Assembly (NCBI RefSeq): GCF_008033235.1
Contig: NZ_CP042432.1
Coordinates: 2,108,001 to 2,172,000, forward strand
From: Anseongella ginsenosidimutans
GTDB taxonomy: Bacteria; Bacteroidota; Bacteroidia; Sphingobacteriales; Sphingobacteriaceae
Length of the DNA: 64,000 nucleotides
Reading direction: 5' to 3'
The notes below the pieces were generated by a model. The model made no database searches. It saw nothing but the letters and a program-made list of their open reading frames with translations, and had not been told where the DNA came from. This document shows, in pieces, positions 1-64,000 of this stretch. The translations under genes were made by a program, and so were the position numbers. Within the stretch, counting starts at the first letter, position 1. Each line of letters opens with the position of its first letter.

Positions 1-636
1 GAAGAGGTGCAGGCGCACAGCAAGAACGGGACCCTGATCCAGCCGAATGCTTCCCCCGGGGATATCCGCTTCGTGGATGCAAACGGTGACGGCAGTATTT
101 CCGATGAAGACAGGGTGCATGCCGGAAGCGCTTTTCCTGATTTTACCTACGGGCTGGGCTTTAACGCCCAATGGAGGAATTTTGACCTGGGCCTCTTCTT
201 CCAGGGAACGCAGGGGAACATGATCTATAACGGCTTCCGCCAGGACATAGACGGCATGAACCTGGAAATTAATTACTCGAAGGCAACCCTGAATGCCTGG
301 ACACCGGAAAACCATACGGATTTTCCCCGTGCAGTGATCAACGATCCTAATTATAATACCCGGACGTCCGACCGTTTCCTGGAAGACGGTTCTTATCTCC
401 GCCTGAAGTCCCTGCAGCTGGGGTACCTTTTCCCGGCGCAGGCGCTGGAACGGATCGGGGCCGGATCCCTGCGGGTTTACCTGAGCTTTGATAATTTATT
501 TACGATTACCGGCTACGACGGCTATAACCCGGACCTGGGCAGAACAGGTTCCATATTGAACAGGGGAGTGGATTACGGCCATGTGGCGTATCCGCTGGCC
601 CGCACGGCCAACCTGGGTGTTCAACTGCAGTTTTAA
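1..636 (+). CDS. SusC-like TonB-dependent outer membrane transporter, C-terminal part (5' end outside window)
   Basis: The reading frame is open from the first base, so the gene starts before the window. About 211 residues remain. They show the late SusC barrel pattern: a VDANGDGSISDEDR calcium-loop-like segment, alternating aromatic strands such as FTYGLGFNAQWRNFDLGLFFQG, the SYLRLKSLQLGYLFP stretch, and a final strand ending in Phe (NLGVQLQF). SusC proteins import oligosaccharides or peptides across the outer membrane with energy from TonB, paired with a SusD lipoprotein lid. A SusD gene follows 21 bp downstream, which fits this. The substrate cannot be read from this part. The adjacent GH2 enzyme suggests a galactoside- or glucuronide-containing glycan (inference). 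Confidence 0.93.
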   Translation, partial: EEVQAHSKNGTLIQPNASPGDIRFVDANGDGSISDEDRVHAGSAFPDFTYGLGFNAQWRNFDLGLFFQGTQGNMIYNGFRQDIDGMNLEINYSKATLNAWTPENHTDFPRAVINDPNYNTRTSDRFLEDGSYLRLKSLQLGYLFPAQALERIGAGSLRVYLSFDNLFTITGYDGYNPDLGRTGSILNRGVDYGHVAYPLARTANLGVQLQF

Positions 637-657
637 TCAACCGGTCATCTAAACGAA

Positions 658-2166
658 ATGAAAATGAAAAAGATACTGATCACGCTGGTAGCCGGCCTGC
701 TGCTGACTGCCTGCACGGAAGGCCTTTTAGACCTGAAAAATCCTAATCTGCTCACCACCGATACTTACTGGGAAACAAAAGACGATGTGATGAGTGCGTT
801 CGCCGCCACCTATAGCCTGCTCCGGGATGTGAACGGAGGCTACTGGGGCGTTCGCGGCGTGGAACTGACCAACGGAAGGGGGGATGATTTCTTTATCCGG
901 AACGACGTAAAGGACCTCTACCAGTTTTCCACCTTCACCAACGCGCCAGATAACGGAGTAGTGACCAATATATTCAATAACTGCTACCGGGGCATTTTCC
1001 GGTGCAACCAGATCCTTGAAAACATCGCGGAAATACCGATGAGCGAAGAAGAAAGGGCGCAGCTGATCGCGGAGGCGAAATTCCTGCGGGGGCTAAATTA
1101 TTTCCACCTGGTCATTAATTTCGGGGACGTGCCTGTCCGCCTGCAAACTCCGCAAAGCCAGGAAGAATACTATGCTGCCAAATCACCTGCAGAAGAAGTA
1201 TGGCAGCAGGTATTCCAGGACTTCAGCGAAGCTAAAGCCGGGCTGCCGCTGGAATATCCTGCGGAATGGACCGGCCGGGCTACCCGTGGAGCCGCGCTGG
1301 GTTATCTTGGGAAAGCCTATCTCTATCACGAGGACTGGGACAAGGCCGAAGCAGCCTTTAGCGAACTGATGCAGGCGCCTTACCAGTATGACTTGACGGC
1401 GGACTATGCGGATAATTTTACTGCGGAAAGGGAGAATAACGAAGAATCCGTCTTTGAGATACAGGTTCAGGACGTGGGCGGCACTAACCCCTGGGATGTA
1501 GGCAGCTCAAATGAAGCCCTTGGTGTGACTACGGCGCAGGAATTCGCGCCCGCGGAAGTGGCCGGCTGGTTCGAAGCTTATCCTACCGATAAAATATTCA
1601 ACGCTTTCCAGGAAGAAAAAACACCGGGCGGCGATTTCGACAAGCGCATGTATGTGACCCTGGTTTGGGACTACCCCGGCGCCATGTACTACAACCGGCC
1701 TTTTTCGGAATTCAAATCGGAATTCGGCTTTCAATCCCGGTTCCGGAAGTACCAGAACTGGCAAAATGACAATGAAGGGCGCTTTATTTCTAATATTAAC
1801 GAGCGGGCGCTTCGCTTTGCCGACATATTACTGATGTATGCCGAAGCGGTGACCATGCAGGGCAAGCCCCAGGAGGCCTACGAGCCGGTCAATCGCATCC
1901 GCCAACGCGCAGGGCTGTCCGTATTGCCTGCCGGCTTCGGAGAAGCGCAGATGATGGCCGAAATACAGCAGCAGCGCATGCTGGAATTCTGCCGGGAAGG
2001 GCTGCGGTTCTATGACCTGCGGCGCTGGGGCTTGCTGCAGGAGGAGATCATGAGCAGCGATAAAGTGGGCCGGCAATTCCTTAACGTGCAGAAGCATGCC
2101 TGGTTCCCTATTCCTCAGGCGGAACTGGACAATAATCCGGAAATGGAACAAAACCCGAATTGGTAA
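658..2166 (+). CDS. SusD/RagB-like nutrient-binding outer membrane lipoprotein
   Basis: This 502-residue protein has a lipoprotein signal (LLLTAC, Cys19). The SusD TPR-type fold is visible in EEERAQLIAEAKFLRGLNYFHLV, in the FADILLMYAEAV segment, and in the C-terminal RMLEFCREGLRFYDLRRWG signature. SusD proteins sit on the cell surface as a lid over SusC and bind the incoming glycan. It begins 21 bp after the preceding SusC gene and is followed 36 bp later by a GH2 enzyme, so the three form one transport-and-degradation unit. An ATG at 664 is an alternative start that gives the same signal peptide. Family assignment is firm. The substrate is not known. Confidence 0.95.
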   Translation: MKMKKILITLVAGLLLTACTEGLLDLKNPNLLTTDTYWETKDDVMSAFAATYSLLRDVNGGYWGVRGVELTNGRGDDFFIRNDVKDLYQFSTFTNAPDNGVVTNIFNNCYRGIFRCNQILENIAEIPMSEEERAQLIAEAKFLRGLNYFHLVINFGDVPVRLQTPQSQEEYYAAKSPAEEVWQQVFQDFSEAKAGLPLEYPAEWTGRATRGAALGYLGKAYLYHEDWDKAEAAFSELMQAPYQYDLTADYADNFTAERENNEESVFEIQVQDVGGTNPWDVGSSNEALGVTTAQEFAPAEVAGWFEAYPTDKIFNAFQEEKTPGGDFDKRMYVTLVWDYPGAMYYNRPFSEFKSEFGFQSRFRKYQNWQNDNEGRFISNINERALRFADILLMYAEAVTMQGKPQEAYEPVNRIRQRAGLSVLPAGFGEAQMMAEIQQQRMLEFCREGLRFYDLRRWGLLQEEIMSSDKVGRQFLNVQKHAWFPIPQAELDNNPEMEQNPNW

Positions 2167-2202
2167 AGGCCCGGGCGTATGGGCTGTGAGACCTGAATAA
2201 AA

Positions 2203-4335
2203 ATGCTTACAAGAAGAAACTTTCTAAAAAATGCCGGCGGTACAGGGGCGCTGGCCATGCTTCCCGCCCTGACGCTATCTGCTGAAGCAAACCGCCTTTC
2301 CGGTTCCGGGAAAACGGAAGAAGCACACGATGACCTCCTTGTTTCATTAAATGGCCCCTGGCTTTTTCGTACGGATCCGGACGATAGGGGAGATGCCGAA
2401 AAGTGGTATGAGCTAAACGAGACTTCACCCGATTGGGAAACCGTTTCCGTACCGCATACCTGGCAGGTTGACCAGCGTTATCATGATTACCTTGGGACGG
2501 CCTGGTACAGGAAGGTATTCACCGTGCCTGAAGACTGGATGACAAAGACCCTGCGCGTTGAATTTGAGGCGGTGTATCATTCGGCAAAGGTGTGGCTGAA
2601 CGGGAAATATGCCGGGGAGCATTTGAGGAAAGGATATACTGCCTTTATGCTGGATCTTTCCGGCCTTATACGCCCGGGTGAAAATTACCTGGTGGTGCAG
2701 GCCGGCAACCGGTACGATGACCAGATGCTTCCTCGCAATAACTCTTATGATTGGGCCGCCGATGGCGGCATTACCCGCCCCGTAAGCCTGTATATTACCC
2801 CAAAAACGTATGCCGAAAATGTGCGGGTAACAGCCCTTCCCGACCTGGAGCAAGGGACAGCAACCATAAAAGTACAAACGCAAATAGCCAACACTCTGGA
2901 AGACAGGGCGCGGCTTTCGGTAACCTATGAGATCCTGGAAGATCGCGGCAACCGTTTGGTATTATCGTCGGGTGAACAGGTCCCGGTAGTATTAAGGGCG
3001 GGGGAACATAAAATTATTGAGTTTCCGGACCAGGTGCTGGAGAAACCGCTTTTATGGCATTTTGACTCGCCTAATCTTTATCATATCGTGGTCTCGTTAA
3101 GCATAGACGGGCGCGTAGTACATACCAAAAAGGACACGTTCGGTGTTCGCAAGATAGAGGTAAGGGATGCCGGATTCTACCTGAACGGTGAGCGTGTATG
3201 GCTCGCCGGCGTGGAACGAATGGCGGGAAGTCATCCCGAATACGGCATGGCCGAACCTGCTTCTTGGATCCGGCACGACCACGAGGATATGAAAAACCTG
3301 AACTGCATATTTACCCGCGTTCACTGGCAACAGGATAAAAGGGTGCTTGATTACTGTGACCGGCATGGCATGCTTATCCAGGTGGAAGTGCCTACCTGGG
3401 GCGGCGGAACGTTTAAAGGGATGAAAGAGGAACCGGACCAGGCTATTATGCAGAACGGTTTGGAGCAGCTGAAGGAGATGATCGGAAGAGAATATAATCG
3501 TCCTTCGGTATTTTCCTGGGGCTTATGCAATGAGATCGGCGGGCAAAACCCGCCTGCCTATAAATTTGCGGAAAATATGCTTAAGGAAGCCAAACGGCTG
3601 GACCCTTACCGGTTATGCGCTTACGCATCCAACACCCTGCATTATACTCCGGAAAAAGACGTCAGCAAGCTCATGGACTTTATCGAATGGAATGAATACC
3701 ATGAAAGCTGGCTGGGCGGCGACACGGAAGACATGGAGAAAAATCTGCAAGCCATTCATAAGGCATTTCCGGACAAGCCGCTGGTGATCTCCGAATACGG
3801 ATGGTGCCGGTGCGCCCCTGACCGTAAAGAAGGCGATGAAAAATTAATATCTATCCTGAAGCGTCACAATGCCATTTTCCGTAAGCATGATTATGTAGCG
3901 GGATTAATATTCTTCAGTTACAACGATTATCGTACCCACAGGGGCGACAAGGGCATTGGCATCCTGAAACAACGTGTGCATGGTGTTGTTGACCTCTACG
4001 GTTCAAGACATCCCTCGTATTATGCGCTGCAGGAGGAATCCAGCCCGGTGGAGTCGCTGGACGTGTCCTTCCATGACCAGGCGCTTCATGTTTCGATTGA
4101 CACGCGAAAGCTGATACCTGCCTATACGCTGCGAAATTACCGCTTGCGGTGGATTGGCTACGCTGATCAGGACATTCCCCTGGAAACTGCTGAAATTACC
4201 CTTCCGGATATGAAGCCCGGCTATGCGGGAGCGTTCGAATTTAAAACAAGTTTGGCCGCATTTGAAAAAATTAAGGTCGAAGTGCTGCGCCCCACCGGAT
4301 CCGTTGCGGCCCGCGCCCGGTTGCTGTTCAAGTGA
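2203..4335 (+). CDS. Glycoside hydrolase family 2 enzyme (beta-galactosidase/beta-glucuronidase type)
   Basis: The protein has 710 residues. The N-terminus carries a twin-arginine-like motif (TRRNFLK, residues 3-9) and a hydrophobic Ala-rich stretch, so Tat export to the periplasm is likely. GH2 domains follow in order: sugar-binding jelly roll (about 45-215, with SVPHTWQVDQRYHDYLGTAW), an Ig-like domain (about 216-325), then the catalytic TIM barrel. The acid/base Glu is Glu444 (SWGLCNEIGG) and the nucleophile is Glu531 (VISEYGWC), both intact. It is shorter than LacZ (about 1,000 residues) and close to beta-glucuronidase-type GH2 enzymes. It presumably trims oligosaccharides imported by the preceding SusCD pair. 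Exact linkage specificity cannot be told from sequence. Confidence 0.93.
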   Translation: MLTRRNFLKNAGGTGALAMLPALTLSAEANRLSGSGKTEEAHDDLLVSLNGPWLFRTDPDDRGDAEKWYELNETSPDWETVSVPHTWQVDQRYHDYLGTAWYRKVFTVPEDWMTKTLRVEFEAVYHSAKVWLNGKYAGEHLRKGYTAFMLDLSGLIRPGENYLVVQAGNRYDDQMLPRNNSYDWAADGGITRPVSLYITPKTYAENVRVTALPDLEQGTATIKVQTQIANTLEDRARLSVTYEILEDRGNRLVLSSGEQVPVVLRAGEHKIIEFPDQVLEKPLLWHFDSPNLYHIVVSLSIDGRVVHTKKDTFGVRKIEVRDAGFYLNGERVWLAGVERMAGSHPEYGMAEPASWIRHDHEDMKNLNCIFTRVHWQQDKRVLDYCDRHGMLIQVEVPTWGGGTFKGMKEEPDQAIMQNGLEQLKEMIGREYNRPSVFSWGLCNEIGGQNPPAYKFAENMLKEAKRLDPYRLCAYASNTLHYTPEKDVSKLMDFIEWNEYHESWLGGDTEDMEKNLQAIHKAFPDKPLVISEYGWCRCAPDRKEGDEKLISILKRHNAIFRKHDYVAGLIFFSYNDYRTHRGDKGIGILKQRVHGVVDLYGSRHPSYYALQEESSPVESLDVSFHDQALHVSIDTRKLIPAYTLRNYRLRWIGYADQDIPLETAEITLPDMKPGYAGAFEFKTSLAAFEKIKVEVLRPTGSVAARARLLFK

Positions 4336-4410
4336 CCGGGTTTTTGCACGGTAGGAAAATAATCCATTATATTCCCAACATCCTCCATTTTCTGTCCCTC
4401 CCTTCACAGG

Positions 4411-4445
4411 TATCTTTAATTTAGATTATTAACCGCTAATCTAAA
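4411..4445 (+). promoter_or_regulatory. Candidate promoter box and inverted repeat upstream of the second SusC
   Basis: TATCTTTA (4411-4418) matches the Bacteroidota -7 consensus TAnnTTTG at 7 of 8 positions. It is followed by a perfect 9-bp inverted repeat, TTTAGATTA (4420-4428) and TAATCTAAA (4437-4445), with an 8-bp spacer. The repeat lies about 80 bp before the SusC start, either as an operator or as a leader hairpin. The 187-bp gap 4336-4522 shows nothing else. The role is inferred from position only. Confidence 0.35.
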
Positions 4446-4522
4446 CGTAAAAAAGAACCAGAACCGCCGCATTATCATGTGCTGACATAGCCCTGATACT
4501 TTTAAAAAAAACTAAACAATAT

Positions 4523-7500
4523 ATGAGCAAACTGTTACTGAAAAGAGCAAGGTGCATCTTATTCCTGGTCTGCTGTATGCTGTGCCGGGTAGCAGCGCCC
4601 GCGCTGGCCGATGCAGGAGACCTTTCTGTTAAGATCCGGGCCCAGGACCGGCAGATCACCGGAAAGCTTACCGATACCAGCGGAGCTGCCCTTCCCGGAG
4701 TTTCGGTGTCGGTAAAGAACAGCCCCGGTATGGGGACAAGTACCGACCTTAACGGCAAATATGTACTGGACGTGCCTGATGCAGGCGCTGTCCTGGTGTT
4801 TTCCCTGATGGGCTTTGAGACGCTGGAGGTCCCCGTGGGCGACCGGACGGTGATCAACGCGGAGCTGCAGGTTTCCACTTCCACACTGGAAGATGTAGTG
4901 GTCGTCGCCTTCGGGGAGCAAAAGAAGCAGGACGTAATCGGAGCGGTCACCACGGTGAACCCCTCTGAACTGAAAGTTCCTTCCAGCAACCTTACCACCG
5001 CGCTGGCCGGCCGCATTGCCGGAGTGATCGCCTACCAGCGAAGCGGGGAACCCGGCCAGGATAATGCCGACTTCTTTATTCGCGGTGTTACTACCTTCGG
5101 TTACAAGACCGATCCGCTGATCCTCATCGACGGGATTGAGCTTACTGCCACCGACCTGGCCCGGCTGCAGCCCGATGATGTGGCAAGCTTTTCCATCATG
5201 AAAGACGCTACTGCAACGGCCCTCTACGGCGCCCGGGGAGCTAACGGCGTGATCCTGGTCACCACCAAGGAAGGATCCGAAGGCAAGGCGCGTGTATCTT
5301 TCCGTTTGGAAAATTCTATTTCCACGCCTACGCAAAATGTGGAGCTGGCGGATCCCATCACTTATATGAAATTGCACAACGAGGCCATGCTGCTGTACAA
5401 TCCTCTGCTCAAGCTGCCTTACAGCCAGAAGCAGATCGATAATACGGCCGCGGGAACCAATCCTTACGCTTACCCGGCAACTAATTGGCGGGATGCGCTT
5501 TTTAAGGATTATACCATGAACCAGCGGGCAAATTTCAGTGTCGGCGGCGGCGGGAAAGTAGCGCGCTATTACCTGGCCGGTACCTTTAACCAGGATAACG
5601 GCGTGCTGGAAGTGGACGGCAGGAATAATTTCAATAATAATATAGATCTGAAAAGCTATCTGCTGCGGTCCAACGTGAATATCAACCTTACTAGTACCAC
5701 AGAAGTTGGCGTAAAGTTATACGGTACCTTCGATGATTATACCGGTCCCATTAACGGCGGAGCGGATCTGTACCGCGGAGTGATGAGAACAAACCCGGTC
5801 CGTTTTCCCGCTTATTTTCCGGTGGATGAAAGCCACCAGTATGTGCGTCATATCATGTTCGGGAATTATGACCTGGGGGCCAGCTACCTGAATCCTTATG
5901 CGGAGATGGTAAAGGGATACAAGGAGTATTCCAGTTCATTGATGATGGCCCAGTTCGAACTGAAACAGGATTTGTCGGTAATTACACCCGGGCTTTCCCT
6001 GCAGGGGATGATCAATACCAACCGGCGTTCATATTATGATGTTTCCAGGTTTTACGAGCCCTTCTACTACCAGATGGGTACCTATGATAAAAGCAAGAAC
6101 AGCTATACGATCACCCAGCTCAATGAGAACGAGGGAACGGATTACCTCGATTATGAGGAAGGAGATAAGCTGGTGACCTCTACCTCTTATGTACAGGCTT
6201 CAGCCAATTACACGCATACTTTCGCCGAGAAACATGGCGTGAGCGGCATGCTCGTGTTCATGATGAATAATATCGTCGATGCAAATTCCGGTAACCTTCA
6301 AACCTCCCTTCCGCATCGTAACCTGGGATTGTCGGGACGTTTTACCTATTCCTATGACAGCCGTTACTTCGGCGAGTTTAATTTTGGCTATAATGGTTCG
6401 GAGCGGTTTTACAAGGATAAGCGCTTCGGCTTTTTCCCGTCGGGAGGAGTAGCCTGGTACGTATCCAATGAAGATTTCTGGGAACCGGTGAAAGAGGTTG
6501 TTTCCAATTTGAAACTAAGGGCAACGTACGGCCTTGTCGGGAACGACGCCATCGGACGCGCGGAAGACCGTTTCTTTTACCTCTCCAATGTAGAGATGAA
6601 TGATGACGGCAGGGGAGCGACATTTGGGACCAATTACGACTATATTCGTTCAGGAGTATCTATCTCCCGGTATGATAACAGGGATATTACCTGGGAAACC
6701 GCGCTTAAAACCAATATCGGAATTGAGATCGGGCTCTTTGAAAAGGTGAATATCGTGGCAGATATCTTCCATGAAGACCGGACCAATATTCTCATGGCAC
6801 GCTCTTTTATTCCTACCACTATGGGATTGTCTTCGGATGTGTATGCCAACCTTGGGGAAGCCTCGTCCAGGGGAATTGATCTTTCCATCGATTACCAGCA
6901 CTTTATAAATAATGATTTCTGGGTACAGGCACGTGGTAATTTTACCTATTCCACGAGCGAGTACGAGGTTTATGAGGAGCCTGTTTATCAAGAGGGCTAC
7001 CTGTCGCATGAAGGATATTCCTTAAACCAGCAATGGGGTTATATTGCCGAACGCCTGTTCGTGGATGAACTGGAGATCCTTAATTCGCCAAGGCAGAATT
7101 TCGGGGAATACCATGCCGGGGACATTAAATACCGGGATGTGAACGGCGACGGGCAGATCACCACCCGCGACCAGGTACCCATTGGCTATCCCACGGTCCC
7201 GGAAATCGTTTATGGTTTTGGTTTTTCTACCGGCTACAAGAATTTCGATTTCTCCGCTTTCTTCCAGGGGCTGGCCAGGGAATCTTTCTGGATCGATGTG
7301 AACGCTACCGCGCCGTTTGTGTCTTACCGGTCGCCAGGTGAAGTTAGCGCAGGCCTGTACAGCGGTTACACCCTGGAAAACCAACTGCTCAGGGCTTATG
7401 CAAATGATTACTGGTCGGAAGACGACCGGGACATTTACGCCCTTTGGCCCCGCCTTTCTGCAACCAATGACCTGCTTAATAACAATGCCCAGAAAAATAC

Positions 7501-7732
7501 CTGGTTTATGCGTAACGGCGCTTTTATTCGATTGAAAACGGTTGAACTGGGCTATACGCTTCCGCAAAGGATCACGGAAAGATGGAAGGTAGAGAAAACG
7601 CGCATCTACCTGAGCGGTATAAACCTGCTCACGTTCAGCGATTTCGACCTCTGGGACATTGAAATGGCCGGACAAGGCCTCGGTTATCCCCTGCAGAAGG
7701 TCTATAATATTGGCGTTCAGGTTTCCTTTTAA
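4523..7732 (+). CDS. SusC/RagA-family TonB-dependent outer membrane transporter
   Basis: Full-length SusC of 1,069 residues. It has a signal peptide (about 1-30), a carboxypeptidase-regulatory-like domain (about 44-126), a TonB plug (about 135-250) with the SusC signature ALYGARGANGVI at 233-244, and then a 22-strand barrel ending in Phe (IGVQVSF). It imports bulky nutrients through the outer membrane using TonB energy. The gene starts a new unit 187 bp after the GH2 gene, with its own candidate promoter, and its SusD partner follows 11 bp downstream. It differs in sequence from the SusC fragment at the window start, so this region holds two separate SusCD systems. The substrate is unknown; the downstream GDPD and discoidin-like lipoproteins are its likely co-operon partners. 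Confidence 0.96.
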   Translation: MSKLLLKRARCILFLVCCMLCRVAAPALADAGDLSVKIRAQDRQITGKLTDTSGAALPGVSVSVKNSPGMGTSTDLNGKYVLDVPDAGAVLVFSLMGFETLEVPVGDRTVINAELQVSTSTLEDVVVVAFGEQKKQDVIGAVTTVNPSELKVPSSNLTTALAGRIAGVIAYQRSGEPGQDNADFFIRGVTTFGYKTDPLILIDGIELTATDLARLQPDDVASFSIMKDATATALYGARGANGVILVTTKEGSEGKARVSFRLENSISTPTQNVELADPITYMKLHNEAMLLYNPLLKLPYSQKQIDNTAAGTNPYAYPATNWRDALFKDYTMNQRANFSVGGGGKVARYYLAGTFNQDNGVLEVDGRNNFNNNIDLKSYLLRSNVNINLTSTTEVGVKLYGTFDDYTGPINGGADLYRGVMRTNPVRFPAYFPVDESHQYVRHIMFGNYDLGASYLNPYAEMVKGYKEYSSSLMMAQFELKQDLSVITPGLSLQGMINTNRRSYYDVSRFYEPFYYQMGTYDKSKNSYTITQLNENEGTDYLDYEEGDKLVTSTSYVQASANYTHTFAEKHGVSGMLVFMMNNIVDANSGNLQTSLPHRNLGLSGRFTYSYDSRYFGEFNFGYNGSERFYKDKRFGFFPSGGVAWYVSNEDFWEPVKEVVSNLKLRATYGLVGNDAIGRAEDRFFYLSNVEMNDDGRGATFGTNYDYIRSGVSISRYDNRDITWETALKTNIGIEIGLFEKVNIVADIFHEDRTNILMARSFIPTTMGLSSDVYANLGEASSRGIDLSIDYQHFINNDFWVQARGNFTYSTSEYEVYEEPVYQEGYLSHEGYSLNQQWGYIAERLFVDELEILNSPRQNFGEYHAGDIKYRDVNGDGQITTRDQVPIGYPTVPEIVYGFGFSTGYKNFDFSAFFQGLARESFWIDVNATAPFVSYRSPGEVSAGLYSGYTLENQLLRAYANDYWSEDDRDIYALWPRLSATNDLLNNNAQKNTWFMRNGAFIRLKTVELGYTLPQRITERWKVEKTRIYLSGINLLTFSDFDLWDIEMAGQGLGYPLQKVYNIGVQVSF

Positions 7733-7743
7733 TTTTTTCAAGC

Positions 7744-9614
7744 ATGAAAATCAAGAAATATATCCTATACGTATTGCTGGGCGGTTTATCTTCCTGCAGT
7801 TACCTGGACATCGTTCCCGATAATATTGCGACGATTGACAACGCATTCGTATCGCGGAATATGGCTGAAAAGTTTTTGTTCACCTGTTATTCCTACCTCC
7901 CCGGCCATGATAACCTGGGGACAGATCCCGCTTTCCTGGGGGCGATGAATGCTGGTACTATTCGACATCGAATGTGCCTTTTAATATTGCAAGGGGGAAC
8001 CAGAATGTAGTAGATCCCTATAATAATTACTGGGACGGAAGAAGCCAGGCCGAGCCTTTGTTCAGAGGGATCCGCGATTGCAATATCTTCCTGGAAAAGA
8101 TCCACGAGGTGCCTGATATCGACGATTTCGAAAAGCATAAGTGGATGGCGGAAGTGAATTTCCTGAAGGCCTATTTTCATTTCTACCTTCTCCGGATGTA
8201 CGGGCCTATTCCGATCATGGATGAGAACCTGCCGATTACCAGCGGTACGGATGCCGTGAAAGTGGAAAGGCAGCATGTGGATACCTGTTTTAACTATATC
8301 GTAAACCTGCTGGACAAGGCGGCGGCAGACCTTCCCGAAGAAATAGAGCTGGAAGCAATCGAGGCAGGTCGAATAACAAAGCCGATCGCCAAGGCCGTAA
8401 AGGCAAAAGTGTTAATATATGCCGCCAGCCCATTGTTTAACGGGAATAAGGATTATACTGGTTATGTAGGAAACAGCGGAGAGCAATTATTCGATCCGCA
8501 ATATTCGGTGGAAAAATGGGAACGGGCGGCGGAAGCCTGCAAGGAAGCCATCGAACTCAGCCATGCTACCGGACACGAATTGTTCTACTGGCAGCCTAAC
8601 CAACCGGATATTTCCGAACAGACAATTGCCAAAATGCATATCAGGAATAGTGTGACCGAAGAGTGGAACCGGGAGATTATCTGGTCCAATACCAATAGCA
8701 TGACCAGTTTTACGCAATGGGCCTCCCAGGCCAGGCTGGTCCCGGAACCAACCGCCAATATTCAATCATTGCTGGCGCCCACCATGCGAATGGCAGAATT
8801 GTTCTATACGGAAAACGGCGTGCCTATTACAGAGGACAAGACCTGGGATTATGCGGGCAGATTTCAGTTACGGACCGCCACGCCGGAAGAGAAATATTTG
8901 ATCAAAGAAGGTTACCAGACGGTTGCGCTCCATTTTCAGCGGGAAACGCGGTTTTATGCGAGTCTCGCATTTGACGGTGCAATATGGTACGGCCAGGGCA
9001 GGTTCAACGACGATGATCCTTTCTACGTACAGGCAAAAATGGGCCAGAACGCCGCCCGGAAAGCGGTTGCCTATTATTCCGTAACCGGCTACTGGCCCAA
9101 AAAGCTTGTCAATTTCAATAACCCGGTAAGCCTTGGAGTCTCTTATGCCGCCGAAGCTTATCCCTGGCCCGAGATCAGGCTTGCCGATCTTTACCTGTTG
9201 TATGCAGAAGCACTGAACGAGACGAATGGACCCGGCCCGGAACCCTTAAAGTGGATCAACCTTGTGCGGGAACGGGCGAGTTTGAAAACCGTGGAAGAAT
9301 CCTGGTCGGCTTATTCGAAAACACCCGGTAAATATCAGAATCAGAATGGCCTCAGGGAAATAATTCACCAGGAGCGGATGATAGAGATGGCATTTGAAGG
9401 ACAGCGTTTCTGGGACCTCAGGAGGTGGAAAAAAGCCGAACAGGTAATGAATTCGCCGATAAGAGGCTGGACAACGGAGGAGGAAGAGGCCACCGGTTAC
9501 TACCAGGTTCAAACACTATTTAACCAAGCCTTTCAAAAGCGCGACTATTTCTGGCCTATACGCGAGCAATCATTGATCGAAAATGAAAAGCTCATTCAAA
9601 GCCCGGGATGGTAA
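7744..9614 (+). CDS. SusD/RagB-like lipoprotein, reading frame broken by a -1 shift
   Basis: Two frames together make one SusD. Frame A starts at 7744 with a lipoprotein signal (GGLSSC, Cys18) and runs to the GTDPAFLG segment. From about 7943 the protein continues in another frame (GDECWYYSTSNVPFN) to 9614, ending with the SusD signatures MIEMAFEGQRFWDLRRWKK and YFWPI. The break is at a run of five G (7938-7942). One more G would give AFLGGDECWYY and a protein of about 623 residues. The rest shows no other damage, so a sequencing error or a very recent mutation is more likely than an old pseudogene. It is the partner of the SusC 11 bp upstream. Confidence 0.9.
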
Positions 9615-9623
9615 TAGGTGTTT

Positions 9624-9658
9624 AGTATCAAGTATCAAGACAAAAGTATCAAGTATCA
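9624..9658 (+). repeat. AGTATCA direct repeats abutting a start codon
   Basis: Four copies of AGTATCA occur as two tandem pairs (9624-9637 and 9645-9658) separated by AGACAAA. The last A is also the first base of the ATG of the next gene, so the repeat covers its whole ribosome-binding region. Confidence 0.7.
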
Positions 9659-10845
9659 TGAATACTAATAAAGTTTTTTTAGGGTTTCTTGGCATGCTGA
9701 TGATAGTTTCAGCCTGTAAAAAGGATCAGCATAAAATGACGCCCCTCGACAACGACGGTGCGGCGCCCGCTGCCATATCCAATGTTGAGGTGGAGAACCT
9801 GCCCGGTGCCGCCAGAATATCGTATACCTTGCCGGACGATGAGGATCTGCTCTATGTAGTGGCCGAATGCGAAACGGAGAACGGAATCAAGGAAGGAAAG
9901 GCTTCTCTTTTTGGCAATGGCTTGCTCCTGGACGGGTTTGGTGATACCAGGGAGCGGAAAGTAACCCTGTATGCCGTAGATCGCGGCGAAAATAAATCTG
10001 AACCGGTAACGGTAAACATACAACCCCTGACACCTCCCATGCAAATGATCCGTAACTCAGTAGAAGTGAACGAGGACTTTGGGGGAGTGAAGATAAATTT
10101 CAAGAATGAGCTGGAAGCGCCGGTGGTAATCAACATTCTTACCCCGGACTCTGTGGGGGAATGGTCGGAGGTGGAAACATGGTATACCAGCCAGGAAGAA
10201 GGAGCTTTTTCTATCAGGGGTTTTGAAGCAAAGAAGCGGAAGTTTGCCATTTATGTCCGCGATCAGTGGGAAAACCTTTCCGATACGCTGATCGTAGAAA
10301 AGGTTCCCTTGTTTGAAGAAGAACTGGATAAATCAAATTTCTCCCAATATAACCTGCATTCGGACGCGTCCGCGGGCTATGGCTGGGTCATGACCAGGAT
10401 GTGGGATGGCAGCGTGGACGAACCCAACGGATTTCACACCGCTCCCGGTTCTACTTTCCCTCATCATTATACGTTTGATCTTGGCGGTGTTTACCAGTTG
10501 AGCCGTTACACGATGTGGCAAAGGGGGCTTATCAGCGGCACCGATTTCTTATACGCTCACGGAAATCCAAGGCAATGGGAAATCTGGGGCGCTACCGATC
10601 CCGCATCCGACGGAAGCTGGGACGGCTGGACCAAGCTGGCGGATTGCGAATCAATTAAACCTTCCGGCTCACCGATCGGGACTGTGACAAATGAAGACAG
10701 GGAGTATGCCATGAGAGGGCATGAATTCCTTATTCCCCTGGAGGCGCCGGCCGTGCGGTATATCCGGCTTAAGATCATCAATACCTGGGGCGGGGCCTCT
10801 TATTCTCATGTTATGGAACTTTCTTTCTGGGGTGCGGGGCAATGA
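9658..10845 (+). CDS. DUF4959/DUF5126/DUF5000-type lipoprotein with discoidin-like C-terminal domain
   Basis: The protein has 395 residues. The start at 9658 is chosen because it gives a clean lipoprotein signal (LMIVSACKK); an upstream frame extension to 9583 overlaps the SusD gene. Two fibronectin-like modules follow: DUF4959-like about 30-120 (ISNVEVENLPGAARISYTLPDDEDLLYVVAEC) and DUF5126-like about 125-220. The C-terminal domain (about 235-395) resembles F5/8 type C (discoidin) carbohydrate-binding folds, with the PHHYTFDLGG and YIRLKIINTWGG strands. Such lipoproteins are usual companions of SusCD and probably bind glycans at the surface. The C-terminal half is closely similar to that of the next gene, pointing to duplication. 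Confidence 0.85.
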   Translation: MNTNKVFLGFLGMLMIVSACKKDQHKMTPLDNDGAAPAAISNVEVENLPGAARISYTLPDDEDLLYVVAECETENGIKEGKASLFGNGLLLDGFGDTRERKVTLYAVDRGENKSEPVTVNIQPLTPPMQMIRNSVEVNEDFGGVKINFKNELEAPVVINILTPDSVGEWSEVETWYTSQEEGAFSIRGFEAKKRKFAIYVRDQWENLSDTLIVEKVPLFEEELDKSNFSQYNLHSDASAGYGWVMTRMWDGSVDEPNGFHTAPGSTFPHHYTFDLGGVYQLSRYTMWQRGLISGTDFLYAHGNPRQWEIWGATDPASDGSWDGWTKLADCESIKPSGSPIGTVTNEDREYAMRGHEFLIPLEAPAVRYIRLKIINTWGGASYSHVMELSFWGAGQ

Positions 10846-10861
10846 CGTTGCTTCGCAACGG

Positions 10862-10908
10862 TTCAAAGTTTAAAGTTCAAGGGTTAAAGTTCAAAGTTTA
10901 AAGTTTTT
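10862..10908 (+). repeat. TTCAAAGTTTAAAGTT-type short direct repeats in an intergenic gap
   Basis: The gap between the two discoidin-type lipoprotein genes is built almost wholly from repeated (T)TCAAAGT and TTAAAGT units, including two copies of TTCAAAGTTTAAAGTT. It ends about 6 bp before the next start codon. It may be a slippage-prone spacer, but no role can be shown from sequence. Confidence 0.7.
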
Positions 10909-10913
10909 GATCT

Positions 10914-12152
10914 ATGCAGTTACAAAAATATAAGAAATGCGGACTGTTGTACGCTTTCTTGGTTGGTTTGGCGGGCTGCTGCCTCCTTGCCTGCAGCAAA
11001 ATGGACGATACTTATGACGAGTTCCTGGAAGGGGGTGAACGAATCTACACCGGCAGGGTTGATTCGGTAGCGGCTTATTCAGGGTACAAACGCGTGGCCC
11101 TCTCATGGCTGCTGATCTCCGACCCGAAGATTACCTATTGTAAGGTCTTATGGAACAACGGTACTGATTCCCTGCGCATACCGGTAATTCGGAGTACCGG
11201 TGTTGACACCATACACGTAGTCCTGGACAATCTTGAAGAGGGCGTGTACACATTTGATATTTATACCGGCGATGACAAAGGGCATTCCTCGCTTAAAGTA
11301 AGCGCTATTGGCCGGGCTTACGGCGACGAATACACCGGCAATATGCCGGATATGCCTTTCAGCCGCGCCAAATGGTCGGATGATAAAACGACCATCAAAT
11401 GGGGTTTCAAAGAAGGAAACGACATTCTCACCGGGGTGGAACTGAACTACACGGATCGTTCAGGCGGGGAACAGCGCATGGTGGTATTCCCGGACAGCCT
11501 TGAAACTGTTATGGAAGATTATAAAAAAGGCACGGAGTTCCGCTACCGTACCATGTACCTCCCGGATTCCACCGCTATTGATACCCTGTATACGGATTAT
11601 CTGACCGTTTCACCCCTAATAGAACATGAAATGGATAAATCCGCCTTTGCGGAATACGTCCTTCCCTCGGATGCCCCTTCGGCCTGGGGATGGCTGCTGC
11701 CAATGCTGTGGGACGGGAATATCAATGCGCCGAACGGATTCCATACGCCTTCGGATGTAGGTTTTCCTCATCATTATACCTTTGACCTGGGTAAGGAAAC
11801 TGTGCTGAGCCGTTTCAAACTCTGGCAGCGCGGCGCTGCTGCAGGTGACGGTTACCTGTACTCCGGCGGGAACCCGAAGCAATTTGAGGTCTGGGGCTCC
11901 ACCGCGCCCGCCGCCGACGGCAGCTGGGAGGGCTGGACAAAGCTCCTGGACGCTCAGTCCTTCAAACCTTCCGGCCTCCCGGTAGGGCAGCTGACGGATG
12001 AGGACAAGGCTTATGCCGCAGCCGGGGAAGAGTTTCACTTTCCGTCGAACACACCTCCCGTACGGTATATCCGTGTAAAAGTGATCAATAACTGGAGAGG
12101 CGATCCTTATTCCCACTCCAATGAGATCACGTTCTGGGAAGTGGAGAATTAA
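10914..12152 (+). CDS. DUF4998-type lipoprotein with discoidin-like C-terminal domain
   Basis: The protein has 412 residues with a lipoprotein signal (GCCLLACSKMDD). The N-terminal part (about 30-230) looks like DUF4998 (YTGRVDSVAAYSGYKRVALSWLLISDPKITYCKVLWNN), a pair of fibronectin-like folds. The C-terminal part (about 235-410) is the same discoidin-like domain as in the previous gene, with the shared stretches MWDG/LWDG, NGFHTP, FPHHYTFDLG, DGSW-GWTKL and VRYIR-K-IN-W. It is likely a surface glycan-binding lipoprotein of the second SusCD system. The start is the ATG just after the short-repeat spacer. Confidence 0.83.
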   Translation: MQLQKYKKCGLLYAFLVGLAGCCLLACSKMDDTYDEFLEGGERIYTGRVDSVAAYSGYKRVALSWLLISDPKITYCKVLWNNGTDSLRIPVIRSTGVDTIHVVLDNLEEGVYTFDIYTGDDKGHSSLKVSAIGRAYGDEYTGNMPDMPFSRAKWSDDKTTIKWGFKEGNDILTGVELNYTDRSGGEQRMVVFPDSLETVMEDYKKGTEFRYRTMYLPDSTAIDTLYTDYLTVSPLIEHEMDKSAFAEYVLPSDAPSAWGWLLPMLWDGNINAPNGFHTPSDVGFPHHYTFDLGKETVLSRFKLWQRGAAAGDGYLYSGGNPKQFEVWGSTAPAADGSWEGWTKLLDAQSFKPSGLPVGQLTDEDKAYAAAGEEFHFPSNTPPVRYIRVKVINNWRGDPYSHSNEITFWEVEN

Positions 12153-12174
12153 TATGGTTCAGTTAACTTTATGC

Positions 12175-12333
12175 ATGAAGCTGCTTAAACGAATTGCTTT
12201 ATTACGCACAATCCCCCGCTATATTCTCCTGAATGACAAAGGAGAAATTGTCAACCGGGAATTTGAACGCCCCTCCTGGGATACCTTCGTTTATGAACTG
12301 AACGAGGCAATCGAGACAGACCAGGAAAACTAA
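12175..12333 (+). pseudogene. Remnant of a TlpA/thioredoxin-like protein C-terminus
   Basis: The translation contains IPRYILLNDKGEIVNREFERPSWD followed by an amphipathic end. This is the typical C-terminal strand-helix of TlpA-family thiol-disulfide oxidoreductases, whose usual form is IPRYILIDK-G-IV-A-APRPS. The N-terminal half with the CxxC active site is absent. Upstream sequence belongs to the lipoprotein gene that ends at 12152, so this is a leftover of a lost gene rather than a working one. It could still be translated from the ATG at 12175 as a 52-residue peptide. Confidence 0.55.
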
Positions 12334-12415
12334 TTGAAATCGAGATGAAAAATATTGGCGAAAACGGATTATTATTGCAAATTTGGGCTTGTATAAAACG
12401 CAATTACTAAAGAAA

Positions 12416-13470
12416 ATGAGAAAATCCCTGTTCCCGGTACTGATGTGCTTTACCTGTGCTTTTTTTATGAATTCCTTGTCTGCCGAGGCACAATCTTCCG
12501 ATGACGGGAGCATTTTGTTGAGCGACTATGCCTACACCCGGAGGATAACCTGGTGGGAACCATTGTTATCCAGGGAGCGGAAGATGCTTCCGCGGAGGAT
12601 TTCGTGCTTCGCGGAGACAATGCCGGTAAATTCAAAATAAAAAAGGGCAACCAGCTATTTATTCGCGGCAAATATGCCAAGTCCGCTGAAAAATGGGTTG
12701 ACCTTGCCATTGGTACTGCGGACGGCCAGCTGAGTGCGGATTTCAGGATACTGAAAGATCAGTTTCATACCAATGGGGTAATTGCCCACAGGGGTGCCTG
12801 GAAAAACACAAAGGTTCCCCAGAATTCCATCGCCTCATTTGAAGAAGCGGTGAAGCTGGGATGTGAAGGGTCCGAATTCGACGTGCATCTAAGCGCGGAT
12901 TCCGTGACCATTCTTTTTCATGACCGCGACAAGGAAGGGCTCGTCATTGAGAAGACCAGCTATAAGGACCTTTCTGAAGAGAGATTGAGCAACGGAGAGG
13001 TACTTCCCGAACTTGTTGACTTTCTCAAGGCGGCAATGAATCAGAATACGACAAAGATGGTACTGGAAATCAAGCCTTCGGCCGTTAGCAAGGAACGGGG
13101 GATCGCACTGACCGAAATGGTCGTGAGGCAGGTGCGGGAAGCAAAGGCACAGGCCTGGGTGGATTACATCAGTTTCGGATATGATATTTGCCAGCGGCTG
13201 CTGGAGCTGGACCCCTATGCTAATGTGGCTTACCTGAACGGGGACAAGGCCCCCTCTGAGGTAGCTGCCGATAAGTTATTCGGCCTTGATTATAACCAGA
13301 AGGTATTCCGGGAACACCCTGACTGGATCACGGAAGCAAAGGAACAAGGGCTTACGCTCAACGTCTGGACCGTGAATAAGGCGGAAGATATGGATTGGTT
13401 CCTTGAAAAAGAATTTGATTTTATCACCACCGACGAACCTGAGTTACTGCTTGAAAAAGTGAAGAAGTAG
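12416..13470 (+). CDS. Glycerophosphodiester phosphodiesterase, reading frame broken by a -1 shift
   Basis: The GDPD domain is clear from about 12775 on. It has IAHRGAWKNTKVPQNS (catalytic HRG, metal-binding Asn/Ser), EGSEFDVHLSADSVTILFHD (metal-binding E/D and catalytic His), LEIKPS, and an end typical of the family (TVNKAEDMDWFLEKEFDFITTDEP). It cleaves glycerophosphodiesters to glycerol-3-phosphate. A signal peptide and the first mature residues (start 12416, MNSLSAEAQ) lie in another frame. The two join at a CCC run (12537-12539), where one extra C gives DYAYTPEDNLVGT and about 351 residues. GDPD genes often sit in such SusCD clusters, so it may act on glycerophosphate-decorated polymers (inference). 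Confidence 0.88.
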
Positions 13471-13516
13471 GGTTGTAAAACAAAACGGCCCTGCGAATTG
13501 TACATATAGGCATTCA

Positions 13517-15871
13517 ATGGATGTGCTATCAACACCTTTTCCAGGGCAGGTCCTGCCTCAGCTGAATTGGGAATTATCATTCAGGCCTTACCTTGATTTT
13601 ATAGAGGCGCAAATCAGCCGGAGCCGGAGTACTACCCATAAAACTTACCTGGAAGCAATTGCTGCAATTCTCCGGCAAAATCCTGTTTTGCTCGAACCGA
13701 TTGAAGATTTCAGCATTCTTGAGAATTTTTCCGAACTGGCGGAATTGATAAAGCTGAACCATGTTCAGCGGGATATCCGGGGAGAAGAACCCATGTTTGC
13801 CATAGGCACTCCCTTTCCCATGCAATTATTTTCCTATTCGGAGAATTTCCGGGCCCTGATGCTGGATGAGCAAAATATGTGTAAGTCCTGCCTTTCCTGC
13901 GAGTTTGTGGACAGTGATCACCTGCGCAAACTTTACTGGATGGTACTGGAAAAATGCTACGGGCTGGACCTGGACCAGCGCCTGCTTCCGGATACTTTTT
14001 TACGGCTGAAGGACGAAGGCAGGATGAGGCGAAAGCATTACCGTTTTTCGGTGAACCATCATTTCGTTAACCTGAGGCACAGCAGCGGCTTGCCCCCTTT
14101 GCAGCAGGAATGGATTGACTTTGCATTGGGCCTTATCCGCCATGCCGGCGATCTTAAAATACCACTGCCGCTGGAGGATTTTATTGCCGAAGGTTTCATG
14201 GTATTTACGATCCGGGATGAGACGGAAGAAATGTCTCTGCAGGAACTGCAGCGAACGATTGCCGATATGCATACGGTTCCGGAAGAAACGACCTTTACCA
14301 ATATAAAACAGGCTACCTTATCCCTGCTGGGAAAGGACGAAGTTGAACTGGGCATTTTACCCTTTATCAGGATCAATAAGCAATACAGGTACCATGCCGC
14401 GTATAACCGGTCCAGCGTGATCTTTGAATTGCTTAGCCGGGAACTTCCGGAAGAAAAGCTAAGCGATATCTTCCACAAACTTCTTAACAGGTACCTGGAG
14501 CGTAAGGAAGGCGGATGGCTTATTTACAATGACCTGGAAGAAAGCGCGGAAGAAAATGAAGTGGAACAGCTGATGAACCGCTACGGGTTTCAAAGCCTGG
14601 GTATATTCCCCGTCTGGCATCGTGAAAAATTGCTGGGCATTTTGGAAGTAGCCAGTAAAAAGCAGCAGGTGATCGATACAAAACTAACCCGGAAAATAGA
14701 GCAGGCCCTTCCCCTTTACCGGGAATTCTTAACCTACCAGACCGGCAGGCTGGCAGAACGTATGAATTCCTATATCATGCGCCGATACACGGCCATACAG
14801 CCCGCTGTGCAATGGAAGTTCAACGAGGCTGCCTGGAAGGCCTTTGCGGAAAATATCGTGGGAGCAAAAGACGGCCAGGCCGCTCCCGAGAATATCCGTT
14901 TTGAAAACCTTCATCCCTTTTATGGCGCGGTAGACGTCCGGAACTCTTCCGTGGAGCGTCTAAACGCGGTGCGGCAGGACCTGTGGTTGCAGCTGGAGTA
15001 TCTTGAAGTATTGCTGGATATTGCGGAATCCACCGCAGACGTAAAGGAGATGCAGCAAAAAGTACAGCGGTGGCAGCAATTGATCAATCTCAATATCACC
15101 CTGGAAGAGGAGGTAGACCTGCGCGATTTCCTGGAAGAAAGCGTGAGCTTTGTCAGTACGTTAAAGCAGGGAGGGCTGCTCCCCCTGGACGAGGCCCGGG
15201 ATTTCGAACAGAAAATGAAGGATGAAAGCAGCGAGTTTCATTCGGCAAGCTGGGGGTTTGAACAAAGCCTGAAGCAAGTGAATGAGTCCCTGAAGGCTTC
15301 TCTTGAACAGGCCGAAGCAACGCTGCAGGAAAGGATCCCTCATTATTTTGAAAAGTTCAAGACCGACGGCTGGGAATTCAATCTGTATGCCGGGGAAAGC
15401 ATTTCTCCCTGGCGCTCCTTTTCAGAGGAAGACGCGGATGCCGTATGTCGCTGGCAGCTGGATACCATGATCGCGATGGCGAATGCTTCCCACGCAGTAA
15501 GGCCGAAGCTATTATATCCTCTGAATACCACCCAGCTGGTTTTTGTTCATAGTAACCTGGTTGATATTAGCTACCGTTCCGATGAGCGGCGGTTCGACGT
15601 GGAAGGCGCGTACAGCATCCGGTATGAAGTAATAAAAAAGCGGATTGATAAGGTGCGTTTGCTCGGCAGCGAAGAACGGCTCACCCAACCCGGAACCATT
15701 GCCATTGTGTATGTGCATAGCCGCAACGCCGTCTATTACAGGAAGCAGCTGCGCACGCTTATCTCGGAAGGGAAGCTCTTGCCCGGCATTGAAATGCTCG
15801 ATCTTGAAGAATTGCAGGGAATCAGCGGATTGAAAGCCCTGCGCGTACGTATAAATTACCGGAAGTTATGA
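13517..15871 (+). CDS. GAF-domain protein of unknown function
   Basis: The protein has 784 residues, with no signal peptide and no membrane segment, so it is cytoplasmic. A region around residues 330-410 (LNRYLERKEGGWLIYNDLEES...FQSLGIFPVWHREKLLGILEVASKK) fits a GAF-like sensory fold. The C-terminal half has long, probably helical Glu/Gln-rich stretches (about 500-620). There is no kinase, cyclase or HTH output. It opens a five-gene run: the next gene starts inside its stop codon (ATGA). Its ligand is unknown. The neighbours, all phosphate-related, suggest a regulatory or phosphate-signalling role (weak inference). Confidence 0.75.
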   Translation: MDVLSTPFPGQVLPQLNWELSFRPYLDFIEAQISRSRSTTHKTYLEAIAAILRQNPVLLEPIEDFSILENFSELAELIKLNHVQRDIRGEEPMFAIGTPFPMQLFSYSENFRALMLDEQNMCKSCLSCEFVDSDHLRKLYWMVLEKCYGLDLDQRLLPDTFLRLKDEGRMRRKHYRFSVNHHFVNLRHSSGLPPLQQEWIDFALGLIRHAGDLKIPLPLEDFIAEGFMVFTIRDETEEMSLQELQRTIADMHTVPEETTFTNIKQATLSLLGKDEVELGILPFIRINKQYRYHAAYNRSSVIFELLSRELPEEKLSDIFHKLLNRYLERKEGGWLIYNDLEESAEENEVEQLMNRYGFQSLGIFPVWHREKLLGILEVASKKQQVIDTKLTRKIEQALPLYREFLTYQTGRLAERMNSYIMRRYTAIQPAVQWKFNEAAWKAFAENIVGAKDGQAAPENIRFENLHPFYGAVDVRNSSVERLNAVRQDLWLQLEYLEVLLDIAESTADVKEMQQKVQRWQQLINLNITLEEEVDLRDFLEESVSFVSTLKQGGLLPLDEARDFEQKMKDESSEFHSASWGFEQSLKQVNESLKASLEQAEATLQERIPHYFEKFKTDGWEFNLYAGESISPWRSFSEEDADAVCRWQLDTMIAMANASHAVRPKLLYPLNTTQLVFVHSNLVDISYRSDERRFDVEGAYSIRYEVIKKRIDKVRLLGSEERLTQPGTIAIVYVHSRNAVYYRKQLRTLISEGKLLPGIEMLDLEELQGISGLKALRVRINYRKL

Positions 15872-16698
15872 AAGCTTTATTTTTAACGCCCCTCGTGCTG
15901 GTGGCCTGCGCGGGGACTTCCTCGAAAATGCCCGCCTCCTTGCCGGAAGGCTATACATACGAAAACCTGCAGGAAATCGAACTTGAAAAGGAACTGGAAG
16001 AGATCTCCGGCATAACCTATGACGGCGGCGGATTCCTGGCCCATAACGATGAAGAAGGGATCATTTACCGGCTGGATAAGTCATACCGCATAAAAGCCTC
16101 CCTCCCCTTTGGCGAAGAAGGCGATTACGAGGAGCTGAAAAAGGTCAATGAGGCGCTGTACGTATTAAAGAGCAAGGGGCATATCTGGTCCATGGGCTAC
16201 GACGGAACAAGGCTTAACATGATACAGGAACATAAATGGCCCGGCGAAAAAGCGGAATTTGAGGCGATGTTCTATGATAAGGAGAAGCGCTCCCTGGTGC
16301 TGATCTGCAAAAATGAAAAAGGAGACAAGGAAACGCGTATCACCCGCGGCTATGCTTTTTACCCCGAAGAAAGCCGTTTTGGGAAGGAAGCTGTATTCAA
16401 TCTCGAATGGGACGAAGCCGCCCGCGTAGCCGGAACGGAAATTAAAGCGCTGCACCCTTCCGCGGCGGCCGTTCACCCGCTCACCGGTGCAATTTATATC
16501 CTTGCCTCGATAGAGAAATTATTGCTGGTGGCGGACCGGGAAGGCGGAGTAAAGGAAGTCCACCGGCTCGGCAAGGAACTATTTGCCCAGCCGGAGGGAA
16601 TTACTTTTGACGAGGCCGGGAACCTGTATATTAGCAATGAAGCGGGTGATGCCGGAGCAGCCACGCTCCTGGCCTTTTCTTACCAGGCGGCTAATTGA
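15868..16698 (+). CDS. SdiA-regulated-like (YjiK-type) beta-propeller lipoprotein
   Basis: The protein has 276 residues with a short lipoprotein signal (LVLVACAG, Cys14). Repeated motifs such as LEEISGITYDGGGFLAHNDEEGIIYRL and FAQPEGITFDEAGNLYISNEAG are typical of the SdiA-regulated/YjiK family, an NHL- or SMP30-like propeller. It overlaps the GAF gene by 4 bp (ATGA), so the two are translationally coupled, and the next gene starts 8 bp later. The function of this family is not established. A role in sensing or holding a ligand at the periplasmic face is possible. Confidence 0.8.
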   Translation: MKALFLTPLVLVACAGTSSKMPASLPEGYTYENLQEIELEKELEEISGITYDGGGFLAHNDEEGIIYRLDKSYRIKASLPFGEEGDYEELKKVNEALYVLKSKGHIWSMGYDGTRLNMIQEHKWPGEKAEFEAMFYDKEKRSLVLICKNEKGDKETRITRGYAFYPEESRFGKEAVFNLEWDEAARVAGTEIKALHPSAAAVHPLTGAIYILASIEKLLLVADREGGVKEVHRLGKELFAQPEGITFDEAGNLYISNEAGDAGAATLLAFSYQAAN

Positions 16699-16706
16699 TC
16701 AATATC

Positions 16707-19700
16707 ATGCCATTCTCCAGCAAGCTCCGTATCGTTTTCCTGGTATTGACAGCAATGTTCGTTGCTGCTTCTCTCTCCGCGCAGGAAAGGAACGCGGGGC
16801 CGCGTCAGCGGGTAATACTGATAGGGGATGCCGGGCGTTTGCTGAACGGAAGGGCGATCGTTCCGGAAGCTGCCGCCAGCATGATAAACCCGGGCGACAG
16901 CCGGGTGACCGTCGTTTTCCTGGGTGATAATGTATACGATAAAGGCTTACCCGGCGAAGAAGACAAAAACTATTCGGAAAGCGTGCATATCCTGCAGCGG
17001 CAATTAGCTCCCTTTGAGGGTTATAAGGCGGCTGTTTATATGATTCCCGGGAATCATGACTGGCAAAAGGGCGGCCCGCTTGGCTGGGACCGTATTAAAA
17101 GGCAGGCCGCCTGGGTGGATAGCCTCCCCGGAGACCGGGTAGTTTTTTTACCGCAGGGAGGCTGTCCCGGCCCGGAAGAAATAACGCTGGGTGATAGTGT
17201 TGTCCTGGTGATCGTGGATACGCAATGGTGGCTGCATCCTTTTGAAAAGCCGGGAGAGGACAGCGATTGCGACTGCAAGAACCGGGAAGAAGTGCTGGCG
17301 GCGCTGGAAGACATTGCCTGGCGCAACCGGCATAAGAAAATAGTTTTCGCAGCGCATCATGCTTTCCGCACTCATGGTATCCACGGCGGGTATTTCACCT
17401 TAAAACAGCATATTTTCCCCTTAACCGACCTCCATCCGGACTGGTATTTCCCACTGCCCCTGGTTGGCTCCATTTACCCGCTTAGCAGGGGTGTGTTCGG
17501 CGATATCCAGGACCTGCAGCATCCCGAGTACCGGTATATGGTGAAGTCTATGGAAGAAGCAATGGAAGCGGCAGAGGATGTCACCTGGGTAGGCGGGCAT
17601 GATCATGCCCTGCAGCTTCTGCGGGACAAGGAGCGATATTATATCGTCAGCGGCTCGGGTATCAATATGGAACGGGTAAGAACCGCTTCCAATACCTTGT
17701 TTGCTTCCGGGAAGAGAGGATTTGCAGAGATCCTGTTTTTGGAGAACGGGAATAAGGAAATCCGTTTCTTTGAAGTAGATACGGCCGGGAATGCCCGTCT
17801 GGCTTTCAAAAAGGAACTGCCGGCAGGAGCCCGCCCGGCGGAAGCTGAGCTTGCAGGGGGGACCAGCTTGCGGCGGAAGCTGCGCCAGCGGCCGGCGATG
17901 GGGCAGGAGTCCCCGGGACGAAAGACCAGCTTGCAACGAAAGATGTGCCAGCGGCGGACGGTGTGGCCGGAGCCCGCCCGGCGGAAGAGCCTGTGCCAGT
18001 CCGGTCAAAAAAGGCATCCCGGGACAGTATTACCGTGGCCATTGCTCCTGAGTACGATGAAGCGGGGGAAATGCACCGGTTTTTTTTCGGTCAGAATTAT
18101 CGCCGGCTCTGGGCCACTCCCGTTAAAATGCGGGTTTTCCGGCTTGAAGAAGAAATGGGAGGGCTGGAAATTGTAAAAAAGGGAGGCGGGCAGCAGACAC
18201 TTTCCCTGCGGCTGGCGGATAGTTCGGGAAAGGAATGGAACCTCCGGACCGTCCAGAAGAACCCTGAAAAGGCGCTTCCGCCCAGGTTAAGGGCCACCGT
18301 TGCGGAAAAGATTGTCCAGGACCAGATATCGGCCGCCCATCCCTTTGGTGCGCTGGCGGTGCCAACCGTTGCCGGGGCCCTGGATATTCCTCATGCCAGG
18401 CCGGAACTGGTGTACCTGCCCGATGATCCTGCGCTGGGAATGTACCAGGAAGATTTTGCGAATGCGGTATATACCTTTGAAGAGCGGGAGCCTATACCGG
18501 ATGATACTAAAAGCACGACTTCTGTCCTGGAAAAGCTGCAAGAGGACAACGATCACGTCATAGATGAAAAAGCCGTATTGAAGGCCCGCCTGCTGGACCT
18601 GCTGATCGGCGACTGGGACCGGCACGAAGATCAATGGCGATGGGGAAAGGTTGACAAGGAACACGGTAATATTTATTACCCGATCCCCCGCGACCGGGAC
18701 CAGGTTTTTTTTACCAATAGCGGCCTGTTCCCGGGAATTGCCGCGCGAAAGTGGGCCATGCCCAAGTTCCAGGGGTTTAAGCCGTCTATACGCGATGTGA
18801 ACGGCTTTATGTTCAATGCGCGTTATTTTGACCGCCTGTTCCTGCATGAACTGGAAGAAGAGACCTGGCAGGAAACTGCTTCCCTGGTACAGGAAACGCT
18901 TACCGACCGGCTGCTGGATTCGGCATTACACCAGATGCCCGACACTATCTACCGGCTTTCGGGCCGAAAGATTCTCCATACCCTGAAAGCAAGAAGGGAT
19001 CACCTGAAGCAGGACGCCCTGGATTATTATCACTTCCTGGCCAGGGCCGTAGATATTCCCGGTTCGGACCAGCCTGATCTTTTCCAGGTTTCCCTCGAGA
19101 AAGATGGCCGCGTAAAAGTAAGGGGAAGCAAAGTGGAAAAACGGGAACGGGTATTTTATGAACGCAGCTTTTACCCGGCCGTCACGAAGGAGGTCAGGAT
19201 CTACGGCCGGGATGATGAAGATGTGTTTGAGGTGAGCGGCGCCGGTCATTCCCCGATAAAAATACGGATGATCGGCGGCTCCGGGACCGATATTTTCCGG
19301 GTGGGAGAAGAGGTGAAAGGGAAAGGCCGCCTGTTTATTTATGACCGTTCCGACCTTGAAAATACTTTTCCTCCCCGCGGTAAAGCAGTCCTGAGGACGT
19401 CTGAAGAGGCCGCGGTAAATGAATACGATCCGCAGAGCTTTCAGTACGACCGGCTGATGCCCTTATTGACCGCAGGCTACAACCTGGACGATGGGGTTTT
19501 CCTGGGCGCTGGTTTTCAATATATTCACCATGCGTTTCGCAAGGAACCCTACGCTTCCAGGAATAAATTAATGGTTGGCCACGCATTGGCTACCAGCGCC
19601 TGGTTTTTGGATTACGAAGGGGAGTTCATGCAGCTGCTGGGGAACATGGACCTGCTCGCGGACCTGGAGGCGAAAGCCCCCCATAACACGACTAATTTCT

Positions 19701-20506
19701 TTGGCGCGGGCAACGAGACGGTTTTCCGGGAAGAACTGAGCGATCCAGCTATCCAGTATTACCGCACCCGATATAACCTGGTGGAAGGGGAAGTAAAGAT
19801 CCGCTTGCCCCTGGGAAACAGCTTACGGGTTTTTGGCGGACCGGCGGGACAATATTTTAACATGCGGAGCGAGGAGAACGATGAGCGCTTTATCCGGGAT
19901 TATGCCGGGCTGCACCCGCAGGACGAATTATTTACCCACAGGACCTTCGCCGGCCTGGTTGCCGGTTTTGAAATAGATACCAGGAACCATGAGCTGACAC
20001 CGACCAGGGGCTTTTCCTGGAATACGACTTTTAAAGGAATGCAGCAGGTGCAGGGTGAAAAAGACCGGTATGGGCAATTGCAAACGGAGCTGCGCCTGTT
20101 TACGAGTTTTAACCTGAACCCGCGGCTGGTGATCGCCAATCGCATCGGCGCGGGATATACCTTTGGGGAACCCGGGTTTTACCAGCTTTTATACCTTGGC
20201 GGAAAGCAGAATCTCCGGGGTTACCGGAATTTTCGCTTTGCGGGAGAAAGCATGTTCTATCACAATATCGAGCTTCGTTTGAAACTATTTGATTTTACTT
20301 CGTATCTTTTTCCCGGCTCGGTGGGCCTGACCGGCTTTCACGATATCGGGCGCGTCTGGCGGCCCGGCGAAGATTCGGATAAATGGCATCAAGGTTATGG
20401 CGGCGGGATTTACCTGGTGCCTGCGGAGATGCTGGTGCTGAGCGGATCGGTCGGATTTTCGGAAGAAGAAATACTTCCGTCTGTTTCCCTGGGTTTTCAG
20501 TTCTGA
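16707..20506 (+). CDS. Calcineurin-like metallophosphoesterase fused to a BamA/Omp85-type barrel, frame broken by a -1 shift
   Basis: After a signal peptide (ASLSAQE) the first frame shows all metallophosphoesterase motifs: GDAG (40-43), GDNVYD (73-78), GNHD (115-118), AHH and GGHDHA. After about residue 380 an Ala/Pro/Gly-rich linker begins. From about 17861 the protein continues in another frame through a domain of unknown type and ends in a C-terminal Omp85-like barrel (GGKQNLRGYRNFRF, final strand VSLGFQF). The frames meet at a run of six G (17856-17861). One extra G fuses them into about 1,266 residues, a known Bacteroidota architecture. It would anchor a periplasmic or surface phosphoesterase in the outer membrane. 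ATG 16707 is preferred over a TTG at 16695 that overlaps the upstream stop. Confidence 0.85.
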
Positions 20507-20527
20507 AGAATTAATTAAACAAACGAT

Positions 20528-21850
20528 ATGCCTGCCACAGGATTAATGGAAAAGACGGCTGCGTATGTACGGGACCTGTACAAGGAACACGCAAATGAAA
20601 ACCTGATCTATCACACCCTGGAACACACCGAGGGTGTAGTTAAAGCGGCTGAGCAGATAGCGGACCATTACCAGTTGGATGAAACGGATTACCTGGCAGT
20701 ATACATCGCCGCCTGGTTCCACGACACCGGCTATCTTTCAGGGCCGCCTGAAGGACACGAACTGAAGGGGGCGGCAATGGCCGAAGAATTCCTGCTGAGC
20801 GAACAAGCCGATTCCGAGCTGGTCGAAAAAGTGAAGGAATGTATTCTTGCTACCCGTTTAAGCGCAAAACCGGAATCTTTGACCGAAAGGATCATGGCGG
20901 ACGCGGACCTCTATCATTTTGGTACGGAAAGTTTCCGGAACAGCAACCGGAATATGCGGAAGGAAGTGGAATTGCGCTCCGGCAAGCGTATTCCGGGCGG
21001 ACAATGGAGAAAAAGCGCGATGATCATGCTCAGGCAGCATGAATTCAAAACCGATTATTGCCGCGCCCTTCTCCAAAAAGGCAAACAGGAAAATATAGAG
21101 CGGCTGGAAGCCCGCGAGGAAGAACAACAACTGAAGAAGCAAATAAAACGCGCGGCCGCGGAAGAAGCTGCCTCCGCGGAAGCGGCAGGTTCCCCGGCTT
21201 TGGCAATATCCGCTGCTTCCGGTGGACCGGCAACGAACTCCGGCGAGCCGGCCTCTTCAACGACTCCCGGAATATCCTCAGCAGCAGCAGCGGGTAAAGG
21301 TAAGGGTAAAGGAAAAAAGGACGAAAAACGGCCGGCCAGGGGCGTCGAAACCATGTTCCGCACCACTTCTGTGAATCACCTCCACCTGAGTGAAATGGCG
21401 GATAACAAGGCCCATATTCTGCTGACCATTAATTCCATTATTGTTTCCATCCTGGTTACTTTGCTTTTCAGGAAGATGGACGATGACTCCAAATTACTGA
21501 TCCCCGGCCTGATGTTCCTTATTACTTCCCTGACCACCATCGTGTTCGCTATCCTGGTTACCCGGCCGAATGTTACCAGCGGGGTATTTACCAAGGAGGA
21601 TATCCGGAATAAAACGGCTAACCTGCTTTTTTTCGGGAATTTTCATAAGATGGACCTGGAAGATTATCAATGGGGAGTCCGGCAGATGATGGATGACGCT
21701 GACTTTCTCTACGGGAGTATGACCCGGGATATCTATAATCTGGGAGTAGTGCTGGGAAGAAAATATAAGCTTTTGCGCTATGCCTACGGGTTTTTCATGG
21801 TAGGGTTTATTGCTTCCGCGCTCTCCTTCGTATTTGTTGTATTAGATTGA
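20528..21850 (+). CDS. HD-domain phosphohydrolase fused to a Pycsar-effector-type membrane domain
   Basis: The protein has 440 residues. Residues 1-185 form an HD hydrolase with metal ligands in YHTLEHT (His33), FHD (His65-Asp66) and ADADLYHFG (about Asp125/127). A disordered Ala/Ser/Gly-rich linker ending in KGKGKGKK spans about 190-272. Residues 275-440 match the Pycsar-effector/DUF5706-type domain, with NHLHLSEMADNKAHILLTINSI and three hydrophobic segments at about 298-318, 325-347 and 415-437. In Pycsar defence that domain responds to cCMP or cUMP and damages the membrane. No pyrimidine cyclase gene is present here, so the HD part may make or remove the ligand (inference). The stop overlaps the ppk1 start (TGATG), so the two are coupled. 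Confidence 0.82.
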   Translation: MPATGLMEKTAAYVRDLYKEHANENLIYHTLEHTEGVVKAAEQIADHYQLDETDYLAVYIAAWFHDTGYLSGPPEGHELKGAAMAEEFLLSEQADSELVEKVKECILATRLSAKPESLTERIMADADLYHFGTESFRNSNRNMRKEVELRSGKRIPGGQWRKSAMIMLRQHEFKTDYCRALLQKGKQENIERLEAREEEQQLKKQIKRAAAEEAASAEAAGSPALAISAASGGPATNSGEPASSTTPGISSAAAAGKGKGKGKKDEKRPARGVETMFRTTSVNHLHLSEMADNKAHILLTINSIIVSILVTLLFRKMDDDSKLLIPGLMFLITSLTTIVFAILVTRPNVTSGVFTKEDIRNKTANLLFFGNFHKMDLEDYQWGVRQMMDDADFLYGSMTRDIYNLGVVLGRKYKLLRYAYGFFMVGFIASALSFVFVVLD

Positions 21851-23898
21851 TGGCTTCTTTTCAATATTTCAACCGCGATATAAGCTGGCTGGGTTTTAAT
21901 GAACGGGTCTTGCTGGAGGCCAAAAACCCGGAAGTGCCTTTGTACGAGCGGTTCCGTTTTCTTTCCATCTTTTCTTCTAATCTCGATGAGTTTTTCAGGG
22001 TGCGGTATCCCGGCCTGCTGGCCCTGCATCTTTTGCCCGGAACGCCTGATGAACAGGCTGCCGCCGCCGGCTTGTTAAAAACAATCCAGGAAAAGGTGGA
22101 CTCCCTTCAGCAGGCCTTCGGTGAGATCCTGACGGGGGAACTGCTGCCCGGCCTGCGCGAGCGGGGATTGCAGCTTTATTACGGGCAGGCGCTTCAAAGC
22201 GAACACGAGAAGTACGTTACCGACCTGTTCTATTCCAAAGTGCTGTCTTTTCTCCGTCCCGTTATCCTGGAAGAACAAGGCCAGGAAATAGCCTTACAGA
22301 ACAACGCGCTTTATTTTATTGTACAGCTGACCTCGCCGGAGGGAAAGAACCGCTACGGCCTGCTCAATATTCCTGCCGGTAACCTGCCCCGGTTTGTTTC
22401 ACTGCCCGGAAACGCAGGGCTGCGGCATATCCTGTTCCTGGACGATGTGATCCGCTTCAATATAGACAAGGCATTCCCGGGATATACGGTGCAGGGATGT
22501 TACTGTGTTAAAATGACGCGGAACGCCGATATCAACCTGGCCGATGAGTGGGGAGAGCTGGAGGAACAGATCCGGCAGCTGATCCTTGCCAGGGAAGGAG
22601 GAACGCCCACCCGGTTTCTCTATGAAGGTGAAATGCCTGAAGCGGCCCGGCTGTTTGTTATGCAGTACTTTCGCCTGAATGAGCAGGAACTCATTGAAGG
22701 CAGCCGTTACCATAACCTGAAAGACTTTGCTGAATTGCCTGATCCGGGCGGAAAGCTTCCCTGCTACCCGTCCCGGCCGCCACTGGAACATCCCGAACTC
22801 CGTAACCTGGTGTCCATTGGCGATGCGGTGAAGAATTCCGATATACTGCTGCACCTGCCTTACCAGTCATATAACTATATTCTTCGATTCTTTAACGAAG
22901 CGGCTATTGACCCCCGCGTCCGCGAAATATCGGTAACACTTTACCGGGTAGCTACCGATTCACATATTGCCAATGCCCTTATCAGCGCTGCCAGGAACGG
23001 GAAGTCGGTGACGGTTTTTGTTGAACTGAAAGCCCGCTTTGACGAGATAAATAACCTGAACTGGGCCAATAAGATGAAGGAGGCAGGGGTTCGCATTGTT
23101 TACAGCATTCCCGAGATGAAAGTGCATGCGAAAATTGCCCTGGTAAAAAGAAAATCGGGATGGAAAGCGGAATACCTGGGGCTACTTTCGACAGGGAATT
23201 TTAATGAGAATACCGCCCGGTTTTATACCGATCACCTGCTGATCACGGCCGATAAAAGGATCACCCGGGAAATGGACCTTTTGTTTTCCTACCTGCTTTC
23301 CCGTGAGCAGCCCGAGGAGTACGGCTTTATGAAATTCGATCATCTGCTGGTATCCCGTTTCAATTTGACGCAAAGCCTGGAGCAGCTGATAAAAAGGGAA
23401 ATTGCACATAAAAAAGCCGGAAAAGACGCCCGCATCACCATAAAAATAAATAACCTTCAGGAAAGCCATCTTATCGACTGCCTGTATGAGGCGAGTAATG
23501 CAGGCGTGGAGGTAAGGCTAATGGTAAGGGGAATCTGCTGCCTGATCCCCGGCGTCGGAGGAATGAGCGATCATATTACCGTATATCGCATTGTAGATCG
23601 CTACCTGGAGCATGGACGGGTATTCGTTTTTCATAATAACGGTGAGCCGGACTTGTTTATGGGCTCCGCCGACCTGATGGACCGCAACCTGCACCGCAGG
23701 ATAGAAGTATTATTCCCCTTATATGATAAAAAGCTGAAGGCGGAAATGCTGCAGCTTATGGAGTTACAGTTCCGGGATAATATCCAGGCGGTTAGCCTTG
23801 ACAGAGACGGGAAAATGCAGCCGACGCTAAAGGGGGAGAAGGAAGGACCGGTTCAGTCACAGCTGGAAATTTACGAGCGCCTCGGCGCCCGGCTGTGA
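21850..23898 (+). CDS. ppk1: Polyphosphate kinase 1
   Basis: The protein has 682 residues, normal for PPK1, with all four domains. The N-terminal part has NRDISWLGFNERVL and SSNLDEFFRVR. The C1 domain has KARFDEINNLNWANKM and MKVHAK with the autophosphorylated His (His426). The C2 domain has LSTGNFNENTARFYTDH, and a second His lies in YLEHGR (His588). A closing MDRNLHRRIEVLFP segment follows. It reversibly makes polyphosphate from ATP and is typically membrane-associated. The ATG at 21850 shares one base with the stop of the HD-Pycsar gene, so translation is coupled. It ends the + strand run that began at 13517. Confidence 0.96.
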   Translation: MASFQYFNRDISWLGFNERVLLEAKNPEVPLYERFRFLSIFSSNLDEFFRVRYPGLLALHLLPGTPDEQAAAAGLLKTIQEKVDSLQQAFGEILTGELLPGLRERGLQLYYGQALQSEHEKYVTDLFYSKVLSFLRPVILEEQGQEIALQNNALYFIVQLTSPEGKNRYGLLNIPAGNLPRFVSLPGNAGLRHILFLDDVIRFNIDKAFPGYTVQGCYCVKMTRNADINLADEWGELEEQIRQLILAREGGTPTRFLYEGEMPEAARLFVMQYFRLNEQELIEGSRYHNLKDFAELPDPGGKLPCYPSRPPLEHPELRNLVSIGDAVKNSDILLHLPYQSYNYILRFFNEAAIDPRVREISVTLYRVATDSHIANALISAARNGKSVTVFVELKARFDEINNLNWANKMKEAGVRIVYSIPEMKVHAKIALVKRKSGWKAEYLGLLSTGNFNENTARFYTDHLLITADKRITREMDLLFSYLLSREQPEEYGFMKFDHLLVSRFNLTQSLEQLIKREIAHKKAGKDARITIKINNLQESHLIDCLYEASNAGVEVRLMVRGICCLIPGVGGMSDHITVYRIVDRYLEHGRVFVFHNNGEPDLFMGSADLMDRNLHRRIEVLFPLYDKKLKAEMLQLMELQFRDNIQAVSLDRDGKMQPTLKGEKEGPVQSQLEIYERLGARL

Positions 23899-23951
23899 AA
23901 CCGTTTGATGTGAAGTCATTAGATGTCACGCTGAATATTCTGACGACTGAA

Positions 23952-25010
23952 CTAAAACGTTCCCTTTAGGGCAAACCCGCTGACCGAAGGGGCCAGCTGC
24001 CAGCTGATCCGCTGCTTTTTCCGGAAAGGATCATTCGATTTATTGTATTCCATCCGCCTTATCACTGCGTCGGCGCAGAACCAGGAAATGGCTCCCCCGA
24101 AGGCAAGATCGCTTATCCAGTGCGCATCGCTGTGCATGCGGCTGATAAAGGTACTGCCTGCCGCCGCGTAGAAGAATACCTTCAGTACAGGATGTTCGAC
24201 CCGCCTGCCAAGGACAAGGGCGGTTGCTAATGCGACCTGCATATGCCCCGATGGAAAGGAATGATAATCGGGCAGGTCTGAAAATGGTTTAAAAGCCCCG
24301 TTTCCGATATTGGTGCCCGGCCGGGCCCTTCCAACCGCAGTTTTCATGATGGTTTGTATCGCCGCGCTGGTGAGAAAAGCGCTTCCCAGGATAAGGCCGG
24401 TTTCCCTGGCCCACTCGTTTTTGAAAATAATTCCGCTAAGGTAAAAGCCGCCGGTGAGGGCGAAGGCTGCGTATGGCTTCCCGTAATGAAAACCAGCTGT
24501 TTCAACGGCCTCCCAGCCGGGCCCGCTGCGCTGATGCCAGAAGTCCCTTACCGGCTGATCGGCCAGTGCGAGCAGGGTCGTCCCGGCAATTGTACCGCCC
24601 AGCTTGATCCAGTCACGGCCGTCCCAGCGGAGCGGCCCGCTCCAGGTATATAAGGAAGCATCCGCGAAACGCAGGAAATCATTAAGCAGCGGACGCTCCT
24701 GCCTGGAAGGGGCGGTAGGGCTGGAAGAGCTGGTAGCGTTAAGGGCATCCGTCTTGTCCTGCAGCTTCCTGGGCCCCTGCATCCCATGTGTGTCTTGCAG
24801 TCCGGTTGTGTCTTGTAGTCCCGGCGTGTCCGGAAGCCGCACCCTATCTTGAAGTCCGGAGGTATCCTGCAGCACCGGACGGTTCTGCAATGCGGGCTTA
24901 TGCTGCGATACGGGGGCGCCCGGACTGCCCGCTCCGGTTTCCACAGAAAGCGCTGTCAGAAGAAGGGCTCCCATGAGAGCCAGGTATTTTTTCCGGTTTT
25001 GCAAAGCCAA
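23952..25010 (-). CDS. PAP2-family membrane phosphatase with a repetitive N-terminal linker
   Basis: The protein has 352 residues. All three PAP2 motifs are intact: KTAVGRARP (KX6RP, 223-231), PSGH (253-256) and SRMHSDAHWISD (SRX5HX3D, 290-301). Hydrophobic segments surround them, so it is an integral membrane phosphatase for lipid phosphates or undecaprenyl diphosphate. After the N-terminal hydrophobic stretch (10-24) comes an unusual linker (about 38-88) with repeated LQDT-G units (VLQDTSG, GLQDTTG, GLQDTHG, KLQDKTD). It converges with ppk1, leaving 53 bp between them, and no terminator hairpin was recognised there. Exact substrate unknown. Confidence 0.9.
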   Translation of the reverse strand: MALQNRKKYLALMGALLLTALSVETGAGSPGAPVSQHKPALQNRPVLQDTSGLQDRVRLPDTPGLQDTTGLQDTHGMQGPRKLQDKTDALNATSSSSPTAPSRQERPLLNDFLRFADASLYTWSGPLRWDGRDWIKLGGTIAGTTLLALADQPVRDFWHQRSGPGWEAVETAGFHYGKPYAAFALTGGFYLSGIIFKNEWARETGLILGSAFLTSAAIQTIMKTAVGRARPGTNIGNGAFKPFSDLPDYHSFPSGHMQVALATALVLGRRVEHPVLKVFFYAAAGSTFISRMHSDAHWISDLAFGGAISWFCADAVIRRMEYNKSNDPFRKKQRISWQLAPSVSGFALKGTF

Positions 25011-25059
25011 AGACAGGTTCGTTTTTTTTTCTTAAACTAAAGACGTTGATATGGAACGC

Positions 25060-25902
25060 CTAAGGTGCGATCATTGTTTTTACCTGGGTTGTATGGGCGC
25101 TGAAATAACCTAGCGCTCCGCCCCGGATATTGCTCACCGGGTTGGCCGGGGTCGCGGGGCTTCCGTCGCCTGTGGCGCCCTGTTCCAGGCTGAACCAGTA
25201 TGTATACATGTCGGCGTCAATGCATTGCATTTCAATTGTCAGTTCATCTCCGCTTTGGATCCGGTCTTCTTCGTCCGTGCCGGGATCCATATAAAGCTTG
25301 GTCTCGAACGTACGTCCGTCCACCAGCTCGTCGTCGCGGGTGTAGAATCCCTCGGTTTTTTCGCCGTTTATGTATTGGATGTAGCGGTATTTATTTTCAA
25401 TGCCGGCCGGATCGGGGAATTCAATATTTGCCAGTTTCCAGTTTTCGCCGAAAATATTTTCCTCCGTGACATAGATCGTATCCATATTCACCTGCTCCGG
25501 CATGGTGGAACTTGCTGTATAGGTCGTTCCGCCGATGATGACTTCCAGGAGATAAGTCGTTCCGCTGGAACCGGCAAAGGAAGAAGCCTCATAAATGCCC
25601 GGTTCTGTTTCAGTCAGCAGGACCGGCGCCTCGGATCCCTGGCTGCTGATGCTTACCACGGCGCCGCTGATGCCGGGAAAGTCATTGTTTTCGTCAAAAT
25701 CCTTTGTTTGACTGATCAAAACCCTGCAGCCGCCGGCTTCGTTGGTCAGGGTGCCTTCGATAACGTATTTAGCTTCCACACCTTTCAGGTCAAGGTCAAT
25801 AACCTTTTCGCAGGAAGCAAGCAGGATGGCCGGCAGCGTGAGAAGGAGGGCGGCAAACAGCCGGGAGCCTGCATTAAGGGAACGTATTGTTGTTGAAAAC
25901 AT
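25060..25902 (-). CDS. DUF4249 lipoprotein partner of a TonB receptor
   Basis: The protein has 280 residues. The start at 25902 is chosen because it gives a lipoprotein signal (TLPAILLASCEK, Cys31) and lies 4 bp after the receptor stop; the frame continues upstream only inside the receptor gene. DUF4249 features are visible in EKVIDLDLKGVEAKYVIEGTLTNE, in CRVLISQTKDFDENNDFPGISGAVV and in a C-terminal segment with NIRGGALGYFSAH. These lipoproteins accompany TonB receptors in Bacteroidota and are thought to act at the outer membrane. Function and ligand are unknown. Confidence 0.9.
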   Translation of the reverse strand: MFSTTIRSLNAGSRLFAALLLTLPAILLASCEKVIDLDLKGVEAKYVIEGTLTNEAGGCRVLISQTKDFDENNDFPGISGAVVSISSQGSEAPVLLTETEPGIYEASSFAGSSGTTYLLEVIIGGTTYTASSTMPEQVNMDTIYVTEENIFGENWKLANIEFPDPAGIENKYRYIQYINGEKTEGFYTRDDELVDGRTFETKLYMDPGTDEEDRIQSGDELTIEMQCIDADMYTYWFSLEQGATGDGSPATPANPVSNIRGGALGYFSAHTTQVKTMIAP

Positions 25903-25906
25903 GGAT

Positions 25907-28225
25907 TTAAAATTTAAAGTTATAGGAGATGGAGGGAATGAATTTAAAGATAGCCGTTTGGACGGCTTCGGTGATGTTGGGATCGTTTTCCCCTTCCCGG
26001 AAGCTAATGGTATAGGCGTTTTCCCTTCCGTAGGCATTATACAGGCTAAAGGTGAGTTCAGAAGAGAACTTCTCCCGTTGTTTGAGCTTCCAGGTGGCGC
26101 CGATATCCAGCCGGTGATAGTCTGGCATACGATACGCGTTCCGCTCGGTATAGTAATAAATAATATCCCCGTCAAGACGGTATTTTCCCGCAGGCAGTGT
26201 GACGGCGTCTCCGGTATAGTAAATAAAATTAGCCGACAGCGTCCACCTCGGGTTTAGCTGGTACATGGCTACGATGGCAATATCGTGCGTGCGGTCCTGC
26301 CGGGCCCTGTACCAGTTGTTATTATTAATGCCATCGATCTGCCGCTCGGTTTTAGAGAGGGTATAGCTGAGCCAGCCGGTGAATTTTCCGGTCTTCTTCT
26401 TAAAATGCCACTCCAGCCCATACGCCCGGCCCTTTCCGAAAAGTAACTGGGTTTCAATGGCATCGCCCTGCCAGAAGACATCCGCGCCATCCCGGTAATC
26501 AATTTGGTTTTGGAGGTCTTTGTAATAGGTTTCAACAGTTAGTTCGTATTTGCCGGAAAACAGGTCCCTGTAATAACCCAGCGAAACCTGGTCGGCGATC
26601 TCCGGCTTGATCAGGTTGGTGCTGGCCAGCCATTTATCGGTAGGGCTGGAGGCGGAGGAATTAGAAATGAGATGCAGGTTTTGAACGTTCCGGGCATAGG
26701 ATGCTTTCAGGGAGCTGTTATCGTTCAGGCGATAACTGGCAGCCAGCCGGGGTTCCAGGTTGAACCAGGTTTTTACCACGTCTCCCTTTTTGTAACTCAT
26801 GGTGTCGGTCACCTTGCCTTCCGTGTCAATGCGGTAAAATTCGCCTTCTCCAAGTATGCTGAAGGCGGTAGCCCGCAGGCCGTACGTAATGTGTAAACGG
26901 TCCGAAGCTTCCCAGGTATTACTCGCATACAGGGAATTCTCCAGGGAACGCCTTTTTTGCAGTATCTCCGGGTTGATGCTGGAATTGGCGGAGGTGACTT
27001 CTCCCGGCCGGATCGTATGGCGGATGGCATTAAACCCAAAGCGGATATTATTCCGGTTGTTGAGAAACCACTGAAATTCCTGTTTAAGATTCCAGTCGCG
27101 TATTTGTGAAAATATGTCAAAATCCGCCGCCCCGCTCCGGATTGAGATCTTGTAATTATAATTGCTGAAGATCAGGGACGTATTGGAAAAGAGTTTATTG
27201 TTAAAAATATGGTTCCAGCGTACGGTTCCCGTCCCGTTCCCCCAGTCAAGGCCGAAGGTTTCTCCTACGCCAAGCCGGTCCTGCCCGAAATAGCCGGAGA
27301 GATAGATGCGGTCTTTGTCCCCGAGCGTATAGTTGATCTTCGCATTAAGATCATAGAAATATAGTGTGTTGTTGTTGATCGTAGAATCATTCGACAGTTT
27401 CAGGAAGAGGTCGGCATAGGTGCGCCGGCCGGTTACCAGGAAAGACGACCTGCCTTTCTGCACGGGACCTTCCACGTTAAGCTTCGCGGAAATAAGGCCT
27501 ATGCCGCCGCTTACGTCGTATTCCCGGTTATTCCCTTCGTTCATTTTCAGATCAAGTACAGAAGATAGCCGTCCCCCGTATTGCGCCGGCATACCGCCTT
27601 TGTAGAGGGTCATGTTCTTGATGGCATCCGAATTGAAAGTGGAAAAAAATCCAAGCAAATGGGAAGCGTTGTAAACAGGGGCTTCATCCAGCAGGATCAG
27701 GTTTTGGTCCCTGGCCCCACCCCGTACGAAAAAGCCGCTGCTGCCTTCTCCCGCGCTTTTAATGCCGGGCAGCAGCTGCATGGATTTGATAATGTCCCGC
27801 TCGCCCAGCAGCACGGGAATGTTTTTGATCTCCTCCGCGCTAAGCTGCTCGACCCCCATTTGGGGGCTTTCCAGGCTCCGCCCTTCCGAAGGCGCCGTCA
27901 CCGTGACGCCCTCCAGGCTTTGGCTTGCTTCTTCAAGCTGGATATTAAGTTGAATGTCCTTGTCCAGCTCCACTTCCACTGACTTACTTTGCATCCCCAG
28001 CGCGCTTATTTCCAGCCGGTAGGCGCCTTCAGGAAGCGTGATAGAAAAAAATCCATACTCATTGCTGGCTGTACCTGCCGTCCCGGCGATCACCGAGACC
28101 CCGATCAGCGTTTCCCCGGTACTGGCGGACTGTATGGTGCCGCTGATGGTAAATGTTTCCTGTGCGTAGGAAGAGGTGGTAAATAGAAAAGTCGTTAAAA
28201 AAATCAAAAGCCTGCTATTGGTCAT
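25907..28225 (-). CDS. TonB-dependent receptor with carboxypeptidase-like N-terminal domain
   Basis: The protein has 772 residues. It has a signal peptide (TTSSYAQE), a carboxypeptidase-regulatory-like domain (about 24-105, ISGTIQSASTGETLIGVSVIA), a TonB plug (about 120-225, with ILLDEAPVYNASHLLGFFSTFN) and then a barrel ending in SISYNFKF. It is shorter than SusC proteins and has no SusD. Its partner is the DUF4249 lipoprotein encoded 4 bp downstream. The ligand is unknown; this type is often linked to metals or small molecules rather than glycans. A TATCTTTG -7 box lies about 80 bp upstream. Confidence 0.94.
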   Translation of the reverse strand: MTNSRLLIFLTTFLFTTSSYAQETFTISGTIQSASTGETLIGVSVIAGTAGTASNEYGFFSITLPEGAYRLEISALGMQSKSVEVELDKDIQLNIQLEEASQSLEGVTVTAPSEGRSLESPQMGVEQLSAEEIKNIPVLLGERDIIKSMQLLPGIKSAGEGSSGFFVRGGARDQNLILLDEAPVYNASHLLGFFSTFNSDAIKNMTLYKGGMPAQYGGRLSSVLDLKMNEGNNREYDVSGGIGLISAKLNVEGPVQKGRSSFLVTGRRTYADLFLKLSNDSTINNNTLYFYDLNAKINYTLGDKDRIYLSGYFGQDRLGVGETFGLDWGNGTGTVRWNHIFNNKLFSNTSLIFSNYNYKISIRSGAADFDIFSQIRDWNLKQEFQWFLNNRNNIRFGFNAIRHTIRPGEVTSANSSINPEILQKRRSLENSLYASNTWEASDRLHITYGLRATAFSILGEGEFYRIDTEGKVTDTMSYKKGDVVKTWFNLEPRLAASYRLNDNSSLKASYARNVQNLHLISNSSASSPTDKWLASTNLIKPEIADQVSLGYYRDLFSGKYELTVETYYKDLQNQIDYRDGADVFWQGDAIETQLLFGKGRAYGLEWHFKKKTGKFTGWLSYTLSKTERQIDGINNNNWYRARQDRTHDIAIVAMYQLNPRWTLSANFIYYTGDAVTLPAGKYRLDGDIIYYYTERNAYRMPDYHRLDIGATWKLKQREKFSSELTFSLYNAYGRENAYTISFREGENDPNITEAVQTAIFKFIPSISYNFKF

Positions 28226-28302
28226 ATTTTTCTGTTTTGCATTGAGACACCTTTACCGGGCCTTACCCCTACGGGCAGTACGGCTTTTTTAAAAAATTGC
28301 GG

Positions 28303-28310
28303 CAAAGATA
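28303..28310 (-). promoter_or_regulatory. Candidate -7 box for the TonB receptor operon
   Basis: Read on the - strand the sequence is TATCTTTG, an exact match to the Bacteroidota -7 consensus TAnnTTTG. It lies about 78 bp upstream of the receptor start. No good -33 TTTG is seen at the expected distance, so only the -7 element is supported. Confidence 0.45.
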
Positions 28311-28383
28311 TCCAGGGAGGAGTGGATCAGAAGAAAATCAGGCGTAACAGTTAGGATACTTTCTCCCGCAGCCGGGAGTAAAA

Positions 28384-28566
28384 TTATTTTTTCAATAGAA
28401 GTTCTTCAGGAAAGCCATGCTTTTCCAGGAAGATTTTGGAATCCGCAGCTTTTTTTACAAAGTAAGGATCGTTCCCGTAATCTTTTACTTTCTTATTTTG
28501 ATTGGGTTCAGTTTTTCCGATGTTGGATTTGTTTCCTGCAGATACCATTTTGGTGCCTATCCTCAA
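28384..28566 (-). CDS. Small basic protein of unknown function
   Basis: The protein has 60 residues and is rich in Lys and Asn, with no signal or membrane segment. The core KDYGNDPYFVKKAADSKIFLEKHGFPEELL looks like a folded helical tail and resembles small conserved Bacteroidota proteins, from memory only. Met7 is an alternative start. It lies 16 bp downstream of the coiled-coil membrane protein gene on the same strand and may be co-transcribed with it. A G+C hairpin (28363-28378) follows its stop, but the U-rich tract lies on the other strand side. Confidence 0.55.
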   Translation of the reverse strand: MRIGTKMVSAGNKSNIGKTEPNQNKKVKDYGNDPYFVKKAADSKIFLEKHGFPEELLLKK

Positions 28567-28582
28567 AAAGCTTGTTTGTCTT

Positions 28583-29197
28583 TTAGCTCATTTGCCGGTT
28601 CAGTTCATCCTGGAGGCGGCGGTTTAGTTTTTGTTCGCGTTCGAGGGCTTTTTTGCGGTGGGTTTCGAACTCCTGTTTGGTTTCTTCCAGGGTTTTTACC
28701 GCGTCGGCAGTAACGGCGTGGCTGCTTTTGAACCGGTAGACAAAGAAAAACAGCAGGGCGGCCAGTCCCAGGACGAGCCCCCACATAATGCTGTTATAGA
28801 GGCTTTTGTGGGTCTGGATCCCGAGGAAAGAGATACTGTTCTTCGTAGCTACGGCAGTTTCAAGATTACTTCTGGCAGCCTCCGTTTCGGCCTGAAGGCT
28901 GGACATTTCTTTTTTCGAAGCAAGGGCGGCGGAATTCATTTCCGACAGCTCGCTTTTCATTTTATTGATGGAGTCAAGAATATTTGATTCAAGCTTACTA
29001 AGCCAGGTTTTTTTCACCACTTTGTATTCCTGGAAACTGTTGGATTTCGTGGTAATATAGTCAAACTGGCTTTCGATGGTTCCGGCATCAAGGGAAAGCT
29101 TCTCTTCGGGAGTTTCGGGCGTCTCCTGACCATAAGCAAAGGGAGAGATCAGGGTGATAAACAGTAACGATAAAAGTAAATTCTTCGGTTGCATCAA
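28583..29197 (-). CDS. Membrane-anchored coiled-coil protein of unknown function
   Basis: The protein has 204 residues. It has a signal peptide (ISPFAYGQE), a long charged helix likely to form a coiled coil (about 60-125, MKSELSEMNSAALASKKEMSS), one transmembrane segment (about 138-158, SIMWGLVLGLAALLFFFVYRF) and a basic helical cytoplasmic tail rich in Glu/Lys/Arg. Similar Bacteroidota proteins are often labelled tRNA (guanine-N1)-methyltransferase in databases, but nothing here supports a methyltransferase. Function unknown. It could be a structural envelope protein. Confidence 0.75.
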   Translation of the reverse strand: MMQPKNLLLSLLFITLISPFAYGQETPETPEEKLSLDAGTIESQFDYITTKSNSFQEYKVVKKTWLSKLESNILDSINKMKSELSEMNSAALASKKEMSSLQAETEAARSNLETAVATKNSISFLGIQTHKSLYNSIMWGLVLGLAALLFFFVYRFKSSHAVTADAVKTLEETKQEFETHRKKALEREQKLNRRLQDELNRQMS

Positions 29198-29283
29198 TTA
29201 AATTTAAAATGGGCAGTACTACCTTAACAGCAATCCGGCGAAAATATTGTTTTCGATCAGCTTTTTTTAATCCCGCTTAACGT

Positions 29284-30021
29284 TTATCCTGCCGCGCCGG
29301 TCATTTCCGCCAGTTCGCGGGCATTGGCAGGGGCGTATCCGGCCTGGTCATTGTCGAAATAAACAAGTACATCTTTCCCGTTCTTCTGCCAATGGAGACA
29401 CTTTTTCGCCCATTTTTTGAGTGTGCCCTGTGTATACTTTCCCTGGTATTTACCACCCGGCCCGTGCAGCCGCACATAAACGAAATCCGCGCTTACTTCT
29501 TCCGGCGATTGGTGCCCCGCCAGCTCGTAGATGCAGAAGGCGCAGTTATGCTGCCGGAGCAATTCGTAAATATCTTCCCGGTACCAGCTGTGATCACGGA
29601 ACTCAAAGGTATACCGTTGATCTGTAGGAAGAATGTCCAGGAAGCCTTTCAACCGTTCAACATTTACTTTCCAACGGGGCGGGAGCTGGTACAGGACAGG
29701 GCCCGCTTTTTTGCCCAGTTGGCCCACGCCTTCGAAAAAATAATCCAGGTCGTTTGCCGCTACCTTTAGCTTTTTCATATGCGTAACGTAGCGGTTCCCT
29801 TTTATGGAAAACAGGAAGCCGGCCGGAACGGACTTTGCCCAGTTTTCAAAGGTGCCCGGTGAAGGAAGCCGGTAAAAGGGATTATTCAGTTCAACGGTTT
29901 TGAAATGTTTCAGGTAGAACTCCAGCTGCTCATTGTTCCTGGTCCCTTCAGGATAAAAGGGGCCTATCCAATGTTTATAATGCCAGCCCGATGTGCCTAT
30001 GTGAATGCGTCCTTTTTTCAT
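29284..30021 (-). CDS. DUF72 family protein (YecE-like)
   Basis: The protein has 245 residues, close to the family norm, and is cytoplasmic. The N-terminus has the DUF72 hallmark IHIGTSGWHYKHWIGPFYP. Other TIM-barrel strand motifs are TVELNNPFYRLP, FLFSIKGNRYVTH, YTFEFRDHSWY, FVYVRLHGPGGKYQG and VLVYFDNDQAGYAPANA. These proteins adopt a TIM-barrel fold of unknown activity, seemingly related to nucleases or isomerases. The gene stands alone, with about 87 bp to the next - strand gene. Confidence 0.9.
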   Translation of the reverse strand: MKKGRIHIGTSGWHYKHWIGPFYPEGTRNNEQLEFYLKHFKTVELNNPFYRLPSPGTFENWAKSVPAGFLFSIKGNRYVTHMKKLKVAANDLDYFFEGVGQLGKKAGPVLYQLPPRWKVNVERLKGFLDILPTDQRYTFEFRDHSWYREDIYELLRQHNCAFCIYELAGHQSPEEVSADFVYVRLHGPGGKYQGKYTQGTLKKWAKKCLHWQKNGKDVLVYFDNDQAGYAPANARELAEMTGAAG

Positions 30022-30128
30022 GAATATCGTTTTTGCTGCACTGCTTTTTTGCTACATATATGAAAATGCAAAAACATTGCCCGGGCAGGATGGAGTGGCA
30101 CGGTTTTCGAGTAATATATACTGAAACA

Positions 30129-30212
30129 CTCTTTGGGGGTGGTTTTTAATTAAATCTGAGAACATACCCATAGAACCTGATCTGGGTAATGCCAGCGAAG
30201 GAATAAAAAGAG
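30129..30212 (+). promoter_or_regulatory. TPP (THI-element) riboswitch, with no thiamin gene downstream
   Basis: The conserved TPP aptamer parts appear in order: GGGGGTGG (30135-30142), CTGAGA (30156-30161), TACCC (30165-30169), GAACCTGATCTGGGTAATG (30173-30191) and CCAGCGAAGGA (30192-30202). Stem P1 is formed by CUCUUU (30129-30134) and AAAGAG (30207-30212). A strong terminator follows at once, giving a complete off-switch layout. Downstream on the + strand there is only the end of the convergent CinA gene. The first + strand gene is 770 bp away and is not thiamin-related. Assignment is from the consensus read by eye. Confidence 0.9.
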
Positions 30213-30217
30213 GTTTC

Positions 30218-30260
30218 AAGGGTTTTGGTATTCAATATGCCAAAACCCTTCTTTATTTAT
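30218..30260 (+). terminator. Rho-independent terminator directly after the TPP aptamer
   Basis: Stem AAGGGTTTTGG (30218-30228) pairs perfectly with CCAAAACCCTT (30240-30250), extended by further weaker pairs. A small loop closes it and CTTTATTTAT follows. It starts 5 bases after P1, so it is the probable expression platform. It could also stop CinA transcripts coming from the other strand. Confidence 0.85.
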
Positions 30261-30281
30261 GCGCCTTACGTGCCCGGGCTA

Positions 30282-30797
30282 TTATGCGCTTTTTGTGTCC
30301 GGCGATTGCGTGCCCGGTTGAAGGTGGCTGGAGAGCAGTTCCAGCGCCTGGTTGGTATAATCCAGCTGCACTTCCACCATGGATGTTTTTAAGCTGACCA
30401 ATTTTTTAGCGAATATCACATCATGGCCCTTTGCTATCGCGAGAAAGGCAAATAAGGTGGAAATCCCGCTTCCCGGTGGTTTATTGGCGTAGCCGGTAAT
30501 GCCTATCGCATAATCACTGCTAAATAGACGGTTGCTTCCTATGGCCATTTCTGCCGAAACTTTTTCTGAAATACAATTACATTCTTCTGCATGAATGGGT
30601 TCCACCATTAGATGCCGGGTTTTCTGGCCATTATTATAAGCCGTGATCCCTCCCTGGAAGAAGCGAGTGGCATCTACAGCCGACGAAAAGGCCGCCTGCA
30701 AATAGCCCGAAGTAACGCTTTCCGCCACCGAAACAGTTTGGCAGTTTTCGATAAGGAAATCTTTGATCTTATTTAAGAAAGATATATTGTACAGCAT
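30282..30797 (-). CDS. CinA C-terminal domain protein (PncC-type nicotinamide-nucleotide amidohydrolase)
   Basis: The protein has 171 residues, the size of a stand-alone CinA C-terminal domain. The family motif SVAESVTSGYLQAAFSSA is near the N-terminus. Others are GGITAYNNGQK, CNCISEKVSAEMA and the signature YAIGITGYANKPPG. Active members hydrolyse NMN to nicotinate mononucleotide in pyridine nucleotide salvage. The usual GGx-GLT/S-GxAGP pattern is only loosely kept here, so activity is not certain. The frame extends upstream to 30848, but a TATATTTG promoter box at 30831-30824 lies inside that extension. A start at 30797 (or 30806) is therefore preferred. Confidence 0.85.
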   Translation of the reverse strand: MLYNISFLNKIKDFLIENCQTVSVAESVTSGYLQAAFSSAVDATRFFQGGITAYNNGQKTRHLMVEPIHAEECNCISEKVSAEMAIGSNRLFSSDYAIGITGYANKPPGSGISTLFAFLAIAKGHDVIFAKKLVSLKTSMVEVQLDYTNQALELLSSHLQPGTQSPDTKSA

Positions 30798-30823
30798 AGC
30801 TATCATTTTCCCCACAGGAATTA

Positions 30824-30831
30824 CAAATATA
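30824..30831 (-). promoter_or_regulatory. Candidate -7 box for the CinA-domain gene
   Basis: On the - strand this reads TATATTTG, an exact TAnnTTTG match, 26 bp upstream of the chosen start codon. It decides against the longer reading frame beginning at 30848. No clear -33 element was found. Confidence 0.45.
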
Positions 30832-30959
30832 CTGCCTCTTTTTCCCATGCGATGATACGGACAGGCATCTGCACGAGTGAGGAAGCCGGGCTACATCCGG
30901 GGAATTTGCATACCATGAAAGATCCTGATCCTGCGGCAAAGCCACCCCTGAAACGTCAT

Positions 30960-30982
30960 ATTCGGTCTTTGGCCGAATTTTT
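30960..30982 (+). terminator. Small intrinsic terminator with no gene ending at it
   Basis: ATTCGGTC (30960-30967) pairs with GGCCGAAT (30971-30978), including one G-U pair, over a TTT loop. A run of five T (30978-30982) follows. It points along the + strand, 45 bp before the HepT-like gene. Nothing recognised on the + strand ends here, so a short untranslated RNA from about 30.85 kb is possible. Confidence 0.55.
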
Positions 30983-31026
30983 ACGTTATAAGGGAGGCTA
31001 TCATTGAACACTAGCATTAAATACTC

Positions 31027-31635
31027 ATGGCAAGTTTTGAAACAGACAAATTAATTCTGATGGATATCGCAGATGCAATCCTTGAAATAAAGGCCGAAGT
31101 GGGTACGCTTGATTTCAGAAGTTTAAATGAGTACAATGAAGACGAATACAGCCAGCAGGCCATCAGTACGCAGCTCGCCCAGATCGGAACGGCTGCAGCC
31201 ATGCTGTCCCAGGAATTCAAGGACGAATATGGAACCATTGACTGGGATGTACTCATTGGGCTGCAGTTCGCCGGAGATGACCAGGAACTGGAGTTGGATA
31301 CGCATTCCGAATGGAGCCTTATAGAATATGACCTTACTGAAATCGGCCAGGAGGTGCTGGACCTCTCCGGTACCGTTCAAAGCCAGGAAGATCTTGAGCG
31401 GGTAAGCCTCAATGAGGAAGACCTCGAAGACCTTACGGAACGCCAGCAGAAGGAAAAAGCCGCCGTTGAAAGCCAGTCGCAGGATGTCGAAGACGAAGCC
31501 GATCAATACACCGAGTACGACCGCGCCAGTGAAGAAGAAGACGATAGCTTCATTGATCAGCGCTACAATAATACTTATATACGGGACGCATCAGACGATT
31601 CAGAAGAAGACGATTCAGAAAAAAGGGATAGCTAA
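31027..31635 (+). CDS. HepT-like domain protein without the RX4HXY motif, with acidic tail
   Basis: The protein has 202 residues. Residues about 10-110 follow the HepT/DUF86 fold pattern: ILMDIADAILEIKAEVGTLDF, then QAISTQLAQIGTAAAMLSQEF, then YGTIDWDVLIGL, then a last helix. HepT toxins need an RX4HXY motif at the position here reading Q80-FAGD-D85-Q-E87, so Arg, His and Tyr are all replaced and RNase activity is not expected. There is no MNT nucleotidyltransferase neighbour. The C-terminal half (about 120-202) is very rich in Glu, Asp, Gln and Ser. It is probably a repurposed HepT-fold protein of unknown role. The next gene, DUF892, is 54 bp downstream. Confidence 0.7.
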   Translation: MASFETDKLILMDIADAILEIKAEVGTLDFRSLNEYNEDEYSQQAISTQLAQIGTAAAMLSQEFKDEYGTIDWDVLIGLQFAGDDQELELDTHSEWSLIEYDLTEIGQEVLDLSGTVQSQEDLERVSLNEEDLEDLTERQQKEKAAVESQSQDVEDEADQYTEYDRASEEEDDSFIDQRYNNTYIRDASDDSEEDDSEKRDS

Positions 31636-31688
31636 TGGATTCAACTCTACTTTTATTATTAAATTTTAACCATTAAATAAGATTAGTT

Positions 31689-32198
31689 ATGGATTCAGCG
31701 ATGAAAAATTCAAAGATGCATCAACTGTTTTTAGACCAGTTGAAAGACTTGTATTGGGCGGAAAACCATATTGTGGAATCACTTCCCAAAATGGTGAAAG
31801 CAGCGACTTCCCAGGAACTGAAGGATGCCCTGGAAGAACACATCGAGGTAAGCAAGACCCATGTGGAAAGGCTTGAACAGACATTTGAAAGCCTGGACGA
31901 AAAGGCGGAAGGCAAAGTTTGCCCGGCCATTAAAGGCCTTGTGAAGGAAGGCGAGGAAATTATCGCGGAAACGGAAGGCGACACTATGACCCGTGACGCC
32001 GCCCTGATCATCGCTGCACAAAAAATAGAACACTACGAGATCGCCTCCTATGGCAGCATGGTAACGCTTGCCAAGCGAATGAAGCATAAAAAGGCAGCTG
32101 AGCTTCTGGGAGATACTCTCGGGGAAGAGAAGGAAACGGATACTACCCTTACCAGTATTGCAGAAAGTTTCGTTAACGAAGAAGCTGCACAGGAATAA
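31689..32198 (+). CDS. DUF892 ferritin-like protein (YciE/YciF family)
   Basis: The protein has 169 residues, cytoplasmic. The family start MHQLFLDQLKDLYWAENHIVESLPKM is clear. The metal-ligand helices of a ferritin-like four-helix bundle follow: LEEHIEVSKTHVERLEQTFE, then AALIIAAQKIEHYEIASYGSM, then LLGDTLGEEKETDTTLTSIAE, with paired Glu/His residues. YciE/F proteins are stress-induced, and the biochemical role is not settled. It stands 54 bp after the HepT-like gene in an AT-rich gap. Confidence 0.93.
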   Translation: MDSAMKNSKMHQLFLDQLKDLYWAENHIVESLPKMVKAATSQELKDALEEHIEVSKTHVERLEQTFESLDEKAEGKVCPAIKGLVKEGEEIIAETEGDTMTRDAALIIAAQKIEHYEIASYGSMVTLAKRMKHKKAAELLGDTLGEEKETDTTLTSIAESFVNEEAAQE

Positions 32199-32309
32199 AA
32201 ATCTTTCCTGACGCTGATGCTTATGAGATGATTGTAAGCAGGGCATAGCTGTGGACGCTTTGTCCTGTTTACTTCTTTACACCTTACACGTTGCAAAATA
32301 TTTACAGGA

Positions 32310-32531
32310 ATGAAAACAATCACTTTTAACCTCCCGCATGAGATAAACGAGGCGAATGAGCGCGAAATTAAGATCGCCGTGGCAGCAATCCTTTTTGATA
32401 AATCGATAATTTCCTCAGAAGAAGCCGCGCGCTTTGCCGGTATATCAAAGCGTAACTTCCTGGTCACGATGGGAAACTACGCGCACATTTATACGCAGAT
32501 GCTCGGCGCCGCCCGAAATCACCGGCAGTAA
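32310..32531 (+). CDS. UPF0175-type small HTH protein (solitary antitoxin-like)
   Basis: The protein has 73 residues. The body EREIKIAVAAILFDKSIISSEEAARFAGISKRNFLVTMGNYA matches UPF0175, a ribbon-helix/HTH family usually acting as the antitoxin of a PIN-like (DUF3368) toxin. No toxin reading frame is next to it: 111 bp of empty sequence lie before it and hairpin-rich sequence after it. It could be an orphan antitoxin or a small regulator. Confidence 0.75.
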   Translation: MKTITFNLPHEINEANEREIKIAVAAILFDKSIISSEEAARFAGISKRNFLVTMGNYAHIYTQMLGAARNHRQ

Positions 32532-32556
32532 CTGACATCTATCCGGGGCTGCCTCG

Positions 32557-32595
32557 CCGTCCGGAATCGGACACCATGTGTTCGTTTCCGGACGG
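32557..32595 (+). repeat. Perfect 10-bp inverted repeat forming a long hairpin
   Basis: CCGTCCGGAA (32557-32566) and TTCCGGACGG (32586-32595) are exact reverse complements. The 19-base interior is itself partly self-complementary (GGACAC/GTGTTC). No T run follows, so it is not a classic terminator. Confidence 0.6.
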
Positions 32596-32617
32596 ATAGC
32601 GGCTAAAAATGCTTCCT

Positions 32618-32640
32618 GCCGCCTTGAGGGCGGCTTTTTT
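32618..32640 (+). terminator. Intrinsic terminator after the UPF0175 gene
   Basis: GCCGCC (32618-32623) pairs with GGCGGC (32629-32634) over TTGAG, followed by six T. It separates the UPF0175 gene from the ABC permease that starts at 32688. Confidence 0.85.
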
Positions 32641-32687
32641 ATGTGGCAGTTTTATTGCGGCACGGATTCGCAATAAAACCATGAACC

Positions 32688-35078
32688 ATGCTGAAGAATT
32701 ATTTCAGGATAGCCCGGCGAAACCTCTGGAAGAACAAAGCATACAGCTTTATCAATATCACCGGTTTGGCGGTAGGCCTGGCTGGTTTTATACTGCTCCT
32801 GTTGTACCTGAATCATGAACTCAGTTATGATACCTGGGATCCGTCTTTGAAGAGGGTCTATAAAATTTCCGTTCAGACCGAAGACGATATCCCGGATGGC
32901 ACGCCTGGCCCGTTGGCTGATTTTCTTCACGAAAAGGCAGCCCTTGTAGATGCAGCTACCCGTATGTCTGCCGCCGGTGATTTTGAAGTGCTGCTGCAAA
33001 CAGGCGACAAGAAGATCTACCAGACGGGAACCGTAGAGGCCGATTCCAATTTTTTTAAGGTTTTTCCCTACCGGATTGTTCAGGGGAACGCCGCCACCGC
33101 GCTGACAAAGCCCAATGCAATGGTATTGAGTACGGCGGTAGCGAAAAAGTTATTTGGCGATGCTCCCGCTGTCGGCAAGATGGTCAGGGTATATGACGCT
33201 TTTGACTGCGAGGTGACGGCATTGATGGAGACGCCCGATAAGCCGTCATACCTGGATGTGCAGCTCGTTTACCGGCCGCCGTATCCGGAAAGCAACTATC
33301 ACTGGAATAACTGGTCATATGACACTTATATAAAAACGGGCCGAATTATGCCTCTCGCCCAGGTAGAGCGGGAACTTGACCGGATTTACTATGCGGAGCG
33401 GCTGAAAAAAGGTGAGCAGTCCTGGGAAGAATTCCACGCGGCCGGACATCGTGCCGGTTTATTTGCCGAGGCCATGCCCCAACTGCATAACTTTCCCCGG
33501 CATGGCAAAAGTAATTTCGCCACCGTTTCCGTGCTGCTGGCCCTTGCCGGGCTCTTATTATTTGCCGGTGTCATTAATTTCAGCAACCTGTCGGTGGCAG
33601 CCGGTATGCGCAGAGCGAAAGAGGTAGGCGTCCGGAAAAGCCTGGGCTCCGGCAAAAGGTCCCTCCTTTTCCAGTTCATGGGCGAAACCGCCCTGCAATG
33701 CTTCCTGAGCCTGGTTCTGGCCATTCTGCTGGTAACTGTCCTGCTGCCGGTTTTTAACCGTGAATTTGGCATCAGCCTGAATTTTCTCGATGGAAAAAAT
33801 GCCTTGCTGCTGACCGTGCAGATTATCGTTTGCCTGCTGACGGTGATCCTTCTTTCCGGTTTATATCCCGGTATCTTTTTGTCCCGCTGCAATACGGTAA
33901 GCGTCCTGAAAGGAAGTTATTCAAGCGGAAAAAGCGGTACGCGCTTACGGAATGCCCTGGTAATGCTGCAGTTTGTCGTGTCCGCGTTCTTCATTACCGG
34001 CACCCTGATCGTGAGCAGGCAGCTGAATTTTATGCAAACAAAAGACAAGGGCTTTTCTGCGGAGCAGGTCATGCGCCTGCAAGCAACGCAGCAAACAAGA
34101 GAAGCTGATTTCGAACAGGTCCGGAACTCCCTCCTGGCCATTCCCGGCGTCCGGGAAGTTTCCAAGACAACGGTAGTCCCCGGCGATCTCCTGCTGGACA
34201 CCTCTACCTTTGCATTTAAATATCAGGGCGAATCCATACGAATGGCCTCGGTAAAAGTCAGCGAAGGCTATTTCAACACCCTTTCCATTGACCTGTTAAA
34301 AGGCCGCCTGTTTGAAGATAATTACGCAGACAAGCATACGCGCACCGCGGTGATCAACGAGGCCGCCGCACGCCGGATGAACCTGCAGGAGCCCGGTGAA
34401 GCCTACATTACCTTTCCCTATTGTGACACTGTGCCGGTAAAGATCATTGGCATTGTAAAAGACTTCCAGGTAGCCGGGTTTAAAGAACAAGTCCTGCCTT
34501 CGGTCTTTACCGTCGGCAATGAGGCTTGTATGTATCAATCGGGAGGAGCCATCCTTGTAAAGCTTCACACAAATGACCTGCAAGAGTCCATTGCCAGTAT
34601 AGAAGCCGCCTGGAAAAAAATCGAACCGGCTTTCCCCATCCGCTACTCTTTCCTTGACAGTAATTTTGAACGTCTTCTTACTTCCTATACCCGCCTGCAG
34701 AAGATCATCAGCTTTTTCAGCCTCACAGCCATCGCCATCGCCGCAATGGGCCTTTTTGCCTTGACGACATTTTTAGTAGGCCGCCGTACCAAAGAGATCG
34801 GCATCCGGAAAGTCCTTGGCGCCGGCACCGCTGAACTGGGCTTGCTGCTCAGCAAGGATTTTCTGCTCCTGGTAATGGCGGGGGCTGCCCTGGCGGTCCC
34901 GCTTACCTGGTGGGCCGCAGGCCGATGGCTAAACGGCTTTGCCTACCGCATGGAACTGGAATGGTGGTTATTTGCCCTGTCAGGATTACTGATCGTACTG
35001 CTTGCATTACTTCTGGTGGGATTCCAGTCAGTAAAGGCCGCCATGATGAACCCGGTAAAATCCTTGCGGATAGAATAA
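32688..35078 (+). CDS. MacB/FtsX-type ABC transporter permease
   Basis: The protein has 796 residues with the Bacteroidota double-FtsX layout. The N-terminal anchor is YFRIARRNLWKNKAYSFINITGLAVGLAGFILLLLYLNHELSYD. A first periplasmic MacB-type domain follows, then a first FtsX block (RRAKEVGVRKSLGSGKRSLLFQFMGE), a second periplasmic domain, and a second FtsX block (RRTKEIGIRKVLGAGTAELGLLLSKDF) with the last helices before MNPVKSLRIE. Such permeases work with a separate ATPase in lipid or peptide export or in mechanical signalling. No ATPase gene is present next to it. The ATG at 32688 follows the terminator. Confidence 0.92.
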   Translation: MLKNYFRIARRNLWKNKAYSFINITGLAVGLAGFILLLLYLNHELSYDTWDPSLKRVYKISVQTEDDIPDGTPGPLADFLHEKAALVDAATRMSAAGDFEVLLQTGDKKIYQTGTVEADSNFFKVFPYRIVQGNAATALTKPNAMVLSTAVAKKLFGDAPAVGKMVRVYDAFDCEVTALMETPDKPSYLDVQLVYRPPYPESNYHWNNWSYDTYIKTGRIMPLAQVERELDRIYYAERLKKGEQSWEEFHAAGHRAGLFAEAMPQLHNFPRHGKSNFATVSVLLALAGLLLFAGVINFSNLSVAAGMRRAKEVGVRKSLGSGKRSLLFQFMGETALQCFLSLVLAILLVTVLLPVFNREFGISLNFLDGKNALLLTVQIIVCLLTVILLSGLYPGIFLSRCNTVSVLKGSYSSGKSGTRLRNALVMLQFVVSAFFITGTLIVSRQLNFMQTKDKGFSAEQVMRLQATQQTREADFEQVRNSLLAIPGVREVSKTTVVPGDLLLDTSTFAFKYQGESIRMASVKVSEGYFNTLSIDLLKGRLFEDNYADKHTRTAVINEAAARRMNLQEPGEAYITFPYCDTVPVKIIGIVKDFQVAGFKEQVLPSVFTVGNEACMYQSGGAILVKLHTNDLQESIASIEAAWKKIEPAFPIRYSFLDSNFERLLTSYTRLQKIISFFSLTAIAIAAMGLFALTTFLVGRRTKEIGIRKVLGAGTAELGLLLSKDFLLLVMAGAALAVPLTWWAAGRWLNGFAYRMELEWWLFALSGLLIVLLALLLVGFQSVKAAMMNPVKSLRIE

Positions 35079-35094
35079 ATAATTGCTACCTTGG
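35063..35094 (+). promoter_or_regulatory. Candidate promoter of the beta-propeller lipoprotein run
   Basis: CTTG (35063-35066), a 20-bp spacer, then TACCTTGG (35087-35094) approximate the Bacteroidota TTTG-N19-21-TAnnTTTG promoter, with one mismatch in each box. It lies 41 bp before the first propeller gene. Confidence 0.35.
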
Positions 35095-35134
35095 TTCAGG
35101 CAGTTGAAAAATACGTTTAACCTAAACCAAGTCT

Positions 35135-36292
35135 ATGCGTAAACACGTTTACTTCCTGCTTATTTTGTCATTCCTATTTATTACCGGCTGCAAGCCTGAA
35201 AAAGCCGGCCATCAGTCAGCGGATGAAAGCGAACTGGTCACCATTAAGATCCCGGACTCCTACCAGTCCAGGAAAGATTTCGATTTCGACGATTACTTTT
35301 CGAAGGCGGCTTATATACCCTTAGAAACGACAGAAGAAAGTTTCGTCGATGGCATTAATCGCTTAGCCCTATACAAGGGTAAAATTTATATACTCAGCAA
35401 GGGCAGTAATAGTGTGCTGATCTTCGACGAACGCGGAAAATTCCTGAATAGGGTACGCAGAGAAGGAAGAGGCCCGGGAGAGTACCAAAGCTTAATGGAT
35501 TTTGCGATTGACAAAAAAGGGCAGCGCCTGGTACTTTATTCTGACCGGCCTTATTTGTTCATTTATTGTGACCTGGACGGAGAGTACCTGAATCATATTC
35601 CTTTCAATAACTTGGCTTTTCGCATCGGATACATTAATGGGAAAGTGCAGCTGCTGGTAAATGAGAAAGTGAACCTGCTGACAGAAATATCCGAAGGCAG
35701 CCTGGAACAGAGGACCTTGCTCAATACCTCGGCTACCGACGTTTTCTTTAACAACCGGAGGATAGAACAGCCCGCACTGACTACGGCTTCAAAATTGAAC
35801 CTATTAATGTTTTACTCGGATACCGTTTATACATACGACGGAAAAAAGCTATCTGCGTCCTTTTTTCTTGATTTTGGGGACAAAGATTTCCGGCTTGAAC
35901 CTGAGTTTAAAAACATGGGATTTTTAGAGATATACCAGGAGGTTTTTATCCGTCGTCTGGGATTTCCTGTATATAATTTCAGGGAGATGGAAGACTATGT
36001 GGTCTTTTCGTTTGGGACAATAGGCAACCTGGTGCTTTATCATAAATCAACAGGGAAGACCAGCAAGCACCGGAAATTTGAAAAAGAAGGAGACCCAATG
36101 TGGTTTTCAAATTATTTTGCCCATGACGGCGATGACAATTCCATTTTCACGATTTACGACGCACCCTCATTTATGAAGCGCGCCGCCGAAGCCGTAGAAG
36201 ACGGCAAGGTACTTCCGGAGGACGTGAAAGCCGTCCTGGGGAACTTGTCGGAGCTGGATAACCCGGTGCTGTTGCGATATACGTTTAAGTGA
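35135..36292 (+). CDS. 6-bladed beta-propeller lipoprotein (paralogue 1)
   Basis: The protein has 385 residues with a lipoprotein signal (LFITGC, Cys19). The family landmarks are present: YIPLETTEES in the first blade, REGRGPGEYQSLMDF (the G-K/R-G-P-x-E motif shared by all paralogues here), repeated ...VLIFDERGKFLN strand pairs, and the closing DNPVLLRYTFK. It is the first of a same-strand run of such genes. They are predicted to sit on a membrane as rigid binding scaffolds. Their ligand and job are not known. Confidence 0.88.
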   Translation: MRKHVYFLLILSFLFITGCKPEKAGHQSADESELVTIKIPDSYQSRKDFDFDDYFSKAAYIPLETTEESFVDGINRLALYKGKIYILSKGSNSVLIFDERGKFLNRVRREGRGPGEYQSLMDFAIDKKGQRLVLYSDRPYLFIYCDLDGEYLNHIPFNNLAFRIGYINGKVQLLVNEKVNLLTEISEGSLEQRTLLNTSATDVFFNNRRIEQPALTTASKLNLLMFYSDTVYTYDGKKLSASFFLDFGDKDFRLEPEFKNMGFLEIYQEVFIRRLGFPVYNFREMEDYVVFSFGTIGNLVLYHKSTGKTSKHRKFEKEGDPMWFSNYFAHDGDDNSIFTIYDAPSFMKRAAEAVEDGKVLPEDVKAVLGNLSELDNPVLLRYTFK

Positions 36293-36380
36293 AAAAATGT
36301 CATAGTCCTAAAACCAAGACCTATGTTAAAAAAGAAGTTAATGAAGCCTGCGGCAAACCTACCATCGATCGTCAGGTACA

Positions 36381-36464
36381 TTGCAGGCGTTATCGGAACG
36401 GGAAAGACTGGCACTGGTTAGGATGGGTGATAATCCTATTGTGGTGAAATATGTATTTAAATAA
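36381..36464 (+). pseudogene. C-terminal remnant of a 6-bladed beta-propeller gene
   Basis: The frame reads LQALSERERLALVRMGDNPIVVKYVFK then stop. This is the characteristic end of the propeller lipoproteins (compare DNPVLLRYTFK in the preceding gene). Upstream the frame closes within 70 bp and no signal peptide exists, so only the tail of a deleted paralogue remains between two intact ones. Confidence 0.7.
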
Positions 36465-36466
36465 CA

Positions 36467-37642
36467 ATGAAATGCCCTTATAATTTATTCTTCGCGTTCT
36501 TCCTGCTATCATGTGGAGGAGCGAAGACTGCAAAGCAACCGGTAGATATCAATCCGGTAACGGTAATTGAAATTGATAATTCGGTGTTTGAATACGGACA
36601 GCAGTTTCCGGCGGCCGTCGACTCGCTGCTCACCGATCTTGAATTTATTCCGCTTGAAACAAGGCCGGAGTCGCTCATTGGTATGGTCACAAAACTTTTT
36701 ATCAGGGGAAACAGAATCGTGGTATTTGACAAATTTCAGGCGAACGGCGTGCTGATTTTCGATCGGAATGGCAAGTATGTCAATAAAATAAGAAGCGGGA
36801 AAGGTCCTGGCGAACATACGGAGTTGATCGACTGCTTTGTCAATGAAAAGGGCCATATTGAAACCTATGAGATATTCACTCGAAAAATCAGAGAATATAC
36901 ACTTGACGGCGGGTTTTTAGGCGATAAGCAATTGCCTTCTTTATACCAGGAAGGTTTCGTGAGCATAGGAGATGTTTATTTTCTTGAAAGCCCCTTTAAA
37001 AGAAAGCCGAATGGCTTATACAATCTTTTTCTTTATAACCAATTAACCGGGAAGATTACTGCAAATCTATTTCCTTGCAACCCGGAGGATACGGAGAAAG
37101 ATATATTCGGGACCAGCCATCCCATGGTTGTGTACCAGAGCCGTGTAAATTACTCCATGCCTTATAATGATACCGTTTTTTCTGTCGATACAAGCGGAAA
37201 CGTACAAGCAAGATACGTCATAAAGTATGCTGAAAACGCCCTGCCAACCGGTTTTCTATCGAAGTATAAAGGTATAAATCCCTTCGAAGCCATTGTTGAA
37301 AATAACTATGTCATTACCGCGCAAGTTCAGGAAAGCGAGAACCATCTGGTAATTGATTATATTTTTAATCAAAACACTCCCTATACAGCTATCTACGACA
37401 AACGCACAAAAGAAGTGGTTTTTAATTCAGGCGCCAACGATGGCAGGTTATTCGGGGATTTTCATTTTTTAATGGGACTGCATAAAGTCAGCTCTAATGT
37501 TTTCGCAACGGTGTACCCTCATATTGATTATCCAATGTTATATTTTAATAATAACGCGAGGATGATGAAACAACTAGAACGTTTTCCGGTAGAAGACAAA
37601 TCTATGAGCAACCCGGTGCTGGCGTTGTTCCGGTTAGAATAG
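36467..37642 (+). CDS. 6-bladed beta-propeller lipoprotein (paralogue 2)
   Basis: The protein has 391 residues with a short lipoprotein signal ending FFLLSCGG (Cys16). Family motifs are FIPLETRPES, NGVLIFDRNGKYVNKIRSGKGPGEHTELIDC, and the C-terminal SNPVLALFRLE. It begins 2 bp after the tail of the remnant paralogue, so it was probably co-transcribed with that gene. Base composition is more AT-rich than the first 30 kb. Function unknown, beyond a predicted membrane-anchored propeller. Confidence 0.88.
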   Translation: MKCPYNLFFAFFLLSCGGAKTAKQPVDINPVTVIEIDNSVFEYGQQFPAAVDSLLTDLEFIPLETRPESLIGMVTKLFIRGNRIVVFDKFQANGVLIFDRNGKYVNKIRSGKGPGEHTELIDCFVNEKGHIETYEIFTRKIREYTLDGGFLGDKQLPSLYQEGFVSIGDVYFLESPFKRKPNGLYNLFLYNQLTGKITANLFPCNPEDTEKDIFGTSHPMVVYQSRVNYSMPYNDTVFSVDTSGNVQARYVIKYAENALPTGFLSKYKGINPFEAIVENNYVITAQVQESENHLVIDYIFNQNTPYTAIYDKRTKEVVFNSGANDGRLFGDFHFLMGLHKVSSNVFATVYPHIDYPMLYFNNNARMMKQLERFPVEDKSMSNPVLALFRLE

Positions 37643-37656
37643 TAGGATTGTTAAAT

Positions 37657-38829
37657 ATGAAATTATTTGCTTTTATATCTGTTAATTTTATTTTTTGCAT
37701 TCTGCTGCCGTCCTGCAATGATAACAAACGCAGGAAACCTGACACGGGCAAAGCAGGCATAACTATAGTAGATATTAGCAAGGCCCGAAGCTTACCAGCT
37801 ATAGGCGATGCAATAAAGGAGATTCAATTTATCCCTTTGGAGACGAATGATAGCAGTATTGTTTCGACAGTTAACAAAGCCATTTTGTACGAGAGTGAAA
37901 TATACATACTGGATAAGGAACAGCGGAGTTTAAAAGTGTTTGGAAAAGATGGCAACTATCTTAGATCAATTGGAAGCCTGGGAAAGGGACCTGGCGAGTT
38001 TACAATAATTAACGACTTCATTATTGATCCGCGGGAGAAAAAGATACTGATCCTGAGTAACAACGAGCAGGGGATTTTTGAGTTTAGCCTGCAGGGAAAA
38101 TATATTAGAAGTATAAAGCATCGTTTATATGGCAATTCCTTTAGCAGAATTGATGGTAAGTATTATTATCACATTAATCAGAACGTAAACGACCTGTCAA
38201 AGCACTATAATCTGATAGCTGTTGACAGTTCCGGAAAGGTGCTGGATAGGCTATTCCCGTTTCCAAAATCTTTTGGAGGCGGGTTAAGTTTCTCCGGATT
38301 TATATTTAAAAACAAGAAGGGATTCCTCTATAGTTCTGCGCTCTCAGATACAATTTATCAAATAGCGGCAGCCGGGAATGGGATCTATCCCAAATACGTT
38401 TTTGATTTCGGCGAAAGCGCTATTCCATTGTCAGTGAAAAAGTCCTTTGATTCCTTTATGAAAGAAGGTTTGCGATATTCGTTTTTACATAATTATGTCG
38501 TCGAGTCGGAAGATGTATTGGCTTTTACCTATCAGGACAGAGGAAAAATAATCTCCGCATTTTGCATAAGGGAAAACGGCGCTGGTAATTCATTAATACC
38601 TGTTAAATTCACATTCCCAATTGGCCATCCCATCGGTCTGACCGGGGAAGGAAAAGTTGTTTCATTCATTTCTGTCGCTGGTTTCATAAGCGCTCTCAAA
38701 GCAGGCAAAATTTCAGAGTTATATTTAAAAGAGGAGTTCCCCGAACTATACGAATTACTGCCAACTTTGGAAGTATCTGATAATCCTATATTGACCATCG
38801 TTGAATTTGAAATGCCGCAGAATTTTTAA
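37657..38829 (+). CDS. 6-bladed beta-propeller lipoprotein (paralogue 3)
   Basis: The protein has 390 residues. ATG 37657 is chosen over a TTG at 37648 because it starts a proper lipoprotein signal (FCILLPSCNDN, Cys20). Family motifs are FIPLETNDSS, IGSLGKGPGEFTIINDFIID, repeated blade strands, and the closing SDNPILTIVEFE. It is 14 bp after paralogue 2 and 17 bp before paralogue 4, so it belongs to one operon. Function unknown. Confidence 0.88.
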   Translation: MKLFAFISVNFIFCILLPSCNDNKRRKPDTGKAGITIVDISKARSLPAIGDAIKEIQFIPLETNDSSIVSTVNKAILYESEIYILDKEQRSLKVFGKDGNYLRSIGSLGKGPGEFTIINDFIIDPREKKILILSNNEQGIFEFSLQGKYIRSIKHRLYGNSFSRIDGKYYYHINQNVNDLSKHYNLIAVDSSGKVLDRLFPFPKSFGGGLSFSGFIFKNKKGFLYSSALSDTIYQIAAAGNGIYPKYVFDFGESAIPLSVKKSFDSFMKEGLRYSFLHNYVVESEDVLAFTYQDRGKIISAFCIRENGAGNSLIPVKFTFPIGHPIGLTGEGKVVSFISVAGFISALKAGKISELYLKEEFPELYELLPTLEVSDNPILTIVEFEMPQNF

Positions 38830-39100
38830 ATATTGATCATACCGCTATGCGTATACTATTTTTGTTTTGCCTGTTAACCTCGTGCTTTTTTTTGATGCAA
38901 TGTTCGCCTGATAGTAATCGAAAAGGCATTGTGACGGAAGATGGTGCAATAAAAATAACCATAGAAAGCCCGTTTGGGATTGGCAATGATCAGCCCAATA
39001 AAGTAAGCCAGTATATGGGCGATTTTTTCTTTGTTAAGCTAAGCAGCCTCGGAGAAAATTTTATAGGTCGGCTAGGGAAATTGTTAATCTGCGATGATAT

Positions 39101-39108
39101 TATCTTTA
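39101..39108 (+). repeat. Left target-site duplication of the IS1595 element
   Basis: TATCTTTA here is repeated exactly at 40112-40119 on the other side of the element. Eight bp is the duplication size expected for IS1595-family insertions. Confidence 0.92.
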
Positions 39109-40111
39109 AATGATTATCCGCAATTATACCTGGCCTTTCCGTACCATGTATCGGCAACAGCAGCAACTATAAGCCGATCAAACAACTCTTTCCCAAAGTA
39201 GCGTCGGTTGACTTTATAGCAGAACTCATCGAGGTAGTTCTGAAGGTAGTCTGCTTTCACCTGATGGTTGATGCCCAAAAGGGCACGTTTAGCATTACTG
39301 ATCATCGTATGCACCCAGGGTAGTACCTTGGAGGCTTCCTCAGGCTTAACGGTTCTCCGGACATGTTTGGAGACAATTTCGCTCAGTCTGTTAAAACCGC
39401 GCCACCCATCGCTCTTGATGGTCGTCACCGCCCGGGTACCACCCTGAACGGCTTGATTTACCGTAAGTGCTGAACTGTCAGGCACCACCACCATTTTCAC
39501 GTAACGGAATGAAGATGATTTCTTATGCTTCTTGGGACGGCCTACTTTGGGTTCCACCTTGGCCATGACCACGACTTTGCTCTGCCCCTGGCTGCCACGG
39601 CCTCTTTTGGGAGGTTCATCGTCTTTCTCCTCTGAATGGGTCTTGAAAAAAGCATCATCCAATTCCACCACCCCTTCAAAATCATACTGCTCATCCCGAA
39701 TGCCCATTACCGAGCGCAGCTTGTGCATCATGGCCCAAATGGGCTCATACCGTTTATGACCCAGCTGGCGCTGAAGTTCCAATGCCGAAATCCCCTTCTT
39801 GGTCATCGTCATCAGGTAAATCGCATATAACCAGTATTGAAACGGAAGTTTGGAACTTTCCATCACCGTTCCGCTACGAAGCGTTAGCCGATAACGGCAG
39901 CGTTTACAGTCGTGCGAATTGTAGGTCGTATTCCAATAATGCTCCCGGCTACCACATTTCTTACACACGATGCCCTGACGTTCCTTTATTGCTCTAAAAT
40001 GAGCAATGCAGCTCGCCTCGTCAGGATACCGTTTTACAAACTCTATAAAATTCATAATCGCTTCTTTGATGCCCTAATATAAGCATTTAGGTAGTATTAC
40101 GGACAATCATT
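39109..40111. mobile_element. IS1595-family (ISXO2-like) insertion sequence, complete
   Basis: The element is 1,003 bp and is flanked by the 8-bp duplication TATCTTTA. Its ends are imperfect inverted repeats: AATGATTATCCGCAAT on the left and AATGATTGTCCGTAAT (reverse complement) on the right. The single transposase gene is on the - strand and its stop codon lies inside the left repeat. Both ends and the gene look intact, so it may still be mobile. Confidence 0.94.
39114..40055 (-). CDS. IS1595-family (ISXO2-like) transposase
   Basis: The protein has 313 residues. An N-terminal zinc ribbon is formed by two CxxC pairs (CKKC and CKRC) within the first 60 residues, followed by the family phrase LRSGTVMESSKLPFQYWLYAIYLM. 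The DDE-type catalytic region has VVELDDAFF and TTIKSDGWRGF, and WVHTMISNAKRALLGINHQ near the end, all typical of ISXO2-like enzymes. A basic KRGRGSQGQSKV loop lies in the middle. Length and motifs indicate an intact enzyme. Confidence 0.95.
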   Translation of the reverse strand: MNFIEFVKRYPDEASCIAHFRAIKERQGIVCKKCGSREHYWNTTYNSHDCKRCRYRLTLRSGTVMESSKLPFQYWLYAIYLMTMTKKGISALELQRQLGHKRYEPIWAMMHKLRSVMGIRDEQYDFEGVVELDDAFFKTHSEEKDDEPPKRGRGSQGQSKVVVMAKVEPKVGRPKKHKKSSSFRYVKMVVVPDSSALTVNQAVQGGTRAVTTIKSDGWRGFNRLSEIVSKHVRRTVKPEEASKVLPWVHTMISNAKRALLGINHQVKADYLQNYLDEFCYKVNRRYFGKELFDRLIVAAVADTWYGKARYNCG

Positions 40112-40119
40112 TATCTTTA
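40112..40119 (+). repeat. Right target-site duplication of the IS1595 element
   Basis: TATCTTTA, identical to 39101-39108. The host gene reading frame resumes directly from it. Confidence 0.92.
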
Positions 40120-41272
40120 TTCACGATGAGGTGAGCGAATCGATGTTCCTGTACGACATGAAAGGAAACCTGATAGTAAGAATAGAAGGCAGGGGAAAGG
40201 GGCCGAACGAGTATATAAAAATCGTGGATTTTACCATTGATTGGGACAAAAAAAGAATCGTTATTCTGGATAATATAACCAGAAAAATTATCCTTTATGA
40301 CTTTAACGGGAAGGCTATCGGGAGTAGAAAACTACTTCTTTTTTCAGAAAGGATTACCTATCTTGGAGAAGGTAAGTATGCATTCTATAACGGGTATAAC
40401 GAAGCAGCCCAAGACCGCTTCCTTCTGCGTATATCTGACCTGTCGCAAGACGACCCCTTATCCTTTTTCCCTTGGGATGATAAAAAGTATGAAAAGCACC
40501 AAGTCGGCAAATGGCAGTATGTTTGGAATTCCGATAATAGCAGGATGAACCTGGTCCGGTTTTATGACAATAACCTTTACGGGGTGACGGGCGATTCAGT
40601 ATATGCCAGGTATTATTTGGATTTTGGGAAACATAATCTGCCCAATGACGTGGTTCTTGAAAACTTTATGGTTGACCCCGATTATGTACACACCATACAG
40701 CCCGTTTTTGAGACGGACAGCGTCCTTGCTTTGGGCTATACCATTAATAGGCAAAGGCAGCTCGTTTTTTACAACAAAAACAATGGGCATAAGTTGTTTG
40801 TCCGTGAAACGTTGTGGCTAAACGAGCCTACGGTTACCTGGATGTTTAACGCATCGGATATTAAAGGCTGCTATAACAATTATTTTGTAACCTGGAAAAC
40901 CGCTGTTGGCATAAAGGATTTTGTTGAGAATCGACCTAAGCGGTTTCCCGAAAGTGAACGGCAAACATTGCTCGAAGACCCACACTATAAAGAGCTTGCA
41001 AAGGTGCAGCTGAATGATAACCCAATATTGGTGTTTTATAAGATAAAGTCCTTCTGAATTGTGTGATGAAAGACATTGCCCGCTGTTTGTTCCTGTTAAC
41101 GGTAACCTACAAGGTAGTTGCGGCATAGGAACCGTTTAACGAGAGGATCTGGAAACCCGGCTGGCTTTTTTTGGAACAATATGGATCCTGGCAAAATGCC
41201 ACGCTGTAACTTAACCCAAGATTTAGATGGATTCATCGAAAAATAAAAATAAATTTTGCACGGTAAAGAAAA

Positions 41273-41302
41273 ACACGTACATTGCTAATACGATTTACGT
41301 GT
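41273..41302 (+). promoter_or_regulatory. Inverted repeat upstream of the small HTH genes (candidate operator)
   Basis: ACACGTA (41273-41279) and TACGTGT (41296-41302) are exact reverse complements separated by 16 bp, ending 24 bp before the HTH start codon. Apart from this the 269-bp gap 41058-41326 holds nothing recognisable. Autoregulation is a guess from position. Confidence 0.35.
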
Positions 41303-41326
41303 GGCGTTCACCTAAACCTAATAATA

Positions 41327-41533
41327 ATGCCTAACAATGAGCCTCTTAATCGTTTGGAATATCTCAATGATTTAATCCGGAAAAAATCAACCGGGTCACC
41401 CAAAGAGTTAGCTGAGAAGCTAAACATCAGCCAAACAACCGTTTTTAACTGGATCAATATGCTCAGGGATTTGGGCGCCCTTATTAAATACGATTCTGAA
41501 AGGCAAACTTATTTTTACGAGGAAACAACGTAA
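41327..41533 (+). CDS. Small HTH-domain protein (tandem copy 1)
   Basis: The protein has 68 residues. The start at 41327 gives MPNNEPLNRLEYLNDLIRKK, aligned with the second copy; an upstream frame extension to 41282 has no support. The body TGSPKELAEKLNISQTTVFNWINMLRDLGALIKYDSERQTYFY is a winged-helix/HTH-11-like DNA-binding unit that fills the whole protein. It probably works as a small repressor or activator for the adjacent cassette. A second, clearly homologous copy follows 58 bp downstream. Confidence 0.8.
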   Translation: MPNNEPLNRLEYLNDLIRKKSTGSPKELAEKLNISQTTVFNWINMLRDLGALIKYDSERQTYFYEETT

Positions 41534-41591
41534 CTTAGAATCATAACCAATTAGATATCAATTTTTTATCGTTTTACCTAAATCTGAATCT

Positions 41592-41828
41592 ATGCCCAAC
41601 TTTACTCACTTTAATCGCTTGGAATATTTGGATAGTTTAGTTAGAAAAAAGGCTACTGGCAGCCCCGAGGAATTAGCCAAAAAGCTTCGTATAAGCGTGA
41701 GATCTGTGCATGTATGGATTGATAAGCTAAAGGATATGGGCGCGCCGATTGCGTATGACAAGCAGCGAAGAACCTACTGCTATCTTGTTCCAGGCGGATT
41801 TAATTTTGGTTTTAAAGAAGAGAAATAG
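41592..41828 (+). CDS. Small HTH-domain protein (tandem copy 2)
   Basis: The protein has 78 residues, homologous to the preceding gene along its length: FNRLEYLDSLVRKKATGSPEELAKKLRISVRSVHVWIDKLKDMGAPIAYDKQRRTYCYL against NRLEYLNDLIRKKSTGSPKELAEKLNISQTTVFNWINMLRDLGA. The recognition helix differs (SVRSVHVW against SQTTVFNW), so the two copies may bind different sites. Both leaders carry ACCTAAA about 16 bp before the ATG. It precedes the GtrA and glycosyltransferase genes by 253 bp. Confidence 0.8.
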   Translation: MPNFTHFNRLEYLDSLVRKKATGSPEELAKKLRISVRSVHVWIDKLKDMGAPIAYDKQRRTYCYLVPGGFNFGFKEEK

Positions 41829-41915
41829 CTCCATCCATTATAATAACCCACCGCTGTTTTTTGCCCATCTCCCGCACGATGATTAAAATTCGATAAACTA
41901 GCTAAGAATTCTTTC

Positions 41916-41934
41916 ACTGCAAAATAATTGCAGT
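41916..41934 (+). repeat. 19-bp inverted repeat flanking the gtrA/GT-C pair, left copy
   Basis: ACTGCAAAATAATTGCAGT. Its exact reverse complement lies at 43886-43904. Each copy is also a near-palindrome that can fold on itself. The gap 41829-42081 shows no other feature. Confidence 0.75.
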
Positions 41935-42081
41935 GGGATTTAATAATATGCGACTGTTTAACAGCATTAAGTGTTTTTCAATTGTCGGGTTAAATGCAAC
42001 TAGAATAATGATTAGGTTACGCCCGTCAACCGTGCATATTATAGCGATGGTACTAGCGGGTGATATAAGATAGTAAACCCA

Positions 42082-42498
42082 ATGCTCTGTGATTTCAAGA
42101 CGGTAAAAGAAAAACAGCTTGTGTACAAACTGTTTAAGTTTTGTGCTACCGGTTTTATGGGCTTGCTGATAGATTTTTCCATAACCTGGTTATTTAAGGA
42201 CCTTTTCGGCATGGATAGGTATCTGGCCAATGCTACTGGGTTTGTTATTGCAGCATCCTGCAATTTTTACATCAACAAAAAGTGGACATTTAATGATAAA
42301 AGTAAACAAGTGGCGAAACAGTATTTTTCTTTTTTTGCCATATCAACGGTTGGCTTAGTTCTTAACACTCTAATTCTATTCCTTTTTCATCAAAAAATTG
42401 GAATAGCCTTTTATTTAAGTAAGGCGCTTGCAATTGTATTGGTGTCGGTTTGGAACTTTTCGGCCAATTTGTGGCTCACGTTTAACTCGAAAACCTAA
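42082..42498 (+). CDS. GtrA-family membrane protein (polyprenyl-phosphate-sugar flippase type)
   Basis: The protein has 138 residues with four hydrophobic segments. The GtrA phrases FKFCATGFMGLLIDFSITWLF, YLANATGFVIAASCNFYINKKWTF and LSKALAIVLVSVWNFSANLWLTF are clear. GtrA proteins are thought to flip polyprenyl-phosphate-linked sugars to the periplasmic side, between a GtrB-type GT2 synthase and a GT-C transferase. Both partner types are encoded here: a GT-C directly downstream (7 bp) and a GT2 at 47784. Confidence 0.93.
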   Translation: MLCDFKTVKEKQLVYKLFKFCATGFMGLLIDFSITWLFKDLFGMDRYLANATGFVIAASCNFYINKKWTFNDKSKQVAKQYFSFFAISTVGLVLNTLILFLFHQKIGIAFYLSKALAIVLVSVWNFSANLWLTFNSKT

Positions 42499-42505
42499 TC
42501 TATAC

Positions 42506-43813
42506 ATGAGATCATTAGTGCTTTCAGTTTTTAAAGTTCAGGGCAATGCTTGTTTTAAAGCTATGGCCTTTCATGCCGGTTGTGTGATTGCTATTTATCT
42601 GCTGCTTTATCGCTTTGGGGCGGTGAATACGTTCCCCAGCAACATCAATCTGACCTTTTTGGATGCGGAATGGTACGCATATATTAAATCAAATGGGTAT
42701 TATTATGTTGAAGGAGGGACCAGCCCTATGGCGTTTTTTCCTTTGTTTCCTTTCTTATGGTTTGTTACCGGACTTACTCCAGTAGGCATAAGCATAGTAA
42801 ATTGTGTTATCTTTTATAGTGGATTCTATTTTTTGGCATTGCATTTTAACTTCGACTTCAAAACATCGCTGCTTTTTCTTTCCACCCCGAGTTTATTCTT
42901 TTGTTTTATACCTTATTCTGAAGCCTTGTTTTTTTTTGGCGCAAGCATGCTGCTTGTAGGGTTGGACAAACAACAATGGAAATATATTATTACAGGTTTA
43001 ATAATTGCCGTATTAACACGTTCGGTGGGGATGGTTTTTATTGGCGCCATTGTATTTGTCTATTTGGTTCAGCTTTTACAACGAACAAATGAAGCCCCAA
43101 AATACATGCGTAGAATGGCCGTCCTTTGCTCGGTAACCATTGGTGCTACGTTGTTGGTGTTTTTTGTACAGTACCTTTACACGGACGAGTGGTTTGTTTT
43201 TTTTAAGGTTCAAAATGCCTGGAATCGTAGCCTTCAACTGCCTACTTTACCCTTTACTTCGGTTGGGAGGACCCGAATACTATGGCTTGATGGGCTGGCT
43301 TTATTGGTGTGTATTATGTCGTTTTCGCTAGGTTTATATATTTTTTGCAGGGTGTTGGTGCAAAAGAAGGTTACTTTTAATCCTTCGATGCTTTTTTCCA
43401 TCGCTTACCTGGCTATAATGGGTCTGGTTAGTGTTTTTTATAGCGGTATATGGTGGGAGGAGGGCGGTACTTCACTAATGAGTACGAACAGATTTGTGTT
43501 TGCCACGGCATTTTTTGTATGTTTTGCCAATGGGTTATTATCAAAATATCCAAAAAAAATGCCTACTTCTTTTCTGTTTGCGGGTCTCGTTATTATGGTG
43601 TTCACGTGGTTGATGCTGGGTGCTTACCACACCCTGCCCGGGCAACCTAATTATTGGGTCACCCTGACTTATTTTGTGAACATGTCCGCTTACGTGTTGG
43701 CTTACACTTCCCTGAGGAAGTTCCCGTTATTATTAGCCCCCTTATATATTATAAACATTTTTGTGATGGTGATTTTGTTAAACAGCCACATCCATAATTT
43801 CTTTGTGGCGTAG
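42506..43813 (+). CDS. PIG-V-like GT-C membrane glycosyltransferase
   Basis: The protein has 435 residues with about ten hydrophobic segments. ATG 42506 is chosen because it follows the GtrA stop by 7 bp; the frame runs on into the GtrA gene. The first periplasmic loop has the PIG-V/GT-C type motif LDAEWYAYIKSNGYYY (Asp53), where the catalytic Asp of this fold usually lies, followed by PLFPFLW. Such enzymes transfer mannose or another sugar from a polyprenyl-phosphate carrier to an extracytoplasmic acceptor. The acceptor is unknown. The neighbouring exported Ser-rich protein is one candidate (inference). Confidence 0.8.
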   Translation: MRSLVLSVFKVQGNACFKAMAFHAGCVIAIYLLLYRFGAVNTFPSNINLTFLDAEWYAYIKSNGYYYVEGGTSPMAFFPLFPFLWFVTGLTPVGISIVNCVIFYSGFYFLALHFNFDFKTSLLFLSTPSLFFCFIPYSEALFFFGASMLLVGLDKQQWKYIITGLIIAVLTRSVGMVFIGAIVFVYLVQLLQRTNEAPKYMRRMAVLCSVTIGATLLVFFVQYLYTDEWFVFFKVQNAWNRSLQLPTLPFTSVGRTRILWLDGLALLVCIMSFSLGLYIFCRVLVQKKVTFNPSMLFSIAYLAIMGLVSVFYSGIWWEEGGTSLMSTNRFVFATAFFVCFANGLLSKYPKKMPTSFLFAGLVIMVFTWLMLGAYHTLPGQPNYWVTLTYFVNMSAYVLAYTSLRKFPLLLAPLYIINIFVMVILLNSHIHNFFVA

Positions 43814-43885
43814 GTGAACCTGTAGCATATTAAATCAGGCGTTTGTAATGAACGGACCGAACGATGCCTATTATAAAAAAAGTCT

Positions 43886-43904
43886 ACTGCAATTATTTTG
43901 CAGT
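43886..43904 (-). repeat. 19-bp inverted repeat flanking the gtrA/GT-C pair, right copy
   Basis: ACTGCAATTATTTTGCAGT, the exact reverse complement of 41916-41934. The two copies enclose 1,951 bp that hold only the GtrA and GT-C genes. The gap 43814-44019 contains nothing else recognisable. Confidence 0.75.
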
Positions 43905-44019
43905 GTGCGGTGGTAAGCTTGTAAAAGTTTAGGATTTGGCCGCCATAAAAAACGGCACTGTTTGGGAAGTGACCCTGTAACAAGTAGAAACTTGCTAAAT
44001 TTTTAACCATAAAAAACAA

Positions 44020-44445
44020 ATGATGAAAAGTAAACAGAAAAAACCTGCCCAAAGGCGGGCAGCGATTCGAACAGCGGCAGTAGTGGTATTTGTCGTGGCG
44101 TTGGTACTCAACGTAAAAGTTACCCTTTTGGGGCCTTTCGCACTATCGAGTGAACAGGTGCTTGCACAGGTAACGGGCCCTGACACAGGGTCAAAATATG
44201 ATGATACCGGTTTCGGGGATTGGTGTGAGGATGTTTGCAATGCCGACTATGAAGGCGATTGGGAGCAATGCCTGGATTCAAGTTCATCTTCTGGCGAAGG
44301 TAGTGTTTCCGGAGGATCAGGACCGGGCGGCGTAACAGGCTCGGCATCTGGAGGCGGGTCGAATTCAGAAACCTATGATGATCGAAGCGAGTTTAATTGC
44401 CACGGGGGCAATTATGAAGAATGTACACCTGTGGCTTGCCAGTAG
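44020..44445 (+). CDS. Small exported six-cysteine protein with Ser/Gly-rich middle (NVEALA-like)
   Basis: The protein has 141 residues. A basic N-terminus and a hydrophobic stretch (about 18-32) form a signal or anchor. ALSSEQVLAQ (41-50) follows, reminiscent of the NVEALA motif of small exported Bacteroidota peptides. The mature part has six Cys (69, 73, 84, 127, 135, 140) in two clusters around a Ser/Gly-rich linker (87-116) that offers many O-glycosylation sites. Adjacent propeller lipoproteins, a redoxin and glycosyltransferases fit an exported, disulfide-bonded, possibly glycosylated product. The NVEALA link is by eye only; function unknown. Confidence 0.65.
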   Translation: MMKSKQKKPAQRRAAIRTAAVVVFVVALVLNVKVTLLGPFALSSEQVLAQVTGPDTGSKYDDTGFGDWCEDVCNADYEGDWEQCLDSSSSSGEGSVSGGSGPGGVTGSASGGGSNSETYDDRSEFNCHGGNYEECTPVACQ

Positions 44446-44498
44446 TTTGTTACACTATACCCCTCGAAACTGAACCATAACTTTATAATAAAAAAGGT

Positions 44499-44549
44499 GT
44501 AAGCTCTAGGATTGGTTTTCACCAATCTTAGGGCTTACTTATTTATTTC
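44499..44549 (+). terminator. Strong intrinsic terminator after the six-cysteine protein gene
   Basis: A 17-bp stem, 44499-44515 with 44522-44538, with few mismatches (GTAAGC...ATTGG against CCAAT...GCTTAC), is closed by a 6-base loop and followed by TTATTTATTTC. It separates the small gene from the next propeller gene. Confidence 0.85.
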
Positions 44550-44570
44550 GTGAAATAGACACCATACTCA

Positions 44571-45767
44571 ATGCGTATATCATTTTTGTTTTACCTGTTA
44601 ACCTCGTGCCTTTTGTTGATACAATGTTCACCTGATAACCGTATAGGCATCGTAATGGAGAACGGCGCTCGCAAAATAACAATAAATAGCCCATTTGGAA
44701 TAACCAACAAGCAGCCAAAAAAAATCAGCGAGTTTATTGGCGATTTCTTTTTTGTCAGGCTAAGTAGCTTAGGTGATAATTTCATGGGCCGAATAGAGAA
44801 ATTAATGGTCAGTAATAATATTATTTTTATCCACGATGATGTGACCGATTCAATGTTCCTTTACGATATGGAAGGAAACCTAATAACAAGGATAAAGGGA
44901 AAGGGGAAAGGACCAAATGAGTATGCCAAAATAGTCGATTTTACAGTTGACTGGGATAGAAATAGAATAGTCATATTAGATAATATCACTAGAAAGATTA
45001 TTCTTTATGATTTTAACGGGCATGTTATCGGGAATAAAAAGCTGCATCTTTTTTCTGACAGGATAACCTACTTGGGGAATGACAAGTATGCATTTTATAA
45101 TGACTATAACTCAGCCGCTACAGACAATTATCTGTTGCGTATCACCGATTTATCGCAAAAGGGCGTTTTATCCTTTTTTCCTTGGAGTGATGAAAAATAT
45201 TTAAGACATAAAGTCAGCAAATGGCAGTATGTGTGGGATTCAAACAACACCGAAATGAATTTGGTTCCTTTTTATGACAATAATTTATACGGCGTGACCA
45301 AGGATTCGGTATATGCTCGGTATTTTTTTGACTTTGGAAGGCATAATCTGCCCGAAGACATGGTTCTTGAAAGTTTTAGGGTTGAGCCCAATTATGTACA
45401 CACCATACAACCCATTTACGAGACAGACAGTATACTGGCTTTCGGCTATACTATTAGCGGCAGAAGACAGCTCGTTTTTTACAATAAAAATAACGGCAAC
45501 CAGTTGTTCGCCCGGGAAACATCCTGGCTTAATGAGCCAACGGTTACCCGTATGTTTTATGCTAATGATATTTTAGCCTGTTATGACAATTACTTTGTCG
45601 CTTGGGAAACGCCGGTTAGCGTTAGTGACTTTGTTAAGTATTATCCTGACGAATTTGGTAAAAATGAGCGACAGATGCTGATGGACGACCCAAAATATAA
45701 AGAACTTGCAAATGTACAGGTGAATGATAACCCTATATTGGTATTCTATAAGTTGAAATCCTTTTAA
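44571..45767 (+). CDS. 6-bladed beta-propeller lipoprotein (paralogue 5)
   Basis: The protein has 398 residues with a lipoprotein signal (LLLIQCSPD, Cys19). It is the closest relative of the IS-split paralogue 4. Shared stretches include SPFGI, GDFFFV-LSSLG-NF-GR, HD-V--SMFLYDM-GNLI-RI-G-GKGPNEY, DW---RIVILDNITRKIILYDFNG, and the end VNDNPILVFYKLKSF. The two copies flank the HTH, GtrA, GT-C and six-cysteine genes like long direct repeats. The redoxin gene follows 29 bp later. Function unknown. Confidence 0.9.
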   Translation: MRISFLFYLLTSCLLLIQCSPDNRIGIVMENGARKITINSPFGITNKQPKKISEFIGDFFFVRLSSLGDNFMGRIEKLMVSNNIIFIHDDVTDSMFLYDMEGNLITRIKGKGKGPNEYAKIVDFTVDWDRNRIVILDNITRKIILYDFNGHVIGNKKLHLFSDRITYLGNDKYAFYNDYNSAATDNYLLRITDLSQKGVLSFFPWSDEKYLRHKVSKWQYVWDSNNTEMNLVPFYDNNLYGVTKDSVYARYFFDFGRHNLPEDMVLESFRVEPNYVHTIQPIYETDSILAFGYTISGRRQLVFYNKNNGNQLFARETSWLNEPTVTRMFYANDILACYDNYFVAWETPVSVSDFVKYYPDEFGKNERQMLMDDPKYKELANVQVNDNPILVFYKLKSF

Positions 45768-45796
45768 GAAATAGTCAATAATTGATTACACAAAAA

Positions 45797-46420
45797 ATGA
45801 GAATATTGCGTAAGTACATGACTCCAAAGACGATTTTAGGGATATTTATGATAACGGGTATCTTTACGATACCCGCATGCCTGGAGTCGCCTAAAGAGGC
45901 GCAAATGCAAACGACGATTAGTTCGGAAGGGGAAGTGACAGATAAGACGCGGTTTGATTCTCCCTACCACACTTCGCTCAATACAACCATCAAAGGAGAG
46001 AAATGCTGGGATTTGCAATTGATAGATGATGAGGGTAAGACCATTCAATTAGCAGATCTGTTGAAGCATAGCCAGCCGAAATTGATATTCCGGTTTAGCG
46101 GATTCGATTGCGATCTGTGTTATAAGCAGGTACTGGAAATATGCAACCGACTTGATTCGCTTTATGCAAAAGATCTCCTTGTTGTAGGAACGTTTGAATC
46201 TGATCGTGAGTTCCGGTTGTTAAAAGCGACTTATGCGCCAAAACTTCGGTTCTTAAATATAAAGTCAACGAGACCCTTGAATACCACATTAGATGCATTG
46301 GACAAGCCTTATTTTTGTAAGGTTGACGAGAATCTGAACATTTCCAACGTTTATCTGCCGGACAAAAAATATCCCGGCCATACAAGAGAATATGTTGAGG
46401 GGCACTTCAAAAGAAAATAG
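45797..46420 (+). CDS. Thioredoxin-like (redoxin) lipoprotein with CDLC
   Basis: The protein has 207 residues. ATG 45797 is preferred over a TTG at 45782. A lipoprotein signal (IFTIPAC, Cys28) is followed by a thioredoxin-like fold: QLADLLKHSQPKLIFRFSGFDCDLCYKQVLEI, with CDLC at 105-108, then VVGTFESDREFRLLKATY and PYFCKVDENLNISNVYLPD. CxxC suggests thiol-disulfide exchange in the periplasm, though the surrounding motif is not the classic WCxxC. As the only disulfide-type enzyme next to the six-cysteine exported protein, it may help fold it (inference). Confidence 0.82.
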   Translation: MRILRKYMTPKTILGIFMITGIFTIPACLESPKEAQMQTTISSEGEVTDKTRFDSPYHTSLNTTIKGEKCWDLQLIDDEGKTIQLADLLKHSQPKLIFRFSGFDCDLCYKQVLEICNRLDSLYAKDLLVVGTFESDREFRLLKATYAPKLRFLNIKSTRPLNTTLDALDKPYFCKVDENLNISNVYLPDKKYPGHTREYVEGHFKRK

Positions 46421-46465
46421 CAAACAATTTTTGAAAAGCCGGACGAATGTATTTCCGTTAAATGG

Positions 46466-47791
46466 ATGAAGGTCGCTAAAAATATATATCTGCTTCCTTT
46501 AGTGTTGGCAATAGTTGCCATGATTGCGCTATTTCCAACATTTGCCAATGATTTTCAAAATAGCTGGGATGATCAGTGGCAGCTTTTACAAAATCCATTT
46601 ATAGTGGATCATTCCTATCAAAGTATCCTGTATCACTTTTCAAATTTTTATCACGGCCAATATTCACCGGTAAATACTTTAGCTTATATAGCAGTTTATA
46701 AGTTGTTTGGGTTTGACCCCTTCGCGTTTCATGCTATGTGCTTATGGTTTCATGTTTTAAATGTATTGCTGGTCTATTTTGCCTTACAATATTTAGTACG
46801 GGAGTTGCTTCCGGATTTTTCGATACAAAGAGTAAGAGTTTTTTGCTTTTTAACTACTTTTATCTTTGCCATTCATCCTTTGCAGGTAGAGTCAGTCGCC
46901 TGGATAAGCGCCTCAAAGGTGGTACTCTACTCGTTTTTTATCTTAATAGCATTATTGAGCTACATAAAATACATTAAAACAGGTAGCTGGTATTGGTTAT
47001 TGTTAACCGGATTTGCTTACATATTAGCTTTTGGCTCAAAAGAGCAGGCAATCATACTGCCGTTGTTACTTTTTGTGATTGATTATGGCTTCGGCCGGCT
47101 CAAAGGCATCAAGATTAATAAAGGTTTTTTTTTAAAAAGAACCATTTTAGAAAAAATTCCTTTTTTTATAATGGCCATATTGTTTTGGTGTTTTTCATTG
47201 GTCAATAATCTTGGTGCGATTGGGGGCGGAAATTCATATCCGTTTTACCAAAGATTATTAATGAGTATGCAAAGTATGACAGAGTATATTTTTCGTTTTA
47301 TTGCTCCGGTAAAACTCTATTATTTTTATTTTTTTCCGATTCAAAAAGGCGAGTCCCTGCCCTGGTATTATCTGGGGTATGCAGTCTTGGTGTTAATCAT
47401 TGCTTATTTTATATGGGAGCATTACAAAAGACAGAATAACTTAATAGTTTTTGGTTTTCTTTTTTTTGTGGTGAATCTGTTCCTGGTGCTGCACATAATT
47501 CCGATGCCTCGCAAAATGTTTACTGCTGACAGGTATATGTACTTAAGTATTGTAGGTCTGGCTGCCATACTGGTATGGTATATAGACTATCTTATTTCTA
47601 AATACCCTCAATATAGAAAATTTGTCATAACATCTACAGCTATCTATCTAATGGTGCTGGGAAGTCATACTTATATTCGGACCAAGGATTGGCAAAATAG
47701 CGAGAAAATAAAGAGCAATGTTCGGGAGCTAATAGAAATAAGGAAGGCCGAAGGTAAAGGAATCATAAACAATCCATTGGAGGATGAATAA
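46466..47791 (+). CDS. Multi-pass GT-C glycosyltransferase, TMTC/O-mannosyltransferase-like
   Basis: The protein has 441 residues with about ten transmembrane segments. The first loop has NSWDDQWQLLQNPFI and a later loop FAIHPLQVESVAWISASKVVLYS, a phrase typical of TMTC/DUF1736-type membrane transferases. The C-terminus has the PMPRKMFTADRYMYLS motif of the same group, but the usual TPR tail is missing. These enzymes move a polyprenyl-phosphate sugar to Ser/Thr of extracytoplasmic proteins. The gene overlaps the start of the GT2 synthase by 8 bp, so donor synthesis and transfer are coupled. Confidence 0.83.
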   Translation: MKVAKNIYLLPLVLAIVAMIALFPTFANDFQNSWDDQWQLLQNPFIVDHSYQSILYHFSNFYHGQYSPVNTLAYIAVYKLFGFDPFAFHAMCLWFHVLNVLLVYFALQYLVRELLPDFSIQRVRVFCFLTTFIFAIHPLQVESVAWISASKVVLYSFFILIALLSYIKYIKTGSWYWLLLTGFAYILAFGSKEQAIILPLLLFVIDYGFGRLKGIKINKGFFLKRTILEKIPFFIMAILFWCFSLVNNLGAIGGGNSYPFYQRLLMSMQSMTEYIFRFIAPVKLYYFYFFPIQKGESLPWYYLGYAVLVLIIAYFIWEHYKRQNNLIVFGFLFFVVNLFLVLHIIPMPRKMFTADRYMYLSIVGLAAILVWYIDYLISKYPQYRKFVITSTAIYLMVLGSHTYIRTKDWQNSEKIKSNVRELIEIRKAEGKGIINNPLEDE

Positions 47792-48772
47792 ATTTCTGTT
47801 ATCGATAATCATCCCTTGCTATAACGAAGCCGAAAACTTAAAGGAGTTTTACCGTCGCGCCAAAGCAGTTTTAGCCGTGTATGAGTATTATCTGTTGTTT
47901 ATAGACGATGGTAGTACGGATGGGAGCCTGGAAATATTGAAGAATTTGGCTGCAGCAGATGACAGGGTGCGATATGTTCATCTGTCGCGTAACTTCGGTC
48001 ATCAAAATGCCTTGAAAGCGGGGTACGACCATGCACGGGATGCCGATTGTGTGGTTTGTATGGACGCTGATATTCAGCATCCACCTGAACTGATACCCCA
48101 ATTGATAGCGCAATGGCAAAAGGGCTATAAAGTGGTTAACACACGCAGGATGGATAATGGGTCCGAGCCCGTCTTGAAGAGGCTGGCTTCAAAAGGGTTT
48201 TATTCCGTGATAAATAGGATAAGCAATCTGAAACTGGTGCCCGGGGGGCTGATTTCAGGCTGTTGGATGCGCAGGTAGTTACACAATTGTCCTTCTTTAA
48301 CGAAAATGCCCTGTTTATGCGTGAACTGGTACCTTGGTTAGGTTTTAAACAGTGTACGGTTGCGTTCGATGTGGAAGAGCGTTTTGGGGGAAACAGCAAA
48401 TATTCATTTAAAAAACAAGTTTCGTTTTCGTTAAGAGGGCTGGTTTCGTCGAGCATTGCACCACTGAGGGCAGCTATTTTTATAGGGCTGGTGATAGCCG
48501 GGTTGTCTTTTGCTTACGGGATTTATGCCCTGTATGTACATTGGTTTACCGTTAAAGCCTTGCCAGGTTGGACATCGGTAATGGCGGGAATACTTTTTGT
48601 CGGTGGTTTGCAGCTGTTATTGATGGGCATTATTGGCGAATACCTCGGTAAGACCTTTTTGGAAAGCCGGAAACGGCCACTATACATTGTTGAAGAATGT
48701 AGTACCGGAAGTTTGAAACAACATAACCCAGTGATTCTGCGTGAAAGGGAGAAATTGGATATCGATATGTAA
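47784..48772 (+). CDS. GT2 polyprenyl-phosphate sugar synthase (GtrB/DPM1-like), frame broken by a -1 shift
   Basis: The first frame has the GT2 core: SIIIPCYNEAENL, FIDDGSTDGSLEIL, YVHLSRNFGHQNALKAGYDHA and the DxD motif in CMDADIQHPPELI. The second frame has VEERFGGNSKYSFKKQVSFSLRG and two C-terminal transmembrane helices, as in GtrB/DPM1-type synthases that load a sugar onto polyprenyl phosphate. The frames meet at a run of six G (48243-48248). One more G gives LVPGGADFRLLDAQV and about 329 residues. It completes a GtrA + GtrB + GT-C set and overlaps the preceding GT-C gene by 8 bp. Confidence 0.9.
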
Positions 48773-48876
48773 ATATTTATTAGGTAGCTTAACCCTATCA
48801 AAGCTGGCAGTCGGTGTATTCTGAAAATAATATTTTGACTTAAGGTGAAATTTATTTATAATTGAATACTGACCAA

Positions 48877-48884
48877 TAAATTTG
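48877..48884 (+). promoter_or_regulatory. Candidate -7 box upstream of the RND efflux operon
   Basis: TAAATTTG matches TAnnTTTG exactly, 130 bp before the adaptor gene. No convincing -33 element is present. The 234-bp gap 48773-49006 holds no other recognisable feature. Confidence 0.35.
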
Positions 48885-49006
48885 CATATCGTAAAACTTG
48901 AACAATGCCTTTAATGTGCGGGGAATTTGTCGTCACAAAACATCTTCTTGGCGTTTCCAAAAATTAACCCTTTTGTACTCAAACATACAATGAAATAACC
49001 ACTAAA

Positions 49007-50116
49007 TTGAAGACAAGACGCGCTTTATTTTCCAACTATTTATATATCGTCATTATATCGGCGGTTAGCAGTTGTCAGACTCTTTCTTCAAAGGAGGCCG
49101 GAGAGGAGGCGATAGGTGATAGCTCATCATCCTTGCTTGAAAATACTTTGGAAGAACCTTCCGTTAGATTTGCTTCGGTAGAGCTTCATACCTTCAACAA
49201 AGAACTCAAAAGCAACGGAACGGTGTCCGCCACAAGAAAAGCAGTCGTTGCGTTCCGGCAGGAAGGCACCATCCAGGATATCTATGTCAAGGAAGGCGAC
49301 CGGGTAAACAAAGGGCAGAAGCTTGCGGCAATAGAGCAGGAAACATACCATCGGAACTTAGCACAAAAAAAACTTCAGTTGACCAAAGCGCGGCTTGATT
49401 TTGAGGATTTGCTGCTGCGGATGGGGTATAAGCTAAAGGATACGGCGGAACTTGACCGGGAAGTCTCGCAAATGGCGCGGATACGCAGCGGATTGGGGCA
49501 GGCGCTGTATGATCTGGAGCTGGCGGAAGAGGAACTGGCAAATACGGTGGTAACGGCGCCTTTTTCGGGGTTGATTGCGGATGTGCAGGCGCGGCCTTAT
49601 AATTCGACGTCGGTAGCCGGGGGTAGGCTTTGTACTTTAATTGACAACAACAACCTGACTGTTGAGTTTCCGGTGCTGGAATCTGAACTGGCTTTTATCC
49701 GGAAAAGCGGGCGAATTACTGTTTCATTGTTCAATAACAAAGAGAAGATTTATCCTGGCAGGGTAACTTCCATTAATCCCCGGGTGGATAACAACGGGAT
49801 GGTGCAGGTTCAGGCTTTCATAGACAATACGGACAATCAGCTCCTGGATGGGATGAATGTCCGGGTAAGCATCAACCAGTCGGTGGCGGACCAGTTGGTG
49901 GTTCCTAAGGAGGCGGTGCTGGACCGGCAGGGGAGGAAGGTGGTATTTACGTATGAGGACAGCGTGGCCAAATGGAATTACGTGGAGATTGGTTTGGAGA
50001 ATGGCACGCAGTACACCATTACTTCCGGGCTGGAACCGGGCGATATGGTGATCTATGAGGGGAATTTCAACCTGGCGCATGATAAACCGGTGCAGGTAAA
50101 AACGCCGGGTGAATAA
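49007..50116 (+). CDS. RND efflux periplasmic adaptor (membrane fusion protein)
   Basis: The protein has 369 residues. A lipoprotein-type signal (IISAVSSCQTLS, Cys23) leads to the standard adaptor order: lipoyl half-motif GTIQDIYVKEGDRVNKGQKLAAIE, helical hairpin (about 110-185), second half-motif VVTAPFSGLIADVQARPYN, beta-barrel, then membrane-proximal domain (QLVVPKEAVLDRQGRKVVF). It bridges the inner-membrane pump and the TolC-type channel. No ATG exists near the start; TTG at 49007 is the only fitting start, so a start-codon sequencing error is possible. First gene of a four-gene efflux operon. Confidence 0.92.
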   Translation: MKTRRALFSNYLYIVIISAVSSCQTLSSKEAGEEAIGDSSSSLLENTLEEPSVRFASVELHTFNKELKSNGTVSATRKAVVAFRQEGTIQDIYVKEGDRVNKGQKLAAIEQETYHRNLAQKKLQLTKARLDFEDLLLRMGYKLKDTAELDREVSQMARIRSGLGQALYDLELAEEELANTVVTAPFSGLIADVQARPYNSTSVAGGRLCTLIDNNNLTVEFPVLESELAFIRKSGRITVSLFNNKEKIYPGRVTSINPRVDNNGMVQVQAFIDNTDNQLLDGMNVRVSINQSVADQLVVPKEAVLDRQGRKVVFTYEDSVAKWNYVEIGLENGTQYTITSGLEPGDMVIYEGNFNLAHDKPVQVKTPGE

Positions 50117-50131
50117 AAAACAAACTGCTAA

Positions 50132-53100
50132 ATGAAAGACGGCGCAGCGAAAATAAAGATACCTGCTTTTTCAGTGATCATTGTTTTCTTTGCGCTGTGT
50201 GTAGTAGGAGCATCGCTGGTTCCTTTTCTCTCCCTGCAATTGCTGCCATCGCGAACGCTGGCTTCGGCCACGGTTCATTGTTATATGCCAAATGCTACGC
50301 CGGAAACCACGGAGCTGGAGCTTACTACGCCTATTGAGGATGTTTTGTCGCGCATCAAGGGGATTAAGAGCATGAATTCGCTTTCCTGGAGCGGGACTTC
50401 TTATGTGAATATGGCGCTGGATAAGTGGACGGATCCGGAAATGTTCCGGTTTGAGGCGGCTACTTTGCTCCGGCAGTTAACCGATAAGCTTCCCGAAAAT
50501 GCCAGCTATCCCACTATATATTTAAACCGGCCCGCAGAGAACAGCGGCAGCAACAGGGCTATTCTTCAATATTCGATAAACGGGCCTGGAAGCGTGGCGG
50601 AGATCGCAGCGCGTGTAGAGGAAAGTTTTCGTCCTGCGCTTTCTTCGATAGATGGGATTTACGATATATCCATCTCGGGGGCAAGGCCGCGGCGGCTGGA
50701 GGTTATTTGCCGGGATGCGGTAATGCGGCAGTTAGGGATTGGCCGGAACGAAATAGCTGGTTCCCTTCAAAGGGCGCTTTCTACGGCGCATATCGGCACG
50801 GCGGCCTGGGATGAAACCGGCGGGCGCAGCAATATTATTATAAAGCAAACGGAAATGACACCGGCGGAGCTGCTGGAACTGCCGGTCACCATTAAGGGGA
50901 AGCGCATTTTTCGTTTGTCAGAGCTGGCGGAAGTGGAGGTGGTTCCAACGCCGGCTTCTTCCTATTACCGAATCAACGGTCAGAACCGGGTTAGCCTTGG
51001 TATTTACCCGGAAGAGCATGTAAACACGCTCGTGCTGGCCGGGCAAATAAAAGAAGAAATTACCCGCATAGGTAGTACCCTTCCGCCGGGATACCGGGTG
51101 GCCGAACAATACGACGCTACTGAATTCATTAAGGAAGAACTTAGTAAAATTTACCTGCGCACAGGGCTTTCTGTGGTGGTTTTACTGGTATTTGTATTCA
51201 TCCTGGCCAGGAGGGTCCGGTATCTGCTGATAATTATTGCCGGCCTGGCGGCCAATGTGCTTCTTTCTTTTATCTTTTATTATTTCCTGGGGCTGGAAAT
51301 TCATTTGTATTCCATGGCCGGGGTGACTATTTCCCTGGGGCTGATCATTGATAATATGATCGTGATCGTGGATGATATTCGCCATACGGGAAAGAACAGG
51401 ATCTTTGCGGCTATTCTTGCTTCCACCCTTACCGCGCTGGGGGCGCTGTCGGTAATTTTTTTCCTGGAAGAGCAGCAGCAGGCAAACCTGCTTGATTTCG
51501 CGATAGCCATCATGATCAGTTTGCTGGTCTCGCTTCCGGTGGCTTATTTGCTTATCCCCGCCTTACTGGAAAAGTTTCCTGTTCCTGTCAGGAGAAACCG
51601 GGTGTATTTCAAAAGAAAAAGAGGGTCGGTCCGTTTCAGCAGATGGTACCGGAGACAGATCGCTTTTATGGCCCGTTTTCGCCTTGCATTTATTTTCTTC
51701 TTTGTGTTGCTGTTTGGTTTGCCTGTTTTTCTGCTGCCTGAAGAAATTGAAAAGGAGACAATCTGGGCAAAATTATACAATAAGACGCTTGGAAGCGATA
51801 CCTATAGCCAGCATATCCGCCCGGTGGTGAACAAAATATTTGGCGGGACGCTTCGCCTTTTTGTGGAGGGAGGAAAGGGGGCGCTAACTATGGCAATGAC
51901 AATGAGCAGCGAACCACCCTGCACGTGAATATCACGATGCCCAACGGCGCCACCCTGGAGCAGATGAATGCGGTCACGGAAGAGTTTGAGCAATACCTGC
52001 GCGGGTTTCCCCAACTGGACGTGTTTACGGCTTCGGTTTCGGGCCCTAACCAGGCGCGGATTGCCATCTATTTTAAGGAAGCATACGAACATGGATTTCC
52101 CTTTCACCTGAAGCAGCTGCTGGAAAGCAAGGCCATTCTATCTGGCGCGGCTGATTTTGGCGTATATGGGGTGGGACAGGGATTCAGCAATGCGCTGCGT
52201 ATGGAGAACTTTGATTCCAGCATTACCGTGAAGGGCTATAACTATGACCAGGTTTACGAGTATGCCTCCCTGGTGAGGGACTCACTGATGCAGTATGCCC
52301 GTGTAAAGGACATTGTGATTACTACTCAGGACCGCTGGAGCTACCGCTCGCATTACGAGTTTGAAATTGATGTGAACCGGCCGCAGGCACTGGCGCTGGC
52401 CGGGACAAATAAAAGCAGGATTACTTCCTACCTGGGAAGTGCGACTGAACACTATTCCACCATAGGCGCTATGATCCTTGAAAATGAGCGGGTTCCGGTA
52501 ATTGTGCGTTCGAATAAAGGGCAGGTTGCGCCGGTGTGGAACATTATGAATGCGCCGGTTTCAGGGAATGGGCAGGTAGCAGGTAACCCGAATACATTTA
52601 CCCGGCTGGGCAATATGAGTGTGATTGAGAAGCATAAGGTAGGGGAGGGAATTTATAAGGAGAACAGGGAATACCTGCTGAATGTCCACTATCTCTTTAT
52701 TGGTACCTATACGTTGAATGCGCTGGTAAAGGAAAAGGTCGTGAACTCGGTAAACGAGATGCTGCCTTTTGGTTATAAAGCGTATAGCCCGGGCGGAAGA
52801 AATCCTTTTGGCGGGGACGGCGACTATCGTTACCTGTGGATGCTCCTTCTGGTATTGTGCATCATTTATGCGATATGTGCTATCCTGCTGGAGTCCCTGC
52901 TGCAGCCGCTTGCGGTGATCTGCATGATCCCGTTTTCGTTTATCGGGGTATTCCTCACATTTTACTGGCTGAATCTGAGCTTCGGGCAGGGCGGATACGC
53001 TTCCCTGCTGATGCTGAGCGGCCTGGTGACAAATGCGGCGCTGTATATTATCAACGATATTAACTTTCTCCGGAAAAAGCATTCGAAACGGATCATTTCG

Positions 53101-53337
53101 GCCAGGGATATATTTGTGGAAGCCTATAATCATAAGATCATCCCCGTGAGCATTACTACGGCTTCGGCGATCCTTGGCCTGCTGCCTTTCATGCTGGCGG
53201 GTGAGGAGAGCGGTTTTTGGTTTACGCTGTCTGCGGGGACGATTGGCGGGCTCGTATTTTCGGTCGCAGGTGTATACTTGCTGTTGCCCTTATTCTTCTC
53301 GAAAAAACAGAGATCTCAAAAAACAGGATATGATTAG
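50132..53337 (+). CDS. RND efflux permease 1, frame broken by a -1 shift
   Basis: The first frame (from 50132) has the RND N-terminal helix, porter domains (PIEDVLSRIKGIKSMNSLSWSG) and TM4 with GLIIDNMIVIVDDI, which carries the proton-relay Asp. The second frame (to 53337) has the second porter half and the last helices (LLESLLQPLAVICMIPFSFIGVFLTF). The frames meet at a run of five G (51877-51881). One extra G gives GGKGGANYGNDNEQRTTLHVNITMP and about 1,068 residues. It works with the adaptor 15 bp upstream. Its sequence is unlike the second permease, so the two may form a mixed trimer or two pumps. Substrate unknown. Confidence 0.9.
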
Positions 53338-56300
53338 ATTTCTGGTAAAAAGACCGGTTGCTGTTATTGTTAGTTTTATTGCGCTCCTTCTCATTGGAGC
53401 CGCGGCCGCCCTTTTTATTCCCGTATCCTTATTACCCGATATAGATGTGCCGGAGATCACCGTGCAGGTGGATAAGGCCGATGCTTCTTCGGGAGAAATA
53501 GAGCAGGCGATCATTCGCCCGATCCGTGAGGGCCTTGTACAGCTGCATGGCCTGGAGCGAATTGAAAGTACTTCCAGGGAGGGACGCGGAACCGTTCGCC
53601 TTAGTTTCGAACACGGTACCAATACGGACCTGGCCTTCATTGAAGTGAATGAGAAGATTGACCGGTCCATGAACCGTCTTCCCCGCGATGTGGAACGTCC
53701 TCTGGTGGTAAAGGCGAGTACTTCGGATATCCCGGCTTTCTACCTGAATGTTCAGCTTAAAAATACGGGAGAGGCGGCTGCGGATGAACGCCGCTTTCTT
53801 GAATTCAGCGATTTTGTCCGGCAGATACTAAAACGCCGCCTGGAGCAGCTGCCGGAAGTGGCTATGGTGGATCTCAGCGGCCTGGAAGAATCCGAGATCC
53901 TTATTTCTCCTTACACGGGGAAGCTCAGGACATTGGGGCTGACCCCGGCGGCCGTGCAGCAGGCCTTGCAGGAGCATAATATCCAGTTAGGTAATATCCT
54001 TGTCAGGGACGGTCATTACCAGTATTATCTCCGGTTTTCTTCAGGGCTGTACAGTACAGCGGATATCAAAGACCTTTACCTGAACATCAGCGGCCGGTTG
54101 TTCCGACTGGAGGACATTGCCAGCGTAAGGCTGGTGGAAGAGCAGGCCAAAGGCGCCTTCTTTTCAGGGCAGCACAGAGCGATCAGTATGGCGGTGATCA
54201 AGCAATCGTCGGCACGTATGGAAGACCTGCGGGAAAATACGCGGCAGCTGATGACGCTTTTCGAAAAGGACTATCCCGGCATGTCCTTTGAACTGGCGCA
54301 GGACCAGTCAGCCCTGCTGGACTATTCGATCAGCAACCTGAAACAGGACCTGCTCATTGGAGGGTCATTGGCTTTCCTGCTGATGCTGGCCTTCATCAAA
54401 AAGCTGCGGGCGGCGGTACTTATCGGGATCACTATCCCCGTATCCCTCGTGATTTCCCAGCTAGTGTTCTTCATGACCGGGCTTTCCATTAATATTATTT
54501 CGCTGAGCGGACTGATCCTGGGACTGGGGATGATCATCGACAATTCCATTGTGGTTATTGACAATATCACCCAGCATCGCGAAAAGGGCTTATCCCTGGA
54601 AGATGCCTGTGTGGCGGGAACCGAAGAAGTAATTCGCCCGCTGATCAGCTCGGTGCTGACCAATTGCGCGGTATTTCTCCCGCTGATTTTCCTGAGCGGC
54701 ATTGCCGGCACGCTGTTTTATGACCAGGCGCTGTCCATTACCATCGGGATCATTGTTTCATTATTCGTCTCCGTATTGCTGCTTCCCGTGCTTTATAGAT
54801 TGCTGCACAGGGGAAAACAGGACGAAAGACCTCCAAACCGGAAATGGGAACTGTTGAACGTCACCGGCTGGTATGAGGCTGGCCTTGCTTTCGTGTTCAA
54901 ACGAAAAGCGCTGTCCTTATCGCTGTCCGCTCTTTTGCTGGCCGCCGGTGCTATGGTTTATATGCAGCTGGACAAAGAACGATTCCCCCGTCTTTCGCGC
55001 GCGGATTTCGAAATGTTCATCGACTGGAACGAGGCGATACCCCTGGAGGAAAACCAGGCTCGTACGCTTTCCTTGCTAAATACCGCCGGGGAGCAGGTTC
55101 AGTCTGCCAATTCCTGGATAGGGCAGCAGCAATACCTGCTGAATAAGACCTATGACCTTAGCCTTTCGGAATCGAAAACCTATATCAACACGCCATCCCC
55201 GGCGCAGGTGGCCCCCCTGGAGGACCTGCTTTCAGCAAAACTGCAGCAGCAATACCCGCAGGCGATTCTCCGTTTTTCCGCGGCTAAAACACCCTTCGAA
55301 GAAGTATTTGGCGAAAAACAAGCGCCGCTGCGGGTCGAGATCAGCGACCAGGAAAACAACAATATGCCCGCCGTAGGGGAAACCGCGGCTGTCATGGACG
55401 CGATCCGGAGCCGCTTTCCGGACGTTTCCCTGAAACCGCTGCCGCTTCGCGAGAACCTGATCCTCTCTGTCCGCACGGAGCAGGCGCTGCTCTATAATGT
55501 GCCCACGGACGTTATCCGGAATACGGTAGAAACCGCCCTTAAATCAAAGCAGGTATCCACGCTCCGCGGCGGGCAGTCTGTCATTCCTATCGTAATGGGA
55601 AGTACGGAGAAACAGCCTCTTGCCAGCTTTTTGTCAACGGCTGCTGTCCGGAGCAATGACAGCGTTTATGTGCCGCTGGCTTCGCTTGTGAACATGGAAA
55701 GGGAGCATGGGTATAAATACATCAGCGCCGGGCGGCAAGGCCAATATTACCCGATAGCCATTGAAACAGAAGAACCGGAGGCCGTTCTGAAGGAGATCCA
55801 GGAGAATGTTTCCCCGGCCTTCCCCGAGTTGTCGTTCAGCTATAGCGGAAGTTATTTTTTTAATAATGTGCTTATAAAGGAAATGGCAGTGATTTTGGTC
55901 ATTGCCGTATTGCTGCTTTATTTTATCCTGGCCGCCCAGTTTGAATCCCTGATGCAGCCCCTGATCATTCTCCTGGAGCTTCCCATTGATATTGCCGGCG
56001 CCTTGCTGATGCTCTACATTTTCGGCGGCAGCATTAACCTGATGTCCATGATCGGCATTATCGTTATGTGCGGGATCATTATCAACGATTCTATCCTGAA
56101 AATAGATGCTATTAACCAACTAAGGAAAAAGGGCTACGGATTAATGGAAGCCATCCGCGCTGCCGGCCATACCAGGCTGAAATCCATTGTGATGATCAGC
56201 CTCACCACGGTTGGTGCGCTTTCGCCTACGCTGTTCATGCACGACATCGGTTCCGAACTCCAGCGGCCGCTGGCCCTTACCCTTATCGGCGGAATGCTGT

Positions 56301-56488
56301 TGGGGATGGTAGTGAGCCTGCTGTTTATTCCGCTGGTCTATTGGTTTATTTACCGGAATAGCGACGTCCCGGGCCGGGATCACCCGGGATCGCATGCAAC
56401 AGGCTTGCCAGGCCCGGACGTTGGTAACCCGAACGCTGGTAACCCGGAATCGCCGTTTGCTAACCCGGGCTCCTTACTCAAAACCTGA
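53330..56488 (+). CDS. RND efflux permease 2 (AcrB/MdtB-like)
   Basis: The protein has 1,052 residues, normal for RND pumps. ATG 53330 (MIRFLVKRPVAVIVSFIALLL) is the right start: it overlaps the end of permease 1 by 8 bp, and the frame continues further upstream only inside that gene. Motifs are FIPVSLLPDIDVPEITVQV in the first porter domain, LGLGMIIDNSIVVIDNI in TM4, and LAAQFESLMQPLIILLELPIDIAGALL near the C-terminal half. After the last helix comes a short Gly/Pro/Asn-rich tail (GNPNAGNPESPFANPG). It is the second permease for the same adaptor and channel. Substrate unknown. Confidence 0.95.
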   Translation: MIRFLVKRPVAVIVSFIALLLIGAAAALFIPVSLLPDIDVPEITVQVDKADASSGEIEQAIIRPIREGLVQLHGLERIESTSREGRGTVRLSFEHGTNTDLAFIEVNEKIDRSMNRLPRDVERPLVVKASTSDIPAFYLNVQLKNTGEAAADERRFLEFSDFVRQILKRRLEQLPEVAMVDLSGLEESEILISPYTGKLRTLGLTPAAVQQALQEHNIQLGNILVRDGHYQYYLRFSSGLYSTADIKDLYLNISGRLFRLEDIASVRLVEEQAKGAFFSGQHRAISMAVIKQSSARMEDLRENTRQLMTLFEKDYPGMSFELAQDQSALLDYSISNLKQDLLIGGSLAFLLMLAFIKKLRAAVLIGITIPVSLVISQLVFFMTGLSINIISLSGLILGLGMIIDNSIVVIDNITQHREKGLSLEDACVAGTEEVIRPLISSVLTNCAVFLPLIFLSGIAGTLFYDQALSITIGIIVSLFVSVLLLPVLYRLLHRGKQDERPPNRKWELLNVTGWYEAGLAFVFKRKALSLSLSALLLAAGAMVYMQLDKERFPRLSRADFEMFIDWNEAIPLEENQARTLSLLNTAGEQVQSANSWIGQQQYLLNKTYDLSLSESKTYINTPSPAQVAPLEDLLSAKLQQQYPQAILRFSAAKTPFEEVFGEKQAPLRVEISDQENNNMPAVGETAAVMDAIRSRFPDVSLKPLPLRENLILSVRTEQALLYNVPTDVIRNTVETALKSKQVSTLRGGQSVIPIVMGSTEKQPLASFLSTAAVRSNDSVYVPLASLVNMEREHGYKYISAGRQGQYYPIAIETEEPEAVLKEIQENVSPAFPELSFSYSGSYFFNNVLIKEMAVILVIAVLLLYFILAAQFESLMQPLIILLELPIDIAGALLMLYIFGGSINLMSMIGIIVMCGIIINDSILKIDAINQLRKKGYGLMEAIRAAGHTRLKSIVMISLTTVGALSPTLFMHDIGSELQRPLALTLIGGMLLGMVVSLLFIPLVYWFIYRNSDVPGRDHPGSHATGLPGPDVGNPNAGNPESPFANPGSLLKT

Positions 56489-56493
56489 ACTTG

Positions 56494-57978
56494 ATGAAGA
56501 AAATCTATCTCTACCCAATTGTATTTTATAGTATCGCTTGCCTGGTCAACGCTTCCGGCGTCTATGCCCAAAATTCCGCAGCCCCGCTGAATTTAAGCCT
56601 CAAAGACGCCATTGGCAGGGCCCAGGAGAATTCCTTCGATTACCAGGCCGCTTATAACCAATACCAAAGAAGCTTCTGGGACTTTCAGAACTATAAAGCC
56701 GCATTTTATCCGAAACTGCACCTGGACGGCACCTTTCCCAACTATACAAGGGCCATCGGGCGCGTCACCTTGCCTACCGGTGAAGATATATTTGTGGAAC
56801 AGAACCAGGCATACAGCTCCCTGGACCTTGGGATCAGCCAGAATGTAAAAGCTACGGGCGGTGTCCTGACCCTTTCTTCCTCGGTAAACAGGATCGATGT
56901 CTTTGGGAATAACCGGGACATTACCTATTCGGCCGTGCCTCTATCCATTACTTACCGGCAGAACAGCCTTGGCTTTAATTCTTTTAAATGGCAGAAGCAG
57001 ATCGCTCCCCTGTTATATGAAACAGCACAGAAAGAATTGACCGAAGATATGGAAAACATTAGCCTGGCTACTGTAGGATACTATTTCGAAATGCTGGCTG
57101 TACAGGCGGCACTCAACCTTTCCCGGCAAAACCTGGCCAGCGCCGATACGCTATACAAAATTTCCAGCGATCGCTTCCGCCTGGGAACCGTCTCAAAAAG
57201 CGACCTGCTGCAGCTCCGGTTAAGCATCCTGAATGCGCAGAACCAGGTGACCCAGGATAGCGTGAGCATGGTGCTGGCCCGGCAGAAAATGCTGCAGTAC
57301 CTGGACCTGCCCCCCGATACGGAATTGGCGCTGGAGGTGCCTGACGAAATCGTGTTTTTCGCGGTAGACCAGGAACAAGCATTAAAAGAAGCCACCGAAA
57401 ACAGCAAAACCGAAGTGCAATTCCAGACAAAAGAACTGGAGGCAAAGCGGGCCATGATGCAGGCGAAGGCCGAAAGCAGGATCTCCTTCAGCCTGCGTGC
57501 CAACCTGGGCGTTTCCAAAACGGCGCCTACCTTTCCGCTGCTCTACAATAATCTTGACAACCAGCAGAACATTATGCTGACCTTCTCCCTCCCGCTGCTA
57601 GACTGGGGAGACGCCCGCACAAGGGTGCAGCGGGCAGCTTCCAACCTGGAGCTGATAAAAAGCGAAAATAAACGGGACCGTACCACATTTGAACAGGAAG
57701 TATTGCTGCAAGTCTCCCGCTGGAACCTGCAGCAAAAACTCATGGCCGCCGCCCTGGAAACCCGCGAAATAGCCCTCGAGCGCTACGAACTGGACAAACA
57801 GCGCTACCTATCCGGAAATATCACCCTGAACGACCTCAATATTGCCCAGCAGCAAAAAGATCAGGCCATTAACGAATACGTCCAGGCCCTGGAAACCTAC
57901 TGGGATCTTTACTACCGCCTGCGAAAACTTACCCTTTATGATTTTAAACAGCGGCAGGAAGTAGAATATTCGAAATGA
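56494..57978 (+). CDS. TolC-type outer membrane efflux channel
   Basis: The protein has 494 residues. It has a signal peptide (ASGVYAQN) and then two OEP repeats: NLSLKDAIGRAQENSFDYQAAYNQYQRSFWDFQNYKAAFYPKL at the start and a long coiled-coil helix set (ALETREIALERYELDKQRYLSGNITLNDLNIAQQQKDQA) at the end. LTFSLPLLDWGDARTR precedes the second helical hairpin, as in TolC homologues. It forms the outer-membrane exit of the four-gene RND system, starting 5 bp after permease 2. A propeller lipoprotein gene starts inside its stop codon (ATGA at 57975). Confidence 0.94.
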   Translation: MKKIYLYPIVFYSIACLVNASGVYAQNSAAPLNLSLKDAIGRAQENSFDYQAAYNQYQRSFWDFQNYKAAFYPKLHLDGTFPNYTRAIGRVTLPTGEDIFVEQNQAYSSLDLGISQNVKATGGVLTLSSSVNRIDVFGNNRDITYSAVPLSITYRQNSLGFNSFKWQKQIAPLLYETAQKELTEDMENISLATVGYYFEMLAVQAALNLSRQNLASADTLYKISSDRFRLGTVSKSDLLQLRLSILNAQNQVTQDSVSMVLARQKMLQYLDLPPDTELALEVPDEIVFFAVDQEQALKEATENSKTEVQFQTKELEAKRAMMQAKAESRISFSLRANLGVSKTAPTFPLLYNNLDNQQNIMLTFSLPLLDWGDARTRVQRAASNLELIKSENKRDRTTFEQEVLLQVSRWNLQQKLMAAALETREIALERYELDKQRYLSGNITLNDLNIAQQQKDQAINEYVQALETYWDLYYRLRKLTLYDFKQRQEVEYSK

Positions 57979-58143
57979 AAATGTCAGGTAAATATATGGC
58001 GACAAACACGAAAGCAGTACTGCTCTTTTTATTGCTTGTTCAGGTTTCACTCCAAACTTCCTGCGTAAGATCATCAAAGAATCTAAAGAGCGAATTCCCC
58101 GTAGACACGGTAGAATTTAATAGCATTTTGGAAGAGAAACTTT

Positions 58144-58148
58144 TGCTG
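58144..58148 (+). repeat. Left target-site duplication of the IS21 element
   Basis: TGCTG, repeated at 60731-60735. Five bp fits IS21-family insertions, and the host reading frame is restored when one copy and the element are removed. Confidence 0.85.
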
Positions 58149-58226
58149 TGTAAACGGAAAATAAGAATGCACAAAAAATAGAAAATAGGAATACCCAGAA
58201 TTTGGCAACAAGAATGCACAGGTTTT

Positions 58227-58256
58227 CCGGGAATGGGGCCGCGGCCCCATTCCCGG
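58227..58256 (+). repeat. 30-bp perfect palindrome in the IS21 leader
   Basis: The bases CCGGGAATGGGGCCG (58227-58241) are followed directly by their exact reverse complement (58242-58256). It lies just inside the left terminal repeats and about 40 bp before the chosen istA start. It could form a hairpin that limits translation of transposase from transcripts entering from outside. Confidence 0.85.
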
Positions 58257-58295
58257 ATTTCCCGAGCTTCGGCGGTTCACCAAAACACGTCGAAG

Positions 58296-59855
58296 ATGAA
58301 TGTATTCTTGAACAAATTTATGATGTATTACGAGATTCACCGCATGGACCGCGAAGATTGTTCCGTGTCCTACATCAGCCGAACGCTGGGCATTAACCGA
58401 CGAACCGTCAAAAAGTACCTGCTCATGAGCGAGCAGGACTATGAGCAGCACCTGATCAGTGGAACCCGGCGCCCCAAAACACTGCTGCCTTATGAAGGGT
58501 TTATCAAAGAACGCTTAACCCTTTACCCGGACACATCAGCCGCTCAGTTGTTTGATTGGCTGAAGGAGCATCATGCTGATCTCCCCCCGGTTAGTAGCCG
58601 AACTGTTTTTAATTTCGTCGCCTCCATGCGGGAAAAATACAACATCCCCCGCACCAAAATGTTGAGAGACTGTGGCCCCGTCCCTGAGCTTCCCTATGGG
58701 CTGCAGGTCCAGGTTGATTTCGGGCAATACAATATGCGCAGAAGTGATGGCGGTACTGCCAAGGTCTTTTTTTTGACGATGGTACTTTCCCGGTCCCGCT
58801 ACAAGTATGTTTGGTTCCTGGATCATCCGTTTACTACTGAGGAGGCCATCACCGCTCATGAAGCAGGGTTTGCTTTCTTTGGCGGAGTCGCCGGGGAAGC
58901 CGTTTATGACCAGGACCGGCTGTTTCTTATCAGTGAAAACCATGGTGACCTGATCCTGACCGATGCCTTCCGGCAGTATGTCCGTCTGCGCGCCTTCCGC
59001 CTCCACTTCTGCCGCAAGGCAGATCCCCAGAGCAAGGGAAAGGTGGAGAACGTGATCCGGTATGTCAAGCAGAACTTCCTGTATAACCGTACCTATTACG
59101 ACCCGGACACCCTGCAGGAAGAAGCATTAGGCTGGTTGGGGCGCACCGCCAATGCCCTCACCCACGAGGGAACCGGCAAGGTCCCTTACAGCGAATGGGT
59201 CACTGAGCAGCCATTCCTGGTTCCTTACACACCCATTGCCGTTACCCCGGTGAAGGCAGCTTATACCGTGCGAAAAGACAACACCATCTGCTTCAAAAGT
59301 AATTACTACTCTCTTCCCCTGGGCACCTACCAGGGCAGGGGAAGTCAGGTCACCCTTCAGGTGGAGGGCACTCAGCTGGTAATCTGGGGGGAAGAAGGCA
59401 AATTGATTTGCAAGCATACCATCTCTGCGGGGAAGGGACAGAAGATCATCAATAACGATCACAAACGGGATAAGTCAGGGCCCATCTCGGCACTTATCGA
59501 AGAGGTAGCCGCTTTGCTGGAAGAGCCGGATCTGGGGCGGCAGCTGCTGCAGCGGATCCGGAAAGACAAGCCCCGTTACGTGCGCGATCAGCTGCTACTG
59601 CTCAGGGAGATCATCCAGGGAGCCGATAAGGAGATCGTGAAACAAGCCCTGGAATATGCCCTTGCCCGGCAGATCGTCAGCGCCACCGATTTTCGGGCTC
59701 TGGTAGCACACTATGGCAAACAAAAGGAGCAGAAAGACGGCCAAAGCAACATCCGCTATCTAAACCCCTTAGGAGGGAAGCTTCCGCTGGCGGCCCTGAC
59801 AGCCCCCGATAAAAGTAATATCGATGATTACGAGCAATTGTTAAACGGTAAATAA
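58296..59855 (+). CDS. istA: IS21-family transposase IstA
   Basis: The protein has 519 residues from ATG 58296; an in-frame ATG at 58233 lies inside the palindrome and is less likely. The N-terminal HTH has CSVSYISRTLGINRRTVKKYL. The DDE core includes LQVQVDFGQYNMR, the middle Asp region GGVAGEAVYDQDRL, and ADPQSKGKVENVIRYVKQNFL with the catalytic Glu. A C-terminal beta-barrel-like segment follows. It catalyses transposition with IstB, whose gene starts 21 bp downstream. Confidence 0.95.
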   Translation: MNVFLNKFMMYYEIHRMDREDCSVSYISRTLGINRRTVKKYLLMSEQDYEQHLISGTRRPKTLLPYEGFIKERLTLYPDTSAAQLFDWLKEHHADLPPVSSRTVFNFVASMREKYNIPRTKMLRDCGPVPELPYGLQVQVDFGQYNMRRSDGGTAKVFFLTMVLSRSRYKYVWFLDHPFTTEEAITAHEAGFAFFGGVAGEAVYDQDRLFLISENHGDLILTDAFRQYVRLRAFRLHFCRKADPQSKGKVENVIRYVKQNFLYNRTYYDPDTLQEEALGWLGRTANALTHEGTGKVPYSEWVTEQPFLVPYTPIAVTPVKAAYTVRKDNTICFKSNYYSLPLGTYQGRGSQVTLQVEGTQLVIWGEEGKLICKHTISAGKGQKIINNDHKRDKSGPISALIEEVAALLEEPDLGRQLLQRIRKDKPRYVRDQLLLLREIIQGADKEIVKQALEYALARQIVSATDFRALVAHYGKQKEQKDGQSNIRYLNPLGGKLPLAALTAPDKSNIDDYEQLLNGK

Positions 59856-59876
59856 TAACCACTTCACTATTAGATC

Positions 59877-60638
59877 ATGACAGAAAAAAAAGAACAGATC
59901 AAACACCTGTGCAAGCAGTTTAAGATGAGCGGGATCGCCCACTCCCTGGACACGCTCATCGCCCAGGGGGAATCCCAGGAAATGGGCCTGACCGAATTCA
60001 CCTGGAATCTTCTTGAGACAGAAGCTTCCCATCGCCAGCAGCGGGAAATGGAAAGGCGGTTAAAAACCGCCCGCCTGCCTGCCTCCTCTTCCCTGGAAGC
60101 CTACGATGCCACCGTGGAGAACGGCCTTCCTAAAAATCGCTTAAATCAGCTCAGGGAGCTTAACTGGTTAGATCAAATCTATAATATCATCCTGCTCGGT
60201 CCCAGCGGCGTGGGTAAAACACATTTGGCGGCCGGTCTCTGCAGAGACGCCATCCAGGGAGGGTACAATGCCTTCTTCCGAACAATGGAGGATATTATGA
60301 ATATGCTGAAAATGAAAGACATGACCCGATCTGCCATGGCCGACTATAAACGCCTGACCAAGGCACAACTCATCGTCATCGACGATATGATGCTCTTCCC
60401 GGTAGAAAAAGCTCAGGCCGTCGCCTTGTTCAACTTCATTAACCATTTGTATGAAAGCACTTCCTTCATTATCACTACCAATAAGATGCCGGCTGAATGG
60501 GCAGGCCTGCTGGGCGACGAGGTCCTGGCAACCGCTCTATTGGACCGCCTGCTCTACCGGTGCGAAGCCATCACACTCACCGGAAAAAGCTATCGTTTAA
60601 AGCATCGAAAATCTATCTTTGAACACTCCACTGCTTAA
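59877..60638 (+). CDS. istB: IS21-family transposition helper ATPase IstB
   Basis: The protein has 253 residues, a DnaC/DnaA-like AAA+ ATPase. Walker A is LLGPSGVGKTHLAAGL and Walker B is LIVIDDMMLFP. SFIITTNKMPAEW (sensor 1) and ALLDRLLYRCEAI follow, as in all IstB proteins. It loads the transposase onto target DNA. Start at ATG 59877, 21 bp after istA. Confidence 0.96.
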   Translation: MTEKKEQIKHLCKQFKMSGIAHSLDTLIAQGESQEMGLTEFTWNLLETEASHRQQREMERRLKTARLPASSSLEAYDATVENGLPKNRLNQLRELNWLDQIYNIILLGPSGVGKTHLAAGLCRDAIQGGYNAFFRTMEDIMNMLKMKDMTRSAMADYKRLTKAQLIVIDDMMLFPVEKAQAVALFNFINHLYESTSFIITTNKMPAEWAGLLGDEVLATALLDRLLYRCEAITLTGKSYRLKHRKSIFEHSTA

Positions 60639-60730
60639 CCTATATTTGACCCGGTAATTGTGCACCCTTGTTTCCAAAAACTGTGCATTCCTAATTGCCA
60701 AAAACTGTGCACTTTGAGTTTCCGGTTACA

Positions 60731-60735
60731 TGCTG
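60731..60735 (+). repeat. Right target-site duplication of the IS21 element
   Basis: TGCTG, identical to 58144-58148. The propeller coding frame resumes here. Confidence 0.85.
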
Positions 60736-61783
60736 TCTTCTCTGTTTGACAGCTATGAGTATATCGTACTCAAAAAAGATAGTAATGATGATAAACAGGT
60801 GTTCGGTGAAATCTCGGAAATTGTTTCATTTAACGACAGGCTGATAATTTTTGATAACGATGTGGCAAACGGGCTATTTGTATATGATAATAGCGGCAAT
60901 TTTATTTTTTCACTGTTAAACGGCGCCGGTCCTTCAGAGGTTCGGGGGATCGAAGATTTTTGTATAGATGAAGAGAATAACAACGTATTGGTATTGGATA
61001 ACGGAAATAAAACTATAAAATTATTTTCCCTGGAGAGCGGAGAGTTTTTAAACAGTTTTCCCTTAGATCATTTTTGCCAAGGTATAGCATACGTTGGAAA
61101 TGGAAATGTGATTCTAAGTGTCAGTGAAATGACTGCAGAGGAAATTTACGACGGAGCCAAACTAATATTAAAGAATTTAGATCAACCGGGGGCTATCACT
61201 ATACCTGTTTTTGTTAATGAATCAAATCGTTATCTTTCATTTGGCGGAGGTGGTACTAAGTTTCTTAAAACCAGTTCTGAAATTTACTTTTCACAAGCAT
61301 TCGGGAATGAAATTTTTATGTTTTCACGAGAAGGCGGAAGGCCGCTAAAAAAGCTGTTTGTTGACTTTGGCGCTAATGATTTGAGAAATCATGCGAAAAA
61401 CATCACGGACGTAGAAAGCCTTACCAAATATGCTGCCCACTCAAACTCGGCCCGTCTTTTCGGTATGTATAATTCGATAGCCAAGAACAATTTAATATAT
61501 ATGGTCAGCAATCAGGAATCATTTAACTACCTTCTGGTAAGTAAAGATTTGAATGAATATATCGCCTATAAAAGTATTGAAAACGATCTGTATAACTTAC
61601 CGGCAACGTTCCTGGCAGGTTATTCCAACAGCGGGGAGGCTTATACTTTTATTGATCCGGAAACTATTCAATTCTATCTTGACCAGGGCTTTGAATTAGA
61701 GGAGCCATTGCGCGAAAAATTAGGGGATTTTGACATACTTAATAGTAACCCGGTTATTGTCAGACTGTATAATAAATAGACGC

Positions 61784-63040
61784 ATGCTACGATTCTACAA
61801 AACAAAATCCGGTTTCCGGGCAGTCAATTGGCTTTTTTTAATGACACTCCTGGCAGCGGCGATTTTAACTGCTTGCGGAAATTCTGGAAAAGAACGAGAC
61901 AGTCTATTAGCAGTCAGCGATTCCGAGTCCCTATATAAAGTCAGTATTGATATTGATACCCTTGTCGAGCGGCATATAAGCTTATCAAGCGTAATGAAAG
62001 ATAGCAAGCTGATCAAACTGGAGACATCCGATGAGTGCATGCTTGGAAGGGTGCAAAGTGTTCAGATTTTTGATGAAAAATTATTTATCGGCGATGCAGA
62101 AGGTACAGTGCTAGCCTTCGATATGGATGGACAATTCCTTTTTAAACTGGGAAATAAGGGGAAAGGGCCGGGGGAGTATATTAATGTCACCTCCTGGTAT
62201 ATTGACGGAATAAAAAACCAGGTTGTATTATTAGATAACGCGCAGCATAAACTGCTCTTTTTTAGTGGGGATGGAGAGTTTGTGTCGGAAGAGAATTTCT
62301 CATCGGTTTATTCCTCCGATGCGGTGCCTGCAGGGAAAAGCCAGGTGATCTTTTATAACGATTTTAACCATGCAAACAGGGACACTCCCTTTGCTTTAAT
62401 GGTTTATGACCTTGAATCAAAGGAGATGGTAGCGACCGCCTTTCCGATCGAATGGGTAGAACCCGGATCTTATTTGAGTGAATCACCTTTTGCCAAGGAC
62501 GGGAATAACATTTATTTTAAGCAATGCCACTCCTACCAAGTTTTCCGGATTAATACGGCCAGTAATACAGGCGGTATCGATATTCAACCCTATTTTGAAG
62601 TTGATTTTGGTGAACAGAACCTGCCTGCCGGCTTTATGACGAAGGAATTTGACAATAAGCGAATGGATATGGTGGAAAATGAAATTTACAAGCAGAAAAA
62701 GTATATAAGGAATGTTGAGTACGATATGACGACTGACTATGTATTGTATTCTTTTTCGGTGGGCCGGAACGTTTTTTATGGAATCTATTCAAAATCAGAC
62801 CGGAAGAATATACTGTTTAACGGTACCAAAAATGACGTTTATCATTTACCGACATTTGGCATAAAGCTACTGCCGAACAATATGGCCTATGCTGTCGTTT
62901 ACCCTGAATTTGTATATAGCGCTAGGGAGAGCTATTTGAAAAATGACCATGAAATGCCGGCAAAGATGAAAAACTACCTGGATGAAGTAGCAATTTCTGA
63001 TAATCCCTCGATTATTATTGGAAAAATGGACCTGAACTAA
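61784..63040 (+). CDS. 6-bladed beta-propeller lipoprotein (paralogue 7)
   Basis: The protein has 418 residues. ATG 61784, 4 bp after the previous stop, is chosen; the frame overlaps the preceding gene if extended. A lipoprotein signal follows a longer basic N-terminus (LAAAILTACGNS, Cys31). Family motifs are LIKLETSDECMLGRVQSVQIF, LGNKGKGPGEYINVTSWYID and the closing SDNPSIIIGKMDLN. It follows paralogue 6, so before the IS21 insertion both were probably read from the efflux operon. The 81-bp gap after it faces a convergent paralogue and shows no clear terminator. Confidence 0.88.
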   Translation: MLRFYKTKSGFRAVNWLFLMTLLAAAILTACGNSGKERDSLLAVSDSESLYKVSIDIDTLVERHISLSSVMKDSKLIKLETSDECMLGRVQSVQIFDEKLFIGDAEGTVLAFDMDGQFLFKLGNKGKGPGEYINVTSWYIDGIKNQVVLLDNAQHKLLFFSGDGEFVSEENFSSVYSSDAVPAGKSQVIFYNDFNHANRDTPFALMVYDLESKEMVATAFPIEWVEPGSYLSESPFAKDGNNIYFKQCHSYQVFRINTASNTGGIDIQPYFEVDFGEQNLPAGFMTKEFDNKRMDMVENEIYKQKKYIRNVEYDMTTDYVLYSFSVGRNVFYGIYSKSDRKNILFNGTKNDVYHLPTFGIKLLPNNMAYAVVYPEFVYSARESYLKNDHEMPAKMKNYLDEVAISDNPSIIIGKMDLN

Positions 63041-63121
63041 GGGATCAGCGGTGAACACGACGGACAATGAAAGAGTTGGCCCCTGCATGCAAGACCATAG
63101 TCCCTCCCCATCTCCCGACTT

Positions 63122-64000
63122 TTAAAAAGCCCCCGGAGGTTTCACTTCGTAAATAAACAAAACCGGATTATCGCTGGCCTTAATCTTTGATGACAAGTCA
63201 TATAATGGGAGTTTTTGAGAAGACCGCTTTTTCAGGAGCCGTTCATGTGTTTTAATCGTGGCTGCGTATTCGATAAAGGCAATCTTGTTGGCGTCCACTG
63301 GCAGATAGTTCGATAGTGTAAAGTTAAACCGGTCGTTTGTTATACTTTTGAAGCCCTGCAATTCCTGCTTCTGTTTGTCATAAAGGAAAATACCCAGGTT
63401 GGTTTGAAATAGCAACAGCTGTTCGGTGTCAATAACATCGTAAATGGAATAGACATAATATTGGGCCTGGATTTCATCAACTGCGTCCTCCGGCGAATGA
63501 GCGTTAAACAGATTGTCAGGAATAGTATGCGGGCCGAAATCAATTGCATATTTAACGGAAATCTCGTTTTCACGGATGCTGTAAATACGGTTATCGAACC
63601 TTTTCGTGAAAAACAGCGAAGAATTTTTGTTTAGAAGCTGTCCTCTGTGAGAAAGGAACTTATTTATGGACGTGTAGTCGGGATTTATCGGCAAATGTCG
63701 TTCTATTATATTTCCCTCTGCATCCAATACCTCCAGGTGAAAGGGATTCGGCTCGTTGTTAAAAGCTTCAAAATTCCGACAGTAATAGTAGTTGCCGTCT
63801 CTGACGGCTTCGAGGTATAATTTTTTTGTATGAATTTCCTTTACAAATTTTCCTGAGTAGTCGTAGATCTGAATTTTATAGGGCTTGTCGCACAGAAGAA
63901 GAATCTGTTTGTTGATTCTGTCCAGAAAGAAACTGGTGAGCTGGAGGTATTCATTAGGGCCGCGGCCTATACGTTGAATATGGTTGAGGTATTTTCCATC
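63122..64000 (-). CDS. 6-bladed beta-propeller lipoprotein (paralogue 8), C-terminal part, start beyond window
   Basis: The - strand frame is open from the window end to a stop at 63122, giving about 292 residues. It begins inside the family motif (DGKYLNHIQRIGRGPNEYLQLTSFFLD) and continues through blades such as QILLLCDKPYKIQIYDYSGKFVKEI to the family end KASDNPVLFIYEVKPPGAF. It faces paralogue 7. The signal peptide would lie outside the window. Function unknown, as for its paralogues. Confidence 0.87.
   Translation of the reverse strand, partial: DGKYLNHIQRIGRGPNEYLQLTSFFLDRINKQILLLCDKPYKIQIYDYSGKFVKEIHTKKLYLEAVRDGNYYYCRNFEAFNNEPNPFHLEVLDAEGNIIERHLPINPDYTSINKFLSHRGQLLNKNSSLFFTKRFDNRIYSIRENEISVKYAIDFGPHTIPDNLFNAHSPEDAVDEIQAQYYVYSIYDVIDTEQLLLFQTNLGIFLYDKQKQELQGFKSITNDRFNFTLSNYLPVDANKIAFIEYAATIKTHERLLKKRSSQKLPLYDLSSKIKASDNPVLFIYEVKPPGAF

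Follow-up and report, generated by a model that had tools for sequence, protein, structure and literature searches.

An orphan TPP aptamer with its own terminator, possibly a small RNA gene of a family dispersed among the Sphingobacteriaceae

Background

The locus described here raises the question of what a TPP aptamer may do when no thiamin gene lies behind it. It lies in a stretch of 64,000 nucleotides (the window), where the aptamer is followed directly by a terminator. The original prediction for this locus allowed three readings, namely that the thi genes had been lost, that the switch makes a TPP-controlled short RNA, or that it lets readthrough run antisense to a convergent CinA gene. 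A handful of high-scoring, apparently functional aptamers that are not upstream of cognate genes have been noted by Barrick and Breaker (2007), who suggested that such elements are either antisense RNAs acting in trans or pseudo-regulatory sequences that were orphaned not long ago (PMC2258182). A search of open-licence papers gave no account of free-standing TPP RNAs from these bacteria.

Results

The aptamer and the terminator

A single Rfam match was returned by cmscan for the whole window, a TPP riboswitch aptamer (RF00059) at 30125-30220 on the plus strand, with a score of 65 bits (E 1.8e-10) against a gathering score of 54.3 bits. Its core reads GGGGTGG...CTGAGA...ACCC...GAACCTGATCTGG..AATGCCAGCGAAGG; the conserved blocks CTGAGA and GAACCTGATCTGG..AATGCCAGCG are found in the aptamer, and TPP binding is predicted. 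Folding gives an extended P1 helix of 12 pairs, the 5' arm of which (30122-30134, plus strand) is paired with a 3' arm (30207-30218, plus strand) that abuts the terminator; the usual two arms of the TPP aptamer lie between them. The intrinsic terminator (30218-30259, plus strand) consists of a stem (30219-30231 paired with 30237-30249), a TCAAT loop and the U-rich tail CTTTATTTAT. The folding energy corresponds to z = -6.0, and none of 200 shuffles was as stable. The aptamer with its P1 stem, for which a covariance check had been proposed, and the terminator with a U-rich tail directly behind it had therefore been correctly read in the original prediction; the terminator stem, put there at 11 bp, comes to 13-14 bp by folding.

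Flanking genes and the rest of the genome

The next gene is, as had been anticipated, not a thiamin gene but a convergent CinA C-terminal-domain gene (30282-30848, minus strand; PF02464), the end of which lies about 25 nt beyond the terminator; it is an unproven candidate for control by the RNA. A protein search with this gene in the named genomes gave no relative. Upstream, and relevant as context only, is a divergent DUF72 gene (29284-30021, minus strand; PF01904). The HepT-like label given to a gene further downstream is not supported: no Pfam family matches the ORF at 31027-31635, and DUF892 comes next. Elsewhere in the window (35135-38829), three successive plus-strand ORFs of 385, 391 and 393 aa apparently encode related lipoproteins of one family.

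No gene for thiamin synthesis, transport or salvage is found on the same strand downstream of the element in the window or in the sister species, and no conserved short ORF follows the terminator, a 20-codon ORF of the window being absent in the sister species. The window's genome encodes ThiC and contains two more TPP elements: the first, scoring 68 bits, is followed by a thiS-thiC operon, and the second, which at 45 bits stays below the cut-off, by a TonB receptor. Therefore, the orphan is not the sole route to TPP control in this genome.

Conservation in the sister species

The comparison with a sister species is a comparison with the single other genome of the window's genus in the data set, in which the orphan element is present with identical gene order around it. 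The aptamer including P1 is 85.6% identical between the two in the alignment, and the terminator 91%, with an unchanged stem sequence and a different loop. Upstream, identity is 70% at 30076-30128 and 22% at 30022-30075. In contrast, it is 50% just past the terminator and, in the flanking genes, 39-49% at third codon positions. Purifying selection therefore acts on the RNA and its terminator and also on a short stretch upstream.

These results bear on the possibility that a thi or thiamin-transport gene was lost from the locus, the aptamer and terminator being its decaying remains. The lack of a downstream thi gene would agree with such a loss, and so would the fact that the window species is without the thiM-linked TPP switch that the sister has. 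However, decaying remains would not be expected to be so much more conserved than the third codon positions of their neighbours. The sister locus, furthermore, is syntenic and is itself without a thi gene, and in the sister species the orphan coexists with separate TPP switches before thiM, thiC and TonB genes.

Orphan loci in other genomes

Covariance and DNA searches gave 27 further loci with an aptamer and a terminator and without a thi gene; they lie at many unrelated places in genomes of the window's family and of two other families. The window's family is inferred to be the Sphingobacteriaceae from the names of its members Sphingobacterium and Olivibacter; names were obtained by a pattern scan of named genomes, and loci were matched by neighbouring genes and RNA sequence. 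The DNA search, which covered 301 genomes of the family, showed that the arrangement also occurs in other genera, at other places. This recurrence across the family is new relative to the original prediction.

The loci fall into three classes. In class A the terminator abuts P1, while in classes B and C a small hairpin separates the aptamer from the terminator. Class A has 12 members: those of the window and the sister, and ten more from Sphingobacterium (three), Olivibacter (three), genus g6 (three MAGs) and another MAG. All 12 were used to train model R1, so that its scores show a gap rather than an independent discovery. Of 400 family genomes searched with R1, the 12 that carry the training loci score 121-134 bits, and the next best match reaches 85. 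Model R2 matched six loci outside its training set (one each in G044, G127 and G067, and three copies in G364), none of them before a thi gene. With G029 and Flavihumibacter petaseus the total comes to 28 loci, none of which precedes a thiamin gene. Occurrence is sporadic, at 12 of 400 genomes per class, and the RNA is kept in genomes where the ThiC search found none. Six more matches of R1 in a search of the phylum (75-96 bits) were rejected as orphans, being TPP switches before TonB-like genes.

Between non-syntenic copies, homology is limited to a segment from about 35-60 nt before P1 to just past the terminator. The recurrent unit is about 175-200 bp long and consists of the upstream motif, the RNA and the terminator. 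The three G364 loci (L177, C59:14028; L178, C148:3585; L179, C148:6500) are dispersed class C copies in one MAG of the Sphingobacterium group; a pair of these copies, separated by about 3 kb, is 94% identical. In seven g4 genomes (L166-L172) a class B TPP RNA is kept, and the convergent gene facing it is by eye gcvP-like. One class A copy, L136 (G393:C112:6934-7046), has kept the aptamer and P1 but lost the terminator stem and is apparently decaying; it adjoins the same NUDIX-like gene as the S. puteale copy.

Covariation in P1 and the terminator

Among the three g6 orthologues, five of the 12 pairs of P1 differ at both positions, and pairing is kept at 100%. When the pairing is slid by -3 to +2, no such two-sided pair arises; at +3 there are two. 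The seven g4 orthologues show five two-sided changes in the hairpin and terminator and none in P1, and 31 of 500 shuffles reach a count of five; the g4 covariation is weaker evidence than that from g6.

The decaying G393 copy shows the kind of remains that the loss of a thi gene might leave. On the other hand, compensatory changes in P1 among the g6 orthologues and the occurrence of three dispersed copies in one genome are both hard to reconcile with general decay, and the non-syntenic relatives are likewise without thi genes. The loss of thi genes, one of the three readings of the original prediction, is therefore disfavoured and seems improbable. Stand-alone copies at unrelated positions in the same family make a conserved small RNA gene the likelier explanation than a broken switch.

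Comparison with ordinary TPP riboswitches

The orphans were compared with a set of 57 TPP loci, which lie mostly before thi or TonB genes where inspected and may include a few unusual ones. The P1 duplex energy is -13.7 kcal/mol in class A versus -7.7 kcal/mol in the comparison loci (n = 57; p 2e-5). A terminator within 95 nt is found at no fewer than 21 of the 28 orphans versus none of the 57 comparison loci. The seven orphans missed by the terminator scan have a stem that is visible by eye, the tail usually being masked by paired A/U runs. In other Bacteroidota families, five TPP switches before TonB-like receptor genes (L149-L153) have a terminator that begins with AGCCG or GCCG, possibly an attenuator design; this design was not seen before the inspected TonB genes of the window's family.

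Does TPP gate termination?

Transcripts were cut at the terminator loop, and the probability that the 5' arm of the terminator pairs with upstream sequence was calculated. The predicted values are 0.00-0.06 in nine of the 12 class A members (0.05 in the window), with some antiterminator pairing (0.29-0.56) in the other three, namely S. puteale and both Olivibacter at the pgsA-like locus. For five switches before TonB genes in other families the predicted values are 0.20-0.83. An antiterminator formed by GGGUUUU of the terminator arm and the invariant AGAACCU of the aptamer is pairable on paper but was rejected, as it is unpopulated in most class A folds. Since in most of class A the terminator arm lacks a predicted antiterminator partner, TPP probably does not gate termination there.

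This matters for the suggestion that the element is a TPP-controlled attenuator of an antisense RNA, from which, without TPP, readthrough would enter the minus-strand cinA-like gene. The short distance to the convergent cinA end is in its favour, as is a convergent next gene at 20 of the 28 orphans, and there are precedents in Listeria AspocR and the clostridial SAM antisense RNA. However, the window member is among those without a predicted antiterminator, the sequence past the terminator that such a transcript would contain is only half identical to that of the sister, and the convergent gene changes between genera (cinA, LMW phosphatase-like, gcvP and others). Readthrough antisense to the CinA gene, as originally proposed, is accordingly given little credence.

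At the other eight of the 28 loci a same-strand gene that is not a thi gene lies within about 300 nt, and there control in cis is possible. The RNA could then be an attenuator of whichever gene follows, co-opted locus by locus, in line with the pgsA-like neighbour common to two Olivibacter species. The same-strand followers include, besides the pgsA-like gene in Olivibacter, an MFS gene in Flavihumibacter and a hydrate epimerase and a sigma factor in Sphingobacterium, and have no common function; nor can this account be applied to the window, the sister, g6 or g4, all of which have a convergent gene next to the RNA. As a general explanation it is unlikely. At one class C locus (L174, G127:C4), the ORF after the RNA resembles by eye an ECF sigma factor and is followed by a FecR-like gene.

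Upstream sequences

A conserved upstream block at 30067-30121 (plus strand) is the probable promoter, on the basis of TGGCA at 30096-30100, an ATAT stretch and the identity to the sister; its DUF72-proximal part could instead belong to the promoter of the divergent DUF72 gene. The promoter scan gives GTGGCA-N16-TATACT at 30095-30122, a site that is weak on its own because two sites were found versus 2.5 expected.

The sequence TANNTTTG, which we take to be the usual -7 element of this phylum, occurs upstream of 22 of the 57 comparison loci and of none of the 28 orphans. The motif AAC-N16/17-YGTY, which presumably resembles ECF sigma promoters and is a lead in this respect, occurs upstream of 22 of the 28 orphans and four of the 57 comparison loci, with 0.6 expected from shuffles of the orphans; as it was defined on the same sequences in which it was later counted, these figures are descriptive. 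It is absent in the window and the sister species. These two share TGGCAYG with G029 and Flavihumibacter, and a -24-like motif is found at this position in all four loci versus one of the 57 comparison loci. RpoN is encoded in 14 of the 15 genomes checked. A sigma-54 promoter at TGGCAYG is nevertheless no more than a lead, since the -12 GC is missing.

The confinement of homology to a short unit, together with its sporadic and non-syntenic occurrence, would also suit a passive cassette, that is, a short spreading DNA unit carrying an aptamer of no use to the host; the nearly identical neighbouring pair in G364 points the same way. Against this, the g1, g6 and g4 loci are conserved long-term with P1 paired, no transposase or terminal repeats were noticed in an unsystematic look, and the class A pattern has no match in viral contigs. 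This explanation, too, has a low probability.

Discussion

A stand-alone RNA gene accounts for the element better than either a relic or an antisense switch does. With modest confidence, somewhat above even, the locus may be regarded as a small RNA gene, probably trans-acting, and as one of a family of dispersed stand-alone TPP-aptamer RNAs that the Sphingobacteriaceae carry. Of the TPP-controlled short RNA proposed originally, the short RNA stands as the best supported of the three readings, while a length set by TPP does not agree with the apparently constitutive termination.

Transcription of such an RNA would start at or just before 30122 and end at the terminator near 30255, giving a putative product of about 130 nt, in which a TPP aptamer locked by the 12-bp P1 is joined to the terminator hairpin and would presumably bind TPP. 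As P1 and the terminator form without a predicted competitor, termination would occur with or without TPP, and TPP would alter only the conformation or stability of the finished RNA. The finished RNA might then act in trans, binding and retaining a protein or a second RNA; action in trans is the least supported step of the scheme. The RNA is almost wholly paired and has little free sequence for antisense action. This speaks against a simple antisense mechanism, and protein binding or sequestration is therefore the likelier mode. The conserved terminator sequence GGGTTTTGG was considered as a seed for action in trans and rejected; it varies in Olivibacter, and other places in the family give similar matches to the terminator alone.

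The RNA resembles the TPP riboswitch (THI element, RF00059) in aptamer sequence and fold, with a score above the curated cut-off. It differs in having no thiamin gene, a 12-bp P1 and a terminator abutting P1, and the orphans generally differ in having no clear expression platform and an upstream motif of another kind. SreA of Listeria, a trans-acting SAM riboswitch (Loh et al. 2009, via PMC8079631), is a terminated riboswitch RNA that is considered to act as a small RNA. SreA lies upstream of its cognate operon, controls it in cis and is a by-product of it, whereas the window RNA has no cognate operon. The B12 riboswitches AspocR and Rli55, which control a noncoding RNA (PMC8079631), and the SAM-I antisense RNA (PMC2258182) resemble the orphan in that no cognate coding gene is joined to the riboswitch. 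In these systems, however, the ligand sets the transcript length via an antiterminator, whereas the orphan terminator is apparently constitutive and little RNA would lie beyond it. SreA and the Listeria B12 RNAs (PMC8079631) show that the action of a riboswitch RNA can reach further than the mRNA to which it belongs. For the orphaned aptamers of Barrick and Breaker, the relevant part of PMC2258182 describes no conserved family, promoter or dispersed copies.

A broader proposal can be put forward only tentatively and is rather doubtful as it stands: dispersed TPP-sensing RNAs, each with its own non-housekeeping (ECF-like) promoter and terminator, may report TPP status in trans from one to three copies per genome. 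Riboswitches are by definition parts of the mRNAs that they control. If the interpretation as a small RNA gene is true, a metabolite aptamer can turn into a free RNA regulator, and because Sphingobacterium and Olivibacter are among the carriers, the question is directly testable in culturable species.
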